Source of the DNA: an uncultured Pseudomonadota bacterium
GTDB taxonomy: Bacteria; Pseudomonadota; Alphaproteobacteria; Rs-D84
Direction of reading: 5' to 3'
DNA length: 64,000 nt
Assembly (NCBI GenBank): GCA_900320405.1
Contig: OOHM01000002.1
Location: 1 to 64,000, forward strand
Part shown: positions 1 through 64,000 of the stretch, in pieces
Numbering within the stretch: position 1 is the stretch's first letter
Layout: each line of letters starts with the position of its first letter
Position numbers and translations under genes: made by a program
Notes under the pieces: generated by a model
Database searches by the model: none
What the model was told of the DNA's origin: nothing
Seen by the model: only the letters and a program-made list of their open reading frames with translations

Positions 1-212
1 CCGCGTTGGGTAACAACGCCTTCGGTTCCGGTTGTTTCAACAACACTGCCGTTTGTAAAGTTTGCACCGGTTGCACCAATTTTGTTTTGCTTGGTTGCGA
101 CCGCGGCATCAACATATCCCCGCGATGTAACGGTTGATGTTGTATCCGCCATAACTGAATTGATAGTTAATATTGATGCAATTGCACCAAATGTTAAAAT
201 TGGAATCCTCAT
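1..212 (-). CDS. Exported protein, 5' part only (runs off window start)
   Basis: Reading leftwards from an ATG at 212, an open frame of 70 codons continues past the edge of the window. The start MRIPILTFGAIASIL is followed by a hydrophobic stretch and a likely signal-peptidase site after ...SVMA, so the product is probably exported. The mature part begins DTTSTVTSRGYVDAAVA and is rich in Thr, Val, Ala and Gly, as in surface or stalk-like proteins. A strong Shine-Dalgarno run, AAGGAAGGGG, sits just upstream of the ATG and supports this start. I do not recognise a family, and most of the protein is outside the window, so no function is assigned. Confidence 0.75.
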   Translation of the reverse strand, partial: MRIPILTFGAIASILTINSVMADTTSTVTSRGYVDAAVATKQNKIGATGANFTNGSVVETTGTEGVVTQR

Positions 213-385
213 ATCCCCTTCCTTTTTGTGCTTGTTTTATACACATATATTATGGCATTAAAGGTACCTTTATTTTGACCACCCTTGTGATTTTGTAAGT
301 CATTGATTTTACTGAATCGCATTTCCTAAAAAAAGTACTGGACCGATTATTTCGACCATCCAAATAAAAAACGATGCGCCATAAC

Positions 386-733
386 TTACTTTGTTTTCTT
401 TTTTATTCTGTTCAGGAATTTTATTGTATCGTTTTCAATCCTGTCCCAAGATGCAATTTCTTGGCGACGCGCGTATTCGTCGGCCGTGCGTTCAAATAAT
501 TCACAGGCATATTCACGCGGAAAATACGGAATCCAGTTATCACGAACCTTGATATCAAAAATATCGCGCCCACAACGGGTTTCACAACGAATCAGGCATA
601 CAAACCGACCCCGATTTGTTTTTACCGTATAACTGGCCGTATATGAATTCGGTTCGGCGTATGTCATTACAATATTGTCTTGGGAAATGATTGTTCGCAA
701 AGAATCAAACAAAACCCAATGGAATTCGTTCAT
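386..733 (-). CDS. Hypothetical protein, 115 aa
   Basis: A small soluble protein starting MNEFHWVLFDSLRTII. I prefer this ATG at 733 over the one at 778 because AAAAGGAC lies just upstream of it, and a -10-like TATAAT (761-766) lies between the two starts. The chain has a central beta-rich part with two cysteines (LIRCETRCGRDIFD) and a charged helical C-terminus ending FLNRIKKKTK. There is no signal peptide or membrane segment. It is a single gene between an exported protein and der. I do not recognise a family. Confidence 0.6.
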   Translation of the reverse strand: MNEFHWVLFDSLRTIISQDNIVMTYAEPNSYTASYTVKTNRGRFVCLIRCETRCGRDIFDIKVRDNWIPYFPREYACELFERTADEYARRQEIASWDRIENDTIKFLNRIKKKTK

Positions 734-817
734 CGTTTTGTCCTTTTGGTTTTGCTTGTGATTATATATGTAGCACAAAAATATAAAATGTCAACTATGC
801 TTATTTAATAAATAATA

Positions 818-837
818 AACCGTCCAATTGGACGGTT
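818..837 (-). terminator. Terminator-like hairpin after der
   Basis: AACCGTCC and GGACGGTT form an 8-bp stem around AATT directly after the der stop codon. On the minus strand it is followed by an AT-rich, only moderately T-rich tail, so it may be a weak terminator. Confidence 0.6.
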
Positions 838-840
838 GTA

Positions 841-2166
841 TCAATCAAATGGGTTTTCTGATTTTTTGTATTCAATGGTAATTGGCAAATGTTCCCATTT
901 CAATGCCGTGGCCAATCCGCGACGCAAATAACGGGTATAAGATTCCGGTATGTCGGACGCCCCACCAACATTGATTGTTATGCGCATTGGATGTCGACCG
1001 GTTTGTGCCGCAAATTTTATCTTCATCGGCCGTTTAAGCCGCGACATAGGCGGTTGACGCGACGCGACCAATTCACCAACAATTTTGTTTATCAAACTGG
1101 TTGGGGCGGTCGCATTTGAAATATCGCACTGTTCATAAATTCGTTTGAACATATTTTGCACGCCCATACCCGTTTCGGCAGAAATTGCCAAAATCATAGG
1201 CTTTATAATTTGATGAAAAGAATTTGTAAAATGATGTTTCAATTTTAACAATTTTTCGTCTCTCTCTTCCGCCGGTACCAAATCCCACTTATTTAATGCA
1301 ACGCACAAAATTTTACCCGCATCATAAACACGTGCGGCAATACCCAATGCCTGGTTTTCAATATCGCGTGTGGCATCCACAACCAAAATAACCGCATCGG
1401 CCCGTTCAATTGCATCCAATGACTTTAATGCCGATAAAGTTTCTACATCATCACGCACATTTGATTTTCGGCGCAGACCCGCCGTATCCATCAACAAAAT
1501 ATCGCGACCATAAAACTTAACCGGAATTTTTACGGTATCGCGCGTGACACCTGGTTCATCCTTTACAATTTGACGGTTTTCACCCAACACACGATTTACC
1601 AATGTCGATTTGCCAACATTTGGTTGCCCCAAAACCGCGATTCGCGTGCGGCGTTCGGGGGCATCCGGAACATTTGCAACCGGAACATTTTTTTCGATAA
1701 ATTCATATATCGCATCAAAACCGTTCTTGTGTTCCGCAGAAATTAAAACCGGTGCACCAAATCCCAATTTATAGAATTCGTGAACATCGCCCAATTTTTT
1801 ACCTGATTCAGATTTATTTACCAACAACAACACCGGTGCACGCGTTTTTCGGCGCACAATGCGGGCCCAATCCATATCTTCGGGCAACAAACCGACGCGG
1901 CCATCAACCACAAACAGAACCGCATCAGATGTCGCAATCGTATCAATTGCCATATTTGTAGAATCTGCGGCAATACCATTTTTTTCGTGTTCCAATCCGG
2001 CGGTATCACATATCGTACAGTCCGGACGATTTACCATATTTGCCCGAATTATGTCACGTGTGACGCCCGGCCGGTCGTGCACCAATGCATCCCGTGTTCC
2101 CGTAAGGGCGTTAAACAATGTCGATTTGCCGGTATTTGGACGCCCGGCGATAGTTATCTTTGCCAT
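841..2166 (-). CDS. der: Ribosome biogenesis GTPase Der (EngA)
   Basis: Der is a double-domain GTPase needed for assembly of the 50S ribosomal subunit. The 441-residue protein has both G domains. The first has GRPNTGKST (8-16), DTAGLE (54-59) and NKSE (117-120). The second has GQPNVGKST (180-188), DTAGLRR (227-233) and NKWD (292-295). A KH-like C-terminal domain ends near WEHLPITIEYKKSENPFD. The start MAKITIAG is preferred; an in-frame ATG four codons upstream has no ribosome binding site. The first G4 motif is NKSE where the family normally has NKxD. The gene is separate from yfgM-bamB, its usual neighbours in some proteobacteria, which lie at 17.1-18.5 kb. Confidence 0.96.
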   Translation of the reverse strand: MAKITIAGRPNTGKSTLFNALTGTRDALVHDRPGVTRDIIRANMVNRPDCTICDTAGLEHEKNGIAADSTNMAIDTIATSDAVLFVVDGRVGLLPEDMDWARIVRRKTRAPVLLLVNKSESGKKLGDVHEFYKLGFGAPVLISAEHKNGFDAIYEFIEKNVPVANVPDAPERRTRIAVLGQPNVGKSTLVNRVLGENRQIVKDEPGVTRDTVKIPVKFYGRDILLMDTAGLRRKSNVRDDVETLSALKSLDAIERADAVILVVDATRDIENQALGIAARVYDAGKILCVALNKWDLVPAEERDEKLLKLKHHFTNSFHQIIKPMILAISAETGMGVQNMFKRIYEQCDISNATAPTSLINKIVGELVASRQPPMSRLKRPMKIKFAAQTGRHPMRITINVGGASDIPESYTRYLRRGLATALKWEHLPITIEYKKSENPFD

Positions 2167-2233
2167 GTGTTTTTCCATTGATTTTTTTTAATTATAAAGC
2201 AAAAATATAAATAATCAAATAAAGGAAGGCGCC

Positions 2234-2830
2234 ATGATGCAAAAAATAAAAAAATGGTATAAATCAATCAAAGGTATTGTTATAAATCCGCGTCGGTATT
2301 TTTCCAAGATTGTGGCAGACGGCGACATTGAAGAATCTATGTTAAAGGCATTTATATACGGTTTGATGGGCGGGTTGTTGGTATTGGGAATTCGTCTTAT
2401 TGGTGGCGCAACAATAACTATCAGTTCTGTGTTCACGGCGGTCGTTATTGTGCCGGTAATTGCGGTTGGATTGTTGTTCGTTGGCGGTGGTTTAATGATG
2501 TTGGTTTCGGAAATAACGGGTGGCGAACGCGATTGGGAAATTGCAATCAAAGGTTTGGCATCAATATTCTTTATATACCCGGTGATATTGGTTTTGAACG
2601 CACTGGCATTTAATTGCACATCTATGTGGATTATCAGCATTATTGGTGATGTGTATATATTGTTCTTGTTCTATAACATTGCACTTTATTGTATGCACGG
2701 GCGGCGCGCGGCGGTTATAGTGATAATCGGCATATTTGCGTTGTTTATGTTGACGGTGTATTTAACAAATTACCATATCGGGTGGTTTCTGTTAAAGAAC
2801 ACAGGCGCCGCATTATCTTGTTTGCTGTAA
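2234..2830 (+). CDS. Yip1-like multi-pass membrane protein
   Basis: A 198-residue integral membrane protein. A cytoplasmic N-terminus containing NPRRYFSKIVADGDIEES is followed by about five hydrophobic segments (roughly residues 40-62, 68-92, 108-128, 133-155 and 158-185). The N-terminal 'NP..yF..i' stretch leading into clustered transmembrane helices resembles bacterial Yip1-domain proteins, whose role is poorly known. AAAGGAAGG lies just before two consecutive ATG codons (2234 and 2237); either could be the start. It is divergent from der and upstream of dnaX with its own spacing. Family assignment is by pattern only. Confidence 0.75.
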   Translation: MMQKIKKWYKSIKGIVINPRRYFSKIVADGDIEESMLKAFIYGLMGGLLVLGIRLIGGATITISSVFTAVVIVPVIAVGLLFVGGGLMMLVSEITGGERDWEIAIKGLASIFFIYPVILVLNALAFNCTSMWIISIIGDVYILFLFYNIALYCMHGRRAAVIVIIGIFALFMLTVYLTNYHIGWFLLKNTGAALSCLL

Positions 2831-2919
2831 ATCGGTGATAAATTTACATTTGTGGCGGGATTATATTTGCCTTGAATTTTGATATTGGTTTGCTATCCTT
2901 GGCACAAAGGAAAGATAAT

Positions 2920-4455
2920 ATGGATGGCAACTATACGGTTTTGGCACGAAAGTATCGCAGCCAAGATTTTCAATCACTTATTGGGCAAGATGTTTTGGTA
3001 AAAACACTAACCACGGCAATAAATACCGGACGCATCGCACACGCGTATATCTTTACCGGAATTCGCGGAACCGGCAAAACCAGTACGGCACGAATTTTGG
3101 CCAAGGCATTAAATTGTTTATCAAGCGACGGCCCAACCGCCGCCCCGTGCGGGAAATGTGAAAACTGTCGCGCAATTGCGGCCGGACAACACATCGATGT
3201 TTTGGAAATTGACGCGGCATCCCATACCGGTGTTGATAATATGCGTGAAATTCTGGATGCGGCACAATATCGTCCAACAAATGGTCGATACAAAGTGTAC
3301 ATAATCGACGAAGTTCATATGTTGTCGTCCAGTGCGTTTAACGCATTGTTAAAGACATTAGAAGAACCACCTGCACATGTAATCTTTATTTTGGCAACAA
3401 CCGAAATTCGCAAGGTACCGGTCACGATTCTTTCGCGCTGTCAACGGTTTGATTTGGTGCGCGTTCCGGTGGAAACATTAAAAAAACACTTTGCGTGGAT
3501 TGCCGAACAAGAAAAAGTGGAATTGGCAGATGCGGCAAACGAATTGTTGGCGCGCGCGGCGGATGGTTCGGTGCGCGACGGTCTTTCCCTGCTTGACCAG
3601 GCGATTGCCCAAACAGGTGGTCATGTGGATGAAGCCGCAGTTATGGATATGTTAAAACGCGCGGACCGCGGTGTTGTTGTCGACTTTATGCAAACGATAC
3701 TTTCCGGTAACGTTTCTGCGGCGTTGGCACGCGCAGACGAAATTTATACAAATGGCGCGGATTTATCAATGTTGTTGACCGATATGATGGAATGGACACA
3801 TTGGGCAACGCGTATGCACCCGGTTCTAAGGGCGGGAAACAACGACAGTGCGCCATATACCGCCGACCAACGCGAACGCATAAATGAAATAAACAAACAT
3901 GTGTCGTTGAATACGCTTTCACGTCTGTGGCAGGTTATGGTTGCGTCCGTTTCAGAAATGGCGGCGGCGACGAATCAAAAACAATGTTTTGATATGTTAA
4001 TAATTCGAATGATGCATATCGCAGATATGCCGTCGGTTTCGGATATTTTGAAACAAAGCGAACGGCCGACACCCGCACCCGGCGTGGCCACGCCCGCCAC
4101 ACCAAAGCCCAATACAATAAAGATAAATTCTGCGGCCGATTTGGCGGATGCGTTGTCAAACGCACGGGAAATGATGCTCTATTCATACTTTACCAAAAAT
4201 ATAGAGGTCACCACGATTGCCAACAACAAGATTTCTTACTTTGACCGTGGGGGTGACGCAGATTTTCAAAAGAAATTGATTGTATGGTTAAACACCAAAA
4301 CCGGCGCAAATTGGAAATTGGAAAAAATTCAAGAATCACACCAAGACAAAACTGTGCGCGAACAAATTCAAACCGAAGCGGAATCCGACCCAATGGTCGC
4401 CGATGCGATGTCTTTGTTCGAAGGTGCAGAAATTGTTGGAATTTCAAAACAATAA
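2920..4455 (+). CDS. dnaX: DNA polymerase III subunit gamma/tau
   Basis: The clamp-loader ATPase of the replicative polymerase. In the 511-residue protein the AAA+ core shows Walker A GIRGTGKTS (47-55), a zinc-binding set Cys66, Cys77, Cys80 and Cys83, the Walker B/DExx motif IIDEVHML (128-135), sensor 1 ATTE (159-162) and a sensor 2 region GSVRDGLSLLDQ. I use the ATG at 2920 (MDGNYTVLARKYRSQ) because AAAGGAAAG precedes it and the conserved domain begins there; the longer frame from 2872 would start inside the promoter region (TTGAAT and TATCCT). The C-terminal tail is shorter than a typical tau tail. ybaB and recR, its usual partners, are not adjacent; ybaB is at 28.7 kb. Confidence 0.96.
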   Translation: MDGNYTVLARKYRSQDFQSLIGQDVLVKTLTTAINTGRIAHAYIFTGIRGTGKTSTARILAKALNCLSSDGPTAAPCGKCENCRAIAAGQHIDVLEIDAASHTGVDNMREILDAAQYRPTNGRYKVYIIDEVHMLSSSAFNALLKTLEEPPAHVIFILATTEIRKVPVTILSRCQRFDLVRVPVETLKKHFAWIAEQEKVELADAANELLARAADGSVRDGLSLLDQAIAQTGGHVDEAAVMDMLKRADRGVVVDFMQTILSGNVSAALARADEIYTNGADLSMLLTDMMEWTHWATRMHPVLRAGNNDSAPYTADQRERINEINKHVSLNTLSRLWQVMVASVSEMAAATNQKQCFDMLIIRMMHIADMPSVSDILKQSERPTPAPGVATPATPKPNTIKINSAADLADALSNAREMMLYSYFTKNIEVTTIANNKISYFDRGGDADFQKKLIVWLNTKTGANWKLEKIQESHQDKTVREQIQTEAESDPMVADAMSLFEGAEIVGISKQ

Positions 4456-4469
4456 AAATGGAGGGATAA

Positions 4470-4925
4470 ATGAAGTACGAATCAGGTCGTTCATTGATTG
4501 AAATTATCGGTGTTTTGGCGATAACCGCCGTTATGACGGCAAGTGCCGTTGGTATATATAATTCGATTCGACACAACCAAAAAAACACTATCGCATCCGC
4601 CGAGTTGCGCGAGGTTGCCAAGAATACAAAACTGCTTATGGAAATGCGTGGCGACTATACGGGTGTTTCGGTTGATTATCTTATCAAGGCCGGCGCATTA
4701 AAATCTGACAAGGCACCGGTTGGAAAATCTTGGTCAATAAATGTCGGCACCGATGTCACAAGTTTTTCAATAGATCTTAAAGGTTTGTCAAACGGCGAAT
4801 GCGAATTCTTTGCGACGGCATTGCCAAATTGGGCATACGATATGTTTGTGAACGGTTATCGGTTGGATAATTCTGCAACTTGCTTTGGCGGGTCGGAAAA
4901 CGACATATCTTTTATAGTAAGATAA
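4470..4925 (+). CDS. Type IV pilin-like (PilS-type) protein
   Basis: A 151-residue protein with a prepilin N-terminus. A short leader MKYESG precedes RSLIEIIGVLAITAVMT, giving a predicted cleavage after Gly6, Glu at mature position 5 and a long hydrophobic helix. Residue +1 is Arg rather than the usual Phe or Met. Two C-terminal cysteines (NGECEFF and SATCFGG) could close the disulphide loop typical of type IVb pilins such as PilS. GGAGGG is placed well before the ATG. It follows dnaX by 14 bases and is 1 base from the lipoprotein gene, so the two downstream genes are probably co-expressed. No prepilin peptidase or assembly ATPase gene is in the window, so its machinery must be elsewhere. Confidence 0.75.
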   Translation: MKYESGRSLIEIIGVLAITAVMTASAVGIYNSIRHNQKNTIASAELREVAKNTKLLMEMRGDYTGVSVDYLIKAGALKSDKAPVGKSWSINVGTDVTSFSIDLKGLSNGECEFFATALPNWAYDMFVNGYRLDNSATCFGGSENDISFIVR

Positions 4926-4926
4926 T

Positions 4927-5601
4927 ATGAAAAAAGTGCTTATTGGATTTTTTATCGCAATTCTGGCCGGGTGTACACCGTACACCAGTCCTGAGCGCGA
5001 AATGTGGAAAAATTACCTGTACGGCGCAACATTCACAGATATGAATGATGTTTCACAAACCGCGAAAAAACCGATATTTTTGGGCAGTGGTGGTCGCACG
5101 GTTCGGGATGCCATAATTCCAAATCCGGAAATGGAATATGGCGACAAGACACTGAATGAAACCGCAATGTATTTGGGGTATATGTCTGAATTAGAAACTG
5201 CGTTGTACGATGCATTGCGTCGACCGGGTTTATCGGTGCAACGCGCGGGTACAGATGTTTTGGTAATTATGGTTCGTGATTCAATTATGGAATTGAATGC
5301 CCCGGAAATTTCATCTATTGGTGACGAAAATTTACGCACCATTGCAAAAATATTAAACAAATATGATGCCACCTTTATCGAGGTCGCAGGCTATACCGAT
5401 TCTATGCGGGATACGAATGCGGCGCGTGCATTGTCAACCGATATGGCGGAACGCACGGCGGTATACTTTGCGCGTCACGGCATTAAGCCTGCGCGTATGT
5501 TTATTGTGGGACGCGGCGCCGCGCGCCCAATTGCCGCACAAGACGAATGGGGACGCCTGACCAACCGCAGGGTTGAACTGCGCATTTCTCCGGTTCGATA
5601 A
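4927..5601 (+). CDS. OmpA-family lipoprotein
   Basis: A 224-residue predicted lipoprotein with signal sequence MKKVLIGFFIAILAGC, so Cys16 would be lipidated. The C-terminal half (about 115-224) is an OmpA-like peptidoglycan-binding domain: it has the beta strand TFIEVAGYTDS, then RALSTDMAERTAVYFARHG, then GRGAARPIA and NRRVELRI near the end. Such proteins anchor the outer membrane to the cell wall. It follows the pilin-like gene by one base, suggesting translational coupling and perhaps a role in anchoring a pilus-like structure, which is inference. The N-terminal region (20-110) matches nothing I recognise. Confidence 0.85.
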   Translation: MKKVLIGFFIAILAGCTPYTSPEREMWKNYLYGATFTDMNDVSQTAKKPIFLGSGGRTVRDAIIPNPEMEYGDKTLNETAMYLGYMSELETALYDALRRPGLSVQRAGTDVLVIMVRDSIMELNAPEISSIGDENLRTIAKILNKYDATFIEVAGYTDSMRDTNAARALSTDMAERTAVYFARHGIKPARMFIVGRGAARPIAAQDEWGRLTNRRVELRISPVR

Positions 5602-5641
5602 ATCGTGATAACTTTCTCTTTTATTTTATAAAAATTGTTGC

Positions 5642-5647
5642 TATACT
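5642..5647 (+). promoter_or_regulatory. Putative -10 box for skp
   Basis: TATACT lies 35 bases before the chosen skp start, in an AT-rich gap after the lipoprotein gene. I see no clear -35 element, so this is a weak call. Confidence 0.4.
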
Positions 5648-5682
5648 GAACCCGTCAACAAAACAACAAAAGGATGGAAAAT

Positions 5683-6348
5683 ATGGTAGACACAAAAAAG
5701 ACAAACAATCCAACAACAAAAAACTATGTTAAATATGGTATCGTTGCCGCGGTTGTAATTGCGGTTGCATTAATTGGTGTTTTCGCCCTGCGTGGGTGCA
5801 GCGACAAAACAATTAGCGCAGACACTGCTATTAGCGAAGTATCCCCGGATGCCGCAAGTGGTGCAGATTTGCGCATCGCGGTGGTGCGTATGGACGCGAT
5901 TCAATCGGATGCCAATGCATTACAAGATTTGCGCAAACAAAAAGAAAACTATGAAAACAAATTGCGCAATGAATTAGAAAAACAACAAAAGGCATTGGAA
6001 AAAGAAAAAGCCGAAATTGAAAAATCCCAAGATGTATTATCGCGTGAGGCTTTGCAACGCCGCGTTGTTGAATACCAAGGCAAAGTCACAAAATTGCAAC
6101 GCGATTTGACCGAACGCGCCCAGGCGATTGATGCATCTTTCCAACGCGCATTGGCGCAAATCCAAGAAAAACATTTGGATCCAATTATTGAAGCAATCAT
6201 AAACAAAAAGAACCTGTCTTTGGTTATTGACGGTCGTTTTGCACGCACGGGTGCAAATGTTGCGAATCTGGATATTACAGATGATGTTATAAATTCACTG
6301 AACAAAAAAGTTTCATCTGTAAAAATGGAAACACCAAAAGGTTTTTAA
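5683..6348 (+). CDS. skp: Skp/OmpH-family periplasmic chaperone, membrane-anchored
   Basis: Skp holds unfolded outer-membrane proteins in the periplasm. The 221-residue protein has a long hydrophilic N-terminus, one membrane segment (about 18-37, YGIVAAVVIAVALIGVFAL), and then a strongly charged coiled coil (about 80-145, rich in K, E and Q), the hallmark of the OmpH family. The start at 5683 (MVDTKKT) is chosen because the ATG at 5674 lies inside the Shine-Dalgarno stretch AAAGGATGG. A Cys follows the membrane segment (ALRGCSDK), but Arg at -2 makes a lipobox doubtful; it looks more like a signal anchor than a cleaved signal. The order skp-lpxD-fabZ matches the conserved bamA-skp-lpxD-fabZ-lpxA locus; bamA and lpxA are missing here. 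Confidence 0.85.
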   Translation: MVDTKKTNNPTTKNYVKYGIVAAVVIAVALIGVFALRGCSDKTISADTAISEVSPDAASGADLRIAVVRMDAIQSDANALQDLRKQKENYENKLRNELEKQQKALEKEKAEIEKSQDVLSREALQRRVVEYQGKVTKLQRDLTERAQAIDASFQRALAQIQEKHLDPIIEAIINKKNLSLVIDGRFARTGANVANLDITDDVINSLNKKVSSVKMETPKGF

Positions 6349-6371
6349 TATATAAAAACATTTCAAGTTTT

Positions 6372-6398
6372 TTGACCGCCGAATTCGGCGGTTTTTTA
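6372..6398 (+). terminator. Rho-independent terminator after skp
   Basis: The perfect palindrome ACCGCCGAATTCGGCGGT is followed by a T run. It separates skp from lpxD, which then has its own promoter. Confidence 0.85.
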
Positions 6399-6436
6399 TA
6401 TTGGTATATTTCGCTTTTCTTTTGTTTTTTTTACGC

Positions 6437-6442
6437 TATAAT
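6437..6442 (+). promoter_or_regulatory. -10 box of lpxD, leaderless arrangement
   Basis: TATAAT is only 6 bases before the lpxD ATG. Transcription would begin at or next to the start codon. No Shine-Dalgarno sequence is present and the -35 region is weak. Confidence 0.65.
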
Positions 6443-6448
6443 GCCGAT

Positions 6449-7495
6449 ATGTCGAAAATAATTGATTTTTTATTAAAACCAAAAGCGGTCAAAATGACCG
6501 CCGGTGAATTGGCCAAAAAATTTGGCCTGGAATTGCGTGGAAACCCAGACACCGTTGTAAAAGGAATCGCACCAATCGCAGATGCACGCCCCGGTGATAT
6601 TGCGTTCTATTCCACCGAACAAAACAGCAATGCATTCAAGATATTGCCGGTATCCGTTTTGGAAAATACGCGCGCGTCGGTAATCTTGGTTCAGCCGGAA
6701 ATGGTATCCCACGCGCCCGCGGGTGCAACACTTCTGGTGTGCGCCAGTCCGCGTGGTGAAATTGTTAAGGTTCTGGGCGAGATTTATCGCGAACCGCCAC
6801 GGCGTGGCGTGTCCGGCGATGCACATATCGAACGCGGCGTGTTCTTTCGCAATCGTCGCAGCGTTTATGTTGGACAATTTGCAACTATTGAACGCGGTGC
6901 GGTGATTGAACCAGATGTCAAGATTTATCCAAACGCCTATATCGGGCGCAATGTCACGATTGGGCGTGGAACGGTCATTCAATCGGGCGCCCACATTGAA
7001 AATGCCACCATTGGTGCAGAATGCGTCATTCACAACGGTGCGTCTATTGGTAAAGACGGGTTTGGTTATACGCGTCAAGATGGTCATAATGTGTTTATTC
7101 CGCATGTTGGGCGCGTTGTTTTGGGCGACCGTGTATCGGTGGGCGCAAATTCCTGTATCGACCGTGGGGCATTAACTGATACAATGGTTGGCGACGGAAC
7201 CAAGATTGACAACCTGTGCCAAATTGCGCATGGGGTGGTTATTGGGCGCGAATGTTTTTTGGCGTCCGGTGTTGGAATTGCCGGTGGCGTTAAAGTCGGC
7301 GACCGTGCATTATTGGCCGGACATGTTGGAATAGCAAACGGGGTTAAGATTGGAAATGATGCCGAGGTCGGCGCAAACAGCGGTGTTTTCCGCGATGTGC
7401 CGGACGGCGCAAAACATATGGGTTATCCGGCTGGACCGGGAACGGAATTCTTGCGTCATTACGCATGGATAAAAAAGCATGTAAATAACGATTAA
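6449..7495 (+). CDS. lpxD: UDP-3-O-acylglucosamine N-acyltransferase
   Basis: LpxD adds the second hydroxyacyl chain in lipid A synthesis, using acyl-ACP. The 348-residue protein has an N-terminal uridine-binding domain (about 1-100), then a left-handed beta helix of hexapeptide repeats such as [13 protein letters not shown] and [14 protein letters not shown]. The probable catalytic histidine is in [10 protein letters not shown]. The C-terminal helix ends [11 protein letters not shown]. The start [10 protein letters not shown] at 6449 fits the family; an upstream in-frame ATG at 6401 lies before the -10 box and encodes an unrelated hydrophobic stretch. It is followed 15 bases later by fabZ, which draws on the same hydroxyacyl-ACP pool. 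Confidence 0.95.
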
Positions 7496-7510
7496 TCAAA
7501 AGGTGAAAAT

Positions 7511-7951
7511 ATGATTGACACTAAAGGAATCGAGGCGGTTATTCCGCACCGTGGTGATATGCGCCTGGTTGATGAAATTCGCGAATTTACCGACAAAACC
7601 GCAGTCGGAATTAAATACGTGCGCGATAATGAATTTTGGTGTGCAGGGCATTTCCCGGCAAAGCCGATTATGCCCGGCGTTTTGATTGTTGAAGCGTTGG
7701 CGCAAACCGCGTGTTTTACGGTTTTGAACGCAATTGGTAATAATGGCGGACGGGCATTGGGGTACTTTGTGACAATTGAAAACGCCAAATTTACGCATAT
7801 GGTTGTGCCGGGCGACATATTGGAATTACACATTGAAGAAATCGGCGCAAAAATGAAACTGCATAAATTCAATGGCACGGCGTTTGTTAATGGGAAACGC
7901 GTGGCATGCGCAACATTTTCGGCAATGTTAGATAACGACCCACAGATTTAA
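7511..7951 (+). CDS. fabZ: 3-hydroxyacyl-ACP dehydratase FabZ
   Basis: FabZ dehydrates 3-hydroxyacyl-ACP to trans-2-enoyl-ACP in fatty acid elongation. The 146-residue hot-dog protein has the active-site stretch AGHFPAKPIMPGVLIVEALAQ, with His47 and Glu61 as catalytic residues. AAAGGTGAAAAT precedes the ATG. It is co-directional with lpxD, and the two enzymes compete for 3-hydroxyacyl-ACP, which explains the conserved linkage. A terminator follows at once, so the lpxA and lpxB genes that normally come next are not part of this unit. Confidence 0.96.
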   Translation: MIDTKGIEAVIPHRGDMRLVDEIREFTDKTAVGIKYVRDNEFWCAGHFPAKPIMPGVLIVEALAQTACFTVLNAIGNNGGRALGYFVTIENAKFTHMVVPGDILELHIEEIGAKMKLHKFNGTAFVNGKRVACATFSAMLDNDPQI

Positions 7952-7953
7952 TG

Positions 7954-7975
7954 ACGCCCATTTGGGCGTTTTTTA
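7954..7975 (+). terminator. Terminator after fabZ
   Basis: ACGCCCA and TGGGCGT form a short perfect stem followed by six Ts, starting just after the fabZ stop. It overlaps the 3' end of the convergent VIT-family gene. Confidence 0.85.
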
Positions 7976-8461
7976 TATCACTATACCAAAGAATATTTTT
8001 GCGCATTCGCCGATTATGAACGATGCCAGTGTCACAACAAAGCACACCATCATCATTTCAAAAAATGCCGGCCAAAATCTTTGCCCGTTTAATTTTGATT
8101 TCAAATAATTAAAGAAAAATATTATTGAGGTTGCGACGACATAGGTCATTATAACTCCGACCACCATATTTGATATGAACAAAAACGGCATCAATAACAT
8201 TGCGGCGGTAAAAACATATGCCGCACCCGTCATAATGCCACGCGTGACCGCACCGCGCATATTTCCGCCCGCCTTTTGCGACAGGTATTCCGACGCCATC
8301 ATAGAAAGGCCCGCTGCAACGGATGCGATTAGACCAGTTAAAACGATTATATATTGTGTTGCATCTGCAAATGCCAACCCGACAATCAATCCCAATGTCG
8401 AAACCAATGCGTCGTGCATTCCCAACACCAATGATGACCACACAGAATTTTCTATCTTCAT
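7973..8461 (-). CDS. VIT1/CCC1-family metal transporter
   Basis: A 162-residue membrane protein with about five transmembrane helices. The motif GMHDALVSTLGLIVGLA near residue 14 corresponds to the G-x-x-D-[GA]-[LI]-V-[ST] signature of the VIT1/CCC1 iron and manganese transporter family, and a second conserved part is LSMMASEYLSQKA. It is close to the minimal family size and lacks a long cytoplasmic metal-binding insert. The start at 8461 (MKIENSVWSS) matches the family; an upstream in-frame ATG at 8494 lies within the promoter. There is no Shine-Dalgarno sequence, and a -10 box ends 9 bases before the ATG. Export or storage of Fe or Mn is inferred from the family. Confidence 0.85.
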   Translation of the reverse strand: MKIENSVWSSLVLGMHDALVSTLGLIVGLAFADATQYIIVLTGLIASVAAGLSMMASEYLSQKAGGNMRGAVTRGIMTGAAYVFTAAMLLMPFLFISNMVVGVIMTYVVATSIIFFFNYLKSKLNGQRFWPAFFEMMMVCFVVTLASFIIGECAKIFFGIVI

Positions 8462-8470
8462 AACACAAAA

Positions 8471-8499
8471 AATATACCCCCATATCGGGGGCATACCAA
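8471..8499 (-). promoter_or_regulatory. Promoter of VIT-family gene with palindromic spacer
   Basis: On the minus strand TTGGTA and TATATT are separated by 17 bases. The spacer contains the dyad CCCCC-N5-GGGGG (8477-8491). This could be an operator, or the hairpin of a terminator for the upstream LpoB-like gene, since a T-rich stretch follows. Confidence 0.6.
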
Positions 8500-8516
8500 T
8501 TGGTTAAAATTCCGAT

Positions 8517-9134
8517 TTACCAATTTGGCGCATGGTCACCTTCTTTGACAATCGGTTGTTCATCTTCCCACAGGGCAAGTCCTGTTTTAACATCGGTTAA
8601 TGTCATTTGCAGGTAATATTCCACGCGCGTATCCACGGACGAGAACCATCCAGAACGCAATTTCAAATTGCGTTGCAACATTTTTCCCGACAACGACATA
8701 TTTGGCGCAACCAATGTGCCTTTATTTACGATAGTAGATGCATCGTATTCTTCGTTGCCACGCGTATCACGCACCGCGTATGTTGTACCATCTTCGGCCG
8801 GGCGGAAGTTTTCGAAACTGGTTGTGACCTGGGCACGGCCAGAATTGATAAGTGTTGTGCGAATCTTTTTCGTCAAAATATCGGTATCAAAACGTTGCAT
8901 TGTATCGTTTTTAATATTGCCCATCGCAATAACCGGATTTTTTACACGCGCAAACGCGCCACTGGCCAACATAGATTTGGTCATCGCTTCGGCGGTTTTG
9001 GTCCAATCGCGATATTCCAATTCCATAACATTTTGCATTGCGGCAACTTCGCGTTCGTTGTTCAAATCCACAACCGTTGTTTCGCCACAACCGGTAAGCA
9101 CCGCACACAATGCAATTGGTAAAAGTTTTTTCAT
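8517..9134 (-). CDS. LpoB-like penicillin-binding protein activator lipoprotein
   Basis: A 205-residue lipoprotein with signal MKKLLPIALCAVLTGC, lipidated at Cys16. The body resembles LpoB, the outer-membrane lipoprotein that stimulates PBP1B: it contains TAEAMTKSMLASGAF, PVIAMGNIKNDTMQRFDTD and LTKKIRTTLINSGRAQV, then an LQMTLTDVKTGLALWEDEQP C-terminus. The gene starts 16 bases after the end of the COG3014-like lipoprotein gene and is in one unit with it and the coupling ATPase. In the family this points to control of peptidoglycan synthesis at the outer membrane. A direct link to the ATPase is unproven. Confidence 0.85.
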   Translation of the reverse strand: MKKLLPIALCAVLTGCGETTVVDLNNEREVAAMQNVMELEYRDWTKTAEAMTKSMLASGAFARVKNPVIAMGNIKNDTMQRFDTDILTKKIRTTLINSGRAQVTTSFENFRPAEDGTTYAVRDTRGNEEYDASTIVNKGTLVAPNMSLSGKMLQRNLKLRSGWFSSVDTRVEYYLQMTLTDVKTGLALWEDEQPIVKEGDHAPNW

Positions 9135-9150
9135 ATTCTTCCCCTTTGGT

Positions 9151-10395
9151 TTATTTTAGTTTTATTGTTTTAATATCGTATCCCGTTGGTGCCGTGCGTA
9201 CATATGTCAAATAGTTACCCGATGTCGGCAATGACACCTTCTCGATTAGATTACCATTTGAACGCAATTCAATCAAGCCACTTTTATTATTCGGCACACG
9301 CAAAACAGATATAGTTTTCGGTAATGTTGCCCACGTGCGCACATCCGCACTGTTTGTAATTTCTGAATACAGTGTCGACAACAAACCCAACCAAGACGCG
9401 TTGCCCGAATGCGAATTATACATTGTTGTTTGCAATATAACACGGGCGGATGCGGACGCGAATGCACGCAGCGCATCATTTATTCTGTATTCGCCATATT
9501 CTGTCATAAACATTGCGTCAACATTTGCCAATTCTTGGGCATTATCAATATGTACAATATTATTTGAAAACACCGGTTCAGATGTCGCAATTGTCACCGT
9601 GGTTAAACCGTTCCCATGCATAATTGGTAAACTAAGCCGGCGTTCGGTCAATTTCGGTGCAAAACCGTCTTCAATAAAAACCCAAACCGTGTTTTTTGGA
9701 ATTGTGCCGAATTCCGCGTTTTTCAAATCTTGGGCAACAAAGGTATTTTTTGGCATCATACCATTCGCACGCGACAGATATGTTTTCGCATCATTAAAAT
9801 CGCCGTTATTCAAGAAATATATACCCGACAAATACATCAATGCCGGATTCATAATATCGCGATATGCCGTCCATTTAGAATTTTCGTTACGCAGGTTGGT
9901 TGTTAATTCTGTATTTTCTGTAAAAGATTTCTGATTCGATTCTATCAATTTTTCATATGCGCGCGACATATCGGTTTGACGCGCATAAGATTGATTGATT
10001 ATAACGCGCGCATCATCATATCGACCGTCAATCAATGCCGCCCATAATTGGTAATATGACACAAACAATGAATCCATCATATACGGTTTATAATCGTTTG
10101 CATTTGGACCCAATGTTAAAGATGTGGCTTCACGCAATATATCCCCGCCATCGGCAACACCCGGGTTTTTACGATTAAATATTTCGTATGCATTGTCTGC
10201 GCCACGAATATCATCTGCGTGAAACATTGCATCCGCCGTAATTAATAAATCAAGATTGTTTTTATTTTCCACATCCGACGCATCAACGGGTACATTCATA
10301 TACCCGGCGCGAATCGAATCAATACGCGATTCGACCGTGGCACTGCATCCCGCCAACAACAATCCAATGATTAAAAAACGTGAAAATTTTAACAT
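9151..10395 (-). CDS. COG3014-like TPR lipoprotein
   Basis: A 414-residue predicted lipoprotein (MLKFSRFLIIGLLLAGC, Cys17). Residues about 40-230 are helical and TPR-like, including GDFNDAKTYLSRANGMMPKN; the C-terminal part is beta-rich with WVFIEDGFAPKLTERRLSLP. This matches the COG3014 group of uncharacterised lipoproteins, which are often encoded next to an LpoB-like protein, as here. It starts 4 bases after the coupling ATPase stop codon, so all three genes should form one transcript. Its role is unknown; cell-wall or envelope assembly is inferred from its partner. Confidence 0.8.
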   Translation of the reverse strand: MLKFSRFLIIGLLLAGCSATVESRIDSIRAGYMNVPVDASDVENKNNLDLLITADAMFHADDIRGADNAYEIFNRKNPGVADGGDILREATSLTLGPNANDYKPYMMDSLFVSYYQLWAALIDGRYDDARVIINQSYARQTDMSRAYEKLIESNQKSFTENTELTTNLRNENSKWTAYRDIMNPALMYLSGIYFLNNGDFNDAKTYLSRANGMMPKNTFVAQDLKNAEFGTIPKNTVWVFIEDGFAPKLTERRLSLPIMHGNGLTTVTIATSEPVFSNNIVHIDNAQELANVDAMFMTEYGEYRINDALRAFASASARVILQTTMYNSHSGNASWLGLLSTLYSEITNSADVRTWATLPKTISVLRVPNNKSGLIELRSNGNLIEKVSLPTSGNYLTYVRTAPTGYDIKTIKLK

Positions 10396-10399
10396 ATAA

Positions 10400-12628
10400 C
10401 TATTTTGCCACAGGTGCCAATTCTGTCAATTCATTTGTTTGCGGATTATAATATCGCGGATTACCGTTATATTCCAAAATTGCGTGATGCATCGGTATCA
10501 AAAATTCCGGCAACGGCGAAGACCGACCCATTTGCATATATCCCGCCAAACGCGGGTCGGCATATGCCATTTTCAATTCGGCCTTGATAGGACGATGGTA
10601 CCAACCCTGGAAAATAACAAGTTCATCTTTCTTGGAAAGCCGCATAATATCATACTCGCTGAACAACGGTTCTGTCTTAGGAACCTCTGTTTCTTTTCCG
10701 TCCGGGCCTTTTTCTTTTTTCATCGTTATCTTGGTACCCATCATTTCCGAAAAACGTTTTGCGGTATCTGGATCATTTTGACGCAAAACAACCTTGGCCG
10801 CGGTGGTTGATATAATCGTTGCCGCGGCATCCGCACCGTATTTTTCCTGAATCTGGTGTAAATCCTGGCCAATAAACAGGTATGATATCTTTTGTCCACG
10901 ACCGACATCGGGTCCCTGGATAACCGCCTGCATTTTTTGCATTTTTGGCATTTCATCCAATAAGAACAGCACCGGATATGGTCCCATTTTTTCACCACTG
11001 CGCCCAACGTGTTCCGGCGGATTGGCAAGCAAGAAATTCGACATAGTTTCAATAAACATCGCGGTTATCGGGTTTAACGCCTTGGCATCGACCATATTGA
11101 TGGACAGGTAAACCGTCACCGGTTTCATTTTTCCATCGCGCGGGTCAATCATTCCGCGCATATCGGCAAAGTGAAAATCTGAATGTGATGTTCGGTTGCG
11201 TACCGCCGCATTACGGAATATCGCCAAACCAGTCAATATCGTTGAAATAATTGACCCGCGTTCGGTTGATGGCGTGTTTGCCAATTTGGTCAATTCCGCC
11301 ACTGCGCGATTTGAATATGCAAACATACGACATTCATTGACCGCGCCTTCCAACCAATCTTTCATTGGGTCCGCCATCATAACACTTTGGTCGCCCTGTC
11401 TTTGACGTTCGGCCAAATCGTTTGCGACGGCGATTTGTGCCTCGGTAATCCAATCTAACATCATCGAAAACGACGCCTCTTTACCCAACCAGATTTGCGG
11501 AATATTCGCCCAAGTTCCAATATGAACATAGTTTGTTGCATTTAATTCGCCGTTTTTAATAAGTGCCTGGGCCGCAAAGGCATTTGGGTCGTTTACCATC
11601 GAAAAATAATAATCGGACAAAACCGCCGCGTCTTCGGCATCAAATTCACCGGATTGCAAACGCGCATAGAAATAATCATCCGCCTTGGCACGTTCAATTT
11701 TCGAAACAATGAATTGAATAAAACCGGCCAATCCCGCACGCCCGGATTGGGTCCAGTGTGGGTCGGCACTGCTGCCGACTGCATCGGGAACCAAAACATC
11801 ACACAGATAATCAACATACAATTCGCGTTGTTCTATACTAAACGGGATGTGTCCCGGTGACAATGGGTTCCAAGACGGATAATAAATACCCTTTTCCGGT
11901 TCATCTTGACCACCCCAATCCATAATAAACACCGGCCCAACATTTGTGGCACGATAACCACTGGACATTCCATCCAATTCAGGTTTGGGGTCATTTATAA
12001 TCATTGAAACACCCGGACAATCGAAAATTGTTGGCAAAACAATACCCTGGGTTTTACCGGTTCCGGGGGGCGCCAAACACAACACAGATAATGTTTCAGG
12101 TAATTTTAATGGTTTCTTTTTGAAATATCCCAAAACCATCATAAAACCATCAAATAATCCCATTTGCTTTACATCTTCTTCGTTCGCTTCACGCGAAGAT
12201 TTTTTATCAAATTTATCTTTGCCGTGCGGGTTAAATTCGCCCTTTAATGTATCATCCGTTAACAAGAAATACGCAATAAACGGGATAATCGGCACAATAC
12301 ACGCATAATCCGGATGCATTAAACAACGGACAAACCAAGATGGAATTTCCGCAATAACAGAAAGTCCCGCGCTTGATACCATATGCCCAAGATATATTTT
12401 TATCCAATCGGCGGTGGCCGGCGACCAACCATATCGCCAGATATGTTCAATAATAAACGATGCGCAAAATGCCAACGCGCATATCAACCAAACACCAACG
12501 GACCACCGCAGTGCCCAAAAAATCCGGGCCATAGGGGTTTGTTCGTGTTCTTTATATGCGCTGGATTTGAATATGTTCAAACCCTTGCTGTCTTTGCCCG
12601 CAGATAAAATCTTGAACTTTTCAACCAT
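10400..12628 (-). CDS. VirD4/TraG-like type IV secretion coupling ATPase
   Basis: A 742-residue inner-membrane ATPase of the type IV coupling protein family, which recruits substrates to type IV secretion channels. It has N-terminal membrane segments (about 38-62 and 110-124). Walker A is APPGTGKTQG (186-195), and a family TraG-like NDPKPELDGMSSGYRA follows. Walker B is VLFLLDEMPKM in the C-terminal half, with GRGQKISYLFIGQDLHQI beyond it. Full length suggests it is functional. No other secretion-channel gene is in the window. It lies immediately upstream of two envelope lipoprotein genes. TATAAT (12638-12643) is 9 bases before the ATG with no Shine-Dalgarno sequence, so the mRNA may be leaderless. 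Confidence 0.9.
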   Translation of the reverse strand: MVEKFKILSAGKDSKGLNIFKSSAYKEHEQTPMARIFWALRWSVGVWLICALAFCASFIIEHIWRYGWSPATADWIKIYLGHMVSSAGLSVIAEIPSWFVRCLMHPDYACIVPIIPFIAYFLLTDDTLKGEFNPHGKDKFDKKSSREANEEDVKQMGLFDGFMMVLGYFKKKPLKLPETLSVLCLAPPGTGKTQGIVLPTIFDCPGVSMIINDPKPELDGMSSGYRATNVGPVFIMDWGGQDEPEKGIYYPSWNPLSPGHIPFSIEQRELYVDYLCDVLVPDAVGSSADPHWTQSGRAGLAGFIQFIVSKIERAKADDYFYARLQSGEFDAEDAAVLSDYYFSMVNDPNAFAAQALIKNGELNATNYVHIGTWANIPQIWLGKEASFSMMLDWITEAQIAVANDLAERQRQGDQSVMMADPMKDWLEGAVNECRMFAYSNRAVAELTKLANTPSTERGSIISTILTGLAIFRNAAVRNRTSHSDFHFADMRGMIDPRDGKMKPVTVYLSINMVDAKALNPITAMFIETMSNFLLANPPEHVGRSGEKMGPYPVLFLLDEMPKMQKMQAVIQGPDVGRGQKISYLFIGQDLHQIQEKYGADAAATIISTTAAKVVLRQNDPDTAKRFSEMMGTKITMKKEKGPDGKETEVPKTEPLFSEYDIMRLSKKDELVIFQGWYHRPIKAELKMAYADPRLAGYMQMGRSSPLPEFLIPMHHAILEYNGNPRYYNPQTNELTELAPVAK

Positions 12629-12637
12629 CGTGTTATG

Positions 12638-12643
12638 ATTATA
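12638..12643 (-). promoter_or_regulatory. -10 box of coupling ATPase gene
   Basis: TATAAT on the minus strand, 9 bases before the ATG at 12628. No ribosome binding site is visible and the -35 region is weak. Confidence 0.5.
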
Positions 12644-12684
12644 CCAGAAAAATTAACAATTATAAATATGGAAATTCAGTTTTT

Positions 12685-13344
12685 ATGAAAAATATTCCAA
12701 GAATCTTTGTTGGTGATGATGCACAAACCGGTATGATGATACCGGCAGACAAATCTGTGGCGCATTATTTAACACATGTTATGCGGACTCACGATTTTTT
12801 GGCATTTGGGGGCGGAAACGAATTCCACGCGACCATATCGGCGGACGGAAAAAATATCATCATTGGCAATAAAACGGCGCACCCAGACCCATCAAACGAT
12901 ATAACACTTTACTTTGCACCAATTAAACATACCGACGATTTGATAAATATGACAACACAAATGGGGGTCGCAAACATTGTCCCGGTAATTACAGAACGCA
13001 CCGTTGCGCATCATATAAATTGGGAACGTATGCAAAAAATCGCGACCGAGGCCGCCGAACAATCAAACCGCAACAGTGTGCCAAAAATATCGGCAACCAT
13101 TCCGTTTGCAAAACTGGATTTGAAAAACATTTGCTTTGCCGACGAACGGTTTGCATATGACAACAATAAAATCGCGCAAATTCCGTCAAACATTAAATCT
13201 GTCTTGGTTGGACCCGAAGGCGGTTTTTCTGATTCAGAATTTGCGGCATTGGATGCGGCGGGCGCGACGCCGATATCACTGGGCAAAACAATATTGCGCG
13301 CAGAATTGGCGGCGGCAATTGCAATTGGAAAAATGATAAAATGA
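12685..13344 (+). CDS. rsmE: 16S rRNA (uracil-1498-N3)-methyltransferase RsmE
   Basis: RsmE methylates U1498 of 16S rRNA using S-adenosylmethionine. The 219-residue protein shows the SPOUT-fold signature: VLVGPEGGFSDSEF (172-185) and SLGKTILRAELAAAIA near the C-terminus, which form the trefoil-knot cofactor site. The N-terminus is PUA-like and somewhat shorter than in E. coli. The stop overlaps the next start in ATGA, so translation of rluB is coupled. The ribosome binding site is weak. Confidence 0.93.
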   Translation: MKNIPRIFVGDDAQTGMMIPADKSVAHYLTHVMRTHDFLAFGGGNEFHATISADGKNIIIGNKTAHPDPSNDITLYFAPIKHTDDLINMTTQMGVANIVPVITERTVAHHINWERMQKIATEAAEQSNRNSVPKISATIPFAKLDLKNICFADERFAYDNNKIAQIPSNIKSVLVGPEGGFSDSEFAALDAAGATPISLGKTILRAELAAAIAIGKMIK

Positions 13345-14042
13345 AAATAAGAATTGCAAAATTTATTTCTGATTCTGGTATAACTTCGCGGCGCGGCGCG
13401 GAACAAATGATTGCGGATGGTCGTGTTGTGGTGAACGGCGAAACAATAAATACACCGGTGCATTTTGTTGATGATTCAGATGAAATTATCATAGATGGTA
13501 AAAAAATTGAAAAACGCCGTGACACAAAACTTTATGCGTTTCATAAACCGATTGGAACGGTCACAACAACACGTGACCCACGCGGGCGCAATACAATTTA
13601 TGATATATTACCACCAGAATATCGAAATCTGCGCTATGTTGGACGTTTGGATTTTAATACAACCGGATTATTATTGATGACGAACGATGGATTGTTAGCG
13701 CGGAAATTGACGATGCCAAATTCAAATATTCCGCGTGTATATTTGGCCGATGTTGCAGGTAATAATATGTCAAAGTTGGACAAGGCGCGTCGGGGGTGTA
13801 CCATAGATGGGATAAAATACCGCCCAATGAAAATTGAAATTATGCCCGATGGCCGTTTGCGTGTGACCGTCACCGAAGGTAAAAAGAACGAGATAAGAAT
13901 CGTATTAAAACACTGTGGGTTGCCAGTACGCAAATTGCACCGCATTATGTATGGCCCGGTCAGTATAAAAAACATTCCATCTGGAAAAATTATTGAATTG
14001 GATGAAAAAACAATTGACGCGTTGGTAAAAACTTCTCTATAA
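13341..14042 (+). CDS. rluB: 23S rRNA pseudouridine synthase (RluB/RsuA family)
   Basis: A 233-residue pseudouridine synthase. The S4 RNA-binding domain is at 1-60 (RIAKFISDSGITSRRGAEQ), followed by the synthase domain with the catalytic motif GRLDFNTTGLL (Asp104). The closing motif EGKKNEIRIVLKHCGL plus VRKLHRIMYGPV is typical of the RsuA/RluB/RluE/RluF group. RluB, acting on 23S U2605, is the most likely member because of the S4 domain and general similarity, but RsuA-type specificity cannot be excluded. The start overlaps rsmE by 4 bases. Confidence 0.85.
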   Translation: MKIRIAKFISDSGITSRRGAEQMIADGRVVVNGETINTPVHFVDDSDEIIIDGKKIEKRRDTKLYAFHKPIGTVTTTRDPRGRNTIYDILPPEYRNLRYVGRLDFNTTGLLLMTNDGLLARKLTMPNSNIPRVYLADVAGNNMSKLDKARRGCTIDGIKYRPMKIEIMPDGRLRVTVTEGKKNEIRIVLKHCGLPVRKLHRIMYGPVSIKNIPSGKIIELDEKTIDALVKTSL

Positions 14043-14043
14043 T
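14014..14043 (+). promoter_or_regulatory. Promoter for TPR membrane protein
   Basis: TTGACG and TATAAT are separated by 18 bases, located in the last codons of rluB, and drive the gene at 14070. Confidence 0.7.
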
Positions 14044-14069
14044 CCAAACATAAGGAAGGGAGATTTCAT

Positions 14070-15074
14070 ATGAAAAAGAAAAACACAAAGAAAGCGCAAG
14101 TCAAAGCAACTCCGGCACGCGGGGTAAAAATAAAGTCCACATCACGCCCGCGCGAATATTCGTCTTGGTCGATATCAATTTATGTTTATTGGTTTATCAT
14201 TTTGTTCTTTATCGCGGCGACTTTTTATATTTTGGGTCGTTCACACTTTATGAATAAAGAAACCAAAAACACATTAAATGACCCGGCCCAGATTGAGATG
14301 GTTGATGGTGGCGAAGAAAAATTGATGGGTGCCGCAGATTACTACACTCGCGGTAAAAGTGAAATTTTGGCCGGAAACATTGATGGGGCGGTTGCCGATT
14401 TGACCGCGGCGATTCAATCGGATGCTACGATGACGGATGCGTATATCCTGCGTGGTGAAGTCTATATGCAGACCGGTAATTACAGTGCCGCAATGAATGA
14501 CTTTAACACCGCGTTGAATATTGATGCGACAAATTCTGTTGCGTATTATGACCGCGCATTACTGAACACCCGTTTGGAAGATTTTAATTCTGCGATGGGT
14601 GATATCAACAATGCATTGGCGGCATATGTATCAAAACCAAATGAAATATTACAATTGCGTGATTTGTATGCAAAACGCGGACAATTGAATTTGTGGATAA
14701 AGAATTGGGAAGGTGCGATTGCCGATTACACAAATTCTTTGGCACGCCCCGAAGGCACGGTCAGTCCGTCTGTGTACGCAGAACGCGCCGAGGCGTATAC
14801 CGCAATGGGTGAATATGCATTGGCGGTCAACGATTATACTTCGGCGATTCGCGTGATTTCCGAACAAATTCAAGGCGCAACAACAATGGAACAAAAAGAA
14901 GACTTGTCTATGCGCGCAATGAATTATTTTGAAAAATCTGCGGCATTGAACCTGAATATCGGGAACACCGCGGCGGCAAAGTCAGATTTGGAATCTGCAT
15001 ACGCGATTGCGGCTTCATTAAACGATGCGGATACAACAGAACGTTTGCAAAAGTTGATTGAAGCATTACAATAA
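14070..15074 (+). CDS. Membrane-anchored TPR protein
   Basis: A 334-residue protein with a basic N-terminus rich in Lys and Arg (1-30), one membrane segment (about 35-58, SISIYVYWFIILFFIAATFYI) and a periplasmic part made of tetratricopeptide repeats. Clear repeats include KSEILAGNIDGAVADLTAAI, AYILRGEVYMQTGNYSAAMN and YAERAEAYTAMGEYALAVND. TPRs make protein-protein scaffolds. AAGGAAGGGAG precedes the start. It has its own promoter and terminator. The specific partner is unknown. Confidence 0.85.
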   Translation: MKKKNTKKAQVKATPARGVKIKSTSRPREYSSWSISIYVYWFIILFFIAATFYILGRSHFMNKETKNTLNDPAQIEMVDGGEEKLMGAADYYTRGKSEILAGNIDGAVADLTAAIQSDATMTDAYILRGEVYMQTGNYSAAMNDFNTALNIDATNSVAYYDRALLNTRLEDFNSAMGDINNALAAYVSKPNEILQLRDLYAKRGQLNLWIKNWEGAIADYTNSLARPEGTVSPSVYAERAEAYTAMGEYALAVNDYTSAIRVISEQIQGATTMEQKEDLSMRAMNYFEKSAALNLNIGNTAAAKSDLESAYAIAASLNDADTTERLQKLIEALQ

Positions 15075-15094
15075 AAAAAATAACTTGTTAATTT

Positions 15095-15125
15095 GAAACC
15101 GCCATTTTGGCGGTTTCTTTTTTTC
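15095..15125 (+). terminator. Terminator after TPR gene
   Basis: GAAACCGCC and GGCGGTTTC form a 9-bp stem followed by a T-rich run just before the convergent porin-like gene ends. Confidence 0.85.
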
Positions 15126-15127
15126 TG

Positions 15128-16156
15128 TTAAAATGTTGCACGCACACCGGCGGCCATAAATGGTTCGCCGCGCGACATACCAATTGATGTCCAACCATCA
15201 ACAAATTTACTGTATTTATAACGAAATGATGCGACAACCGTGTGGTCATCATAATTTTCCATATCTTTATGCCAAATACCCGTATCAGAAAACATATACG
15301 ACAAAGACATTGTATAATTCAATAAATCATAACTAAGGCCCGCCCCCGCAACAATACCATCCGTCGCCATACCAATCGGTTTTTCATCATACACAACGCG
15401 CCCCGTTAGTGCGAAAATCCAACTGTTGTATTGAATATTTAACCCGGTATACAATTGTCCACGCCAATCCGCCACTGTGCCGGGTGTGTATTCATCCGTA
15501 GAAAAACCATCCGGTTTTTCCATAAACGATGCACCAAATGACAACGCGTACTTTGTTTTATCCACAGAATTCTTGATTTTCAAACCGGCATCAATTTCAT
15601 AATCATAATCGCCATTTATTCCCGCCACAGAAATTCCATATTGCACACGTGAATTTGGTGTTGCAACCATATTCACACGCAATGCGTCTGAACCGTTTGT
15701 AATCTCTGGATTCGCAATAATCGCACCACCGGTTCCCATTTTACGATAAATCAAAGAATCATGATTAATACGCAATCCACCAACATCAGGCAATCCCAAC
15801 CCCAGTTTATGCGCAACAGAATCAGTCAAACCAACCTCAACCCGACCGATACCGCGCCATTGCCAGAAACCAAATGCATCGTGTACCCAATCTTTTTCAT
15901 GTACCGCGTCTTCGTCCATCATATAAACCGCGCCCAACATATGTTCGCGATTTCCAAAATCATATGTTAATTGACCACGCACACGAAAATCACCGACAAA
16001 ATCGGGCTTTTCAAAATTCGGCTCTATAATACCCGCCGTTCCGTACCCCGTCACCGCCAGATTAAAAGGCCCAATGTCGCGCGATAACGCATTTGCGTTG
16101 GTTGCGACCGCGCACAAGATTGCACATATTGATACCGTGCCAAATTTATTTATCAT
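15128..16156 (-). CDS. Porin-like outer-membrane beta-barrel protein
   Basis: A 342-residue exported protein. The signal peptide MINKFGTVSICAILCAVATNANA ends about residue 23. The mature part has alternating beta strands such as RVRGQLTYDFGNREHMLGAVY and IGRVEVGLTDSVAHKLGLG, and ends in Phe (AAGVRATF), the usual outer-membrane sorting residue. It resembles general Gram-negative porins. I use the ATG at 16156, preceded by GGGGA, rather than the longer frame from 16363, which encodes no signal peptide. This start lies 11 bases inside the end of rpoH, so the two genes are probably co-transcribed and translationally coupled. Confidence 0.85.
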   Translation of the reverse strand: MINKFGTVSICAILCAVATNANALSRDIGPFNLAVTGYGTAGIIEPNFEKPDFVGDFRVRGQLTYDFGNREHMLGAVYMMDEDAVHEKDWVHDAFGFWQWRGIGRVEVGLTDSVAHKLGLGLPDVGGLRINHDSLIYRKMGTGGAIIANPEITNGSDALRVNMVATPNSRVQYGISVAGINGDYDYEIDAGLKIKNSVDKTKYALSFGASFMEKPDGFSTDEYTPGTVADWRGQLYTGLNIQYNSWIFALTGRVVYDEKPIGMATDGIVAGAGLSYDLLNYTMSLSYMFSDTGIWHKDMENYDDHTVVASFRYKYSKFVDGWTSIGMSRGEPFMAAGVRATF

Positions 16157-17069
16157 CCGAATTCCCCGTTGTTTCCGCCAAAATGGCATCGCGCAATTTG
16201 TTATATGCGCGTTCTTCAATTTGACGCACGCGTTCGCGTGAAATTTTATATTTCTTTGCCAATACTTCCAATGTTGCCGCAGGTTCAGAAAGTCGCCGTG
16301 CGCGCAATATTTCCCGGTCACGTTCCGGCAATGTTGCCAAGTGTTTTCTAAGCAACGCCCCACCCCGCACCATCATTTCGTGGCGTTCGACATTGTCAAC
16401 AATACTGTCCCCAGAATCGGCCATATTTGACAACATATCCGCACCATCCTGTTCGGTACTGCGTGCCGGCGCATTAAGCGATAAATCGCGCGCAACAATC
16501 CGCGTGGACATACGTTTAACATCTTCGGCCGGAACATCCAAATATGCCGCAATACGGTCGGCCTGGGCGTCCGACAAATTTCCATCCATAATCCCCAGCG
16601 CCCTTTTTGCACGCGCCAAATTAAAGAACACACGTTTTTGGTTTGCGGATGTTCCAATCTTTACAATAGACCAATTATTCAATATTGTTTCATAAATTTC
16701 TGCCCGAATCCAAAACATCGCATAGGTCGAAAACCGAAATCCGCGTTCCGGGTCAAATTTTTGCAATGCCTGCATAAGGCCCATATTACCACTGGCCACC
16801 AATTCGCCAACCGGGATACCATAATTACGAAAATCGTACGCCACCGACACCACCAGTCGCAAATGGCTTTCTAATAATTTTTCCGCCGCGTCCTGGTCGT
16901 GTTCGTTGACCCATTTGGATGCATATTCGTATTCTTGTTCCGCAGAAAGTATCGGAAATTCAGAAATCGTACGAATATATCCCGCCAGTGACGCGTCTTC
17001 ACCATATGTTGGCGCGGTCACCCCCGTTCCAGATTTTGTCACCAAAGCGTTCTTGATTTGTTTCGTCAT
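16146..17069 (-). CDS. rpoH: RNA polymerase sigma-32 factor RpoH
   Basis: The heat-shock sigma factor. The 307-residue protein has sigma regions 2 (HLRLVVSVAYDFRNYG through FRFSTYAMFWIRAEI, about 69-125), the RpoH box QKRVFFNLARAK (144-155), region 3, and a region 4 helix-turn-helix (LEVLAKKYKISRERVRQIEERA). The RpoH box separates it from RpoD and RpoS. It has a clear promoter TTGATA-16-TATACT whose -10 box ends 9 bases before the ATG; no Shine-Dalgarno sequence is present. The transcript would thus lack the long 5' leader that serves as RNA thermosensor in E. coli. Confidence 0.96.
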   Translation of the reverse strand: MTKQIKNALVTKSGTGVTAPTYGEDASLAGYIRTISEFPILSAEQEYEYASKWVNEHDQDAAEKLLESHLRLVVSVAYDFRNYGIPVGELVASGNMGLMQALQKFDPERGFRFSTYAMFWIRAEIYETILNNWSIVKIGTSANQKRVFFNLARAKRALGIMDGNLSDAQADRIAAYLDVPAEDVKRMSTRIVARDLSLNAPARSTEQDGADMLSNMADSGDSIVDNVERHEMMVRGGALLRKHLATLPERDREILRARRLSEPAATLEVLAKKYKISRERVRQIEERAYNKLRDAILAETTGNSDDK

Positions 17070-17078
17070 TATGTTTAT

Positions 17079-17106
17079 AGTATAGCAAGAAAATAGAAAT
17101 TATCAA
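17079..17106 (-). promoter_or_regulatory. rpoH promoter, leaderless arrangement
   Basis: TTGATA (17101-17106) and TATACT (17079-17084) with a 16-base spacer on the minus strand. Only 9 bases separate the -10 box from the rpoH ATG. Confidence 0.75.
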
Positions 17107-17135
17107 GGTACCAAAGTAATAAACAGGAGATATTT

Positions 17136-17786
17136 ATGGCAAATATGTTAGAAAGAAATAAAAAAGTCAAGGCACCCCAGAAGACTTATCAAGAACACGC
17201 CCAAGACGCCCTTTATCGTGAGGTTTGGGAAGATGTTAACAATGAAAAAACTCAACAGTTTTTGAAAAAATATGGTAAATACATTGTTGCCGCGGCATTG
17301 GGTATAATGATTATCGTGACCGCAATTCAAATCGGCGTGCGTGCACACCGCGCGGCAAAAATGGCCACAGCGGAAAACTACGAGGTTGCAATTGAAAATA
17401 CCGATGTAAACGCGTTGGTTGGTATCGCAGAAAACACCGGTGGCGCAACCGCAGATTTGGCTATGTTTAATGCATATGTGTTAAGCAACGATGTCGCAAA
17501 ATTGGATGAATTGGTAAAATCTGGTAATACACGCGAATTTCGCGATTTGGCACGGTTGCATATAATCGGGATTCGTGGTGACGAAATGGACGCAAATGCG
17601 GTCGAAAAATTCTTGGCACCTATGGATACAAAAAGTTCACCGTTCTATTACACGGCGTGTTTAACCATCGCCCAGAAATACATTGCCGATGGCAATCGCG
17701 ATGTGGCAAACAAATGGTTGGATAAAATATTAAACGATAACGATGCGCCGGCGGTCATTCGTTCGGACGCAGAAATGTTAAGGTAA
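17136..17786 (+). CDS. YfgM-like TPR inner-membrane protein
   Basis: A 216-residue protein with a cytoplasmic N-terminus (1-46), one membrane helix (about 47-69, YIVAAALGIMIIVTAIQIG) and a periplasmic TPR-like domain. It matches the YfgM/TPR_21 family, which associates with SecYEG and periplasmic chaperones. ATGGCAAATATG is preceded by CAGGAG. The next gene, 4 bases on, encodes a BamB-like lipoprotein, the same order as yfgM-bamB in other proteobacteria, which supports both assignments. der, which follows in that order in E. coli, is at the start of the window. Confidence 0.85.
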   Translation: MANMLERNKKVKAPQKTYQEHAQDALYREVWEDVNNEKTQQFLKKYGKYIVAAALGIMIIVTAIQIGVRAHRAAKMATAENYEVAIENTDVNALVGIAENTGGATADLAMFNAYVLSNDVAKLDELVKSGNTREFRDLARLHIIGIRGDEMDANAVEKFLAPMDTKSSPFYYTACLTIAQKYIADGNRDVANKWLDKILNDNDAPAVIRSDAEMLR

Positions 17787-17790
17787 TATT

Positions 17791-18522
17791 ATGCGCAGAA
17801 CATCTGTATTCATCTTGTGCACATTGGCATTGGTGGCGTGCGATAAACACGACCCTATTCTGCCGGGCGAACGAAGTGATATATTTGACACGAAAACATT
17901 AAATGTTTTGAATGAACCTGTTGCAAATGTACCGGAAAATGTTGCGACATATGAATCCGCAGATTGCCCCTACACACAAAAGTCTGATAATACTGTTTGG
18001 GACGGGGAACGAAAAATATTTTCAGGATTCGCAACCGGTAATTCTGTTGCCGGCACGCGCATTCCACTGTGTCACGGTAAATATGTATATGCAGGTCTGT
18101 CCACCGGGGAATTGGTCAAGATAAATCCGCGCAATCGCGAAATCGTTTGGATGGCCGACATATATCGCCCAAGTAATATGACCGGTGGCGCGTCGGTATT
18201 GGATATTGTTGCCCCGATTCAAATTCATAACAAATATGTTTATGCCGGCGGTTTGGGTGACGCGTTTTGTAAAATATCGGATGCAACCGGCACAATTGCG
18301 TGGTGTACAAACATAGGTGTTGAAAAAAACTTTATAATCGCCGACACGGTTGCGTATGTGGTTGACACAGAAAAAAATTTGAACGCGATAAGATTAAAGG
18401 ACGGCGCAATTTATTGGCGCAGTCCCGTCAAAAAATCACGCACACCAAAATATGAAAACAAGATTGTTATCGTCGGCACAGAAAAATTCGACGCCGAAAG
18501 CGGAAAAGCAATAAAAAAATAG
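17791..18522 (+). CDS. bamB: BamB-like outer-membrane assembly lipoprotein, shortened
   Basis: BamB is a beta-propeller lipoprotein of the outer-membrane protein assembly machine. Here the 243-residue protein has a signal ending LALVAC (lipidated Cys17) and PQQ-like propeller strands: VYAGLSTGELVKINPRNREIVWMAD, TGGASVLDIVAPIQIHNKYVYAGG and YWRSPVKKS. Typical BamB has eight blades in about 380 residues; this one can hold only about four or five. The stop codon is followed at once by a terminator, so it is a genuinely short gene rather than one cut by a visible frameshift. Assignment rests on blades and on the yfgM neighbour. Confidence 0.75.
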   Translation: MRRTSVFILCTLALVACDKHDPILPGERSDIFDTKTLNVLNEPVANVPENVATYESADCPYTQKSDNTVWDGERKIFSGFATGNSVAGTRIPLCHGKYVYAGLSTGELVKINPRNREIVWMADIYRPSNMTGGASVLDIVAPIQIHNKYVYAGGLGDAFCKISDATGTIAWCTNIGVEKNFIIADTVAYVVDTEKNLNAIRLKDGAIYWRSPVKKSRTPKYENKIVIVGTEKFDAESGKAIKK

Positions 18523-18540
18523 TATGAACATCTTTAAAAA

Positions 18541-18563
18541 ACGGCGCGAATGCGCCGTTTTTA
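18541..18563. terminator. Bidirectional terminator between bamB and infB
   Basis: ACGGCGC-GAAT-GCGCCGT with A-rich flank on one side and T-rich on the other, between two convergent genes. Confidence 0.85.
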
Positions 18564-18582
18564 TTAACAGATTATATCGGCC

Positions 18583-20991
18583 TTATAATTGAGCTTTGAT
18601 TTCTTGAACCTCGTAACATTCTACGCGGTCGCCTTCTTTCAAATCATTATATTTATCAAAACTCATACCGAATTCGACGCCGCCGGAAACTTCTTTAACT
18701 TCGTTCTTTTCGCGACGCAATTCACCGATTTTACCATCGTATATAACCACATTATCACGCAACAGTCTCACAAAGGCGTCTTTACGAATTGTGCCTTCGG
18801 TCATACGGCAACCGGCAACACGAACGCCCTTGCCCACCGTGAACAGTGCGATAACATCAGCATACCCGATAAAGTTTTCTTTCTTTTCCGGCGCCAATTT
18901 ACCCGACAGAATTTCTTTGATTTCATCGGTGATACGGTACACGACGCTGTGATAACGAATATCAACATGCGCCGCACGCGCCATATCACGAACCGCAGAA
19001 TCGGCACGAACATTAAACGCGATAATCACCGCACCGGATGCAATTGCCAAACGCACATCGCCTTCGGTTATTTGACCAACGCCCGCAGATAATATTTCAA
19101 CCCCGACTTTATCGGTTTTTATTCCGCGCAACATATCGGTTATGGCCTCGACACTGCCTTGAACATCGGCGCGCAAAACAATCGGCAAAGTTAATTTCTT
19201 ATCATCCGATGTTTGACGCGCAAATAATTCTTCCAGTGATGAACGCTTTACCGCATTCGCCTTGTCGCGTGCCCGTTGTGTGCGCCACGCAGCAACTTCG
19301 CGGCATTGCGCTTCGGTTTCCATAACATTCAATTGATCACCCGCCGATGGCACAGAATCCAATCCCAACACCATAACGGGTTGTGCCGGCTTTACCATTT
19401 TGACGCGTTCGCCGTTTGACATAATCAAACCACGCACGCGCCCGAATGTTTCGCCAACAACGAACACATCACCAATTTTTAATGTGCCCTGGCGAATAAT
19501 AACGGTGGCAACCGCGCCCAGGCCGCGTTCCATTTTCGCCTCGACCACGGTGGCAATTGCCGGCATATCTGGGTCTGCACGCAAATCCATCATTTCGGCC
19601 TGTAGTAAAATGGCTTCTTCCAATTTATCCAGACCGATTTTTTGTTTTGCAGATATTTCTACACATTGCACATCGCCACCCATTTCTTCAACCTGGACTT
19701 CTTGTTGCAACAAATCTGTTTTAACACGTTGTGGGTTGGCTTCGGGTAAATCAATTTTATTGATTGCAACGATAAATGGAACCTTGGCCGCACGGATATG
19801 ATTTATGGCTTCGATAGTTTGTGGCATAATAGAATCATTTGCCGCAACAACCAAAACAACTATATCCGCCATTTGCGCACCGCGTGCACGCATCGCCGTA
19901 AATGTTTCGTGACCCGGCGTGTCCAAGAAAGTGATAACCGCACCAGATTTTGTTTTAACCTCGTACGAAGAAATATGCTGGGTTATACCACCGGCCTCGC
20001 CTGCGACAACATTCGCATTACGAAACGCATCCAGCAATGATGTTTTACCATGATCAACATGTCCAACAACGGTCACAATCGGTGCACGCGGTTTCAAATT
20101 TTCCGGATTTGGTGCGCGTTCGATTTGGTCTGCATATGGTTTAACCTCTACCCGTTTGACGGTTGCACCAAATTCACCGGCGATAATTTCCGCCGTATCG
20201 GCATCAATAGATTGATTTTGGGAAACCATCATCCCCATTTCCATCAATTTTTTGATAACATTTCCAACCTTTTCCGCCATCGCGGCCGCCAAGTCTTTGA
20301 CAACGATTGTATCGCCCAATGTGACCTCGTGCGAAACCTTTTGCGGGGCATTAAACATTGCACGCGCCTTTTCGCGGAAACGTTTTAACGACGCTTCGGA
20401 CCGGCGACGGTTTGCGCCACGAATTCCAATTGAATCTTCATCGTCATCATCGCCCATAACAATATCGTGCAACGATATTTTGCCGGTTTTCGTAAATTCT
20501 TTCTTGCCACCACCAAATTTAGAATTGCGTCGCGAATTCATCGGTGAATCTTCACCATCATCAATATCATTGCGACGCGATTGAGATTTTTTGAAAGATT
20601 GATTTTGACGCGGGGTCGCAACATCTGGCATAACTTCGGGTTCTTCTTCAACCGCTGTGGCGGCATTTTCACGCGCGGCCAATTGTTCTTTGACCTGCTC
20701 ATATTCTTTGTTTTCGCGGGCAATCTCGGCTTCACGTGCGGCACGCGCAGCGGCCTCTTCGGCTTCGCGCTTTTTGCGTTCTTCTTCACGGGCGTGCGCG
20801 GCCTCTAACACGGCACGCAATTTTTCATCCGCCGGATTATTACGCGGTTGAACCGGTGCAACAGGTTCTTCGCGTAATTCGTTGCTGCCGGGGGCAACAA
20901 CACGACGGCGGCGTTCAACAAAAACGGAATCACCTTTTTTGCTTTGCACCGCGCCCAGTGTCACAGATTTTCCCAGTGTCAGTGTTGCCAT
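18583..20991 (-). CDS. infB: Translation initiation factor IF-2
   Basis: IF-2 is the GTPase that brings initiator tRNA to the ribosome. The 802-residue protein has a charged, low-complexity N-terminal region (1-220) with an Ala/Glu/Arg-rich helix. After an IF2_N segment (about 222-275), the G domain has GHVDHGKT (310-317), DTPGH (358-362) and NKID (412-415). Domains II-IV follow, ending in the initiator tRNA-binding part near GVEFGMSFDKYNDLKEGDRVECYE. AAAGG precedes the ATG. It lies 35 bases downstream of nusA on the same strand. The ylxR gene usually found between them is absent. Confidence 0.97.
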   Translation of the reverse strand: MATLTLGKSVTLGAVQSKKGDSVFVERRRRVVAPGSNELREEPVAPVQPRNNPADEKLRAVLEAAHAREEERKKREAEEAAARAAREAEIARENKEYEQVKEQLAARENAATAVEEEPEVMPDVATPRQNQSFKKSQSRRNDIDDGEDSPMNSRRNSKFGGGKKEFTKTGKISLHDIVMGDDDDEDSIGIRGANRRRSEASLKRFREKARAMFNAPQKVSHEVTLGDTIVVKDLAAAMAEKVGNVIKKLMEMGMMVSQNQSIDADTAEIIAGEFGATVKRVEVKPYADQIERAPNPENLKPRAPIVTVVGHVDHGKTSLLDAFRNANVVAGEAGGITQHISSYEVKTKSGAVITFLDTPGHETFTAMRARGAQMADIVVLVVAANDSIMPQTIEAINHIRAAKVPFIVAINKIDLPEANPQRVKTDLLQQEVQVEEMGGDVQCVEISAKQKIGLDKLEEAILLQAEMMDLRADPDMPAIATVVEAKMERGLGAVATVIIRQGTLKIGDVFVVGETFGRVRGLIMSNGERVKMVKPAQPVMVLGLDSVPSAGDQLNVMETEAQCREVAAWRTQRARDKANAVKRSSLEELFARQTSDDKKLTLPIVLRADVQGSVEAITDMLRGIKTDKVGVEILSAGVGQITEGDVRLAIASGAVIIAFNVRADSAVRDMARAAHVDIRYHSVVYRITDEIKEILSGKLAPEKKENFIGYADVIALFTVGKGVRVAGCRMTEGTIRKDAFVRLLRDNVVIYDGKIGELRREKNEVKEVSGGVEFGMSFDKYNDLKEGDRVECYEVQEIKAQL

Positions 20992-21026
20992 ATTACAACC
21001 TTTGTTTTTTTGTTTTATTTAATATT

Positions 21027-22568
21027 TTATTCTTCTTCCGATTGGGTGATACCAAACGCAATTTCACGCGCCTTCATAATTACACGACCCGCCAAGCGCG
21101 CACTCATTGTTTCTTCGCCCAATATTTCGACCAATTCATCCGATGCCAAATCCGCCAAATCAGACAAAGTTTTTATGCCCGCCGCACCCAATTTCATAAT
21201 GATTGGGCGTTTGATAAAATCAAATTTCAACAGGTCATCCGTCATTCCCAATTTGTGGCCTTCGTCAAAGTAATCTTTTTCAACTTTTTCAAGATATGCC
21301 CTTGCACGATTTTGTAATTCCACCGCCAATTCCGTATTGAAACCTTCAATAGATTCCAATTCTTTCAATTCAACAAATGCAATTTCTTCAATTGTACGGA
21401 ATCCTTCGGATACCAACAAATGGGCAATCATTTCATCAACATCCAAACCGCGTATAAACAATTCGGTCTTTTCTTTGACTTCTTTGGCACGGCGTTCCTG
21501 TTCTTCGGCTTCGTTCACGACATCAATGTTCCAACCCGTCAATTGAGATGCCAGGCGAACATTTTGACCGCGACGGCCAATCGCCAAAGATTGTTGGTCT
21601 TCGTTCACAACAACGACGGCACTGCGTGTGTCTTCGTCGACGATGATTTTTGCGACCTTGGCCGGTTGCATTGCATTGACGATAAATACCGCCGGATCTT
21701 CGGAATACAAAATAACATCGATTTTTTCGCCGTGGCATTCGTTGATAACCGGCTGAATACGCGTACCCTTGATACCGACGGTCATACCAACCGCATCAAT
21801 AGACGGGTCCGCCGTTTCCACCGCAATCTTGGCGTGTGAACCCGGTGCACGCGACACAGATTTAATTTTAATAATACCTTCGTAAATTTCTGGAACTTCT
21901 TGGACAAACAATTTTTCCATAAATAACGGGTGTGTACGGGTCAAGAAAATTTGCGGACCCGAATTAGAACGCGCAACATCCATAATCAATGCACGCACAC
22001 GATCACCAACCGCCAAACGTTCACCCGGAATCAATTCAGTGTTTTTAATATAACCTTCGGCCTTGCCGTTGATATCAACAAAGACATTACCAAATTCAAT
22101 GCGTTTAACAACACCATTAACAATATCGCCAATGCTGTCTTTGAATTCTTCGTATTGACGACCTTTTTCGGCATCACGCACACGCGCGGTCATAATCTGA
22201 CGCGCGGTTTGAAACGCCATACGACCAAATTCGGGTTCCGGCAAAGAATCTTCGACAACATCGCCAACCGACGGATTTTTAGAATATTTTTTTGCCTGGG
22301 CCACGGTCAACATTGTTGACGGGTTGTATTCTTCGCCCGCAGATTCCGGCGATTCAATAACATCGAACAACCGCTTAACATAAATTGCACCGTTTTTACG
22401 GTCAATATTTGCAACAATGTTGAATTCTTCGCCATATTTGTGTTTCGCAATTTTTGCAATTGCGGCCTCCAATGAATCAAAAACCGTTTCACGGTCAATC
22501 TGTTTTTCGGCGGCCAACGATTCAATGGCCAACAACAAATCCTGACGCGGCATAGAAACAAAAGACAT
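21027..22568 (-). CDS. nusA: Transcription termination/antitermination factor NusA
   Basis: NusA binds RNA polymerase and controls pausing, termination and antitermination. The 513-residue protein has the NusA N-terminal domain (1-130), an S1 domain (about 135-200, GDIVNGVVKRIEFGNVFVDI), two KH domains (for example SVSRAPGSHAKIAVE and GRRGQNVRLASQLTGW) and acidic helix-hairpin-helix repeats towards the C-terminus (about 370-500). AAGGGAG precedes the ATG. The upstream rimP normally found in this operon is missing; instead there is a dedicated promoter and a structured leader of about 95 bases. Confidence 0.97.
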   Translation of the reverse strand: MSFVSMPRQDLLLAIESLAAEKQIDRETVFDSLEAAIAKIAKHKYGEEFNIVANIDRKNGAIYVKRLFDVIESPESAGEEYNPSTMLTVAQAKKYSKNPSVGDVVEDSLPEPEFGRMAFQTARQIMTARVRDAEKGRQYEEFKDSIGDIVNGVVKRIEFGNVFVDINGKAEGYIKNTELIPGERLAVGDRVRALIMDVARSNSGPQIFLTRTHPLFMEKLFVQEVPEIYEGIIKIKSVSRAPGSHAKIAVETADPSIDAVGMTVGIKGTRIQPVINECHGEKIDVILYSEDPAVFIVNAMQPAKVAKIIVDEDTRSAVVVVNEDQQSLAIGRRGQNVRLASQLTGWNIDVVNEAEEQERRAKEVKEKTELFIRGLDVDEMIAHLLVSEGFRTIEEIAFVELKELESIEGFNTELAVELQNRARAYLEKVEKDYFDEGHKLGMTDDLLKFDFIKRPIIMKLGAAGIKTLSDLADLASDELVEILGEETMSARLAGRVIMKAREIAFGITQSEEE

Positions 22569-22613
22569 TTGCGTTTTCTCCCTTGGTATTTGGTTTTTCG
22601 TCTTGTTTATCTA

Positions 22614-22642
22614 TAAGGGCGGGGTTTCTCGCCCCGCCCTTA
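22614..22642 (-). other. Strong hairpin in nusA leader
   Basis: TAAGGGCGGGG and CCCCGCCCTTA form a perfect 11-bp stem with a 7-base loop, about 45 bases before the nusA start and downstream of its promoter. No T run follows on the nusA strand, so it is not a standard terminator. It could be an RNA stability element or a protein-binding site. Confidence 0.7.
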
Positions 22643-22667
22643 AAATTTATCTTTTAAGAACACGGTG

Positions 22668-22696
22668 ATTATAACACCGAATCGGTTAAAAGCAAC
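22668..22696 (-). promoter_or_regulatory. nusA promoter
   Basis: TTGCTT (22691-22696) and TATAAT (22668-22673) with a 17-base spacer, minus strand. Predicted start near 22661. Confidence 0.7.
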
Positions 22697-22725
22697 TGTT
22701 TTTTGCATATTTTATTAAATATATT

Positions 22726-22753
22726 TGACGGTGGTTATTTTGGGCTCTATACT
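22726..22753 (+). promoter_or_regulatory. lptF promoter
   Basis: TTGACG and TATACT with a 16-base spacer. The -10 box ends 9 bases before the lptF ATG; AAGGA lies in between and might not be transcribed in full. Confidence 0.75.
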
Positions 22754-22762
22754 AAGGAATAA

Positions 22763-23821
22763 ATGAAAACCATAGATAAGTATTTTACAAGACAGTTGGT
22801 CGGTATTTTCGTGATGCTGTTGTTGATTTTAACTGGACTGGCATGGATGGTCCAGATTATGTCTATGATGAAATTCCTGATGAATTATGGCGTCAAACTT
22901 ACCAACTTTCTGGGGTTGACCGTTATGATGGTCCCATTTATCGTTTCAATTATTGTGCCATTCGTCACATTTATTGCGGTTTTGTTTGTTTATAACAAAA
23001 TGATTGGTGATAACGAAGTTGTGGTTATCACGGCGTCGGGAACATCACCGGCGCGCATCGCGCGGCCTGCGATTGTGTTGGCGGGTATTTTAACAATTGC
23101 GCACTTAATATTAAATACTTGGATTGTTCCTGCAACCCAGGCAAAGTTTTACGACACCCAATGGAATTTGCGATATGGTTTGGCGCATCTTAAACTGCAA
23201 GAATCCGCGTTTACCGAAATGTCGCACGGTTTGGTCGTATATGTAGACAAGGTTTCCGGTCACGATTTAAGCCAAGTTATGTTGTCAGACACGCGCAGTG
23301 ATAATTCGCAAATGACGATTTTTGCGCGCACCGGTAAATTGGTCACAACGATACGGGGGCTGTCCATTGTTATGACCGATGGTTCATTACAGGCCACCGG
23401 GAATGGCAATGTAATCGGCACATTTGAAAATTTTGATATGGATTTAAGTGTCGCAGAAAAAAGTGGCGGTTCCACATTCAAGGCACGGCGTATGTCAACA
23501 ACCGAACTGATTAAATCTATGTCCCAAGATATGACACCAAAACAATACAAAACCGTTATGTCAGAATTATGCAATCGTATTTTGGGTCCGTTGATGAACC
23601 TAGTATTGGCATTGTTGTGCGTGACGATATTGTTACGGTCTTCTTTATTGCGCCGGCGAACAAGTTTTGCACCCGCCATTGCGGTTTTAGCAATGTCCGT
23701 TGTTATGGCGTCGTTTATGTCTTTGTCCAGTATGTTGGATAATGGCACACACTTTATGTTGTTGGCGTTGGGACAATTCGTTTTATTGGGCATAATAACC
23801 ATAGTGTTGGTAAAAAAATGA
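22763..23821 (+). CDS. lptF: LPS export permease LptF (YjgP/YjgQ family)
   Basis: A 352-residue inner-membrane permease of the LPS transporter. It has three transmembrane helices in the N-terminal third, a periplasmic beta-jellyroll (about 130-250, with GLVVYVDKVSGHDLSQVML and ARTGKLVTTIRGLSIVMTDG), and three more helices at the C-terminus, the LptF/LptG layout. The FTEMSHGLVVYV pattern is more like LptF, while its place directly before lptD is where LptG often sits. Only one such gene is here; its partner must be elsewhere. The stop overlaps the lptD start in ATGA. Confidence 0.88.
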   Translation: MKTIDKYFTRQLVGIFVMLLLILTGLAWMVQIMSMMKFLMNYGVKLTNFLGLTVMMVPFIVSIIVPFVTFIAVLFVYNKMIGDNEVVVITASGTSPARIARPAIVLAGILTIAHLILNTWIVPATQAKFYDTQWNLRYGLAHLKLQESAFTEMSHGLVVYVDKVSGHDLSQVMLSDTRSDNSQMTIFARTGKLVTTIRGLSIVMTDGSLQATGNGNVIGTFENFDMDLSVAEKSGGSTFKARRMSTTELIKSMSQDMTPKQYKTVMSELCNRILGPLMNLVLALLCVTILLRSSLLRRRTSFAPAIAVLAMSVVMASFMSLSSMLDNGTHFMLLALGQFVLLGIITIVLVKK

Positions 23822-25833
23822 GGAAATTTTACTTCGCATTTTTAATGGGGGTATTGTCGTCACCGGCGGTTGCCGGAATTTCGGTTGATTTGAATGAACC
23901 AACACTTATCAAGGCGGAAAAGATTGAATACGACCTTAAATCCGAAACAATCAAGACAACCGGCAAAACAGAGATATCCAATAAATCCGGTCAAAAGATG
24001 ACTTTGATGGATTCTTATCTGACAAAGAACGGTAAAGATTTATCGGGCAATGATATTGAAATATGGTTGGGCAACCATGTGTATTTGGAATCCGATGATA
24101 TTACCCGTGACGGCGATATAACCATCGCACGGGACGCAACATTCACTGCGTGTAAAAATTGCGACAGTTATGGCGAAGCGTGGGAAATAACATCTAAAAA
24201 GGTCAAACATAACCTGGATTCGCGTATGTTGGCATTTTATAATATGGTTTTCTGGGCGTATGATTTTCCAATTCTGTGGTTGCCTTATTTTGATATGCCG
24301 GACCCGGGTGTAAAGCATAAAACGGGTTTTTTAACCCCGAATCTGGAATCCACCAACAAGATGGGGACACAAATAAATATTCCGTTCTATGTTTATATGT
24401 CTGATACGCACGATGCGACCATGACTGTGTCATATTTGACCAAGGAAAACCCATTATTTCAATTGGAACATCGTCTGAACGCGCCACATTCAGAATTCCG
24501 CACACGCGGTTCTTTTACCCACAATCGCGAAGGTGAAAATCGTTGGCATATATTTAACGATGATATTATTGAATTGGGTGAAAACGCCCGCGCAACTATT
24601 TTCTTGGAACGCGCATCCGATAAAACATATTTGCAGAAGTACGGATTTTACAGCGAACAACCGTATTTGGATTCAGGGGGTAAAGTAGAATTGTTCGGAC
24701 AATCGGGATATGTCATTGCCGATGCGCATATATTCCAAGAATTGCGTCAATCCAGTCGCAAATATTCTGTGCCAAACGGTAATATTTTACCAAATATCCG
24801 TGGTGTATATCAAACCGCGCCGATGTTTGCCGCAACATATGCAACATTTATGGGTGATATTCTGGGGATATCGGGTGATGGGGTTTTAACACAACGCGTA
24901 ATTGGTGAAGCGCGCGTGACATCGCCTTGGACAATTTGGGGCGGAAACCGTTTGACCGCAAGTGTCGCAACGCGATATGATATATACAATTTTCACAATG
25001 CCGAAATGATTGATAACGAGATATATTCCGGTATTAAAAATCGGTTCTTGCCCAATGGATATGTTGAATGGGGATTACCGTTATTCCGTCCATCAACAAC
25101 ATGGACCCAGGTTATAGAACCACGCGCCAGATTAACAATTATGCGGCACACAGACAAAAGTCAATTTGCCGCGAACAATGATTCTGTGGGTGCGTTGTTA
25201 TCGGATGCGACACTGTTTTCCAACAATCGGTTTTCGGGTCTGGATTTATGGGAAAACGGGACATTTGCAGATTATGGTGTGCGATGGTCTGCGTTTAATG
25301 CGAATGGGAAAACGGTTGAGGCATTTGTTGGTCAAACATACGATTTTACCAAACGCGAAGATACCGATCCAAACAGTGGTTTCCGTAACGGCCAATCCGA
25401 TTATGTCGCGCGTGTTGGGTACAACAATATGGAATGGTTGAACATATACACCCGGTTTCGTCTGGCACAAGAAAATTTGGCGTTGCGGCACACAGAAACA
25501 AACTTTGTTTTGGGAACGCCACGAAACTTTATCAACATTGGACATATTTGGTCACGACAATTCTATGATGTCCAAACCCAGGCAGGCACAATTCACGAAT
25601 TCGCAGGCGGAATCGGTATTCAAATTACAGACCGTTGGTCGTTGCGTTGGAATGCAATCTATAATGCAACAAACGAAATGTTCCAACAACACAATGGGGC
25701 GTTGTATTACGAACATCCGTGTTATTACCTAAGTTTTGGATACCGGCGTGATAACGCGGTCAAAGAAGACTATCGCGGAACAACAACTTTCCAATTCAGA
25801 TTTGGAATCAGTGTTGACGGCAAACATTATTAA
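23818..25833 (+). CDS. lptD: LPS-assembly outer-membrane protein LptD
   Basis: LptD inserts LPS into the outer leaflet. The 671-residue protein has a signal peptide (MRKFYFAFLMGVLSSPAVAG), an OstA/LptA-like jellyroll (about 25-130, IKAEKIEYDLKSETIKTTGKT) and a C-terminal beta-barrel domain starting with LWLPYFDMPDPGVKHKTGFL. Cysteine pairs occur in FTACKNCDSYGE and near HPCYYLSFGYRRDN at the barrel end, consistent with the inter-domain disulphides of LptD. It is shorter than the E. coli protein (about 780 residues), as in other alphaproteobacteria. It overlaps lptF by 4 bases, and a SurA-like chaperone gene follows 14 bases later. Confidence 0.95.
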   Translation: MRKFYFAFLMGVLSSPAVAGISVDLNEPTLIKAEKIEYDLKSETIKTTGKTEISNKSGQKMTLMDSYLTKNGKDLSGNDIEIWLGNHVYLESDDITRDGDITIARDATFTACKNCDSYGEAWEITSKKVKHNLDSRMLAFYNMVFWAYDFPILWLPYFDMPDPGVKHKTGFLTPNLESTNKMGTQINIPFYVYMSDTHDATMTVSYLTKENPLFQLEHRLNAPHSEFRTRGSFTHNREGENRWHIFNDDIIELGENARATIFLERASDKTYLQKYGFYSEQPYLDSGGKVELFGQSGYVIADAHIFQELRQSSRKYSVPNGNILPNIRGVYQTAPMFAATYATFMGDILGISGDGVLTQRVIGEARVTSPWTIWGGNRLTASVATRYDIYNFHNAEMIDNEIYSGIKNRFLPNGYVEWGLPLFRPSTTWTQVIEPRARLTIMRHTDKSQFAANNDSVGALLSDATLFSNNRFSGLDLWENGTFADYGVRWSAFNANGKTVEAFVGQTYDFTKREDTDPNSGFRNGQSDYVARVGYNNMEWLNIYTRFRLAQENLALRHTETNFVLGTPRNFINIGHIWSRQFYDVQTQAGTIHEFAGGIGIQITDRWSLRWNAIYNATNEMFQQHNGALYYEHPCYYLSFGYRRDNAVKEDYRGTTTFQFRFGISVDGKHY

Positions 25834-25847
25834 AAGGAAGGAAAAAT

Positions 25848-26669
25848 ATGAGAAAAGCGTTTTTAATTACGATTATTTTATCTTTGTGTGGTGTGGCAAA
25901 CGCCGCAACCGTTGTTGCAAATGTTGACGGCAAACCGATTACAGATACCGATATAACCGCACGAACAAAACTTATGGCGCGACAGGGCAAGACATCTACT
26001 GACAATCGTCGTGTCGCGTTGCAAAATATTATAGATGACAGTGTAAAATTAAAATACGCCGCCAATTTTGGTGTCAAACCAACCGAAAAAGACGCAGATG
26101 CAGAATTAAAGAAAATGAATCTTGGCGATTTATCTGCATCCGAACGCGAAATGGCACGGTCCGCAATCCAGGCAGAAATGGCGTGGCAGGTTATTGTCGC
26201 CCGCACAATTGTTCCAACCGTTGATATTTCGCGCGAAGATATCGCATCTGAACGCGCATCATTGGAACGCGAACACGGTTTGCCTTTGGAAATGACACTG
26301 GTGCGTTTGGTTGATGTGCCGGATGAAGTCGCATCTAAACTGACCAAGCCTAAAAATTGTGATGATGCGATTGATATGGCGGAAATGTTGGGGGGTGCAC
26401 CACAAAAATTCACTGCAATGCAATACGAATTGTCGCCCGATGTGCGCGAACAAATTGCGGGGCTGCCGATACTTACCTGGTCACGGCCATCAAACGGTTC
26501 TGTGTTCTTGGTTTGCAAATCTGCCAAGACGGCCGAATACGGAAAATTAGACGACATAATTAAACAAAATGCGGTGTATAAACAATCTATGTTTATTGCC
26601 GACCAACAATTAAAACAACTGCGCCGGCGTGCAGTTGTCATTATAAACGATGACCGGTATAAACTATGA
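25848..26669 (+). CDS. surA: SurA-like periplasmic chaperone with degenerate PPIase part
   Basis: A 273-residue exported protein (signal MRKAFLITIILSLCGVANA). Residues about 22-130 match the SurA N-terminal chaperone domain: VVANVDGKPITDTDITAR followed by helices with NIIDDSVKLKYAANFGV. The C-terminal half has remnants of a parvulin domain (LSPDVREQIAGLPILTW) but not the usual GGDLGW-type motif, so isomerase activity is doubtful. SurA escorts LptD and other barrels, so its position right after lptD is expected. AAAGGAAGG precedes the ATG. The stop overlaps the rlmN start by 4 bases. Confidence 0.82.
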   Translation: MRKAFLITIILSLCGVANAATVVANVDGKPITDTDITARTKLMARQGKTSTDNRRVALQNIIDDSVKLKYAANFGVKPTEKDADAELKKMNLGDLSASEREMARSAIQAEMAWQVIVARTIVPTVDISREDIASERASLEREHGLPLEMTLVRLVDVPDEVASKLTKPKNCDDAIDMAEMLGGAPQKFTAMQYELSPDVREQIAGLPILTWSRPSNGSVFLVCKSAKTAEYGKLDDIIKQNAVYKQSMFIADQQLKQLRRRAVVIINDDRYKL

Positions 26670-27757
26670 CAAAAAAGATTCTTTTTGATTTAACCGACCC
26701 AGAATTGGAAAAAATTATAACCGATATGGGGCAACCGCGTTTCCGTGCAAAACAAATTGCCGATTGGATGCGCCGTGGTGCACCGGATTTTGCGTCTATG
26801 AAAAATATTCCCGAAAAATTACGCAACGATTTGGACGCCACCATGCAAACATTGCCGGTGCGTGTTATAAAAAAATTAAAATCGGCGGATGGACAAACAA
26901 CAAAATTCCTGATGGAATTAAATGACGGCGAACGCATAGAATGTGTTTTAATGCGAACCAGTTATGGCAACAGCGTTTGTGTCAGTTCCCAGGCCGGGTG
27001 CGCAATGGGATGTAAATTCTGTGCCAGCACATTATTGGGACTTAAACGCAATTTAACCGTGAACGAGATTTTTGCCCAGATATTGGTTGCACAATGGGAA
27101 TTGCGTGCCGATAATTTTGCCGACAAACCAATTAGACCGAATGGTGATGCAAATAACAATGATGTTTCACATATTGTGATTATGGGCACAGGCGAACCAT
27201 TACAAAACACACAAAATGTTATTGGATTTATCGAACGCGCAAATCGCGATATGGGTATTGGGTGGCGACGCATTACGGTTTCTACATGCGGAATTGTACC
27301 GGGTATAAACGAATTAACCGGGTGGGGCCGACCAATAAATTTGGCAATATCGCTGCACGCCCCGAATGATGAATTGCGCAAAAAAATTATGCCAATTGCA
27401 AATAAATATTCCATTGGTGAAATTATGGATGCGGCGTGGCGGTTTACAGACCTGCATAATCGGCAATTGATGATTGAATATATATTATTGGGCGATGCAG
27501 ATGGAAATTTACTGAACGCGACGCCGGAATGCGCGGAACAATTGGTCGATATCGTGCGCGGTAAAAACTGTATGGTGAATTTAATTCCGTGGAACGCGGT
27601 GGCGGAACGCGATTTTACATCGCCATCCGGGAATGCAATTCACAGATTTCAAGATATTTTGATTCGGGCGGGCGTTCACACACGCATACGGCGCGAACGT
27701 GGAAATGATATTGGATCTGCGTGCGGTCAATTAAGAATAAGCGAGGCAAACAAGTGA
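26666..27757 (+). CDS. rlmN: 23S rRNA A2503 / tRNA A37 C2-methyltransferase RlmN
   Basis: RlmN is a radical-SAM enzyme that methylates C2 of A2503 in 23S rRNA and A37 in some tRNAs. The 363-residue protein has the cluster motif CAMGCKFC (Cys112, Cys116, Cys119), a glycine-rich MGTGEPLQN and the acceptor-cysteine motif SACGQL (Cys353), which carries the intermediate methyl group. STCGIVPGI and SLHAPND are also family features. Length and motifs are normal. It is embedded in the lptF-lptD-surA unit by overlapping codons at both ends. Confidence 0.96.
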   Translation: MTKKILFDLTDPELEKIITDMGQPRFRAKQIADWMRRGAPDFASMKNIPEKLRNDLDATMQTLPVRVIKKLKSADGQTTKFLMELNDGERIECVLMRTSYGNSVCVSSQAGCAMGCKFCASTLLGLKRNLTVNEIFAQILVAQWELRADNFADKPIRPNGDANNNDVSHIVIMGTGEPLQNTQNVIGFIERANRDMGIGWRRITVSTCGIVPGINELTGWGRPINLAISLHAPNDELRKKIMPIANKYSIGEIMDAAWRFTDLHNRQLMIEYILLGDADGNLLNATPECAEQLVDIVRGKNCMVNLIPWNAVAERDFTSPSGNAIHRFQDILIRAGVHTRIRRERGNDIGSACGQLRISEANK

Positions 27758-28497
27758 ATATAGAAAAAATTACATGCAGTGATATGCGTGAATATAACGA
27801 AATAGACGATATTATAAACCTTGGGAAAACATACCCAATGGCGGAATTTGCCATTCAGGCGCACCCATCAAAATTTTCGGGATGGATGCCACGATATGTT
27901 TGGTTTGAAACTTTGATGCACGCATCACGCGTTAACAATATCAACCTGGCCATGCATGTAAATGCCGAATGGCGGACCGAAATTTGTCGTGGGAACATCC
28001 CATATGAAATTAAACGTATGTGGGATATGCGACGCGATAATGGCAAACCGGTAATCGGCCGGGTCCAGGTAAACATAAACGGTGGCAAAGACAGTTTTAG
28101 ATTTTATGCCGACAAAGTCGCCGATATTATTCGTGCATATCCCAACATTGAATTTATATTTCAATATACACCACGGCAAAACACCCGATTAAAGAAACTG
28201 AATGCGACGGGCGTACCGTTTTCAATGCTGTTTGATGCATCGGGCGGATGTGGAATATCACCAAAGGCGTGGCGTGCACCGGTTATGGAAAATCACAAAA
28301 TGGGATATTCGGGCGGATTGTCCCCGGAAAATGTTTCCGGTAATTTGGGTAAAATAAATTTGGTGTTACCTGCGGGTTATAACACATGGATTGATGCGGA
28401 AGGCAAATTAAAAGACCCGGATACCAAACAATTTGATACGGCACGGGCGGAATTATATATCCAAAATGCCCTGCGTTGGATGGCAAGGAATAAATAA
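27754..28497 (+). CDS. TrpF-like TIM-barrel protein, function unknown
   Basis: A 247-residue soluble protein. I start it at GTG 27754, which overlaps the rlmN stop in GTGA and has GAGG upstream; the frame from 27721 lies inside rlmN. The C-terminal half looks like phosphoribosylanthranilate isomerase: MLFDASGGCGISPKAW, then GYSGGLSPENVSGNL, then WIDAEGKLKD in place of the TrpF signature of a DA..GG.G loop, an AGGL.PENV phosphate site and a late D-rich strand. The N-terminal half (FAIQAHPSKFSGWMPRYVW) is not typical TrpF. No other tryptophan gene is nearby, so TrpF activity should not be assumed. Confidence 0.65.
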   Translation: MNIEKITCSDMREYNEIDDIINLGKTYPMAEFAIQAHPSKFSGWMPRYVWFETLMHASRVNNINLAMHVNAEWRTEICRGNIPYEIKRMWDMRRDNGKPVIGRVQVNINGGKDSFRFYADKVADIIRAYPNIEFIFQYTPRQNTRLKKLNATGVPFSMLFDASGGCGISPKAWRAPVMENHKMGYSGGLSPENVSGNLGKINLVLPAGYNTWIDAEGKLKDPDTKQFDTARAELYIQNALRWMARNK

Positions 28498-28541
28498 AGA
28501 TTTTTTGTAATTCACCGATACTTTACTTAATTTTCTTAAAT

Positions 28542-28567
28542 AAAAATCCACCGTTTGGTGGATTTTT
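28542..28567. terminator. Terminator after TrpF-like gene, also behind tRNA-Val
   Basis: AAAAATCCACC-GTTT-GGTGGATTTTT is an 11-bp stem with A and T runs on either side, suitable for both strands. Confidence 0.85.
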
Positions 28568-28589
28568 ATCAACGAAAATTCGTGGCCTG

Positions 28590-28615
28590 CCACACGAAGC
28601 CTTGGCGAAGTGTGG
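28590..28615. repeat. Hairpin element with AGCCTTGGCGAA core, copy 1
   Basis: CCACAC and GTGTGG flank a 14-base core GAAGCCTTGGCGAA. The right arm includes the CCA end of tRNA-Val. A second copy with a different stem is at 52464-52487. Confidence 0.5.
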
Positions 28616-28689
28616 TGGGTGTTAAGGGACTTGAACCCCTGACCCTCTGCGTGTAAAGCAGATGCTCTAGCCAACTGAGCTAAACACCC
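28613..28689 (-). tRNA. tRNA-Val (anticodon UAC)
   Basis: The 77-base gene, read on the minus strand, folds into a cloverleaf: acceptor GGGTGTT/AACACCC, D-arm GCTC/GAGC, anticodon stem TCTGC/GCAGA with loop TTTACAC (anticodon UAC), and a T-arm with TTCAAGT. The discriminator is A and CCA is encoded (28613-28615). Confidence 0.97.
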
Positions 28690-28702
28690 AAATGCGAGCA
28701 AC

Positions 28703-28732
28703 ATCATAATTTATATTTTTACGGTTGTCCAG
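28703..28732 (-). promoter_or_regulatory. Promoter of tRNA-Val (UAC)
   Basis: CTGGAC and TATGAT with an 18-base spacer on the minus strand, placing the start about 7 bases before the tRNA. Confidence 0.5.
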
Positions 28733-28738
28733 ATTTTT

Positions 28739-29038
28739 TTACTGTGGTATTGGCATACCGGCCGTTGCATCCGACATAACGTCGTCTATCAATTTATCGG
28801 CCTTTTGCTTGGCATCACGAAACGCCGCCAATACCGCACCTTCAACCGCAGACACGCCATCGTTCAATAATTTGGGATTTATTGTCACAGAATTTATATC
28901 ATATTTACCCGACATATCAACGATGCACGCGCCACCGGCGGACAGCCCCTTGACCCGCATAGACCCTAATTTTTCCTGGGCATCGGCAACCTTGGATTGC
29001 AATTCGGATGCCTGGGCCATCAAACTTTCCATATCCAT
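28739..29038 (-). CDS. ybaB: YbaB/EbfC nucleoid-associated protein
   Basis: A 99-residue DNA-binding protein of the YbaB/EbfC family, which forms tweezer-shaped dimers. It has the expected N-terminal coiled helix (MESLMAQASELQSKVADAQEKL), the strand region VKGLSAGGACIVDMSGKYDINSVTINP, and the C-terminal helix AVLAAFRDAKQKADKLIDDVM. The start at 29038 has AAAGGGA upstream; the longer frame to 29134 runs through the pnp terminator. It is usually next to dnaX and recR; here it follows pnp instead and lies just beyond the pnp terminator. Confidence 0.93.
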   Translation of the reverse strand: MDMESLMAQASELQSKVADAQEKLGSMRVKGLSAGGACIVDMSGKYDINSVTINPKLLNDGVSAVEGAVLAAFRDAKQKADKLIDDVMSDATAGMPIPQ

Positions 29039-29055
29039 TTTATTTCCCTTTATGT

Positions 29056-29083
29056 TAAAAATGTCCGGTCGAACGACCGGACA
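29056..29083 (-). terminator. Terminator after pnp
   Basis: TGTCCGGTCG and CGACCGGACA form a 10-bp stem followed by TTTTT on the minus strand, in the gap between pnp and ybaB. ybaB expression from pnp would need read-through. Confidence 0.88.
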
Positions 29084-29090
29084 ATCTTTT

Positions 29091-31265
29091 TTATTTGCTT
29101 TTGGTTTCCTTTCCGGTTTTTTGGTCGATACCAACCATAGACATACGGGTTTTACCGCGTTTGTCCGGTCCCAAGTATTTTACAAATACTTTATCGCCCT
29201 CTTTCAAACCGGCATCTTCGATTTTTTCCAACCGTTTACCAGTGATTTCAGAAATATGAACCATTGCCTCAAATCCGTTCATAATTTTCACAAACAGACC
29301 GAAATCTTTCATACCAGAAATAACACCCGGATAAATTTCGCCAATTTCGGGTTCGGCAACGATTTCTTTGATACGCGCCATTGCCGCGTCCGCGTCTTCA
29401 CGCGTCACCGCCAAGATTTTAACCGTGCCATCATCTTCCAAATCGATGGTTGTGTTTGTGTCACGGGTTAACGCCTGAATTACAACGCCGCCCTTGCCAA
29501 TAACTTCACGAACCTTGTCCGGATTTATTTGCATTGTGTACAATTGTGGCGCATATTCGGACACATGGTCACGCGGTTTATCAATTGCGGCCTTAATCTT
29601 GCCCAAGATGTGCATACGGCCATCTTTTGCCTGGGCCAATGCGCGTTTCATAATTTCAAATGTAATGGATGTGATTTTAATATCCATTTGCAACGCGGTG
29701 ATACCTTGGTCGGTTCCGGTCACTTTGAAGTCCATATCGCCCAAGTGGTCTTCATCGCCCAAAATATCGGTCAAAATCGCGTAATCATCGCCTTCCTTAA
29801 TCAAACCCATTGCGATTCCCGCAACCGGACGTTTCATCGGGACACCACCGTCCATCATCGCCAATGTTGCGCCACATGTCGTCGCCATAGACGAAGAACC
29901 GTTGGATTCCAAAATATCCGAGCACAGACGAATTACATAATCAAATTCACTGCGTGATGGAATCATCGGGTGAACCGCACGCCACGCCAAATTACCGTGA
30001 CCAATTTCACGACGGCCCGGTGCCTTTAATCCCTTGGCTTCACCAACAGAAAATCCTGGGAAATTATAGTTCAATATAAAGTCACGTTCTTCGCCACCAT
30101 CCAATGTTTCCAATGGTAATGCATCTTTGCCACCACCCAGTGTCAATGACACCAATGCCTGGGTTTCACCACGGGTGAACAACGCAGAACCGTGTGCACG
30201 CGGCAACACACCCAATTCAATCTCAATCGGGCGAACCGTTTTCGTGTCGCGTCCATCGATACGCGGTTTGCCCGCCAAAATATTCGAACGCATAATGCGC
30301 GCAGTAATATTTTCAACAATTTCATCCGCAAAAGATTCCAATGTAGATGTCGCAACATTTGTGTCCGGGAACATTTCCGGAATCAATGCCTTGGCCTTGC
30401 CGTGAATTTCCGCCAAAGTTTCCAAACGATGCAATTTTTCTTTGATTCCCAATGCAGATTCGATTTCGCCGGCAAATTCTTCAAAGCGTTTTTCCATCGC
30501 AATATATTCCGGTGTTTTTTCCGGAATTGCCCAACGTTCTTTGCCCGCGGTTTCGGTTAATTCGTTGATTGCATTAATAACCGCCTGTTGTGCATCAAAA
30601 CCAAATTTAACCGCACCCAATGTGGTTTCTTCATCCAATTCGCCGATTTCAGATTCAACCATCAAAACACCGTCTTTGGTCGCCGCGACAACCAAATCCA
30701 TTTCGGAATTTTCAACATCTTTCTTGGACGGGTTCAAAACATATTTGCCATCCATATATCCAACACGCGCCGCACCAATTGGGCCAGCGAACGGAACGCC
30801 AGACAACGCCAATGCCGCACTGGACGCAATCATTGCCAAAATATCAGGTTGATTTTTGCGGTCATACGAAAACACCTGGGCAATAACCTGAACCTTGTTT
30901 TTGAATGTTTCCGGGAACAATGGGCGGATTGGACGGTCAATCAAACGCGCAATCAATGTTTCACCCATAGACGCCTTGCCTTCACGGCGGTCACGCGAAC
31001 CCGGGATACGACCCGCAGACGCAAATTTTTCTTGGTAATCGACGGTCAAAGGAAAGAAATCTTGGCCTTCGACCGCGGTTTTTTCCGCGCATACCGTTGC
31101 CAAAACCATTGTTCCACCCATTGTTGCCATAACCGCACCGTTTGCCTGTTTTGCAAAACGACCGGTCTCAAGCCGCAATGTTTCATCACCGTATTTAATT
31201 TCAACCGCAATCGGGTTGTTCAAATGTTGGGACGCGCCCTTTTTATTTATTAAACCAAATAACAT
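29091..31265 (-). CDS. pnp: Polyribonucleotide nucleotidyltransferase (PNPase)
   Basis: PNPase degrades RNA from the 3' end using phosphate and is a core part of the RNA degradosome. The 724-residue protein has two RNase PH domains: the first from about 12 (GDETLRLETGRFAKQANGAV), the second around 330-550 with PRAHGSALFTRGETQAL and FSVGEAKGLKAPGRREIGHG. A KH domain (INPDKVREVIGKGGVVIQAL) and an S1 domain (EIGEIYPGVISGMKDFGLFVKI) follow. GGAG is placed before the ATG. rpsO lies upstream, the widespread rpsO-pnp order, but here a terminator, a new promoter and a structured leader stand between them. Confidence 0.97.
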   Translation of the reverse strand: MLFGLINKKGASQHLNNPIAVEIKYGDETLRLETGRFAKQANGAVMATMGGTMVLATVCAEKTAVEGQDFFPLTVDYQEKFASAGRIPGSRDRREGKASMGETLIARLIDRPIRPLFPETFKNKVQVIAQVFSYDRKNQPDILAMIASSAALALSGVPFAGPIGAARVGYMDGKYVLNPSKKDVENSEMDLVVAATKDGVLMVESEIGELDEETTLGAVKFGFDAQQAVINAINELTETAGKERWAIPEKTPEYIAMEKRFEEFAGEIESALGIKEKLHRLETLAEIHGKAKALIPEMFPDTNVATSTLESFADEIVENITARIMRSNILAGKPRIDGRDTKTVRPIEIELGVLPRAHGSALFTRGETQALVSLTLGGGKDALPLETLDGGEERDFILNYNFPGFSVGEAKGLKAPGRREIGHGNLAWRAVHPMIPSRSEFDYVIRLCSDILESNGSSSMATTCGATLAMMDGGVPMKRPVAGIAMGLIKEGDDYAILTDILGDEDHLGDMDFKVTGTDQGITALQMDIKITSITFEIMKRALAQAKDGRMHILGKIKAAIDKPRDHVSEYAPQLYTMQINPDKVREVIGKGGVVIQALTRDTNTTIDLEDDGTVKILAVTREDADAAMARIKEIVAEPEIGEIYPGVISGMKDFGLFVKIMNGFEAMVHISEITGKRLEKIEDAGLKEGDKVFVKYLGPDKRGKTRMSMVGIDQKTGKETKSK

Positions 31266-31302
31266 ATTTTTCTCCGTTTTTTTACTGGTTTGTTTAACAT
31301 AC

Positions 31303-31382
31303 CGCGCGAAGAAAAATTATTCGTTATTGCGTTCTGGATAACTCCAAAAAACAAACGCAAAAATGAACAATTTCTTCCGCGC
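31303..31382 (-). ncRNA. Long hairpin in pnp leader
   Basis: CGCGCGAAGAAA pairs with TTTCTTCCGCG (outer arms 31303-31315 and 31371-31382, with one bulge), enclosing an inner 7-bp stem TTGCGTT/AACGCAA (31327-31333 and 31354-31360). It lies between the pnp promoter and start codon. In E. coli a comparable pnp leader hairpin is cut by RNase III for autoregulation; the same role here is inference. Confidence 0.55.
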
Positions 31383-31390
31383 CGGCGGTG

Positions 31391-31419
31391 ATTATACAGC
31401 CATATTTGCCCGTTTGCAA
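31391..31419 (-). promoter_or_regulatory. pnp promoter
   Basis: TTGCAA (31414-31419) and TATAAT (31391-31396) with a 17-base spacer on the minus strand, giving a leader of about 120 bases. Confidence 0.78.
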
Positions 31420-31430
31420 ATGTTTTTAAC

Positions 31431-31458
31431 AAAAAAAGACCGACGCGCACCGCCGGTC
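31431..31458 (-). terminator. Terminator after rpsO
   Basis: GACCGGCG and CGTCGGTC pair (one G-T) around GTGCG and are followed by seven Ts on the minus strand. Confidence 0.85.
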
Positions 31459-31477
31459 CAATCTTGTTTCATACGAA

Positions 31478-31750
31478 CTATTTACGCAGCCCCAATTTCT
31501 TAATCAGTTCTTCATATTCATTCGCATTGCGTTTTTTGATATACGCCAATAATTTCTTACGACGATTGACCATCATAAGCAAACCACGTTTGGAATGTTC
31601 ATCCTTGTGGTTATTTTTCATATGTTCGGTCAAATTGCGAATACGTTCAGTTAAAACCGCAACCTGGGATTCCACGGAACCGCCATTGTCGTGTTCGCTG
31701 GCCTTAAACGCATTGATAATTTCTGTTTTTTTTGTTTTTGTTATGGACAT
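31478..31750 (-). CDS. rpsO: 30S ribosomal protein S15
   Basis: S15 is a primary binder of the central 16S rRNA domain. The 90-residue protein has normal length and the family pattern: [22 protein letters not shown] followed by [23 protein letters not shown] and ending [12 protein letters not shown]. It begins 18 bases after truB ends, so the two are probably co-transcribed, as in many bacteria. A terminator follows. Confidence 0.97.
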
Positions 31751-31768
31751 TGTATTTTCCTTTATTTT

Positions 31769-32638
31769 TTATATTGTTCGTTTGGGTTTCAAAACGCCAC
31801 CGATCACCGTGCCAATTCCAACAAAATCCTTGCCCGAATAAACACGATATATACCGTCCGTGCCACCCACATTGATAAAGCCACCATTACGATAAAGTTT
31901 GGTCGCATTACCATCCAGATTTAGAACCGGAATGTCCCCCAGTCCAAAATCCACCGGTGCCAGATATTGTCCGACATCGCCCCCATTATTAAACAGATTT
32001 TCCAGAAAATCAAGTGCATGCGCATTTTTTATTGTAAAACCACTGGTCATTGTACGATGTATCTTATCAACGGTTGCCACGGTTCCAAGACTGTGTGCAA
32101 TATCACGCGCGATGCTGCGGACATATGTGCCGGGTGCGCACCGCATACGAAAATTCCACGAATCCCCCGCCCGCCCGGTCAATTCCAAAGAATAAACATC
32201 GACCGTTCGCGATGGAATGTTAATGTGCGCACCTTCACGCGCCAATTCGTATGCACGGCGGCCGCCCACATGAACCGCACTGTACAATGGTGGCGTTTGG
32301 TTTATTTTACCAATAAACCGTGGCAGTATCGCACGCACCGCAGATTCAGATGGGATAATGTCTGTACGCGCAACCTCGGTTCCCGTAATATCCAATGTAT
32401 CTGTTTCAAAACCAAATTGCACAGAAAACAAATATTCTTTGGTTCGGTCACAAAAATCTTCAATAAAAGGCACCATTTTTGTTGCGCCGCCAATTGCCAC
32501 AGGTAAAACGCCCGTTGCCATCGGGTCCAATGTACCAATATGTCCGTTCTTTTTTGTGCCGAACATACGCGCAACCCGCATAGCCGCACTTTTAGAAAAA
32601 ACGCCCGATGGTTTATCAAGAATTATCCAACCGTCCAT
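31769..32638 (-). CDS. truB: tRNA pseudouridine-55 synthase TruB
   Basis: TruB makes pseudouridine 55 in the T loop of tRNAs. The 289-residue protein begins MDGWIILDKPSGVFSKS and has the catalytic motif GTLDPMATGVLP (Asp38), then YLFSVQFGFETDTLDITG and the RNA-binding stretch GTYVRSIARDIAHSLG. The ATG at 32638 has AAGG upstream; the frame also opens at GTG 32644 but that lacks spacing. It starts 9 bases after the mutS stop codon, on the same strand. Confidence 0.95.
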   Translation of the reverse strand: MDGWIILDKPSGVFSKSAAMRVARMFGTKKNGHIGTLDPMATGVLPVAIGGATKMVPFIEDFCDRTKEYLFSVQFGFETDTLDITGTEVARTDIIPSESAVRAILPRFIGKINQTPPLYSAVHVGGRRAYELAREGAHINIPSRTVDVYSLELTGRAGDSWNFRMRCAPGTYVRSIARDIAHSLGTVATVDKIHRTMTSGFTIKNAHALDFLENLFNNGGDVGQYLAPVDFGLGDIPVLNLDGNATKLYRNGGFINVGGTDGIYRVYSGKDFVGIGTVIGGVLKPKRTI

Positions 32639-32647
32639 TTGCACGCC

Positions 32648-35158
32648 TTAATCAAAAAAAGATAATTGTTTTTTTGTCGGTTTTGGCGATTCCACACATG
32701 GTGCAACCGATGTTTTGTTTTCACGCACACCACACGAATTGCCCGATTGTGATGCGGATTCTAAATTCGCCAAAACAGATTCCGCGCGCGCAACAACAGA
32801 TTCCGGCATCCCCGCCATTTTCGCAACCTGAATCCCATACGAACGATTTGCAACCCCCGGAACAATACGATGCATAAAGACAATATCATTGTTGTGTTCG
32901 CGAACATCTATGGTTAAACACACAACACGCGACAGATTGCCACCCTGGCCCACCGACAGATCGGTCAATTCATGATAATGCGTCGCAAATAATGTCCGCG
33001 CACCCAATGTATCCAAATATTCCAGTACCGCCGTCGCAATTGCCATACCGTCGTATGTCGCCGTTCCACGACCAATTTCATCAAATATTATAAATGAACG
33101 CTGGCCCGCGCGACGCAATATGTTTGCGGTCTCACTCATTTCCACCATAAATGTAGATTGCCCCGCCGCCAAATTATCCGACGCACCAACGCGACTAAAC
33201 AACTGGTCACAAATGCCTATTTCGGCGGAATCTGCCGGCACGAACGACCCCATATGCGCCAAGACAACCAAAATTGCATTCTGGCGCAGGTATGTTGATT
33301 TACCCGCCATATTGGGCCCGGTCAACAATGCGATTGGATATTCGTTCAAATTGCAATCGTTTTTAACGAAATTTTCACCAGATTCACGCAACGCATATTC
33401 AATCACCGGATGCCGGCCACCAACAATGTTAAATTCACGACCATTTGTCATACGCGGTCGCACCCATTCCCAATTCACTGCGCACGTGGCCAACCCACAC
33501 CAAACATCCAAATCCGCAATTAAATCCGCAGATGACAACAAATCGTTTGATACCGCGCGAATTTCTTCTATAAGTGTTTCGATAACATTTGCCTCTATGG
33601 CGGCGGCACGGTCAGACGCAGAACGAATATCATTATCCAATTGAATCAATTTTTCTGTTGTGAACCGCATATTGCCGGACATTGTTTGCCGATGAATAAA
33701 CCCGGAATCGGGACGCATCATATCTTCGGCCTTGGCGGATGGGACCTCGATAAAATAACCCAAGACATTATTAAATTTGATTTTAAGGTTATGTATACCG
33801 GTTGATGCGATATATTCCGCCTGGGCGGCGGCAACCGCGGTTCGTCCACCGTGCGACAGTGCGCGCATATCATCCAATGCAACATCAAAACCGTCACGAA
33901 TTACCCCACCATCACGAAAGAAAGTTGGTAAATCATCCGCCAAAGCGGACCCAAGCCGCAGTGCCAATTCATTATGTGTTTGAATTCGCCCCATACGCGC
34001 CGCCAATTCCGCATTCAATTGCGTTGATATCATTTTTACATTTGGCAAACACACCAAGAAATCAACCACAACGCGCATATCACGCGGCGTTCCACGCCCC
34101 GATAACAAACGCGACAAGGAACGTCCAACATCCGGTACCCGCGTCAACATATCGGTCACCATACCACGAACATTTGAATTCAACACCATATGCGAAATGT
34201 TTTCTTGACGCGTTAAAATTTCAGAAATATTCCCGGACAAATTCCGCAAATAAGACCGCAATTTTCGCGCACCCGCCGCGGTTTTCGTATTATCAATAAC
34301 ATCCAATAAACAACGACCACCTTCGTTTATTGGGGCATCTATTTCCAAACTTTTCCATGTTGCAGAATCTATTAAAACACCCGCCCCAGATTTGAATTCA
34401 TATGGCGCACGGAAAGTCAAAACCGCACCACGTTGCGTGTTGAACAAATACCCCGCCAATAACGCCACCGCCGCATTAGAATTTTTCGGTGTGCCCGAAA
34501 AAACACTTTGAATAATCGTATCAATATCCCCACGGCGGTAAATTTTTTCAAACACCGGCGTTGTTTTGAACATATCACGAATATCCAAAATCGTATTATT
34601 TTCAGCGTCTAGGGATGGATAAATAACCTCGGCCGGGTCGGTGCGCACCAAATCGTCAATAATGTCATCTGTTGCACCAACAAAGAATTCACCGGTTGAA
34701 ATATCACAACCCGCAACATCAAAAGAATTTCCACCATTGCGCACAACCGCCACCAAGAAATTTGAGCTTTTTGGTGTTAACAAATTTTCATCGGTCAATG
34801 TCCCCGGTGTTAAAACACGCACTATTTTTCTTTCTATAAATTTATGACCGCGTTCTTTGGCCTGGGCCGGGGTTTCCATTTGTTCAACCAATGCCAATTT
34901 GTACCCCATTTTAACCAAACGGCCAAAATAATTATCGGATGCATGCCACGGAATTCCACACATAGGAATATCAACCCCGTCGCCATCGGTTCCACGCGAT
35001 GTCAAAACCAGCCCTAATTTAGAACTGATTATTTTTGCATCATCAAAGAAAGATTCAAAAAAATCGCCCAAACGGAACATTAACAAAGCATCGGGATTTT
35101 CGGCCTTGAAATCCACATATTGCTGCATAACGGGCGTAAGTTTGCTTTTTTCGGCCAT
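32648..35158 (-). CDS. mutS: DNA mismatch repair protein MutS
   Basis: MutS recognises mismatches. The 836-residue protein has the N-terminal mismatch-binding motif GDFFESFFDDA (Phe-x-Glu within it), connector, core and clamp domains, and a C-terminal ABC-type ATPase. The ATPase shows Walker A GPNMAGKSTYLRQ, signature STFMVEMSE, Walker B IIFDEIGRGTATYDG and switch region ATHYHELTDL. Length is close to the family norm. It lies 6 bases after xseB, and truB follows 9 bases later, so xseB-mutS-truB-rpsO look like one transcript. mutL is not in the window. Confidence 0.97.
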   Translation of the reverse strand: MAEKSKLTPVMQQYVDFKAENPDALLMFRLGDFFESFFDDAKIISSKLGLVLTSRGTDGDGVDIPMCGIPWHASDNYFGRLVKMGYKLALVEQMETPAQAKERGHKFIERKIVRVLTPGTLTDENLLTPKSSNFLVAVVRNGGNSFDVAGCDISTGEFFVGATDDIIDDLVRTDPAEVIYPSLDAENNTILDIRDMFKTTPVFEKIYRRGDIDTIIQSVFSGTPKNSNAAVALLAGYLFNTQRGAVLTFRAPYEFKSGAGVLIDSATWKSLEIDAPINEGGRCLLDVIDNTKTAAGARKLRSYLRNLSGNISEILTRQENISHMVLNSNVRGMVTDMLTRVPDVGRSLSRLLSGRGTPRDMRVVVDFLVCLPNVKMISTQLNAELAARMGRIQTHNELALRLGSALADDLPTFFRDGGVIRDGFDVALDDMRALSHGGRTAVAAAQAEYIASTGIHNLKIKFNNVLGYFIEVPSAKAEDMMRPDSGFIHRQTMSGNMRFTTEKLIQLDNDIRSASDRAAAIEANVIETLIEEIRAVSNDLLSSADLIADLDVWCGLATCAVNWEWVRPRMTNGREFNIVGGRHPVIEYALRESGENFVKNDCNLNEYPIALLTGPNMAGKSTYLRQNAILVVLAHMGSFVPADSAEIGICDQLFSRVGASDNLAAGQSTFMVEMSETANILRRAGQRSFIIFDEIGRGTATYDGMAIATAVLEYLDTLGARTLFATHYHELTDLSVGQGGNLSRVVCLTIDVREHNNDIVFMHRIVPGVANRSYGIQVAKMAGMPESVVARAESVLANLESASQSGNSCGVRENKTSVAPCVESPKPTKKQLSFFD

Positions 35159-35164
35159 TTTGGT

Positions 35165-35371
35165 TTATTGTTCTTCGTTATTGGTGATTTTCAATGTTTC
35201 AATTTTTAATTCGGCCTCTTTCAATAACTGTTCGCAATACGCTTTCAGTTTAATGCCCTGCTCGTACGCGGCAACCGAATCCGCCAAAGGCATTTCGCCA
35301 GATTCCATTTTTTTAACCAATTCTGTTAATTGTTTGTACGCATCTTCAAACGATAATTTTTCGGTATCCAT
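35165..35371 (-). CDS. xseB: Exodeoxyribonuclease VII small subunit
   Basis: The 68-residue small subunit of exonuclease VII, a single-strand DNA nuclease. It shows the family pattern LSFEDAYKQLTELVKKMESG and LADSVAAYEQGIKLKAYCEQLLKEAE. AAGGGG precedes the ATG at 35371; the longer frame to 35395 adds residues not seen in the family. It is first in the xseB-mutS-truB-rpsO run. The large subunit gene xseA is not in the window. Confidence 0.92.
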   Translation of the reverse strand: MDTEKLSFEDAYKQLTELVKKMESGEMPLADSVAAYEQGIKLKAYCEQLLKEAELKIETLKITNNEEQ

Positions 35372-35424
35372 ATCAAACCCCTTGTTGCAACCCAAGATAC
35401 AAAATAAAAATTCAATATTCCAGA

Positions 35425-35450
35425 AAAAAACACCCGTGCGGGTGTTTTTT
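35425..35450 (-). terminator. Terminator after infC
   Basis: AACACCCG-TG-CGGGTGTT with A and T runs on both sides, immediately after the infC stop codon. Confidence 0.88.
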
Positions 35451-35451
35451 A

Positions 35452-36009
35452 TTACTTTGCCGGTTTTGCGGGCGCAATTACAATTGACTTGGTTCGTTCG
35501 TCGGGTTTGGAACGACTTTCCAACGTACCACGTTCGCCAATCAATTCAACAACATGTGCAAACAAACCCGGAATTGCGTCTTTACCCATCGCAAGTACGC
35601 GTTTTGAACCGTGCGTCATAACCGCGATTTTAACCTTGTTGCCTTCGTCCAAAAACTCAAAAACTTTTTTAAGTTTGATTTGCAAATCGTTTTCTTCAAT
35701 GAATGGTTTTATCCAAACCTCTTTCATTTCAATGGTTTTCTGCTTCTTTTTTGCCTCGGACGCGCGTTTTTTCTGTTCGTATTTATATTTACCAAAATCC
35801 ATTATCTTCGTAACCGGTGGTGTGGCATTGGCGTTTAATTCCACCAAATCCATACCCATATCGGCGGCCATCGCAATTGCGTTTGCAATTGGCATTACAC
35901 CCATATTTTGGCCATCTGAACCGATAACCTGAACCGATTTTGCGATTATACGATTATTTATGCGTGGGCCCATATCACGGCGATTATCACGATTATTTGA
36001 CGTTTTAAT
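35452..36009 (-). CDS. infC: Translation initiation factor IF-3, AUU start
   Basis: IF-3 blocks premature subunit joining and rejects non-standard start codons. I place the start at ATT 36009, giving 185 residues. An AAAGGAG sequence sits 6 bases upstream of this ATT, while the in-frame ATG at 35973 has no ribosome binding site. An AUU start is the known autoregulatory device of E. coli infC. The protein has the N-domain (NRIIAKSVQVIGSDGQNMG), the linker FGKYKYEQKKRASEAKKKQ and the C-domain with KEVWIKPFIEENDLQIKL and VKIAVMTHGSKRVLA. It follows the UDG-like gene by 43 bases. Confidence 0.93.
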   Translation of the reverse strand: MKTSNNRDNRRDMGPRINNRIIAKSVQVIGSDGQNMGVMPIANAIAMAADMGMDLVELNANATPPVTKIMDFGKYKYEQKKRASEAKKKQKTIEMKEVWIKPFIEENDLQIKLKKVFEFLDEGNKVKIAVMTHGSKRVLAMGKDAIPGLFAHVVELIGERGTLESRSKPDERTKSIVIAPAKPAK

Positions 36010-36052
36010 TGTACGCTCCTTTTGATGTCTACGTGGCCAGTATTAAATATTT

Positions 36053-36793
36053 TTATACATTTTTCAACATTTTTTGCACATTTTGCAAAACGGTCCACAC
36101 ATCTGCCTTGGCCCCCGGTTTCAAGATTAAATAGTTTGGATGATAAATTGGAAACACATTAATATCGTTCGACAATACAACTGGGGTTCCGTGATTTTTC
36201 ATTAAATCTGTGCCTGCGATTTCTGAGGCCGCCAATGTCCCCAGTGTTAATATCACCCGTGGTTCCAATAATTCTATTGCCCGCGACACAAACGGACGCG
36301 CCAAATCCAATTCGATTCGCGTTGGGGTCCGTCCGCCGGGTGTACGCCAGAATACCAGTGGCAAAATAGACACATTTTCGCGCGACATACCAATTGCCGC
36401 CAACATTTTATCCAATAGTTCACCCGCCGCGCCCGACAAAATTTTCCCAGACGCATCATCGTCACTTGACGGAATGTCCGTTATAATAACCAAACCATTC
36501 GGGGTCGACGCCGCCATTGGCACAACCACGTTTGTTGCCCCACCCTTTAAGGGATGATTAAATTCCAAAATCATACGATTTAACGCATCCATAGTCGTTG
36601 GGCGCGATGCCATCGCCTTGCTGGTTTCAATATCCATCGGCGTTGCCGGCGATATTGGCGGCACAACCGCGGCGGTGCGTGTACGTGGTGGGGTTGTAGT
36701 TTTATGCGACACCATCTCCATAAACCCAATGGATGTGTCCGCCAATTCCCATTGAACACCGGCCATAACCAAATCTTTTAACGAAATATTCAT
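36053..36793 (-). CDS. Uracil-DNA glycosylase superfamily (family 4-like), no Fe-S cysteines
   Basis: A 246-residue protein whose C-terminal 160 residues resemble family 4 uracil-DNA glycosylases: GLVIITDIPSSDDDASGKIL corresponds to motif A, then GAAGELLDKMLAAIGMSRENV, ILPLVFWRTPGGRTPT, LEPRVILTLGTLAA and a final HPNYLI motif. Family 4 enzymes normally hold a 4Fe-4S cluster through four cysteines; this protein has no cysteine at all. It therefore either keeps the fold without the cluster or has another role. The N-terminal 75 residues are variable. It precedes infC on the same strand. Confidence 0.8.
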   Translation of the reverse strand: MNISLKDLVMAGVQWELADTSIGFMEMVSHKTTTPPRTRTAAVVPPISPATPMDIETSKAMASRPTTMDALNRMILEFNHPLKGGATNVVVPMAASTPNGLVIITDIPSSDDDASGKILSGAAGELLDKMLAAIGMSRENVSILPLVFWRTPGGRTPTRIELDLARPFVSRAIELLEPRVILTLGTLAASEIAGTDLMKNHGTPVVLSNDINVFPIYHPNYLILKPGAKADVWTVLQNVQKMLKNV

Positions 36794-36820
36794 AACTTTT
36801 TATTCTCTTTTGGTTTTATC

Positions 36821-36852
36821 TTGATTTTTCAAAAATTTTATTATACACTAAA
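36821..36852 (+). promoter_or_regulatory. Putative pal promoter
   Basis: TTGATT followed about 17 bases later by TACACT (or TATACA at a shorter spacing), 30-40 bases before the pal start. Confidence 0.5.
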
Positions 36853-36885
36853 CCACGAGCAACAGAAACTCAAGGGAGTATTTTC

Positions 36886-37302
36886 ATGAAAATAAAAAAC
36901 TTTGCTTTATTGGCTGGTGCGGCCGGTTTACTGGCGGCATGTGGTTCTTCCAAGGTGACAGCCCCGGAAGATATTAACAATCAACGCGTATTTTTCGCAT
37001 TTAATTCGGCGGAAATTTCTGATGCGGCGCATGACAACTTGATGGGTCAGGCGTTGTATTTGAAGGCGAACGAAGACGTCAAAGTTCAAATCGCCGGTAA
37101 TTGCGACGAACGCGGTTCAACCGAATACAACTTGGCATTGGGTGCACGTCGTGCAAACGCTGCGAAACGCGTATTGGTTGACGAAGGTATCGATTCGAAA
37201 CGTATTTCCACCATTTCCTATGGTAAAGAACGCCCATTGGTCAAAGGCAGTGGCGAAGACGTTTGGAAATTCAATCGTAACGCAACAACAACTGTTAAAT
37301 AA
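36886..37302 (+). CDS. pal: Peptidoglycan-associated lipoprotein Pal
   Basis: Pal anchors the outer membrane to peptidoglycan as part of the Tol-Pal system. The 138-residue protein has a lipoprotein signal ending GLLAAC (Cys20) and an OmpA-like domain with VFFAFNSAEIS, VQIAGNCDERGSTEYNLALGARRA and ISTISYGKERPL. AAGGGAG lies before the ATG. The tolQRAB genes normally next to pal are absent, so the locus is split. Confidence 0.95.
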   Translation: MKIKNFALLAGAAGLLAACGSSKVTAPEDINNQRVFFAFNSAEISDAAHDNLMGQALYLKANEDVKVQIAGNCDERGSTEYNLALGARRANAAKRVLVDEGIDSKRISTISYGKERPLVKGSGEDVWKFNRNATTTVK

Positions 37303-37315
37303 CACTGACAGTGTT
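37301..37315 (+). other. Perfect palindrome at pal stop codon
   Basis: AACACTG-A-CAGTGTT overlaps the end of pal. It may form a small hairpin or be a protein site; a separate terminator follows. Confidence 0.4.
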
Positions 37316-37326
37316 GAACAAATTAA

Positions 37327-37353
37327 AAACACCGGCGGTTGCCGGTGTTTTTT
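37327..37353 (+). terminator. Terminator after pal
   Basis: AAACACCGGC-GGTT-GCCGGTGTTT followed by a T run. Confidence 0.88.
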
Positions 37354-37369
37354 ACATATTTTTTTCAAC

Positions 37370-37405
37370 AAAAATTCCCGGCTTTTTTTGCAAAAAGACC
37401 GGGAA
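37370..37405 (-). terminator. Terminator after parB
   Basis: TTCCCGG and CCGGGAA, with further pairing of a CTTTTT/AAAAAG inner part, are followed by TTTTT on the minus strand. Confidence 0.8.
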
Positions 37406-37413
37406 ATTTGTTA

Positions 37414-38295
37414 TTATTTTTTACCCGATATTTTTTCAACTATTTCGTTCAGGTGTGCACGGGTGGTAAATGCAATTGTTATCGTACCCGCCCCACCCCG
37501 ACGTTCGGTTATTTTTACACGTGACATTAACGCCCGCCCTAACCTTTTAACCATATCATTCACATCAGATTCATCCATCGTTTTATTCGTGTATGCACGG
37601 GCGTGCGTCGCGCGCGTGGCGCGTTTTACGCGTTTTTCGGTATCAGCGACCGATAATTTGTTTTTTATAATTTCGCGCGCCAATTCTTCGGGATTTTCGG
37701 CAACCGCAATCGTGCGCGCGTGCGATGCGGATAATTCGCCCTGCTCTACCAATTTCTTAACAGACGCCGGTAATGCATTCAAACGAATCAGATTTTTAAT
37801 ATAACTTTCCGATTTTCCAATTAAACGCGAAACATCGTCAATCGTGTATTTGCATTTGTTCATAAGGTTCACATATGCGGCGGCCTCTTCTATTGGATTA
37901 AGGTTTTCACGTTGAACATTTTCAATTAACGCAATTTCCATCGCGTTATCGTCCGCCAAATTCTTGATAATTGCCGGAATCTCGGCCAGACCGGCCATTT
38001 TACTGGCACGATATCTGCGTTCACCTGCAACAATTTCATACATATAATCGCGCCCACGCACCGTGCGCAACATAATTGGTGTTAATACGCCCTTTTCACG
38101 AATGGATGCCGCCAAATCTTCCAAATCAGATGCGGTAAATGTTTTACGCGGCTGGTCCGGGTTTACACCAATTTGTGCAATCGGTATTTGACGCACAACA
38201 ACACGTTCTGTGCCGGCCAAAATTGATATATCTGGCGCAACACCTATTTCGTTCTGTAAATCGTCCAGATTACGTCCCAATCCAAATTTAGCCAT
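37414..38295 (-). CDS. parB: Chromosome partitioning protein ParB
   Basis: ParB binds parS sites, loads as a CTP-dependent clamp and organises the chromosome origin. The 293-residue protein has the N-terminal CTPase part with IGVNPDQPRKTF and GERRYRASKM (91-100), the helix-turn-helix TIDDVSRLIGKSESYIKNLI, and a C-terminal dimerisation domain after a basic linker. It begins 3 bases after the parA stop codon. Two parS-like palindromes lie just upstream of parA. Confidence 0.96.
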   Translation of the reverse strand: MAKFGLGRNLDDLQNEIGVAPDISILAGTERVVVRQIPIAQIGVNPDQPRKTFTASDLEDLAASIREKGVLTPIMLRTVRGRDYMYEIVAGERRYRASKMAGLAEIPAIIKNLADDNAMEIALIENVQRENLNPIEEAAAYVNLMNKCKYTIDDVSRLIGKSESYIKNLIRLNALPASVKKLVEQGELSASHARTIAVAENPEELAREIIKNKLSVADTEKRVKRATRATHARAYTNKTMDESDVNDMVKRLGRALMSRVKITERRGGAGTITIAFTTRAHLNEIVEKISGKK

Positions 38296-38298
38296 ATC

Positions 38299-39072
38299 TT
38301 ATTCCCCCTTTTCTAATTTTTGAACCAATTCGGTTGCAACCCGCAAATATGCCTGGGCACCGGTCGAATTAAAATCATAGAACAATGCCGGCTTACCGTG
38401 GCTGGGTGCCTCGGCCACACGGACATTGCGCGGGATAACCGTCTTGAACACCCGATCCCCAAATGTTGCACGCACATTTTCTTCTACCTGGCGCGTCATA
38501 CCTGCGCGTTTATCATACATAGTCAGCAGCACACCCAAAACATCCAAATTTGGATTCCATTTTTGGCGCACACCACGAATATTATTTACAAGATGCAACA
38601 CACCCTCTAACGAGAAAAATTCGCATTGCAACGGTATTATAACGTGATTCGCGGTGGTCAACGCGTTCAAAGTTATGTATCCAAGGGCAGGGGGGCAATC
38701 CAACAAAATAAAATCATAATGTTCCATTATCGGCTGCAACGCGTCGCGCAAACGATATTCGCGATTTTCCGTATCTAATAATTCGACTTCGGCCCCGGAT
38801 AATGCCTGGGTCGACGGCAATATATGCAAACCCGGTACCGCCGTAGAAAGTATATTTTCCGCCGCCGTTGATGTCCCCATCAACACACCGTAAACGCTTT
38901 GTGTATGCGAAGAACGCACAAAACCCAACCCCGTTCCGGCATTACCCTGGGAATCCAAATCTATTAATAAAACACGTTTTTTGATTGCCGCCAACGACGC
39001 ACCAAGATTTATCGCGGTCGTAGTCTTGCCAACACCACCTTTTTGATTTGCAAACGCAATTATTTCTGTCAT
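38299..39072 (-). CDS. parA: Chromosome partitioning ATPase ParA
   Basis: ParA/Soj is the Walker-type ATPase that moves ParB-bound origins. The 257-residue protein has the deviant Walker A KGGVGKTT (11-18), the DLDSQGNAGTGLG motif and DFILLDCPPALGYITLNAL. The ATG at 39072 is chosen because AAAGGCGGG precedes it and MTEIIAFANQKGG is the family start; the frame to 39120 runs into the promoter. It is the first gene of parAB, with rsmG farther upstream on the same strand. Confidence 0.97.
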   Translation of the reverse strand: MTEIIAFANQKGGVGKTTTAINLGASLAAIKKRVLLIDLDSQGNAGTGLGFVRSSHTQSVYGVLMGTSTAAENILSTAVPGLHILPSTQALSGAEVELLDTENREYRLRDALQPIMEHYDFILLDCPPALGYITLNALTTANHVIIPLQCEFFSLEGVLHLVNNIRGVRQKWNPNLDVLGVLLTMYDKRAGMTRQVEENVRATFGDRVFKTVIPRNVRVAEAPSHGKPALFYDFNSTGAQAYLRVATELVQKLEKGE

Positions 39073-39098
39073 AAACCCGCCTTTCTTTAACACCAGGA

Positions 39099-39127
39099 AG
39101 AATACACAAACACCAACCACAGGTCAA
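39099..39127 (-). promoter_or_regulatory. parAB promoter
   Basis: TTGACC (39122-39127) and TATTCT (39099-39104) with a 17-base spacer on the minus strand. Confidence 0.7.
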
Positions 39128-39179
39128 GATATAAATTTTACAAAACACAAAAATTAACTAAAAACAATGAATTAGTACT

Positions 39180-39195
39180 TATTTCATATGAAACA
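39180..39195. other. parS-like site 1
   Basis: TATTTCATATGAAACA, nearly palindromic. It matches the usual parS TGTTTCACGTGAAACA except for CATATG in the centre and one outer base. It lies in the gap between rsmG and parA. Confidence 0.6.
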
Positions 39196-39241
39196 ACGAT
39201 TCGAAAATACAAAAACCCACTAAGAACAACATATTATGTTT

Positions 39242-39257
39242 TGTTTCATATGAAACT
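39242..39257. other. parS-like site 2
   Basis: TGTTTCATATGAAACT, 62 bases from site 1 and touching the 3' end of rsmG. It has the same CATATG centre as site 1. Confidence 0.65.
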
Positions 39258-39828
39258 ATCGGTCAAAATGCACAATTATTATAAAACCGTCGCCGGTTTT
39301 GGATGGAATAAGTTTATAATCAAATTTATATTTTTGTTTTGCGGTCAAAATTTCACTTTCGATTTCCCGGCCTTTTAATAAAAAAAGCCGGCAATTTATA
39401 TCACGAATATAATCAAGAATTTTAACCAACGGCGCAAACGCCCGCGCGGTTATAACAAAATTCCCGGCCTTTTTATCATTTTTGCCGGTATTTTGTTTCA
39501 AAAAATCTTCCGCACGACCATGAAAAATTGTTAAATTATCCAATTTTAATTCGTCGCGAACCGCATTCAAAAACGCGACCTTTTTACCAATCGATTCTAT
39601 ACAGGTGACGCGCCACCCCAATATAGCCAAAACAATGCCCGGAAAACCGGCACCAGACCCAAAATCGTAAACATCAACATCCGCCGGTAAAACATCCGCC
39701 AATTGTGCCGAATCGGCAAAGTGCCGATTTTCAATGTCTGCAAGTGTGCTGGGGGCGACCAAATTCATACGCGACGACCAATCACGCAACATTTCCGCAT
39801 ATCGTTCAAATTTTTCTTTACTATTCAT
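39256..39828 (-). CDS. rsmG: 16S rRNA (guanine-527-N7)-methyltransferase RsmG
   Basis: RsmG (GidB) methylates G527 in the 530 loop of 16S rRNA. The 190-residue protein has the SAM site VYDFGSGAGFPGIVLAI and the family stretch RMNLVAPSTLADIENRHFADSAQL, with VITARAFAPL further on. rsmG-parA-parB is a widely conserved order. The promoter TTGTCA-16-TACAAT ends 6 bases before the ATG, with no ribosome binding site, so the mRNA is probably leaderless. mnmG, often just upstream, is instead at 57.2 kb. Confidence 0.95.
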   Translation of the reverse strand: MNSKEKFERYAEMLRDWSSRMNLVAPSTLADIENRHFADSAQLADVLPADVDVYDFGSGAGFPGIVLAILGWRVTCIESIGKKVAFLNAVRDELKLDNLTIFHGRAEDFLKQNTGKNDKKAGNFVITARAFAPLVKILDYIRDINCRLFLLKGREIESEILTAKQKYKFDYKLIPSKTGDGFIIIVHFDR

Positions 39829-39834
39829 ATTATT

Positions 39835-39862
39835 ATTGTAGCATAATCAAAACCTATGACAA
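39835..39862 (-). promoter_or_regulatory. rsmG promoter, leaderless arrangement
   Basis: TTGTCA (39857-39862) and TACAAT (39835-39840) with a 16-base spacer; 6 bases to the ATG. It overlaps the start of the divergent TPR gene, so the two genes may share control. Confidence 0.7.
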
Positions 39863-41463
39863 GACGAAAAACTTTATTTTATGTGATATTTTTTATCATC
39901 ATTTTTATGGTGGGGTGGGGCGCATTTTCCTTTTTCCGCAATAATTACTCAGACAACACCACAAACACTATTCAAACAACAAAATATGGCGCGTTTCTGG
40001 CGGCACAACACGCGATATATGTGAACGATTTTGAAACCGTGCCGGAATTAATAAAAGATTTTAATGATGTTCAATATGATTCGGTAAAAAACACCCGTAT
40101 ATTGGCCGAATTTTTGGGTGGGCAAATTCCAACGGATGTAAAAGATATTGCCAACGATAAAAATCCGGCATCGCGTTTAATTTATGACGCATATTTGGCC
40201 AAAAATGACCGGTGGGATGAACTTTATAAACGCCACAACACCGAAAAATCCGCCATATACGCGCCTTTGCGTATTTGGCCGGCAATTGCAATTGACCGCC
40301 GGACAGAAACTTTGAAATATATCGATTCAATGGATTCTAATTCTTCGTGGAAGGCGTTTATTCGCGGACAAATTTATGCCGAGCAGGGCGATGCTGAAGC
40401 GGCGGCCGGCGCATTTGCAAATGTTGGCACGGAATTTATGAACATAAATGATTATATGTATGTGATGTCTTTCTATCGTGCATATGGTATGAACGAAGCG
40501 GCGGAAAAATTGCGCAATGATTTTTCGTCAAATCCCGGCGGAATGTTTATGGCGGACTATGATGATATCCCAGATTGGAAAAATTTCCGTGGCATAAAGA
40601 ACGCGTTGGCGTTCAGCCTGGTTCAAAATGTTTCGCACAGCCAAATTATGCTTTATTCCGACCTATCGGTTTTAATGTTGCGTTTTGCGCAAATAATCGG
40701 TCCCAGAACGCCAATGTTTCAAAATATGATAAACTACTACCTGGGACAATTTTTCGCGAATACGGGTGGAAATTATGCAAAATATATGGATGCAATTGAT
40801 AAAGACAGTCCTTTCTATCTGTTTGGCAAAATGCGCACCAACAATTCCCCGAAACAATTAAAGAAAATTTTGGACAAACATCCACTGTTTATACCCGCGT
40901 TAAACAACCTGGTCGCACATCATACGGCGGCGGGTGACAGACGGGGTGCGTTGCGCATTATCAACCGCGCGATGCGACACAAGAAAATATCTGGGGCAGG
41001 GCGGGCGTATATTATGAAACGCCGCGCATTGGTGCATTTGTTGTTTGGTGATTTGAATTCTGCACAACGGGATATCCACGATGCCGCCAAGGTTTTAACC
41101 GTGGATTCTGAAATATTGTCTATCCAGGCGCGCATCTGGGCCGCCCAGGGACGCGAGATTGAAAATGCATATGATTACGCGATGGCTATGATAAAGCAAA
41201 ACCCCACAGATATTGTTGCGTGGGATACGGTCGCCGTTGTTGTCGGGGCACGCGAAGGAAATGATGCGGCATTGGAAATACTGGAAAAGGTTGGCGGCAC
41301 GGCGAACACCTGTTCTTCGTTGTTTGAACATTTAGGTGACGCGTATGTTATAAATGGCGACAAATCGGCGGCACGTGATGCATACAAACGCGCAATTGAA
41401 TTGTCCGATGATGGATTAAGCATTGTTCCAAAAATAATGAAAAAAATTCAAAAAATAAAATAA
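39856..41463 (+). CDS. Membrane-anchored TPR protein, 535 aa
   Basis: A membrane-anchored protein with an N-terminal helix (about 7-28, LFYVIFFIIIFMVGWGAFSFF) and a large periplasmic helical domain. TPR-like repeats are clearest in AFIRGQIYAEQGDAEAAAGAF, RALVHLLFGDLNSAQRDIHDA and LFEHLGDAYVINGDKSAARDAYKRAI near the end. It is divergent from rsmG. CATAAT lies 8 bases before the ATG and there is no Shine-Dalgarno sequence, so it may also be leaderless. I do not recognise a named family; an envelope scaffold role is inference. Confidence 0.75.
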   Translation: MTRRKTLFYVIFFIIIFMVGWGAFSFFRNNYSDNTTNTIQTTKYGAFLAAQHAIYVNDFETVPELIKDFNDVQYDSVKNTRILAEFLGGQIPTDVKDIANDKNPASRLIYDAYLAKNDRWDELYKRHNTEKSAIYAPLRIWPAIAIDRRTETLKYIDSMDSNSSWKAFIRGQIYAEQGDAEAAAGAFANVGTEFMNINDYMYVMSFYRAYGMNEAAEKLRNDFSSNPGGMFMADYDDIPDWKNFRGIKNALAFSLVQNVSHSQIMLYSDLSVLMLRFAQIIGPRTPMFQNMINYYLGQFFANTGGNYAKYMDAIDKDSPFYLFGKMRTNNSPKQLKKILDKHPLFIPALNNLVAHHTAAGDRRGALRIINRAMRHKKISGAGRAYIMKRRALVHLLFGDLNSAQRDIHDAAKVLTVDSEILSIQARIWAAQGREIENAYDYAMAMIKQNPTDIVAWDTVAVVVGAREGNDAALEILEKVGGTANTCSSLFEHLGDAYVINGDKSAARDAYKRAIELSDDGLSIVPKIMKKIQKIK

Positions 41464-41464
41464 A

Positions 41465-41497
41465 GCCGGCAAAAAACAATCTATTGCCGGCGTTTTT
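41465..41497. terminator. Bidirectional terminator between TPR gene and permease
   Basis: GCCGGCAA and TTGCCGGC form an 8-bp stem with T-rich flanks on both strands, between convergent genes. Confidence 0.82.
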
Positions 41498-41508
41498 AAT
41501 GTTTTTTT

Positions 41509-42726
41509 CTATTCGTATCTTAAACTGTCAATTGGGTTCAACTTTGCGGCCTTGATTGCCGGCATAACCCCAGAAGCCAACCCCACAACCACCGCAACGG
41601 TTATAGACAGCACAACGGGCCATAAACTGAACGGTACATGGTACCCAAGGATAAATCGACCGACGCCTTGGGACAAACCAACCCCAAGAACAAGTCCTAT
41701 CATAGAACCGATAAAAGATATCATAATAGATTCTGCCAAAAATTGGGTAATAATATGACGTTCACGGGCACCAATGGCTTTGCGTATACCAATTTCGCGC
41801 GTGCGTTCGGCAACGGACACCAACATCATATTCATAATACCAATTGCACCAACCAACAGTGATACCGCCGCAATCGCAATCAGCAGCAACTTCAAGTACC
41901 CCGTAACAGTTGTCATTGTTTCCATAATTTGCTTCATATCCATAATCTGAAAATCATCATCGTCACCGGCCCTTAATCTGTGTCTGTCACGGAGCAGGGC
42001 GGATATTTGGTCAATAACAACCGCGTTATCCGCATCTTGGTACAGTTTAAGCGCAATCATACTAACCGCGTTTGGAAAACGACTGCCTTGGAGACGTTTT
42101 TTTAATGTTGTAATTGGAATTATAACCATATCATCTTGGGACCCCATTGCTGAATCCCCGCGTTCTTTGGACACACCAATAATAACGAACGGCACATTTT
42201 GAACGCGAATAACTTCACCAACCGGGTTTTCACCCATACCCAATTCTGTTGCCGTTTTTGGTCCGATTATGGCATAGGTTGATGCGTTTCGCACCGCGCT
42301 TTGATCGAAAAAAGCGCCATATTCCATTTCTATGTTTTGAACGGTTGTATAATCGGGATACACACCCATCATGGCCGTTGACCAATTCTTGTTTCCATAC
42401 ACAATTTGTGCGCCCGATGATTGAACGGGCGATACCGCCGCAACATCCGGCAATTTTGCAATAACATCGGCATCATCTATGGTAAGGGTTTGACGATTAC
42501 CACTGCGCACACCACCAATTTGCGCCGCACCCGCGCGTATAACAACCGTGTTCGTCCCCAAGGATGAAAATTGATCTGTGATTTCCTTTTGCACCGTTTC
42601 ACCAACGGCGACCATAATAACCACCGCCATAACACCGATAATAATACCCAATACCGTCAAAAAAGAACGGATTTTATTTCCACCAATCGACAGCCAAGAT
42701 TCTTTTAATATATCATTCAGTGTCAT
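41509..42726 (-). CDS. MacB-like ABC transporter permease
   Basis: A 405-residue inner-membrane protein of the MacB/FtsX group. It has one N-terminal transmembrane helix (about 18-42, IRSFLTVLGIIIGVMAVVIMV), a large periplasmic MacB_PCD domain (about 45-260) and three C-terminal helices, including SLLVGAIGIMNMMLVSV and the coupling stretch ERTREIGIRKAIGAR. In E. coli MacB the ATPase and permease are fused; here they are two genes overlapping by 4 bases. With the adaptor and TolC-like channel upstream it should form a tripartite pump or exporter. Confidence 0.92.
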   Translation of the reverse strand: MTLNDILKESWLSIGGNKIRSFLTVLGIIIGVMAVVIMVAVGETVQKEITDQFSSLGTNTVVIRAGAAQIGGVRSGNRQTLTIDDADVIAKLPDVAAVSPVQSSGAQIVYGNKNWSTAMMGVYPDYTTVQNIEMEYGAFFDQSAVRNASTYAIIGPKTATELGMGENPVGEVIRVQNVPFVIIGVSKERGDSAMGSQDDMVIIPITTLKKRLQGSRFPNAVSMIALKLYQDADNAVVIDQISALLRDRHRLRAGDDDDFQIMDMKQIMETMTTVTGYLKLLLIAIAAVSLLVGAIGIMNMMLVSVAERTREIGIRKAIGARERHIITQFLAESIMISFIGSMIGLVLGVGLSQGVGRFILGYHVPFSLWPVVLSITVAVVVGLASGVMPAIKAAKLNPIDSLRYE

Positions 42727-43469
42727 TTTTTGCCCGCCTTGGTTTTTTTATCCAGTACTGATTCGCTTTTTGGAATTGCGCCATCATAATTGATTCGCCC
42801 ATCATAAATGTGTATAAGGCGGTTTGCATACTGTGCAATGTCAAATTCGTGGGTAATCATAACGATGGTTATCCCCATATCTTTGTTCAATTGCTTAAAG
42901 AAACGCAAAATTTCATTTCCCATTGTGGAATCTAATGCCCCGGTCGGTTCATCTGCCAATATTAATTTTGGATTTCCCGCCAATGCACGCGCAATCGCAA
43001 CGCGTTGTTTCATCCCCCCCGATAATTGTGTCGGCAGATACGATTCAAATTTTTCTAACCCCACACGATGCAACATTTCGCGCGCGCGTATTATCCGATC
43101 TTCGGGTGATATTCCGCGGTACATCAAAGGCAACATAACATTATCCAAAACATTACGTTTTGGTAACAAATTAAAGTTTTGAAAAACAAAACCAATATGC
43201 TCATTACGAACCATCGCCAATTCATCGTCGGTCATATTTGTAATATCACGCCCGTACAGTTCGTATACACCAGACGATGGCGTATCCAGCGCACCGATTA
43301 TATTCATACATGTTGATTTACCAGACCCAGATGGTCCCATAATTGCAACAAATTCCCCGGCCGTAATATCAAAAGTTATATCAAACAAAACCTGTTGTGA
43401 ACCACCAACCTCAAGTGGGAAACTTTTACAAATTTTATTCAAAGATATAATATTTTCGTTTTTTTTCAT
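42723..43469 (-). CDS. MacB/LolD-like ABC transporter ATP-binding protein
   Basis: A 248-residue ABC ATPase. It has Walker A GPSGSGKST (about 45-53), the Q loop VFQNFNLLP, the signature LSGGMKQRVAIARAL, Walker B LILADEPTGALD and the H loop ITHEFD. It resembles the MacB N-terminal half and LolD. The stop overlaps the permease start by 4 bases, and the gene begins 12 bases after the adaptor gene. It powers the MacB-type complex encoded here. Confidence 0.94.
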   Translation of the reverse strand: MKKNENIISLNKICKSFPLEVGGSQQVLFDITFDITAGEFVAIMGPSGSGKSTCMNIIGALDTPSSGVYELYGRDITNMTDDELAMVRNEHIGFVFQNFNLLPKRNVLDNVMLPLMYRGISPEDRIIRAREMLHRVGLEKFESYLPTQLSGGMKQRVAIARALAGNPKLILADEPTGALDSTMGNEILRFFKQLNKDMGITIVMITHEFDIAQYANRLIHIYDGRINYDGAIPKSESVLDKKTKAGKK

Positions 43470-43481
43470 ATATTCACAACA

Positions 43482-44672
43482 TTACATTGGGCCGCGACGA
43501 CGCGCCTGGGTTGCGGCAGAACTGGTCGATTGGCCGACACGCCCAACAATGACTTTGTCGCCCGCCTTTAATTCGTCAGAAATAATCTGTGTTTCGGTTG
43601 CCGTGACCAAACCTTTTTCATATGTGATATATACAACATCTTTGCCGCGCATAATTGCCATATGGTCTTCGGGTTTTATATCATCCGGTGCATTTGGGAT
43701 TATATTCTTGAAATTTCGAACCAAAAATGCAGAATTTTGCGATTTCCATATATCGCGTGCTTCGGAAATAAGTATCGTCACAAACGCGGTCATACCCGGC
43801 ATAAGTTCCAAATCAGAATTATCAACATCAATAACAACGGTGTATACAACAACATTTGATGTTGTGGTTGGTGAAAGTCGAACCTGGCGTACAACACCAT
43901 TAAATTTTTTCGTTGGATATGCATCAACGGTAAAAGTGACATTTTGTCCTTCTTTGATAACACCTATGTCGGCCTCGGATACCGCGGTTTCAATTTGCAT
44001 TTTTGATAAATCTTCGGCGATTTCAAACAAATCTGGGGTTTGGAAAGATGCGGCAACGGTTTGACCTTTATCAACCTTGCGCGAAATAACCGTACCTTCG
44101 ACCGGGGAAGTAATTGTTGCATACGACAGGTTTGTCACGGCACGGTCGTATTGTGATTGTGCGCGTTTTACAGATTGGACGGCCTGTTCATAATTTGTCT
44201 GGGACTGTTCCATTTCTGCGCGCGCAATATATCCAGAATCATACAGCGTTTTATTGCGTTCGTAATCATTCTTGGACAAATTCAACTGCGATTTTGCAGA
44301 TTCCAATGATGCCTGGGCCTCGTCCACGGATGCCTGTAAAACAGATGGTTCTATGGTCAATAACAAATCACCCTTGTTAACATGGGAATTATAATCAACA
44401 TATATATTTTCAATTGTGCCAGAAACCTGGGAACCAACACTGACCGTGTTAACCGGGTTTATTTCACCCGTTGCAGTTACAACATGTCGCAAATCGCCAC
44501 GGGTAATATTTACGGTGACATATTCAACCTTTTCTGCGCGCGTCGCAAAAAACCACCATATACCCACGGTCAAAAGTATAATAACAACAATCAAAGACCA
44601 CCATTTATGCCGCCAAATCCACGCAAAAAATCTGCGAATAAAAGATGGTTTTTTTCCTTCTGTTTTATCCAT
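43482..44672 (-). CDS. MacA-like periplasmic adaptor (HlyD/RND family)
   Basis: A 396-residue membrane-fusion protein with a basic N-terminus and one membrane helix (about 21-40, WWSLIVVIILLTVGIWWFFA). The barrel-sandwich part has ATGEINPVNTVSVGSQVSGTI. A long coiled-coil hairpin spans about 95-170, and SYATITSPVEGTVISRKVDKGQTV returns to the barrel. It links inner-membrane MacB-type transporters to a TolC channel. Its ATG overlaps the stop codon of the channel gene. Confidence 0.93.
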   Translation of the reverse strand: MDKTEGKKPSFIRRFFAWIWRHKWWSLIVVIILLTVGIWWFFATRAEKVEYVTVNITRGDLRHVVTATGEINPVNTVSVGSQVSGTIENIYVDYNSHVNKGDLLLTIEPSVLQASVDEAQASLESAKSQLNLSKNDYERNKTLYDSGYIARAEMEQSQTNYEQAVQSVKRAQSQYDRAVTNLSYATITSPVEGTVISRKVDKGQTVAASFQTPDLFEIAEDLSKMQIETAVSEADIGVIKEGQNVTFTVDAYPTKKFNGVVRQVRLSPTTTSNVVVYTVVIDVDNSDLELMPGMTAFVTILISEARDIWKSQNSAFLVRNFKNIIPNAPDDIKPEDHMAIMRGKDVVYITYEKGLVTATETQIISDELKAGDKVIVGRVGQSTSSAATQARRRGPM

Positions 44673-46000
44673 TATTCATCCTTTTCCAATTCGGATTTTA
44701 TGTCACCAATTGCCAATGCCAATGCGGCACGTTTGGTAAACAAATCATATTTTGCCGCGTTGTTTTGTTTTTGTGCAGACACCAATTCAGATTGCGCCGT
44801 TTGCCAATCCAACATTGTTGCACGACCAACCTTGTACATACCGGCGGTCACCTTTTCAGATTCTGTCGCAGATTTAAGCAATGTTGCCGTTTGTGTTAAA
44901 ACTGTTTGTGCGGTTTTATAATTTTGGTATGCGGTGAACACATCCAATACAGCACTATCATTGGCACTGCGCAGATTTTCCGTTGCGCTGTCATACGATG
45001 CCTGGGCACTGCGCAGGCCATACATATTCGCAAAACCTGCAAATATCGGCATAGACGCACGAATACCAATCGAACCGTTTACCTGGTCGCCGGTCGGACT
45101 AAACACATCGCCAAAATGATTATCACCCCACGATATTGTGCCGGTTGCATTTATACTGGGCAGATTTTTCAAAAACGCGCTGTTGCGGCGGTGCCACGCG
45201 GCGTCTTTGTTTGCCGACGCCCGCAACAGGTCAGGGCGCTTTTCACGCGCAATTTTGATAAGTTCATCTATACCACGATTTTCACTTGGCGACCCAAAAT
45301 CACCCGACATATCGGCAATGGTTATATTTTGATCCGCCGGAAATGAAAGTTTCGTTAAAAGCGTTCCCTTGGTAATTTCACGGTTGTTTTTTGCACGTTC
45401 CAAATCTAAATCGCGACTTGCCAATGTGGTTTCCGCCTTTAACACATCGGCACGTGCAACCACACCGGCCTTGAATTTTTTATTTGCGGTATCCAATGCG
45501 GTTTGCGCAACGGTGCGCAAAGATTTTGCACTTTCCACATCCGCGTCTGCATTTAACAATGCGTAATATGCACCAATCACACCATACACATAATTTTGCA
45601 CCCGTTCATCATATTCAAACCCGGTGGCACGCCAAACAGAAGACAATTGGTTCAAATCCGCCAATCTTTTACCAAAATCAAATATCAGATACGATGCGGA
45701 AATTGATGCGCCATATTGCCAATCACCCCAATCTTTATTTTGATAATTTTTCCCGGCACTTACCGATGCATTCACCGACGGCAAATAATTTGCATATCCG
45801 GTATTTTTATTCAAACGCGTGGCTTCCAATGAATAATATGCGGACATAGTGTCCGGATTACGGCACAACCCCAATTCAATAACTCTCTGCAAATCCAGAA
45901 CACCATCTGGGACATTTTTGCGCGTCATACAATCATCATCGGTCCCAAAGGCAACCACCGGCAAAAGCGCAAAAATTAAAGATATTTTTGTATATTTCAT
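44672..46000 (-). CDS. TolC-family outer-membrane efflux protein
   Basis: A 442-residue exported protein (signal MKYTKISLIFALLPVVAFG) with two outer-membrane efflux repeats rich in helix, for example VFTAYQNYKTAQTVLTQTATLLKSA and ATRLNKNTGYANYLPSVNASVSAG. It is the first gene of channel-adaptor-ATPase-permease. The complete set in one operon suggests dedicated export of a small molecule or peptide; substrates of MacAB-TolC systems elsewhere include macrolides and peptides, but nothing in the sequence tells the substrate. Confidence 0.92.
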   Translation of the reverse strand: MKYTKISLIFALLPVVAFGTDDDCMTRKNVPDGVLDLQRVIELGLCRNPDTMSAYYSLEATRLNKNTGYANYLPSVNASVSAGKNYQNKDWGDWQYGASISASYLIFDFGKRLADLNQLSSVWRATGFEYDERVQNYVYGVIGAYYALLNADADVESAKSLRTVAQTALDTANKKFKAGVVARADVLKAETTLASRDLDLERAKNNREITKGTLLTKLSFPADQNITIADMSGDFGSPSENRGIDELIKIAREKRPDLLRASANKDAAWHRRNSAFLKNLPSINATGTISWGDNHFGDVFSPTGDQVNGSIGIRASMPIFAGFANMYGLRSAQASYDSATENLRSANDSAVLDVFTAYQNYKTAQTVLTQTATLLKSATESEKVTAGMYKVGRATMLDWQTAQSELVSAQKQNNAAKYDLFTKRAALALAIGDIKSELEKDE

Positions 46001-46026
46001 ATTCTCTCTGCCCTTAGTATTTTTTG

Positions 46027-46055
46027 ATTATATATTTTTTTATGTTGAAAAACAA
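46027..46055 (-). promoter_or_regulatory. Promoter of efflux operon
   Basis: TTGTTT (46050-46055) and TATAAT (46027-46032) with a 17-base spacer on the minus strand. It overlaps the divergent tRNA-Cys promoter. Confidence 0.7.
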
Positions 46056-46073
46056 TTTTTTTTTGACTAACAT
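46045..46073 (+). promoter_or_regulatory. Promoter of tRNA-Cys
   Basis: TTGAAA and TAACAT with a 17-base spacer, about 17 bases before the tRNA. It shares bases with the -35 box of the efflux operon. Confidence 0.55.
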
Positions 46074-46090
46074 CGGCTTGTTCCTTTGAC

Positions 46091-46164
46091 GGCTTGGTGG
46101 CAGAGTGGTTATGCAGAGGACTGCAAATCCTTGTATGCCGGTTCGATTCCGACCCAAGCCTCCA
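46091..46164 (+). tRNA. tRNA-Cys (anticodon GCA)
   Basis: A 74-base gene with acceptor GGCTTGG/CCAAGCC, anticodon loop CTGCAAA (GCA), T loop TTCGATT, discriminator T (U in the RNA) and encoded CCA. Confidence 0.97.
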
Positions 46165-46169
46165 AATTC

Positions 46170-46195
46170 AAAAGCGGCACATGCCGCTTTTATTC
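46170..46195 (+). terminator. Terminator after tRNA-Cys
   Basis: AAAAGCGGCA-CA-TGCCGCTTTT followed by a short T-rich stretch. Confidence 0.85.
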
Positions 46196-46224
46196 TTGAA
46201 AAAATGCGGCAAAAAATCTAACCT
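46196..46224 (+). promoter_or_regulatory. recF promoter, leaderless arrangement
   Basis: TTGAAA (46196-46201) and TAACCT (46219-46224) with a 17-base spacer; 9 bases to the recF ATG. Confidence 0.5.
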
Positions 46225-46233
46225 TTGGTTAAT

Positions 46234-47301
46234 ATGATTGAAAGTTTAACCCTTACAGATTTTAGGAATCATATCACCACGCGCATTCAAACCGCGGGAC
46301 ACCGGAATATTGTCATAACCGGCCCAAATGGTGCGGGAAAAACCGCGATATTGGAAGCCGTATCTATGTTGGCCGGTGACCGTGGTATGCGCGGGGCACC
46401 AATGAACGAAATTGCGCGATTTAATGGGAACGGCGGTTTTTCGGTATATGCGACCCTGGGCGACGACAGTGATGTATGTGTATATTTTAATTCGGGCGAC
46501 GCAAACCGTCGTGCACGCATTGATGGTGATAACGCCACACTTTCTGATTTGGGACAAAAAATGCGTATAGTTTGGGTGACCCCGCGTGAAGACCGTATTT
46601 TTATAGAAGGCGCATCCGACCGTCGCGCCTTTTTTGACCGGTTGGCCGCAAGTTTTGATTCCGCACACGCAGGACGATGTGCACGACATACAAAACTGCT
46701 AAGTGAACGGGCGGGCGCAATCAAGAATGGCGCAAATTCAAAATGGGTGGACGCAATTGATATGCAAATTGCCGCAACCGCCGTCGCGATTGCCGCGGCA
46801 CGGATTCAATACGCCGGCGAAGTAAATTATTTCTTGAATGATGTGGCGGTGTCTGTGGACGGAATGGTTGAATCAATGATATTAAATTCTAATGCCGCGG
46901 ATGCGGAACGCGAATATTTAAAATACCTGGAATCAAATCGTGAATTGGTGAACGATAAAATGGTTATTGATGGGATAAATAAATCTGATTTCGGTGTGTT
47001 CAACAATGAGTTAAATCTGCCGGCAAATTTGACCAGTACGGGTCAACAAAAAACAACACTTCTAAACCTGATATTGGCACACGCAAAACTTATCTTTACC
47101 AAGATTGGCGCACAACCAATTATATTGTTGGACGAAGCGGCGGCACACCTGGACGCGCACGCACGCGCAAAACTTTTTGCCGAATTGGGTGCAACCAATG
47201 CCCAGGTTTGGGCAACCGGATTGGATTCTGGCGTTTTTAGTGATATACCAGATGCCGCATTTGTCACTTGCATAAACGGTGAAATAAGTAATATAATTTA
47301 A
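46234..47301 (+). CDS. recF: DNA replication and repair protein RecF
   Basis: RecF is an SMC-like ATPase that loads RecA at single-strand gaps. The 355-residue protein starts MIESLTLTDFRNH and has Walker A GPNGAGKT (30-37), the ABC-type signature TSTGQQKTTLLNLILAHA and Walker B PIILLDEAAAHLD. The frame also opens at TTG 46225, but the ATG at 46234 is the family start. There is no ribosome binding site. It is not beside dnaA-dnaN-gyrB, its usual neighbours. Confidence 0.95.
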   Translation: MIESLTLTDFRNHITTRIQTAGHRNIVITGPNGAGKTAILEAVSMLAGDRGMRGAPMNEIARFNGNGGFSVYATLGDDSDVCVYFNSGDANRRARIDGDNATLSDLGQKMRIVWVTPREDRIFIEGASDRRAFFDRLAASFDSAHAGRCARHTKLLSERAGAIKNGANSKWVDAIDMQIAATAVAIAAARIQYAGEVNYFLNDVAVSVDGMVESMILNSNAADAEREYLKYLESNRELVNDKMVIDGINKSDFGVFNNELNLPANLTSTGQQKTTLLNLILAHAKLIFTKIGAQPIILLDEAAAHLDAHARAKLFAELGATNAQVWATGLDSGVFSDIPDAAFVTCINGEISNII

Positions 47302-47320
47302 TCCAAAGGAATATGTCAAA

Positions 47321-47788
47321 ATGGCAAAGATAGACTATCAGGCTTTATTAGACAATGCATTGAAATCTGTTGTACGCGAAGCATTGATTTTCGCCCAAAT
47401 AAATGGTCTTGGTGACGGGACACATTTTTTTATAACATTTCGCACACACGATGCGGGTGTTGTGTTGCCGGATTTCCTGCGTATACGATATCCGGATGTT
47501 ATGACAATTGTGTTGCAATATTCATACAATAATTTGCATGTTTCTGATAAAGAATTTGGTGTTCAATTAACATTTGATGGCCGGCCGTTCTTTATTCGCG
47601 TACCATTTTCGGCATTGGTCGAATTCAAAGACCCATCGGTTGATTTTATGTTATCTTTCCATAAACAGGCAACACAATCCGCGCCGGATAACGATATCGA
47701 ATTACCATTGGACGGGACGGGCGACACAATTCCCGATACCGGCCGCGTTGTTTCGTTGGATGAATTTAGAAAAAGAATGAAAAAATAA
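47321..47788 (+). CDS. sspB: ClpXP adaptor SspB (alphaproteobacterial type)
   Basis: SspB delivers ssrA-tagged proteins to ClpXP. The 155-residue protein matches the alphaproteobacterial form: ALLDNALKSVVREAL, then GDGTHFFITFRTHDAGVVLPDFLRIRYP, MTIVLQYSYNNL and VPFSALVEFKDPSVDFML. A disordered linker follows, and the C-terminal VVSLDEFRKRMKK is the ClpX-binding motif. AAAGGAATATGTCAAA lies before the ATG. It is 19 bases downstream of recF. Confidence 0.93.
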   Translation: MAKIDYQALLDNALKSVVREALIFAQINGLGDGTHFFITFRTHDAGVVLPDFLRIRYPDVMTIVLQYSYNNLHVSDKEFGVQLTFDGRPFFIRVPFSALVEFKDPSVDFMLSFHKQATQSAPDNDIELPLDGTGDTIPDTGRVVSLDEFRKRMKK

Positions 47789-47812
47789 TACCACCTTTTT
47801 GGTGGTATTATT
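47784..47812. terminator. Hairpin overlapping two convergent stop codons
   Basis: AATAATACCACC-TTTTT-GGTGGTATTATT is a perfect 12-bp stem that includes the ends of sspB and the next gene. Few Ts follow, so strength is uncertain. Confidence 0.7.
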
Positions 47813-48557
47813 ATTTGCTGTATTGCCATTTAAGATAATTATTACGTCTTTCTCTATCTTCTTGAAGTTTTTTCGCAAGTTTGACCGTATTTGGTATATC
47901 CTGACGACATTGTACTTTTCCATCCTCATCAAAAGAAACCACTTCAAATGTCATATCGGCACTGTATATCTTGTACCAAGAATAAAAATTCTTGGCCGAC
48001 TTTAATAAAAATGCAGAATCGGGATATCTTACCGGCGGATTTCCTTTGTATTTTGGCAACGGTTTAAAAAATCTGGCTTGTGTCTCAGATTCAAACTCAT
48101 CGAAACCCATATCTTGTATAATTTTGAAAACCATTGTTTCAACAACAGATTGATCATTGAATTCTGGTTCTTTTTTTACAATTTTTGGTGCCGCGTATAA
48201 TGTCAACCGGGGTTCAAAAAAGATTGGTTGTTGTCTTTCACCACTGTCAAACCAATTAATTTTTCTTGGGTTATTATCAAATACATTCCTATCATAAATT
48301 GTAACCTTGTTTTTTTGCGTGTCACATGCCACCAGAAAATCATCAACTGATCGTTTTTCAAAATCTCTTATTTCTCTAAAATTTATATATGGTCCAAAAC
48401 AAACATCTTTGAAACACACACGATGCCCTTTCTCGTCCAAGAACTCGTTTAATGGTTTGTCGGCTTTTGCCATATCGTAAAGAAAATAATTTCCAAAGGT
48501 TCCACCAATATAACCATAATGTTCATATATATATAATTTTGGGACTCTAACTTCCAT
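47811..48557 (-). CDS. Hypothetical protein, 248 aa
   Basis: A soluble protein beginning MEVRVPKLYIYEHYGYIGG. The ATG at 48557 is chosen because AAAGGAAT lies upstream; the frame open to 48638 adds a hydrophobic stretch without a ribosome binding site. The sequence is rich in aromatic residues (Phe, Tyr, Trp) and charged residues, with FFEPRLTLYAAPKIVKKEP in the middle and a lysine-rich C-terminal helix KLAKKLQEDRERRNNYLKW. There is no signal peptide. Its composition is more AT-rich than its neighbours, which may mean recent gain. I do not recognise a family. Confidence 0.65.
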   Translation of the reverse strand: MEVRVPKLYIYEHYGYIGGTFGNYFLYDMAKADKPLNEFLDEKGHRVCFKDVCFGPYINFREIRDFEKRSVDDFLVACDTQKNKVTIYDRNVFDNNPRKINWFDSGERQQPIFFEPRLTLYAAPKIVKKEPEFNDQSVVETMVFKIIQDMGFDEFESETQARFFKPLPKYKGNPPVRYPDSAFLLKSAKNFYSWYKIYSADMTFEVVSFDEDGKVQCRQDIPNTVKLAKKLQEDRERRNNYLKWQYSK

Positions 48558-48635
48558 TTTATAAATTCCTTTTATAACCTCTCTCGTCAGCCCCCATTCG
48601 TGGAAAATCGTAATAAATATTATATACAAATGCAA

Positions 48636-48661
48636 CAAAAACCGGCATTTGCCGGTGTTTT
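48636..48661 (-). terminator. Terminator after accC
   Basis: ACCGGCA-TT-TGCCGGT followed on the minus strand by TTTTTG. Confidence 0.85.
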
Positions 48662-50020
48662 TTATTTCTTTTTCTTTTCTTTATTCAGATATTCTTCCAA
48701 CCAATGATTATCAAAGTTTAATGTTCGTACGTCACGGTTATTTAACAATTTCTTTTGTAATGGGATTGTTGTCTTAACACCTTCGATAACAAATTCATCC
48801 AATGCGCGTTCTGCACGCATAATGCACGCGGACCGTGATTGCGCGTGAACAATCAACTTTGCAATCATTGAATCATATGTTGGTGGAATTGTATATCCGG
48901 TGTAAACCGCACTGTCCACACGAACACCCAAACCACCAGATGGGGCATATAATGTTATTTTGCCCGGATTCGGAACAAAGGTTTCCGGGTCTTCGGCATT
49001 GATTCTGAATTCAATGGCGTGACCATGCGCAATAACATTTGATTGGGTGTATCCCAATTTTTCACCGGCGGCAATGCGAATTTGCTCGCGTACCAAATCA
49101 ACCCCGTACACCATTTCGGTCACCGGGTGTTCAACCTGAAGTCGGGTATTCATTTCCAAGAAATAGAATTTCCCACCCTCATACATAAATTCGAAAGTGC
49201 CGGCATTGGTATACCCCATCTTTTTCGCAGCCGTTTTGCAAATTTCAATCATATCGTCGCGTTGTTTCTGGGTCAATGCGGCGGCCGGGCATTCTTCCAT
49301 AACCTTTTGATTTTTGCGTTGCAACGAACAATCCCGTTCACCAAATATTACAACATTACCGTGTTTATCGCCCAAAACCTGAAATTCAATATGTCGCGGA
49401 TGCAACAGTAATTTTTCCATATACAATGTGTCATCGCCAAAACCACTGCGTGCCTCGTTCTTGGTAATTTCGAAGGCCTCGGCCATTTGGTCGGCCGAAA
49501 GAACGGGGCGCATACCACGACCACCGCCACCGGCCGCGGCCTTTAACATAACGGGGTACCCGATTTTTTCGCCCCATTTTAACGCGTCTTCCAATGTATC
49601 AACCGCGCCATCAGAACCCGGAACAACCGGCAAACCACATTCAATTGCGGTTTTTTTGGCGTTTACCTTGTCGCCCATTTTATTTATCATCGCGGCATCC
49701 GGTCCGATCCATATAAGACCGTGTTGTTCAACCTTTTGCACAAAGTCCGCGCGTTCAGATAAAAAACCGTATCCGGGGTGAATCGCATCTGCATTGGTCA
49801 ACAATGCCGCCGTCAATATCGCAGATTCATTAAGATATGAATCCCGCGAAGGTCCCGGCCCGATACACACGGATTCATCCGCCAACTGAACATGCATTGC
49901 ATTACGATCCACGGTCGAATAAACCGCAACGGTGCGAATTCCCATATCGCGACACGCACGAATTATTCGCAATGCGATTTCCCCACGATTGGCAATCAAA
50001 ACTTTTTTAATTTTTGGCAT
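48662..50020 (-). CDS. accC: Acetyl-CoA carboxylase, biotin carboxylase subunit
   Basis: AccC carboxylates biotin on AccB using ATP and bicarbonate, the first step of fatty acid synthesis. The 452-residue protein begins KKVLIANRGEIALRIIRACRDMG, has the ATP-grasp glycine-rich loop AAAGGGGRGMR and the active-site stretch EMNTRLQVEHPVTEMV. Length is normal. It begins 8 bases after accB, which has a strong promoter. Confidence 0.97.
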   Translation of the reverse strand: MPKIKKVLIANRGEIALRIIRACRDMGIRTVAVYSTVDRNAMHVQLADESVCIGPGPSRDSYLNESAILTAALLTNADAIHPGYGFLSERADFVQKVEQHGLIWIGPDAAMINKMGDKVNAKKTAIECGLPVVPGSDGAVDTLEDALKWGEKIGYPVMLKAAAGGGGRGMRPVLSADQMAEAFEITKNEARSGFGDDTLYMEKLLLHPRHIEFQVLGDKHGNVVIFGERDCSLQRKNQKVMEECPAAALTQKQRDDMIEICKTAAKKMGYTNAGTFEFMYEGGKFYFLEMNTRLQVEHPVTEMVYGVDLVREQIRIAAGEKLGYTQSNVIAHGHAIEFRINAEDPETFVPNPGKITLYAPSGGLGVRVDSAVYTGYTIPPTYDSMIAKLIVHAQSRSACIMRAERALDEFVIEGVKTTIPLQKKLLNNRDVRTLNFDNHWLEEYLNKEKKKK

Positions 50021-50028
50021 AACTTTCT

Positions 50029-50475
50029 TTATTCAATAATTATCAATGGTTGGTCAAATTCGACCGCCGCGCCATCAGACACCAATATTTCTTTGACGAT
50101 GCCGTCCCGGTCAGATTTAATCGGGTTAAATGTCTTCATTGCTTCGACCAAAATTACTGTATCGCCCGCCTTGATGGACGCACCAACCTTGGTAAACGGT
50201 TTTGCGCCCGGTTCCGGGGCAAGATACGCAACCCCAACCATCGGCGATTTTAATGCATATCCAGATGTCGCGTTGTCCGAAGGTTCACTGGTCGTATGTT
50301 TTGCATTTTCAGATATTGGCAACGCCGGCATCGCGACGGTCGCGCCCGTTTGTTTCGATAAATGTATGTGCTTGCGATATACACCAAACAAGAACTGGCG
50401 TTCCAAATCAAGTTCTGTTATCCCCATATCATCCATTATCTTGGACATGGATTCTACGGTTGCACGAAATGACAT
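50029..50475 (-). CDS. accB: Biotin carboxyl carrier protein (AccB)
   Basis: AccB carries the biotin of acetyl-CoA carboxylase. The 148-residue protein has an N-terminal helical part, an Ala/Ser/Pro-rich linker (about 45-75) and a biotinyl domain with EAMKTFNPI, where Lys114 is the biotinylated residue. The canonical motif is EAMKMMN; here it reads EAMKTFN. AAAGGATT lies before the ATG. accB-accC form an operon with promoter TTGACA-16-TAGAAT. Confidence 0.95.
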   Translation of the reverse strand: MSFRATVESMSKIMDDMGITELDLERQFLFGVYRKHIHLSKQTGATVAMPALPISENAKHTTSEPSDNATSGYALKSPMVGVAYLAPEPGAKPFTKVGASIKAGDTVILVEAMKTFNPIKSDRDGIVKEILVSDGAAVEFDQPLIIIE

Positions 50476-50514
50476 ATCTTAATCCTTTTGTAAAATTAAT
50501 TTTATATCCCACGA

Positions 50515-50542
50515 ATTCTAACATAAAACCACAACTTGTCAA
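50515..50542 (-). promoter_or_regulatory. accBC promoter
   Basis: Consensus TTGACA (50537-50542) and TAGAAT (50515-50520) with a 16-base spacer on the minus strand; the -35 box overlaps the end of yidD. Confidence 0.8.
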
Positions 50543-50733
50543 GGCACGGGGTCAAAACCGTACCCGCCACCCGGCCGACATCGCAGAATTCTGCGGATTC
50601 CTAAAATTGTTCCACGGACCAGCCCATACCGTAAAATTGCCGTTTTTGTGTATTCACTGCAAGTCGGCACAAATCTGCACACAGACCGCCCACCAAATGC
50701 CGGTGATATAAAATGTTGATAGAAATTTATCAT
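50539..50733 (-). CDS. yidD: Membrane protein insertion efficiency factor YidD
   Basis: YidD is a small membrane-associated protein that helps insert inner-membrane proteins. The 64-residue product MINFYQHFISPAF has the conserved RFVPTCSEYTKTAI and CRPGGGYGFDPVP. I use the ATG at 50733, with GGGG upstream; longer forms to 50799 would overlap rnpA by 53 bases. It follows rnpA by 13 bases. yidC, often next, is not here. Confidence 0.92.
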   Translation of the reverse strand: MINFYQHFISPAFGGRSVCRFVPTCSEYTKTAILRYGLVRGTILGIRRILRCRPGGGYGFDPVP

Positions 50734-50746
50734 AGACACCCCGAAA

Positions 50747-51127
50747 TTACGCGGAATGCCGGATAATCTTTGCCAAATTCGTAGGTGTTTTTGGTGCATA
50801 TTTTTTCAGTATGTGTTTCAATGCCCGTATCATCGCATCGCGGCCCGCGTCACGCGTAGCGGTCAAAATAGACGAACGCGCAAAAAAAACATAGTCAAAT
50901 TCGGGCGCCATCAAATCTTCACAAAATCGTACCCAATCGCGCATAAGACGTTTCGCACGATTACGTTCCACCGCCAATTTGAATGTGTGCTTGGTCGCCA
51001 TAAAACCGACGCGTGCATCACCCGGAAAATTCGTATTTTTGGCGCGTACAACAAAAAATGCCGAACGCGCAGACGGGTCTTGGTCGGCCATATGAAAATC
51101 GCTATGTTTTTTTATTGTATCTCGCAT
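50747..51127 (-). CDS. rnpA: Ribonuclease P protein component
   Basis: RnpA is the protein subunit of RNase P, which matures tRNA 5' ends. The 126-residue protein has VRAKNTNFPGDARVGFMATK and the RNA-binding RNR motif AVERNRAKRLMRDWVR, then DYVFFARS. TATTAT (51135-51140) ends 7 bases before the ATG, and no ribosome binding site is present, so it is probably leaderless. rpmH, which nearly always precedes rnpA, is absent; mreB lies on the other side. Confidence 0.95.
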   Translation of the reverse strand: MRDTIKKHSDFHMADQDPSARSAFFVVRAKNTNFPGDARVGFMATKHTFKLAVERNRAKRLMRDWVRFCEDLMAPEFDYVFFARSSILTATRDAGRDAMIRALKHILKKYAPKTPTNLAKIIRHSA

Positions 51128-51134
51128 ATGGTCA

Positions 51135-51161
51135 ATAATAGCAAAATATAAACAAAGTCAA
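51135..51161 (-). promoter_or_regulatory. rnpA promoter, leaderless arrangement
   Basis: TTGACT (51156-51161) and TATTAT (51135-51140) with a 15-base spacer on the minus strand; 7 bases to the ATG. Confidence 0.6.
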
Positions 51162-51182
51162 ATGTTTTTATTTTGTCACCCC

Positions 51183-51211
51183 TTGATTTTTATATAATTG
51201 CCGTTTATAGT
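51183..51211 (+). promoter_or_regulatory. mreB promoter
   Basis: TTGATT and TATAGT with a 17-base spacer, about 30 bases before mreB. Confidence 0.78.
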
Positions 51212-51237
51212 GATAAAAAATAATTCGAAAGGGGTAA

Positions 51238-52290
<1,053 letters not shown>

Positions 52291-52303
52291 TAACACATAA
52301 TCC

Positions 52304-52331
52304 TTGCAATCGGGATTTTGTTTGCTATAAT
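52304..52331 (+). promoter_or_regulatory. Promoter of tRNA-Val (GAC)
   Basis: TTGCAA and TATAAT with a 16-base spacer, 13 bases before the tRNA. Confidence 0.78.
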
Positions 52332-52344
52332 GCGCTTCGGTTTT

Positions 52345-52421
52345 GGGTGGTTAGCTCAGTTGGTTAGAGCGTTACGTTGACATCGTAAAGGTCGTTGGTT
52401 CGAGTCCAATACCACCCACCA
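52345..52421 (+). tRNA. tRNA-Val (anticodon GAC)
   Basis: A 77-base gene: acceptor GGGTGGT/ACCACCC, anticodon stem TTACG/CGTAA, loop TTGACAT (GAC), T loop TTCGAGT, discriminator A and encoded CCA. Confidence 0.97.
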
Positions 52422-52457
52422 AATTTTCAAGCAAGCGCAACGCGCGTTGAAAATTTG
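52420..52457 (+). terminator. Terminator-like hairpin after tRNA-Val (GAC)
   Basis: CAAATTTTCAA and TTGAAAATTTG form an 11-bp stem with a GC-rich loop. There is no clean T run, so termination may be partial. Confidence 0.55.
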
Positions 52458-52463
52458 AGTGTC

Positions 52464-52487
52464 CCGCCGTAGCCTTGGCGAAGGCGG
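52464..52487. repeat. Hairpin element with AGCCTTGGCGAA core, copy 2
   Basis: CCGCC and GGCGG flank the core GTAGCCTTGGCGAA. It shares the core with the element at 28590-28615 while the stems differ in a complementary manner. Both copies lie next to tRNA-Val genes. Confidence 0.5.
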
Positions 52488-52511
52488 ACGAAATTCCAGA
52501 GAGTAAAAAAA

Positions 52512-52532
52512 ATGAAACGAATGCAAAACTAA
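52512..52532 (+). CDS. Possible metG leader peptide (MKRMQN)
   Basis: A six-codon frame, ATG AAA CGA ATG CAA AAC then TAA, lies 32 bases before a terminator hairpin upstream of metG. Two of six codons are Met. The layout resembles the ileS leader, but the ribosome binding site is poor (GAGAG) and no promoter is clear. This is a weak candidate. Confidence 0.25.
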   Translation: MKRMQN

Positions 52533-52563
52533 TTTTGGACACAACATAAAAACGGGAATTCTT

Positions 52564-52591
52564 GGGACGCCCCGTTTGGCGTCCCTTTTTT
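52564..52591 (+). terminator. Terminator hairpin in metG leader
   Basis: GGGACGCC-CCGTTT-GGCGTCCC followed by six Ts ends 19 bases before the metG ATG. Any metG transcript must pass it, so it may be an attenuator, or the terminator of the tRNA-Val transcript. Confidence 0.85.
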
Positions 52592-52610
52592 ATAAGAAAA
52601 GGATGTACAA

Positions 52611-54236
52611 ATGGGCAAAAAATATCTTATTACATCTGCTTTACCATACGTGAATAATAACCTGCATATCGGGCATTTGATTGGTTGTTTGTTGCCAAGT
52701 GATGTTTATGCGCGCTTTTGTCGTGCGTGCGGCCGCGATGTATTGTATATCGGTGGTTCCGATGAACACGGCACACCATCCGAAATTGGTGCCGCACGCG
52801 AAAATATGCCGGTTGAAGAATATGTTGAAAAATATCGTGCAAAACACTTGGATGTGGTGCGCGATTTCAAATTGTCTTTTGATTTATATGGGCGGACGCA
52901 TACCGCGCAACACGAAAAACTGATTCACGAATTGTTTAATCGTCTGGACAGTCTGGGTATGATAGAAGAAAAAGTATCTGTGCAGCCGTATTCGGCGGGT
53001 GAAAAGAAATTCTTGGCCGACCGTTATGTTATTGGAACATGTCCGCGCTGTGGCCACGATAAAGCATATGGAAATGAATGTGAAAAATGTGGTGCATCAT
53101 TAGACCCAGATGAATTGATAAACCCGCACAGTGCAATTGACCCATCGTCGCCGGTTGAAATGCGCGAAACAAAACACCTGTATTTCAAATTGAGTAAAAT
53201 GCAGGATAAATTGCGCGCATGGGTAAATTCACGCGTTGGTTGGCCTAAAACCGCGATTACAATTGCAAACAAATGGTTGGACGAAGGTCTGCGCGACAAC
53301 CCAATAACCCGCGATTTGAAATGGGGTGTTCCGGTCAACAAACCTGGATATGAAGACAAGGTTTTTTATGTTTGGTTTGATGCGCCGTGGGGGTATGTTT
53401 CTATTTCGCAAATTGCGACCCCAGATTGGGCGTCTTGGTGGAAAAACCCCGATTGCCACTATACAGAATTTATGGGTAAAGATAATGTATCTTTCCATTC
53501 GGTATTCTTTCCAGCCCAGGAATTGGCAATGGATGATGCCTGGAAAACCGTTGATACATTAAAGGCATTTAATTTTATGAACTTTAATGGTGCGAAAATT
53601 TCAAAATCTACGGGTAATGGCGTATTCTTGGATGCAGCATTGGATATCGCACCAAGCGATTGTTGGCGGTATGCATTGCTTGCATCTGCGCCGGAAACGG
53701 ACGATACAGATTTTACGATGACGCGTTTTGCGGAAATTGTGAATAAAGATTTGAATGGTTTGCTGGGCAATTTTGTATCACGTGTATGCAAACTGTCGAA
53801 CAAAAACTTTGGTGATACTGTACCGGCGGGGGGCGCAATAGACGAAACATTGGCGCACCGCGTTAACGAAAAATTGGCAGAATTGACCGGTTGCCTGGAC
53901 GCGTGCGAATTCCGAAAATCTATTGTTGCATTGCGTGATATTTATGGAATTGCCAATGAATATATGACGGAACGTGAACCGTGGACACTTGTCAAGAACG
54001 GTGACACGGCGGGTGCGACTGCGGTGCTGAACGAATGTTTTCAATTGATTGATTTGTTTGCGCGCGTGTCTGCACCGGTTATTCCGGACGCGGCAGAAAA
54101 GATACAAAACATATTCGACATCAAACACGATTTGTCTTGGCCAACCATGTACGAACACAGAATCGAATCAGGCGAAAAATTCACCGTGCCAGAAAATCTG
54201 TTTACACGTATTGAATTGGAATCAACCAAGGAGTAA
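52611..54236 (+). CDS. metG: Methionyl-tRNA synthetase
   Basis: MetRS charges initiator and elongator tRNA-Met. The 541-residue class I synthetase has the HIGH motif (19-22), the zinc knuckle CPRCGHDKAYGNECEKCG and the KMSKS-type loop AKISKSTGNG. The anticodon-binding helical domain follows. It lacks the C-terminal dimerisation domain found in the 677-residue E. coli enzyme, as in many short MetRS. AAAAGGATG lies before the ATG. A terminator-like hairpin in the leader suggests regulation by attenuation. Confidence 0.97.
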   Translation: MGKKYLITSALPYVNNNLHIGHLIGCLLPSDVYARFCRACGRDVLYIGGSDEHGTPSEIGAARENMPVEEYVEKYRAKHLDVVRDFKLSFDLYGRTHTAQHEKLIHELFNRLDSLGMIEEKVSVQPYSAGEKKFLADRYVIGTCPRCGHDKAYGNECEKCGASLDPDELINPHSAIDPSSPVEMRETKHLYFKLSKMQDKLRAWVNSRVGWPKTAITIANKWLDEGLRDNPITRDLKWGVPVNKPGYEDKVFYVWFDAPWGYVSISQIATPDWASWWKNPDCHYTEFMGKDNVSFHSVFFPAQELAMDDAWKTVDTLKAFNFMNFNGAKISKSTGNGVFLDAALDIAPSDCWRYALLASAPETDDTDFTMTRFAEIVNKDLNGLLGNFVSRVCKLSNKNFGDTVPAGGAIDETLAHRVNEKLAELTGCLDACEFRKSIVALRDIYGIANEYMTEREPWTLVKNGDTAGATAVLNECFQLIDLFARVSAPVIPDAAEKIQNIFDIKHDLSWPTMYEHRIESGEKFTVPENLFTRIELESTKE

Positions 54237-54240
54237 CAAG

Positions 54241-54825
54241 ATGAAACCAGAAGTGTTTACAAGATTTAAGGCATCCGTACAAAATCCGATTTTAAGCCTG
54301 GAATATTATATTTCGGGTGTCAATGATTTACAAAAGATTATTGCCAAAAAAAAGCCAAATGATGTTCAATATCGTGTCATTGTTCGTCGCGAAAATTGTG
54401 TTGTAAATATGGATAAAACATCCAGAAAAATTCCTTTTTACGATAAATATCAATATATCGATGGTCATCCGATTATTGCGACCGATACGGACGCAAAAAT
54501 TGAACTTATTTTGCCACAATTGATGTATCCAAATGATGTGGCCGAATATTTGATAAAAAAATATGGTCAAAAGTTTGATTTTAAGCCTGAAAATTTTGAC
54601 CAAAAAACACCTATGTTTCTTGATATTTGTGAACACAGCAGTATTGGATTACGCGATTCAAGAACTGGTGCACCAACACATATGAAATGGCATACTGTTG
54701 ATTACAAACCATTATCGGAAAAAGATATTGTGGTGGATAAAAACCTTAATCAACTTTGGCCGGAAAATACCGGGAAATTGCCGGTTGGTTTGACGCGGTT
54801 GTTTAATCAAGAAAAAGCACGGTAA
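54241..54825 (+). CDS. Hypothetical protein, 194 aa
   Basis: A soluble protein starting MKPEVFTRFKASVQNPILS; AAGGAG precedes the ATG at 54241. It lies 4 bases after metG and its stop codon abuts the queH start (TAAATG), so it is translated within this operon. It has a mixed alpha/beta appearance with YRVIVRRENCVVNMDKTSRK and a conserved-looking LDICEHSSIGLRDSR. There is no signal peptide or membrane segment. I do not recognise a family; a role linked to tRNA metabolism is suggested only by its neighbours. Confidence 0.7.
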   Translation: MKPEVFTRFKASVQNPILSLEYYISGVNDLQKIIAKKKPNDVQYRVIVRRENCVVNMDKTSRKIPFYDKYQYIDGHPIIATDTDAKIELILPQLMYPNDVAEYLIKKYGQKFDFKPENFDQKTPMFLDICEHSSIGLRDSRTGAPTHMKWHTVDYKPLSEKDIVVDKNLNQLWPENTGKLPVGLTRLFNQEKAR

Positions 54826-55368
54826 ATGCCAGATAAAACAAAACTTGTTTTGGTATCTTGTTGTGCGCCGTGCAGCGCGGGCGCGATAAAACAACTGGTA
54901 TGCGGGGAAATTCCCGGCATAGATGATTTTATCGTTCTGTTTTTTAATCCCAATATTTATCCCGCTGGCGAATACATGCGTCGCATGCAGGAACAAGTAA
55001 AATATTGCGAAAAAATGGGTGTGAAATATAAAATCGGCGAATACGACCATGATGCGTGGCGCGCGGCGGTACGCGGGTTAGAAAAAGAGCCCGAACGCGG
55101 CGACCGTTGCAGTGTTTGCTTTGCATACCGGTTTGAATATGCAAAAAAATTCGCCCGCGAAAATGGATATAATGCGGTGGCATCGGTTCTTGGTGTGTCA
55201 CGACACAAAGACCAGCATCAGGTTGACGCATCGGCACAGTCCGCATTGGATGATATACAGTATATACCAATTAAATGGGACGAAGCATTGCGTCAAAAAA
55301 TCAACCGCGAAAGTGATTTTTACCGCCAAAATTATTGCGGTTGCGAATTCAGTATTCGTAAAGTATAA
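54826..55368 (+). CDS. queH: Epoxyqueuosine reductase QueH
   Basis: QueH catalyses the last step of queuosine formation in the wobble position of tRNA, and replaces QueG in many bacteria. The 180-residue protein has the family motifs SCCAPC (11-16), NPNIYPAGEYMRR, GDRCSVCFAYRFEYA and YCGCEFS, whose cysteines bind a 4Fe-4S cluster and a second metal. Length is normal. No other queuosine gene is in the window. It directly follows the 194-residue unknown gene. Confidence 0.93.
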   Translation: MPDKTKLVLVSCCAPCSAGAIKQLVCGEIPGIDDFIVLFFNPNIYPAGEYMRRMQEQVKYCEKMGVKYKIGEYDHDAWRAAVRGLEKEPERGDRCSVCFAYRFEYAKKFARENGYNAVASVLGVSRHKDQHQVDASAQSALDDIQYIPIKWDEALRQKINRESDFYRQNYCGCEFSIRKV

Positions 55369-55398
55369 TCCCCATATAACATAACCAAAGGTGTGATT

Positions 55399-56274
55399 AT
55401 GTCATCGATACTTGTATTCCCCGGCCAGGGTTCTCAAAGCGTTGGTATGGGGCGCGAACTGTACGAAAATAACGCGGCCGCGCGTGCGGTCTTTGACGAA
55501 GTGGACGATGCGTTAAATCAAAAATTATCGGATATTATTTTTAACGGCCCAATGGAAGATTTAACATTGACCACAAATGTGCAACCTGCAATTATGGCCA
55601 CATCTATCGCTATGTTGCGTGCATCCGGCATTCCATTGACCGAATATGTCGCGGGGCATTCTTTGGGGGAATATACGGCGCTGTGTGCGGCGGGTGCGTT
55701 ATCGTTGGCGGATACGGCGCGCCTTTTGCGCCTGCGTGGCGATGCGATGCAACGCGCGGTACCAGTGGGGCATGGTTTAACCGCGGTTATATTGGGACTG
55801 GATATCGATGTTGTGCGTGATATATGCGCCAAAAACGATTGTGATGTTGCAAATGATAATTCCCCGGGCCAGGTTGTAATTTCGGGTGCAAAAGATATTG
55901 TTGAAAAAACATTGGCGGACGCCACGGCCGCGGGCGCACGGCGCGCAATGCCATTGGCACTTTCGGTTCCGGTTCATTGTCGCATTCAATCCCCGGCGGC
56001 GATTGAGATGCGCGCGGCATTGGCACAAACAGAAATCAAAACGCCGGTGGCACCTTTGATTTCCAACAAAACATGTACACCGATAAGCACCCCCGATGAA
56101 ATCCGTGACGCATTGGTTTATCAGATAACCCATGGTGTGCGTTGGCGCGAAAGTGTTTTGGCAATGCATGATTTGGGAATAAACGAAACAATCGAGGTTG
56201 GCCCAGGTGCGGTTTTAACCGGTCTTACTAAACGTATCTGTGCCGACATGGAAGGAAAAAAATTAGAGGTGTAA
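55399..56274 (+). CDS. fabD: Malonyl-CoA:ACP transacylase FabD
   Basis: FabD moves malonyl from CoA to acyl carrier protein. The 291-residue protein begins ILVFPGQGSQSVGMG and has the nucleophile motif GHSLGEYTA (Ser88), with the partner histidine in VPVHCRI and EVGPGAVLTGL near the end. I use the ATG at 55399, with AAAGG upstream; a GTG two codons earlier also opens the frame. It starts the unit fabD-unknown-fabG-mnmG. Confidence 0.96.
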   Translation: MSSILVFPGQGSQSVGMGRELYENNAAARAVFDEVDDALNQKLSDIIFNGPMEDLTLTTNVQPAIMATSIAMLRASGIPLTEYVAGHSLGEYTALCAAGALSLADTARLLRLRGDAMQRAVPVGHGLTAVILGLDIDVVRDICAKNDCDVANDNSPGQVVISGAKDIVEKTLADATAAGARRAMPLALSVPVHCRIQSPAAIEMRAALAQTEIKTPVAPLISNKTCTPISTPDEIRDALVYQITHGVRWRESVLAMHDLGINETIEVGPGAVLTGLTKRICADMEGKKLEV

Positions 56275-56276
56275 TT

Positions 56277-56504
56277 ATGTCAAAAGAAATTAAAGAATAT
56301 GATATTGGAACATATGTGGGCGATGCCATCACAGAAGTTATTAAACTGGCAAAATCAAACAATAAAAATTATACATTGGTTTATAATAAATGGTTCAAAA
56401 TGAACGTGACCCCGACAACAACTTTGGATTATGGATTACGGTTATTCTTTAACAAGTCTATGTCACATCCAAATTTGGGAATGGGTCAAATAGAGTCAAA
56501 ATAA
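56277..56504 (+). CDS. Small hypothetical protein, 75 aa, in fab operon
   Basis: A small soluble protein beginning MSKEIKEYDIGTYVGDAITEV, with GAGG before the ATG. It begins 2 bases after fabD and ends 13 bases before the fabG start. A central part NYTLVYNKWFKMNVTP is followed by DYGLRLFFNKSMSHPN. I know no such protein in the conserved fabD-fabG-acpP-fabF locus. Its position suggests a role in, or regulation by, fatty acid synthesis, but that is inference. Confidence 0.65.
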   Translation: MSKEIKEYDIGTYVGDAITEVIKLAKSNNKNYTLVYNKWFKMNVTPTTTLDYGLRLFFNKSMSHPNLGMGQIESK

Positions 56505-56517
56505 TATGGGGGCAGAA

Positions 56518-57246
56518 ATGTTCGATTTGAAAAATAAAGTTGTTTTAATTACCGGCGCAACCGGCGGAATCGGTGGTGCAATCGCACACAAGATGCGCGA
56601 GGCCGGCGCAACGGTTGTTGTGTCTGGTCGCAATGTGGCAAAAATGAACGCGGAATTTGACGATTCTTATATTAAAATTCCGTGTGATTTGGCGGCCGAG
56701 GGCGGTGCCGTAGAATTGGTTATGGATACAATTGAAAAATGCGGTCGGTTGGATGTCTTGGTAAACAATGCCGGAATTACCGCCGATACATTGTTAATGC
56801 GTATGACCGATGAACAATTTGATAATGTTATCAACACAAATTTACGGTCTTGTTTTAAAATGTGCCGTGCGGCGATTATGCCAATGATGAAGCAAAGATA
56901 TGGTCGTATTATAAATATGGCGTCTATTATCGGTGTTATCGGTGGCCCGGGCCAGGCAAATTATGCCGCAAGCAAGGGCGGAATGATTGCGATGACAAAA
57001 TCTATCGCGGCCGAGGTTGCATCCCGCGGCATTACCGCAAACGCGATCGCGCCGGGATTTATCAAAACACCGATGACCGATGTTTTGCCGGATGAATTAA
57101 AGAAAAATTATTTGTCGCAAATACCGGCCGGCCGATTTGGTGAACCCGAAGACATTGCGAACGCATGTGTATTCTTGGCAAGTGACGAGGCATCATATAT
57201 CAACGGTCAAACATTACACATTAACGGCGGAATGGGGCGCTTTTAA
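56518..57246 (+). CDS. fabG: 3-oxoacyl-ACP reductase FabG
   Basis: FabG is the NADPH-dependent reductase of fatty acid elongation. The 242-residue short-chain dehydrogenase has TGATGGIG (12-19), NNAGIT, the Ser in NMASIIGVIG, and YAASKGG with the catalytic Tyr and Lys, then IAPGFIKTPMTD. I use the ATG at 56518, which GGGGG precedes by 5 bases; the ATG at 56506 would make that sequence coding. acpP and fabF, normally next, are absent; mnmG starts at the last base of the stop codon. Confidence 0.94.
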   Translation: MFDLKNKVVLITGATGGIGGAIAHKMREAGATVVVSGRNVAKMNAEFDDSYIKIPCDLAAEGGAVELVMDTIEKCGRLDVLVNNAGITADTLLMRMTDEQFDNVINTNLRSCFKMCRAAIMPMMKQRYGRIINMASIIGVIGGPGQANYAASKGGMIAMTKSIAAEVASRGITANAIAPGFIKTPMTDVLPDELKKNYLSQIPAGRFGEPEDIANACVFLASDEASYINGQTLHINGGMGRF

Positions 57247-58886
57247 TGATTGACTTTGATGTCATTGTTATTGGTGGGGGACACGCCGGGGTCGAGGCCG
57301 CCGCGGCGTCTGCGCGACGTGGCGCAAAAACTTTACTGATAACAATGCGCAAATCTGATTTGGGCGCGATGTCGTGTAATCCATCGATTGGTGGTCCGGG
57401 TAAATCGCAGATGGTTGCGGAAATGGACGCGTTGGGTGGCGCGATGCCACGGGCGGCCGATATGGCCGGTATACATTTTAGAACACTAAACGCATCACAT
57501 GGTCCGGCGACCCGTGCGTTGCGCGCACAAATCGACAGGGTGCTGTATCACGATGCAATTGTAAAGATTTTAGAAAATCAAAAAAATTTAACAATCGCAT
57601 ATGAAACCGTTGAAACCATTGATATTGATAAAAAGGTTATAAACGGTGTATACGCCGGAAAATCTATTGTTTTTACAACCGGGACATTTTTACGCGGACT
57701 GGTCACGATGGGAAATGAAAAAACGCCGTCTGGGCGAATTACGGATGACGGAGAATACCAATCGCCGGACGCCTTTATTTCCGATGTATTGCGCGGTGCG
57801 GGGTTTGATATAATGCGTCTTAAAACCGGAACGCCGGCGCGCATATATCGTGATTCTATTGATTTTTCGGTTTGCGAAGAGCAACATCCCGACAATCCGC
57901 ACGATTGGTTTTCAGACGGCTGTACGGTGGATAATAATTCGGCGGTTTGCTTTATCACGCACACAACGGAACAAACACACCAAATTATTCGCGAAAACAT
58001 AAAAGATGCACCAATGTATAATGGTGATATTGCGGGAATTGGGCCGCGGTATTGTCCTTCATTGGAAGATAAAGTTATGCGTTTTCCGGAACATACATCA
58101 CATCACGTGTTTTTGGAACCCGAAGGTTTGAACAGTGATTTAATTTATCCAAACGGTATTTCAACCAGTTTCGGTCGTGAAATTCAGGATAAATGGATAC
58201 GCACAATTCCGGGGTTGGAAAACGCCCGTATTGCGCGGTATGGATACGCAATTGAATATGACGCGATTGATGCGCGCGCATTGGATTCAAATTTGATGGC
58301 GAAAAACCGACCTGGGTTGTTCTTTGCGGGACAAATAAATGGCACATCCGGATATGAAGAAGCCGCCGCCCAAGGTTTGGTTGCGGGTGCAAACGCCGCC
58401 GCCCACGCCGTGGGTGGGGGGCACCTGGAATTAGACCGGACAAATTCGATGATTGGTGTTATGATTGATGATATCACAACCCTTGGTGTTGATGAACCTT
58501 ATCGTATGTTTACATCCCGTGCAGAATACCGGTTAAACCTGCGATCGGATAATGCGATTGCACGATTGGGGCAAACGGGGGTTGATTTGGGTTTAATCGA
58601 TTTACCGGCTTTTTTGATAAAAATGCAAAAAAAGGCCGGGGAAATTTCCGAAAACGACCGGTTTTACGCGGGTTATATTGCACGAAACAATCGGGAAATC
58701 GAATCATATTCCCGGGATAAAATGATAAAAATACCGGCAAATTTTGATTATGACGCGCTGTCGGGCCTAACCAATGAATTGCGCGAGAAAATGAAACGCG
58801 TACGCCCATCAAATATTGCAGAATTGCAAAAAATTCCGGGGATGACCCCGGCGGGCATAATGGTTGTTTTGCGTGCAGTAAAATAA
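57246..58886 (+). CDS. mnmG: tRNA uridine-34 carboxymethylaminomethyl enzyme MnmG, short form
   Basis: MnmG (GidA), with MnmE, modifies U34 of several tRNAs. The 546-residue protein has the FAD site VIGGGHAGVEAA, GAMSCNPSIGGPGKSQMV, LKTGTPARI, GQINGTSGYEEAAAQGLVAG and the C-terminal FDYDALSGLTNELREKM part. It is shorter than the usual 620 or so residues, with the C-terminal region reduced, but it is longer than TrmFO and keeps the MnmG pattern. It overlaps fabG by one base. mnmE is not in the window, and rsmG, a frequent neighbour, is at 39 kb. Confidence 0.93.
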   Translation: MIDFDVIVIGGGHAGVEAAAASARRGAKTLLITMRKSDLGAMSCNPSIGGPGKSQMVAEMDALGGAMPRAADMAGIHFRTLNASHGPATRALRAQIDRVLYHDAIVKILENQKNLTIAYETVETIDIDKKVINGVYAGKSIVFTTGTFLRGLVTMGNEKTPSGRITDDGEYQSPDAFISDVLRGAGFDIMRLKTGTPARIYRDSIDFSVCEEQHPDNPHDWFSDGCTVDNNSAVCFITHTTEQTHQIIRENIKDAPMYNGDIAGIGPRYCPSLEDKVMRFPEHTSHHVFLEPEGLNSDLIYPNGISTSFGREIQDKWIRTIPGLENARIARYGYAIEYDAIDARALDSNLMAKNRPGLFFAGQINGTSGYEEAAAQGLVAGANAAAHAVGGGHLELDRTNSMIGVMIDDITTLGVDEPYRMFTSRAEYRLNLRSDNAIARLGQTGVDLGLIDLPAFLIKMQKKAGEISENDRFYAGYIARNNREIESYSRDKMIKIPANFDYDALSGLTNELREKMKRVRPSNIAELQKIPGMTPAGIMVVLRAVK

Positions 58887-58890
58887 TATT

Positions 58891-59541
58891 TTAATTGTGT
58901 CGACAATCACAATACCCGGCAATCGGGCAATTGGCACATTTTGGACGCAAGGCGGTACATGTGTATCGGCCAAATAAAACCATTACATGATTTACAATGT
59001 TATGATATTTCTTTGGAATTTTTTTTAATAATTCGTTTTCAACTTTATCGGGGGTGTTCGCATTATCATCCACCCAACCATATCGGTGGGCAAGACGGAA
59101 TACGTGTGTATCAACCCCAATATTCGGCGCATTCCACAAAACATTCATAATAACATTTGCGGTCTTTTGCCCAACACCCGGCAATTTCATTAATTCATCG
59201 CGTTTATGATATTTTTTTGGAAAAACCCAATTATCGGTACCATCATCATATTCCACCAATTTTTCCGCCAGAGCGATTATATTTTTTGCCTTGTTATTAA
59301 AAAAAGAAATGACGCGAATATGTTTTTTCAACCCGTCTTGTCCCAATTCCAACATTTTTCGCGGCGTCCCGGCCACACGGAATAGGGCAGGGGTCACTTC
59401 GTTCACTTTTTTGTCGGTGGCCTGGGCCGAAAGTATAACGGCCACGGCGAATGTAAAATCGTTTGTGGAATATAATTCCGACCGAATATCCATATTAAGA
59501 TTTTTCGGAACGATTTCAAAAAATTGCCGTGGCGTTATCAT
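58891..59541 (-). CDS. nth: Endonuclease III
   Basis: Nth removes oxidised pyrimidines and nicks the DNA. The 216-residue protein has the helix-hairpin-helix LPGVGQKTANVI with catalytic Lys126, the aspartate of IGVDTHVFRLA (Asp144), and the 4Fe-4S set Cys195, Cys202, Cys205 and Cys211 (C-x6-C-x2-C-x5-C). It follows ileS by 3 bases on the same strand and is convergent with mnmG. Confidence 0.96.
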   Translation of the reverse strand: MITPRQFFEIVPKNLNMDIRSELYSTNDFTFAVAVILSAQATDKKVNEVTPALFRVAGTPRKMLELGQDGLKKHIRVISFFNNKAKNIIALAEKLVEYDDGTDNWVFPKKYHKRDELMKLPGVGQKTANVIMNVLWNAPNIGVDTHVFRLAHRYGWVDDNANTPDKVENELLKKIPKKYHNIVNHVMVLFGRYTCTALRPKCANCPIAGYCDCRHN

Positions 59542-59544
59542 TTA

Positions 59545-62500
59545 TTATTTTACCCGTTCGATTGATACACCAAAATTATATCCTTCGATTTCCGTAAAGT
59601 GTTCCGCAGGCCCCGCCGACATTTCACGGATAAGTGCATCCGTCATAATGCGTTTACGGTGTTGTTCAATTGCCCCCGACAGCGCCAAATCCGCCGTATA
59701 GGTCAATTTGATACGGTCCGACACATCCAATCCAATCGCCTTGCGCGTGTCTTGGATAAATCGCAGTGCATCGTTTGCCAAACCTTCGGCAATCAATTCA
59801 GAATTTAATTCTGTATCCAAAACGACTACCGCGGTATTGTCCGGCAACGCCATACCCGTGATACCATCGCGAATATTCAAACGGTTTTCAAATTCGTCCG
59901 CATTTAATATGTATGCACCAACAACCAATTTATCACCGTCAATTTCATAATCACCACGTTTGACCGCCGGTACAATATCACGCAATGCACCGCCCAGGCG
60001 CGCGCCAATCTTTGGTGTGATTAAATATATGAAACTGTCTGCAACCTTGGCGGTGTTATCAACCCACTCAACAGATTTTACATTTAATTCATCACGGATG
60101 ATGTTTGTATATTCTGTCATCGGTGTGCCACCTGCGACGGTCAATTTCGACAATGGTAAACGATTACGCAATTTATACTGTTCACGTAATTGTTTTCCCG
60201 TGGATACTATTTCTTGGACACGACGCATATCAGATACGATTTTTTCATTCATATCCACCGCAGTTGGCCAATCGGTCAAATGCACAGATTCCGCCCCCGT
60301 CAGGTTTTTATAGATATATTCCGATATAAACGGTGCGAATGGCGCCATTAAACGGCATACCATAACCAACACTGTATACAGTGTGTTAAACGCATCTGTA
60401 TCTTCGTCCCAGAAACGCGAACGCGAACGGCGGATATACCAATTGTTTAACACATCCAAGAATCGAACAAATTCCTTGACCGCCGTGTCCGGTTTATATT
60501 CCGCCAGGGCGTTATCAACAATGCGTATCAAAACATTTGTTTCTGCCAAGATATATTCATCCAACGCGTTGTGTGTCGGCGCACCCCACACATCGTGTGC
60601 GGTGATATTGCCGGCATTCGCATACAATGTAAAGAAGTGATACGCATTCCACAACGGCGTCAAAATCGTTTTAATAGATTCTGCAAAAACTTTGCCTTCT
60701 TTGTCCACTGGGACAGGTTCGGCCTTCATAAAATTACTGCCCAGTATGAACAAACGCACCGCATCTGCACCATAAACATCCAATTGTTCTTCGGGATTAA
60801 CAAAATTACGAAGTGATTTTGAAAATTTGCGTTTATTTTCATCCACAATCATACCGTTTGCAGAAACGACCTTAAATGCCGGTTTGTCGAATAATATAAC
60901 TGCAACAACCATTAGCGAATAAAACCAACCACGCGTTTGGTCTTGACCTTCGATAATATAATCGGCCGGAAAAGTTTGTTCAAACAATTCACGGTTTTCA
61001 AACGGATAGTGCAGGGATGCAAACGGCATAGAACCCGATTCAAACCAACAATCCAAAACATCGGGAATGCGTTTCCATCCGTCTTTGGTCAGCGCATCCA
61101 GTGTCGGACGATGTAAATCATCGATTTTTACACCAAAGAATTCTTCCAATTCTGCGATTGAACCAAAGATTTTGTATTCGCCGGAACGCTCCCAAATTGG
61201 TAATGGAACACCCCAAAAACGATTGCGCGAAATACCCCATGGACGCGCATTTTCAATCCACGACAAGAAACGATTTCCCGCCGATGTCCATATGGTCTCG
61301 TTTTTGGTTATTTCAACCAGGCGGTCACGGATTTTTGGCACATCAATATACCACGCGTCCGTTGCCCGATATATAAGTTTTTCTTTACTGCGCGGACCAA
61401 ATGGATAACTGTGTTTATGTTGGTCTTTTTTAACCAATCGGCCGTTCGCGCGCAACCAATCGATTATCTTTGGATTCGCGACAAAGATATTTTCACCCGC
61501 CCAATCGGCGACGGTTGAATCAAAATTACCATAATCATCGACATTTAAAATAACCGGGAATTGCGGGTCAATTGCCTTGGCCACAATATAGTCATCTTCA
61601 CCATAGGCCGGTGCAATATGCACAATACCGGTACCATCAGTATCGGACACATAGTCCCCAGAAATTACCGTATACAGACCGTGTCCATCCTTTGCCAAAT
61701 CGGTGTAATACGGGAAAAGCGGCGTATAGTGCATTCCAACAAGTTCGCCCCCCATATATTCACCAACCCGTTCAGATGTAGCAAATATTTTTTCATATGC
61801 GGACAGGCGCGATTCTGCCAGAACATAAATATGCCCATCATTATGTTTCATACGAACATATTTCATATTATTATTCACCGCCAATGCAGAATTCGCCGGC
61901 AATGTCCACGGCGTCGTTGTCCACGCCATAACCCGGTCACCGTTTTCCAATTCAAACCAAACCGTCACGGTATCATCAACAATATCTTGGTATTCGGATG
62001 ATGCCTCGGAATTAGATAAAACTGTTCCCAATTTCCAATCGTACGGATTAACCTTAAAATCTTTATACAGCAATCCGCGTTTATGCATTTCTTTAATTGC
62101 CCATATCACGGATTCCATAAAGTTTTTATCCATGGTGCGATATCCGTAATCATCGCCACCATCAACCCAACGACCAACGCGTTCAATAAATTTCAACCAT
62201 TCGTTGGTGTATGTCATAACATCCATTCGACACATATCACAGAACGCCGATATGCCGTCATTTGCAACAATATCTTTAGCGGTGCGACCTTGTTTTTTCT
62301 CAACCGATGCCTCGGCCGGCAGACCGTGGCAATCCCACCCCAATGCGCGTTCAACATGGTTGCCACGCATTGTTTGATAACGCGAAACCATATCTTTGAC
62401 CGCAGAAACGCCCAGGTGCCCCCAATGGGGCAGACCGTTCGCAAAGGGTGGTCCATCATAAAAACTGAACGGATGACCCTGTTTTGTTTTTTCCAACGAT

Positions 62501-62592
62501 TTATGAAAAGTATCATCTTTGCGCCAGAACTCTATCATATCATGTTCCAACGACACCAAGTCCGCTTTGGGTTCTGTTTTTGGATATGCCAT
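59545..62592 (-). CDS. ileS: Isoleucyl-tRNA synthetase, eukaryote-like type (IleS2)
   Basis: IleRS charges tRNA-Ile. The 1015-residue class I enzyme has FYDGPPFANGLPHWGHL (HIGH motif as HWGH, 56-59), GWDCHGLPAE, a central editing domain and the KMSKS loop KRKFSKSLRN. The PFANGLPHxGH form, the KFSKS loop and the lack of a C-terminal zinc finger mark the second, eukaryote-like IleRS type found in some bacteria. CGGAG precedes the ATG. Its leader has a short Ile-rich frame and a terminator hairpin, pointing to attenuation. nth is downstream. Confidence 0.96.
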   Translation of the reverse strand: MAYPKTEPKADLVSLEHDMIEFWRKDDTFHKSLEKTKQGHPFSFYDGPPFANGLPHWGHLGVSAVKDMVSRYQTMRGNHVERALGWDCHGLPAEASVEKKQGRTAKDIVANDGISAFCDMCRMDVMTYTNEWLKFIERVGRWVDGGDDYGYRTMDKNFMESVIWAIKEMHKRGLLYKDFKVNPYDWKLGTVLSNSEASSEYQDIVDDTVTVWFELENGDRVMAWTTTPWTLPANSALAVNNNMKYVRMKHNDGHIYVLAESRLSAYEKIFATSERVGEYMGGELVGMHYTPLFPYYTDLAKDGHGLYTVISGDYVSDTDGTGIVHIAPAYGEDDYIVAKAIDPQFPVILNVDDYGNFDSTVADWAGENIFVANPKIIDWLRANGRLVKKDQHKHSYPFGPRSKEKLIYRATDAWYIDVPKIRDRLVEITKNETIWTSAGNRFLSWIENARPWGISRNRFWGVPLPIWERSGEYKIFGSIAELEEFFGVKIDDLHRPTLDALTKDGWKRIPDVLDCWFESGSMPFASLHYPFENRELFEQTFPADYIIEGQDQTRGWFYSLMVVAVILFDKPAFKVVSANGMIVDENKRKFSKSLRNFVNPEEQLDVYGADAVRLFILGSNFMKAEPVPVDKEGKVFAESIKTILTPLWNAYHFFTLYANAGNITAHDVWGAPTHNALDEYILAETNVLIRIVDNALAEYKPDTAVKEFVRFLDVLNNWYIRRSRSRFWDEDTDAFNTLYTVLVMVCRLMAPFAPFISEYIYKNLTGAESVHLTDWPTAVDMNEKIVSDMRRVQEIVSTGKQLREQYKLRNRLPLSKLTVAGGTPMTEYTNIIRDELNVKSVEWVDNTAKVADSFIYLITPKIGARLGGALRDIVPAVKRGDYEIDGDKLVVGAYILNADEFENRLNIRDGITGMALPDNTAVVVLDTELNSELIAEGLANDALRFIQDTRKAIGLDVSDRIKLTYTADLALSGAIEQHRKRIMTDALIREMSAGPAEHFTEIEGYNFGVSIERVK

Positions 62593-62614
62593 CTTTTTTA
62601 CTCCGTATTTTTAT

Positions 62615-62640
62615 TATAAAAAACGGGCGCCCACGCGCCC
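62615..62640 (-). terminator. Terminator hairpin in ileS leader (candidate attenuator)
   Basis: GGGCGC-GTGG-GCGCCC followed by six Ts on the minus strand, ending about 22 bases before the ileS ATG and beginning 26 bases after the stop of the Ile-rich frame. Confidence 0.8.
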
Positions 62641-62666
62641 CAGCCAACGCCAAAGCGCGCCGCCGG

Positions 62667-62699
62667 TTATCTTATAATAATTATAGTTTTTTTGTTCAT
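62667..62699 (-). CDS. Candidate ileS leader peptide MNKKTIIIIR
   Basis: A 10-codon frame read on the minus strand: ATG AAC AAA AAA ACT ATA ATT ATT ATA AGA then TAA. Four consecutive codons are for isoleucine, two of them AUA, which needs a minor tRNA. A GC-rich segment and a terminator hairpin with a T run follow before ileS. This is the layout of ribosome-mediated attenuation, in which lack of charged tRNA-Ile would stall the ribosome and favour read-through into ileS. The ribosome binding site is weak (AAAGTG), and one possible -10 box, TATAAT at 62680-62685, overlaps the Ile codons, so the frame may not be transcribed. Confidence 0.5.
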   Translation of the reverse strand: MNKKTIIIIR

Positions 62700-62711
62700 T
62701 GCGTACACTTT

Positions 62712-62717
62712 AATATA
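62712..62717 (-). promoter_or_regulatory. Possible -10 box upstream of ileS leader peptide
   Basis: TATATT on the minus strand, 12 bases before the leader ATG; the -35 region is poor. The rival -10 box at 62680-62685 would start transcription inside the frame. Confidence 0.35.
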
Positions 62718-62811
62718 TAAAATTTTAAATTTCCAGTATTTTATTATCTTGCATAAAAATATTGACTGATGCACTTTTTGTGGAATAGTTAAAAAGAACA
62801 AAGGGATGAAA

Positions 62812-63375
62812 ATGAAAAATAATAAAAAATTAGATTCATGTTTGGGATATGTCGCGTGGTTTGGTGATTACGCAATTGCGGCCGCAACCGGCGTATTTAT
62901 TGCAGGGCGAAAAGTTCGTGAAGATATTATGGATGTGGAAAATATGACAAAATGGGTTCCCGTGTTCAAGACATATAAAAAACATTTTGTTGAGCATGTG
63001 AAAAAACACAACAATGATAAATTGTCTGTACGGGCGTTTACGCGGTATTTCGCGGGTACACAAAAATATAATCCGTTTGTAGAAATTGATAAGAAAAATC
63101 TTGGTGGCATTGTCGACAAGATAAACAACGCATATTGCGTATCATTGACATATTTTGAAGAAACCGAACACCAACGCGCGATGCCACAATCGTGCAAATT
63201 TGATGATTATATCATACAATTTGCATCCGATGGCACCGTGTGGTGCGGTGGCATACGCGGAAACGGATACATAAGTATTGTTGATTATAAGAATAAACAG
63301 ATTAAACCTGTGACACCAATATCACCAGAATTATCCGATTATTTGGCAAAATTGGTTATGCAGAAAGCACGGTAG
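62812..63375 (+). CDS. Hypothetical protein, 187 aa
   Basis: A protein starting MKNNKKLDSCLGYVAWFGDY. I prefer the ATG at 62812, because the one at 62806 touches the AAAGGG ribosome binding site. Residues about 12-32 are mildly hydrophobic (YVAWFGDYAIAAATGVFIAG) and may be a membrane-proximal helix. A basic helical region (KTYKKHFVEHVKKHNNDK) and a beta-rich C-terminus (IIQFASDGTVWCGGIRGNGYISIVD) follow. TTGACT lies upstream as a possible -35 box. I do not recognise a family. Confidence 0.65.
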   Translation: MKNNKKLDSCLGYVAWFGDYAIAAATGVFIAGRKVREDIMDVENMTKWVPVFKTYKKHFVEHVKKHNNDKLSVRAFTRYFAGTQKYNPFVEIDKKNLGGIVDKINNAYCVSLTYFEETEHQRAMPQSCKFDDYIIQFASDGTVWCGGIRGNGYISIVDYKNKQIKPVTPISPELSDYLAKLVMQKAR

Positions 63376-63444
63376 AATTGCATAACGGCGGCGACAGGTG
63401 TAAAGCAATCGTCACAACCGCGAACTATGCTACGGCGCAACACT

Positions 63445-63490
63445 GAAAAATTTTAAATGCGCACTTTACTGTGCGCATTAACAATTTTTC
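63445..63490 (-). terminator. Terminator after tRNA-Thr
   Basis: AATGCGCAC-TTTACT-GTGCGCATT is a perfect 9-bp stem, with outer GAAAAATT/AATTTTTC pairing and T-rich flanks. Confidence 0.8.
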
Positions 63491-63491
63491 G

Positions 63492-63567
63492 TGGTGCCGG
63501 TGATAAGACTCGAACTTACGACCCCCTCATTACGAATGAGATGCTCTACCAACTGAGCTACACCGGC
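63492..63567 (-). tRNA. tRNA-Thr (anticodon CGU)
   Basis: A 76-base gene on the minus strand: acceptor GCCGGTG/CACCGGC, anticodon loop TTCGTAA (CGU), T loop TTCGAGT, discriminator A and encoded CCA (63492-63494). Confidence 0.96.
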
Positions 63568-63579
63568 ATTGCGACACAC

Positions 63580-63608
63580 ACTTTACATAACAATATTCCC
63601 TTTTTCAA
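63580..63608 (-). promoter_or_regulatory. Promoter of tRNA-Thr
   Basis: TTGAAA (63603-63608) and TAAAGT (63580-63585) with a 17-base spacer on the minus strand, inside the 3' end of the upstream gene. Confidence 0.55.
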
Positions 63609-63996
63609 GCATTTTGATTGTGGTGCGCCGAATTTTTTCCCACACATCGCCAATTTCACCGACGCGCACCCCCGGGTATACCGGCGTTTCATCATTCACA
63701 CCGAATACGCGACGAAAATCAGGCACGGTTTTTATAACCGTGGCCATTTGTTCCGCTCTTATTTCCCATACCGCACCCGGTGTCATATCGTGACCGGTAT
63801 ATATGCATAATTCCCCGTTCATAAAGTATCCACGCGGGAAATTGTCCATTGCATATCTTATATGCGGATAATGCAAATTTATTAGCATTTCCATATGTCC
63901 GCCGGGAAACCCGTTTGGTGCAACGGTAAGCCCCACATCCGGCATTATTATAAATGCGCGACGCGTTGTATGAAAATCCGTGGCGGAATTTGGCAC
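63583..63996 (-). CDS. Hypothetical protein, possibly cut at window end
   Basis: A 137-residue frame that opens at GTG 63996, four bases from the window edge, so the real start may lie outside. It reads MPNSATDFHTTRRAFIIMPDV and has PHIRYAMDNFPRGYFMNGELCIYTGHDM and a C-terminal VGEIGDVWEKIRRTTIKML. There is no signal peptide or membrane helix in the visible part. Its stop codon lies within the tRNA-Thr promoter. I do not recognise a family. Confidence 0.55.
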   Translation of the reverse strand: MPNSATDFHTTRRAFIIMPDVGLTVAPNGFPGGHMEMLINLHYPHIRYAMDNFPRGYFMNGELCIYTGHDMTPGAVWEIRAEQMATVIKTVPDFRRVFGVNDETPVYPGVRVGEIGDVWEKIRRTTIKMLEKGNIVM

Positions 63997-64000
63997 TATA

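Follow-up and report, generated by a model that had tools for sequence, protein, structure and literature searches.

A candidate ribosome-mediated attenuator with an isoleucine leader upstream of ileS in auxotrophic alphaproteobacteria of the order Rs-D84

Does the short reading frame with four consecutive Ile codons that precedes the isoleucyl-tRNA synthetase gene, ileS, tie expression of that gene to the charging of isoleucine tRNA? The frame occurs in a Candidatus Enterousia-like alphaproteobacterium of the order Rs-D84, with a genome of 914 kb and 39.7% G+C. The window, meaning the whole stretch of 64,000 nucleotides analysed here, comprises bases 1-64000 of contig C3. The genus Candidatus Enterousia reportedly has neither amino acid biosynthesis nor standard amino acid transporters (PMC12306168). 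IlvD (PF00920, dihydroxy-acid dehydratase) was found in none of 40 relatives by a search that was positive in 14 of 14 controls. Isoleucine must therefore come from outside, and control is possible only at charging or uptake. A preliminary description proposed that ileS is controlled by ribosome-mediated attenuation, and the parts of the locus are as follows.

62667..62699, minus strand: leader frame MNKKTIIIIR, kept in 95 of 95 distinct same-genus leaders
62649..62660, minus strand: segment 2, the antiterminator 5' arm (GCGCGCUUUGGC), ~7 nt past the leader stop
62645..62662, minus strand: small hairpin in the antiterminator region, a possible pause or protector element on weaker evidence
62633..62644, minus strand: segment 3, the antiterminator 3' arm (GCUGGGGCGCGU), common to the terminator, from pairing and covariation
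62625..62640, minus strand: predicted intrinsic terminator hairpin GGGCGC-GUGG-GCGCCC, -14.2 kcal/mol, from sequence and fold
62618..62623, minus strand: terminator U run, with four T columns invariant in the alignment
62601..62606, minus strand: ileS ribosome binding site ACGGAG
59545..62592, minus strand: ileS, isoleucyl-tRNA synthetase, 1015 aa (TIGR00392, 752 bits against a cut-off of 621)

The synthetase is strongly similar to the MupA/MupB-like (type 2) group (MupA, 613 bits). The leader reads ATG AAC AAA AAA ACT ATA ATT ATT ATA AGA TAA from 62699 to 62667, with Ile at codons 6-9, as first described. Genome-wide, Ile is encoded by ATA, ATT and ATC at frequencies of 0.295, 0.524 and 0.181, respectively.

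Conservation of this frame was assessed at 112 same-genus ileS loci, whose upstream regions gave the 95 distinct leaders. All 95 contain the short frame, which is exactly 10 codons long in 90. The run consists of exactly four Ile codons in 90 leaders, three in three leaders and five in two. Its first codon is ATA in 88 and ATC in 7; its second is ATT in 88, ATA in 3 and ATC in 4; its third is ATT in 92 and ATC in 3; and its fourth is ATT in 60, ATA in 30 and ATC in 2. Every third-base departure is thus synonymous (ATA/ATT/ATC), and Met (ATG), a single base away from ATA, is absent from the run in all 95 leaders. Residues ahead of the run are free to vary, and the stop codon can be TAA, TAG or TGA. 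Together these observations show that selection acts on the Ile codons. The mix of ATA and ATT would place codons needing different isoleucine tRNAs within one run.

It could be argued that the run is mere A+T-rich sequence ahead of an unregulated 5' terminator or a processed small RNA. The genome is indeed A+T-rich, and residue-run frames before terminator-like hairpins do occur in it: a chance estimate found seven short frames with a run of four identical residues in such a position, six of them Arg or Lys. A single genome is for this reason not decisive, whereas conservation in all 95 same-genus leaders is. Among a dozen other residue-run frames before terminators that were inspected in the genome, none lies ahead of an evident cognate synthetase. 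The strict conservation of frame and codons with synonymous-only third bases, which extends across genera and ileS lineages, and the recurrence of the pattern before thrS, where the cognate ACN Thr codons are not A+T-rich, make an unregulated terminator extremely unlikely.

The preliminary description placed a GGGCGC/GCGCCC hairpin with a T run 26 bases past the leader frame, and both are present (62640-62625 and 62623-62618), followed by the ileS ribosome binding site (62606-62601) and the ATG at 62592. A competing helix had also been proposed. It is real and longer than thought, pairing 62660-62649 with 62644-62633 over 12 bp (-19.1 kcal/mol). The pairing was analysed in 77 non-redundant leaders, across which segment 2, in most cases UGCGCUUUGGC, and segment 3 (GCUGGGGCGCA) form an 11-bp antiterminator helix. 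Antiterminator cells are paired at 92-95% (94.7% in the 77-leader alignment), falling to 28-59% when the partner is slid (32-57% in the same alignment). Compensatory changes were found in 7 of 11 pairs and were matched by 0 of 500 shuffles, in a set of 61 sequences including divergent genera; the alignment was model-guided and hence biased towards structure, and the sequences are related to each other, so the shuffle counts should not be read as probabilities. Of 59 leaders examined with an independent arm finder, 58 yielded both mutually exclusive hairpins. Three-way substitutions affecting segments 2, 3 and 4 at once are seen as GCAC/GGGGUGC/GCACCC in leaders L127 and L130 and as UACGC/GCGUA/ACGCCCC in the alignment rows of leader L003.

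Other candidate pairings were not retained. The small hairpin inside segment 2 shows high pairing (88% of cells) with covariation no better than in shuffles, and its role as a protector was rejected. Covariation between the Ile codons and the U tract, which would pair over a long range, is suggestive by eye only; kinship and low complexity confound it, and the pairing is therefore not claimed. No covariance-model match to the Rfam amino-acid leader families was obtained, nor did the T-box model (RF00230) match the window or the ileS leader with the threshold relaxed to E 10, so the element is not classed as a T-box riboswitch.

Three features of an attenuator are thus present at the locus: a conserved frame of cognate codons, a terminator between leader and gene as judged by sequence and fold, and a covarying antiterminator that shares the 5' arm of the terminator. 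The preliminary description had called for an alignment of the upstream regions of relatives, and this alignment bears it out, as the short frame, Ile codons and hairpins are kept and compensatory changes are present. It had also held that close relatives keeping the hairpins and losing the Ile run would speak against attenuation; none was seen. That the element is a ribosome-mediated transcription attenuator is accordingly well supported and considered very likely, the ribosome positions being modelled.

Where transcription begins bears directly on this reading. Upstream of the leader lie two features on the same strand:

62700..62740, minus strand: promoter-like region (CTGGAA ... TATATTAA), by pattern only, ending ~9-12 nt before the leader ATG
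63492..63567, minus strand: tRNA-Thr (CGT)

The position of the promoter-like region suggests that the transcript begins at the leader ATG or only a few nt from it; the TATAAT-like motifs here score only moderately above shuffled sequence. A Shine-Dalgarno sequence is missing from the leader frame in 87 of 95 relatives, so translation of the leader would rest on leaderless or near-leaderless initiation, whereas an SD-like motif precedes ileS in 92 of 95. An exact TATAAT overlaps the Ile codons at 62680-62685, from which ileS could be transcribed with the leader irrelevant, as the preliminary description cautioned. This TATAAT is found in only 6 of 95 relatives and is therefore not a conserved promoter. 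Promoter-like motifs instead lie upstream of the leader ATG, or of a tRNA-Thr gene from which transcription would continue into the leader, and an inner promoter has very little likelihood. The tRNA-Thr(CGT) gene lies directly upstream of the leader, 9-47 nt away, in 20 of 95 relatives; in the window, a gene without a family match occupies 62806-63375 on the opposite (plus) strand between the two.

As an attenuator, the element would probably turn ileS up when charged isoleucine tRNA is short. Transcription would start at the leader ATG or just ahead of it, with a ribosome following behind RNA polymerase. With ample Ile-tRNA, the ribosome would reach the leader stop and cover the start of segment 2, blocking the 2:3 antiterminator; segment 3 would then pair with segment 4, forming the terminator and stopping transcription ahead of ileS. 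When charged Ile-tRNA is scarce, the ribosome would wait at the four Ile codons and leave segment 2 free, allowing the 2:3 helix to form before segment 4 is made and the polymerase to continue into ileS.

The geometry of the leader was compared with this scheme by partition-function folding in which a moving 5' boundary represents the front edge of the ribosome. The distance from the leader stop to segment 2 is 6-9 nt in 76 of 77 leaders. Before segment 4 is made, the model gives the antiterminator a probability of 0.73-0.89 if the front edge sits as it would for a ribosome waiting at the Ile codons. For front edges past the stop the value is 0.74 at +10 nt, 0.33 at +12 and 0.09 at +14. A front edge at the classical distance of +10 nt thus removes only part of the modelled antiterminator, and a clean switch would require either a somewhat larger footprint or a contribution from kinetics. 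Once segment 4 is present the model favours the terminator, with a mean of 0.61-0.93 at most positions and 0.47 at +8, indicating that the order of events, not equilibrium, must decide. With no ribosome at all the model still favours the antiterminator early, unlike trp.

Control could alternatively act on translation, with a stalled ribosome rearranging the leader so as to expose or hide the ileS ribosome binding site, or with terminating ribosomes re-initiating at ileS. The full-length fold has the Ile codons paired to the U tract and following bases, near the ileS ribosome binding site, and re-initiation at leader genes has been discussed (PMC4833913). However, the hairpin and its invariant U run look like an intrinsic terminator, and it is with this hairpin that the conserved alternative helix competes, without involving the SD, which lies outside both helices. 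Translational control is consequently regarded as improbable, and transcription attenuation is preferred.

Attenuation by leader peptides is textbook for amino acid biosynthesis. In enterobacteria, the ilvGMEDA and ilvBN operons are attenuated through leader peptides that respond to charged branched-chain tRNAs, Ile included in ilvGMEDA. Both are biosynthetic operons, whereas IlvD is missing from the genomes considered here. The pheST operon of E. coli, which encodes a tRNA synthetase, is controlled by an attenuator with the Phe-rich leader peptide pheM, and likewise combines a cognate-rich leader with alternative hairpins. The present element differs from it in using Ile rather than Phe, in gene, sequence and lineage, in having almost no leader Shine-Dalgarno and in its compact two-helix layout. 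Attenuators of synthetase operons have reportedly been surveyed by Lopatovskaya et al. in 2010.

The pheST attenuator is cited together with comparatively predicted leader-peptide attenuators of Streptomyces trpS and leuS and with His leaders of Bacillus hisS paralogs (PMC1262725, and for the predicted leaders also PMC2965389); these Streptomyces and Bacillus leaders also precede synthetase genes, in other phyla and for other amino acids. Actinobacterial ileS has been reported with translational T-boxes, not leader peptides (PMC1262725). The ileS T-boxes of Firmicutes and Actinobacteria resemble the present element in tying ileS expression to tRNA-Ile charging, but T-boxes bind uncharged tRNA directly, whereas here the leader would be translated and matches no T-box. 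An alphaproteobacterial precedent for leaderless leader translation is the trpL attenuator of Sinorhizobium meliloti, in which the RNA starts at the leader ATG (PMC7298713). That system concerns Trp and a biosynthetic gene, and the near-leaderless start proposed here derives from promoter-like motifs only. Leader-peptide control of synthetase genes is hence already known, while the ileS case and a set covering several synthetases were not found described: a full-text literature search on the genus and on attenuators, with subscription papers mostly outside its coverage, returned no ileS leader-peptide attenuator.

The ileS element does not appear to stand alone. Weak covariance-model matches in relatives proved to be leaders of metG and lysS, and a genome scan for terminators in 5' regions yielded ileS, metG, lysS and thrS, with gene identities confirmed by NCBIfam. 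The leaders at lysS, metG and thrS were not part of the preliminary description, although that of metG lies within the same window:

52512..52532, plus strand: metG leader frame MKRMQN, a sister element
52550..52591, plus strand: metG alternative hairpins, AAACGGG/CCCGUUU versus GGGACGCC/GGCGUCCC plus a U run, from sequence and fold
52611..54236, plus strand: metG, methionyl-tRNA synthetase (TIGR00398, 462 bits)

The metG leader with its hairpins (52512-52591) lies downstream of a tRNA-Val gene, the leader ~80 nt before metG. The sister leaders were compared in 29-30 relatives. A metG leader frame containing CGAATG is found in 15 of 30, and the second metG helix was detected in about half of the leaders by an automatic search, a fraction lowered in part by terminators with interrupted U runs that the finder missed. 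The lysS leader (L230 ~10080-10219; G000:C4 ~250080-250219, plus strand) reads MCKKSLL, or MRTMCKKSLL from an upstream ATG. At least two Lys codons are present in nearly all relatives, with a KK or KR core, and mutually exclusive hairpins of the type GUGCG/CGCAC versus GACGGACGC/GCGUCCGU occur in 29 of 30, with GAUGCG/CGCAUC compensation. The thrS leader MKQFVFIFTTTTTTTPFGVR contains seven Thr codons (L204:4480-4660; G000:C3 ~188480-188660, plus strand). Leaders with 4-8 Thr codons precede thrS in 29 of 29 relatives (L279-L308), and Thr-rich thrS leaders are also present in further genera and perhaps in additional families. The thrS frame overlaps at its end with a CCCC/GGGG hairpin, after which comes a TATAATC-like motif; no obvious terminator with a U run was seen in this leader, so the mechanism may differ.

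In Rs-D84, where amino acid biosynthesis has been lost, it is likely that at least ileS, lysS, metG and thrS form an attenuation regulon acting on charging, as separate switches each with a leader for its own amino acid. Leader-peptide attenuation would here be placed on charging enzymes in the near-minimal genomes of host-associated auxotrophs. If confirmed, this would show regulation surviving genome reduction, add ileS, lysS, metG and thrS to the genes under leader-peptide control, and provide a built-in reporter of amino acid limitation in uncultured gut bacteria through metatranscriptome readthrough ratios. Upstream of aspS (L199:17263-17457, G000:C3) there is a sub-threshold T-box match of 27.9 bits against a cut-off of 93, in which the GGGUGGCACCGCG motif is clear. 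Because stem I is matched within the likely promoter, this could be a remnant T-box, a minimal one or a chance match.

The ileS element occurs once in this genome by covariance model, with other matches at E > 1. Across the order the model matches 167 of 201 genomes at E 0.1, nearly all in family f1, and in a class-wide sample of 385 genomes the element was found only in family members apart from one weak match (E 0.005). Eleven same-genus genomes lack it, among them G109, which was matched only via its metG leader. Eight of the eleven show no 5' part of ileS in the assembly and in one the ileS match starts only at residue 39, while G110 and G111 keep ileS with the leader missing. In other genera of the family the element is present in ~20 of 27 genomes, and in four of these the ileS proteins are 40-45% identical to that of the window. 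ileS without the leader occurs in three genomes of genus g26 and in the other families of the order that were examined.

Several variations accompany this distribution. G199 carries two ileS copies (L173, L194), each with its own Ile leader. Some genera have an acetyltransferase-like or other gene between the Ile leader and ileS, and the order leader, acetyltransferase-like gene, ileS in L252, L253 and L256 suggests a two-gene operon under the Ile switch in some genera; the name was given by eye only, two partial proteins having no Pfam match. Members of family f6 (L186 in G042, L193 in G039) have a different short frame before ileS (MFQINQEIIFRIPVWGN and MFNQKIIYRIPCGGQ, respectively) together with a CCCC/GGGG hairpin, and this may represent an unrelated Ile leader.
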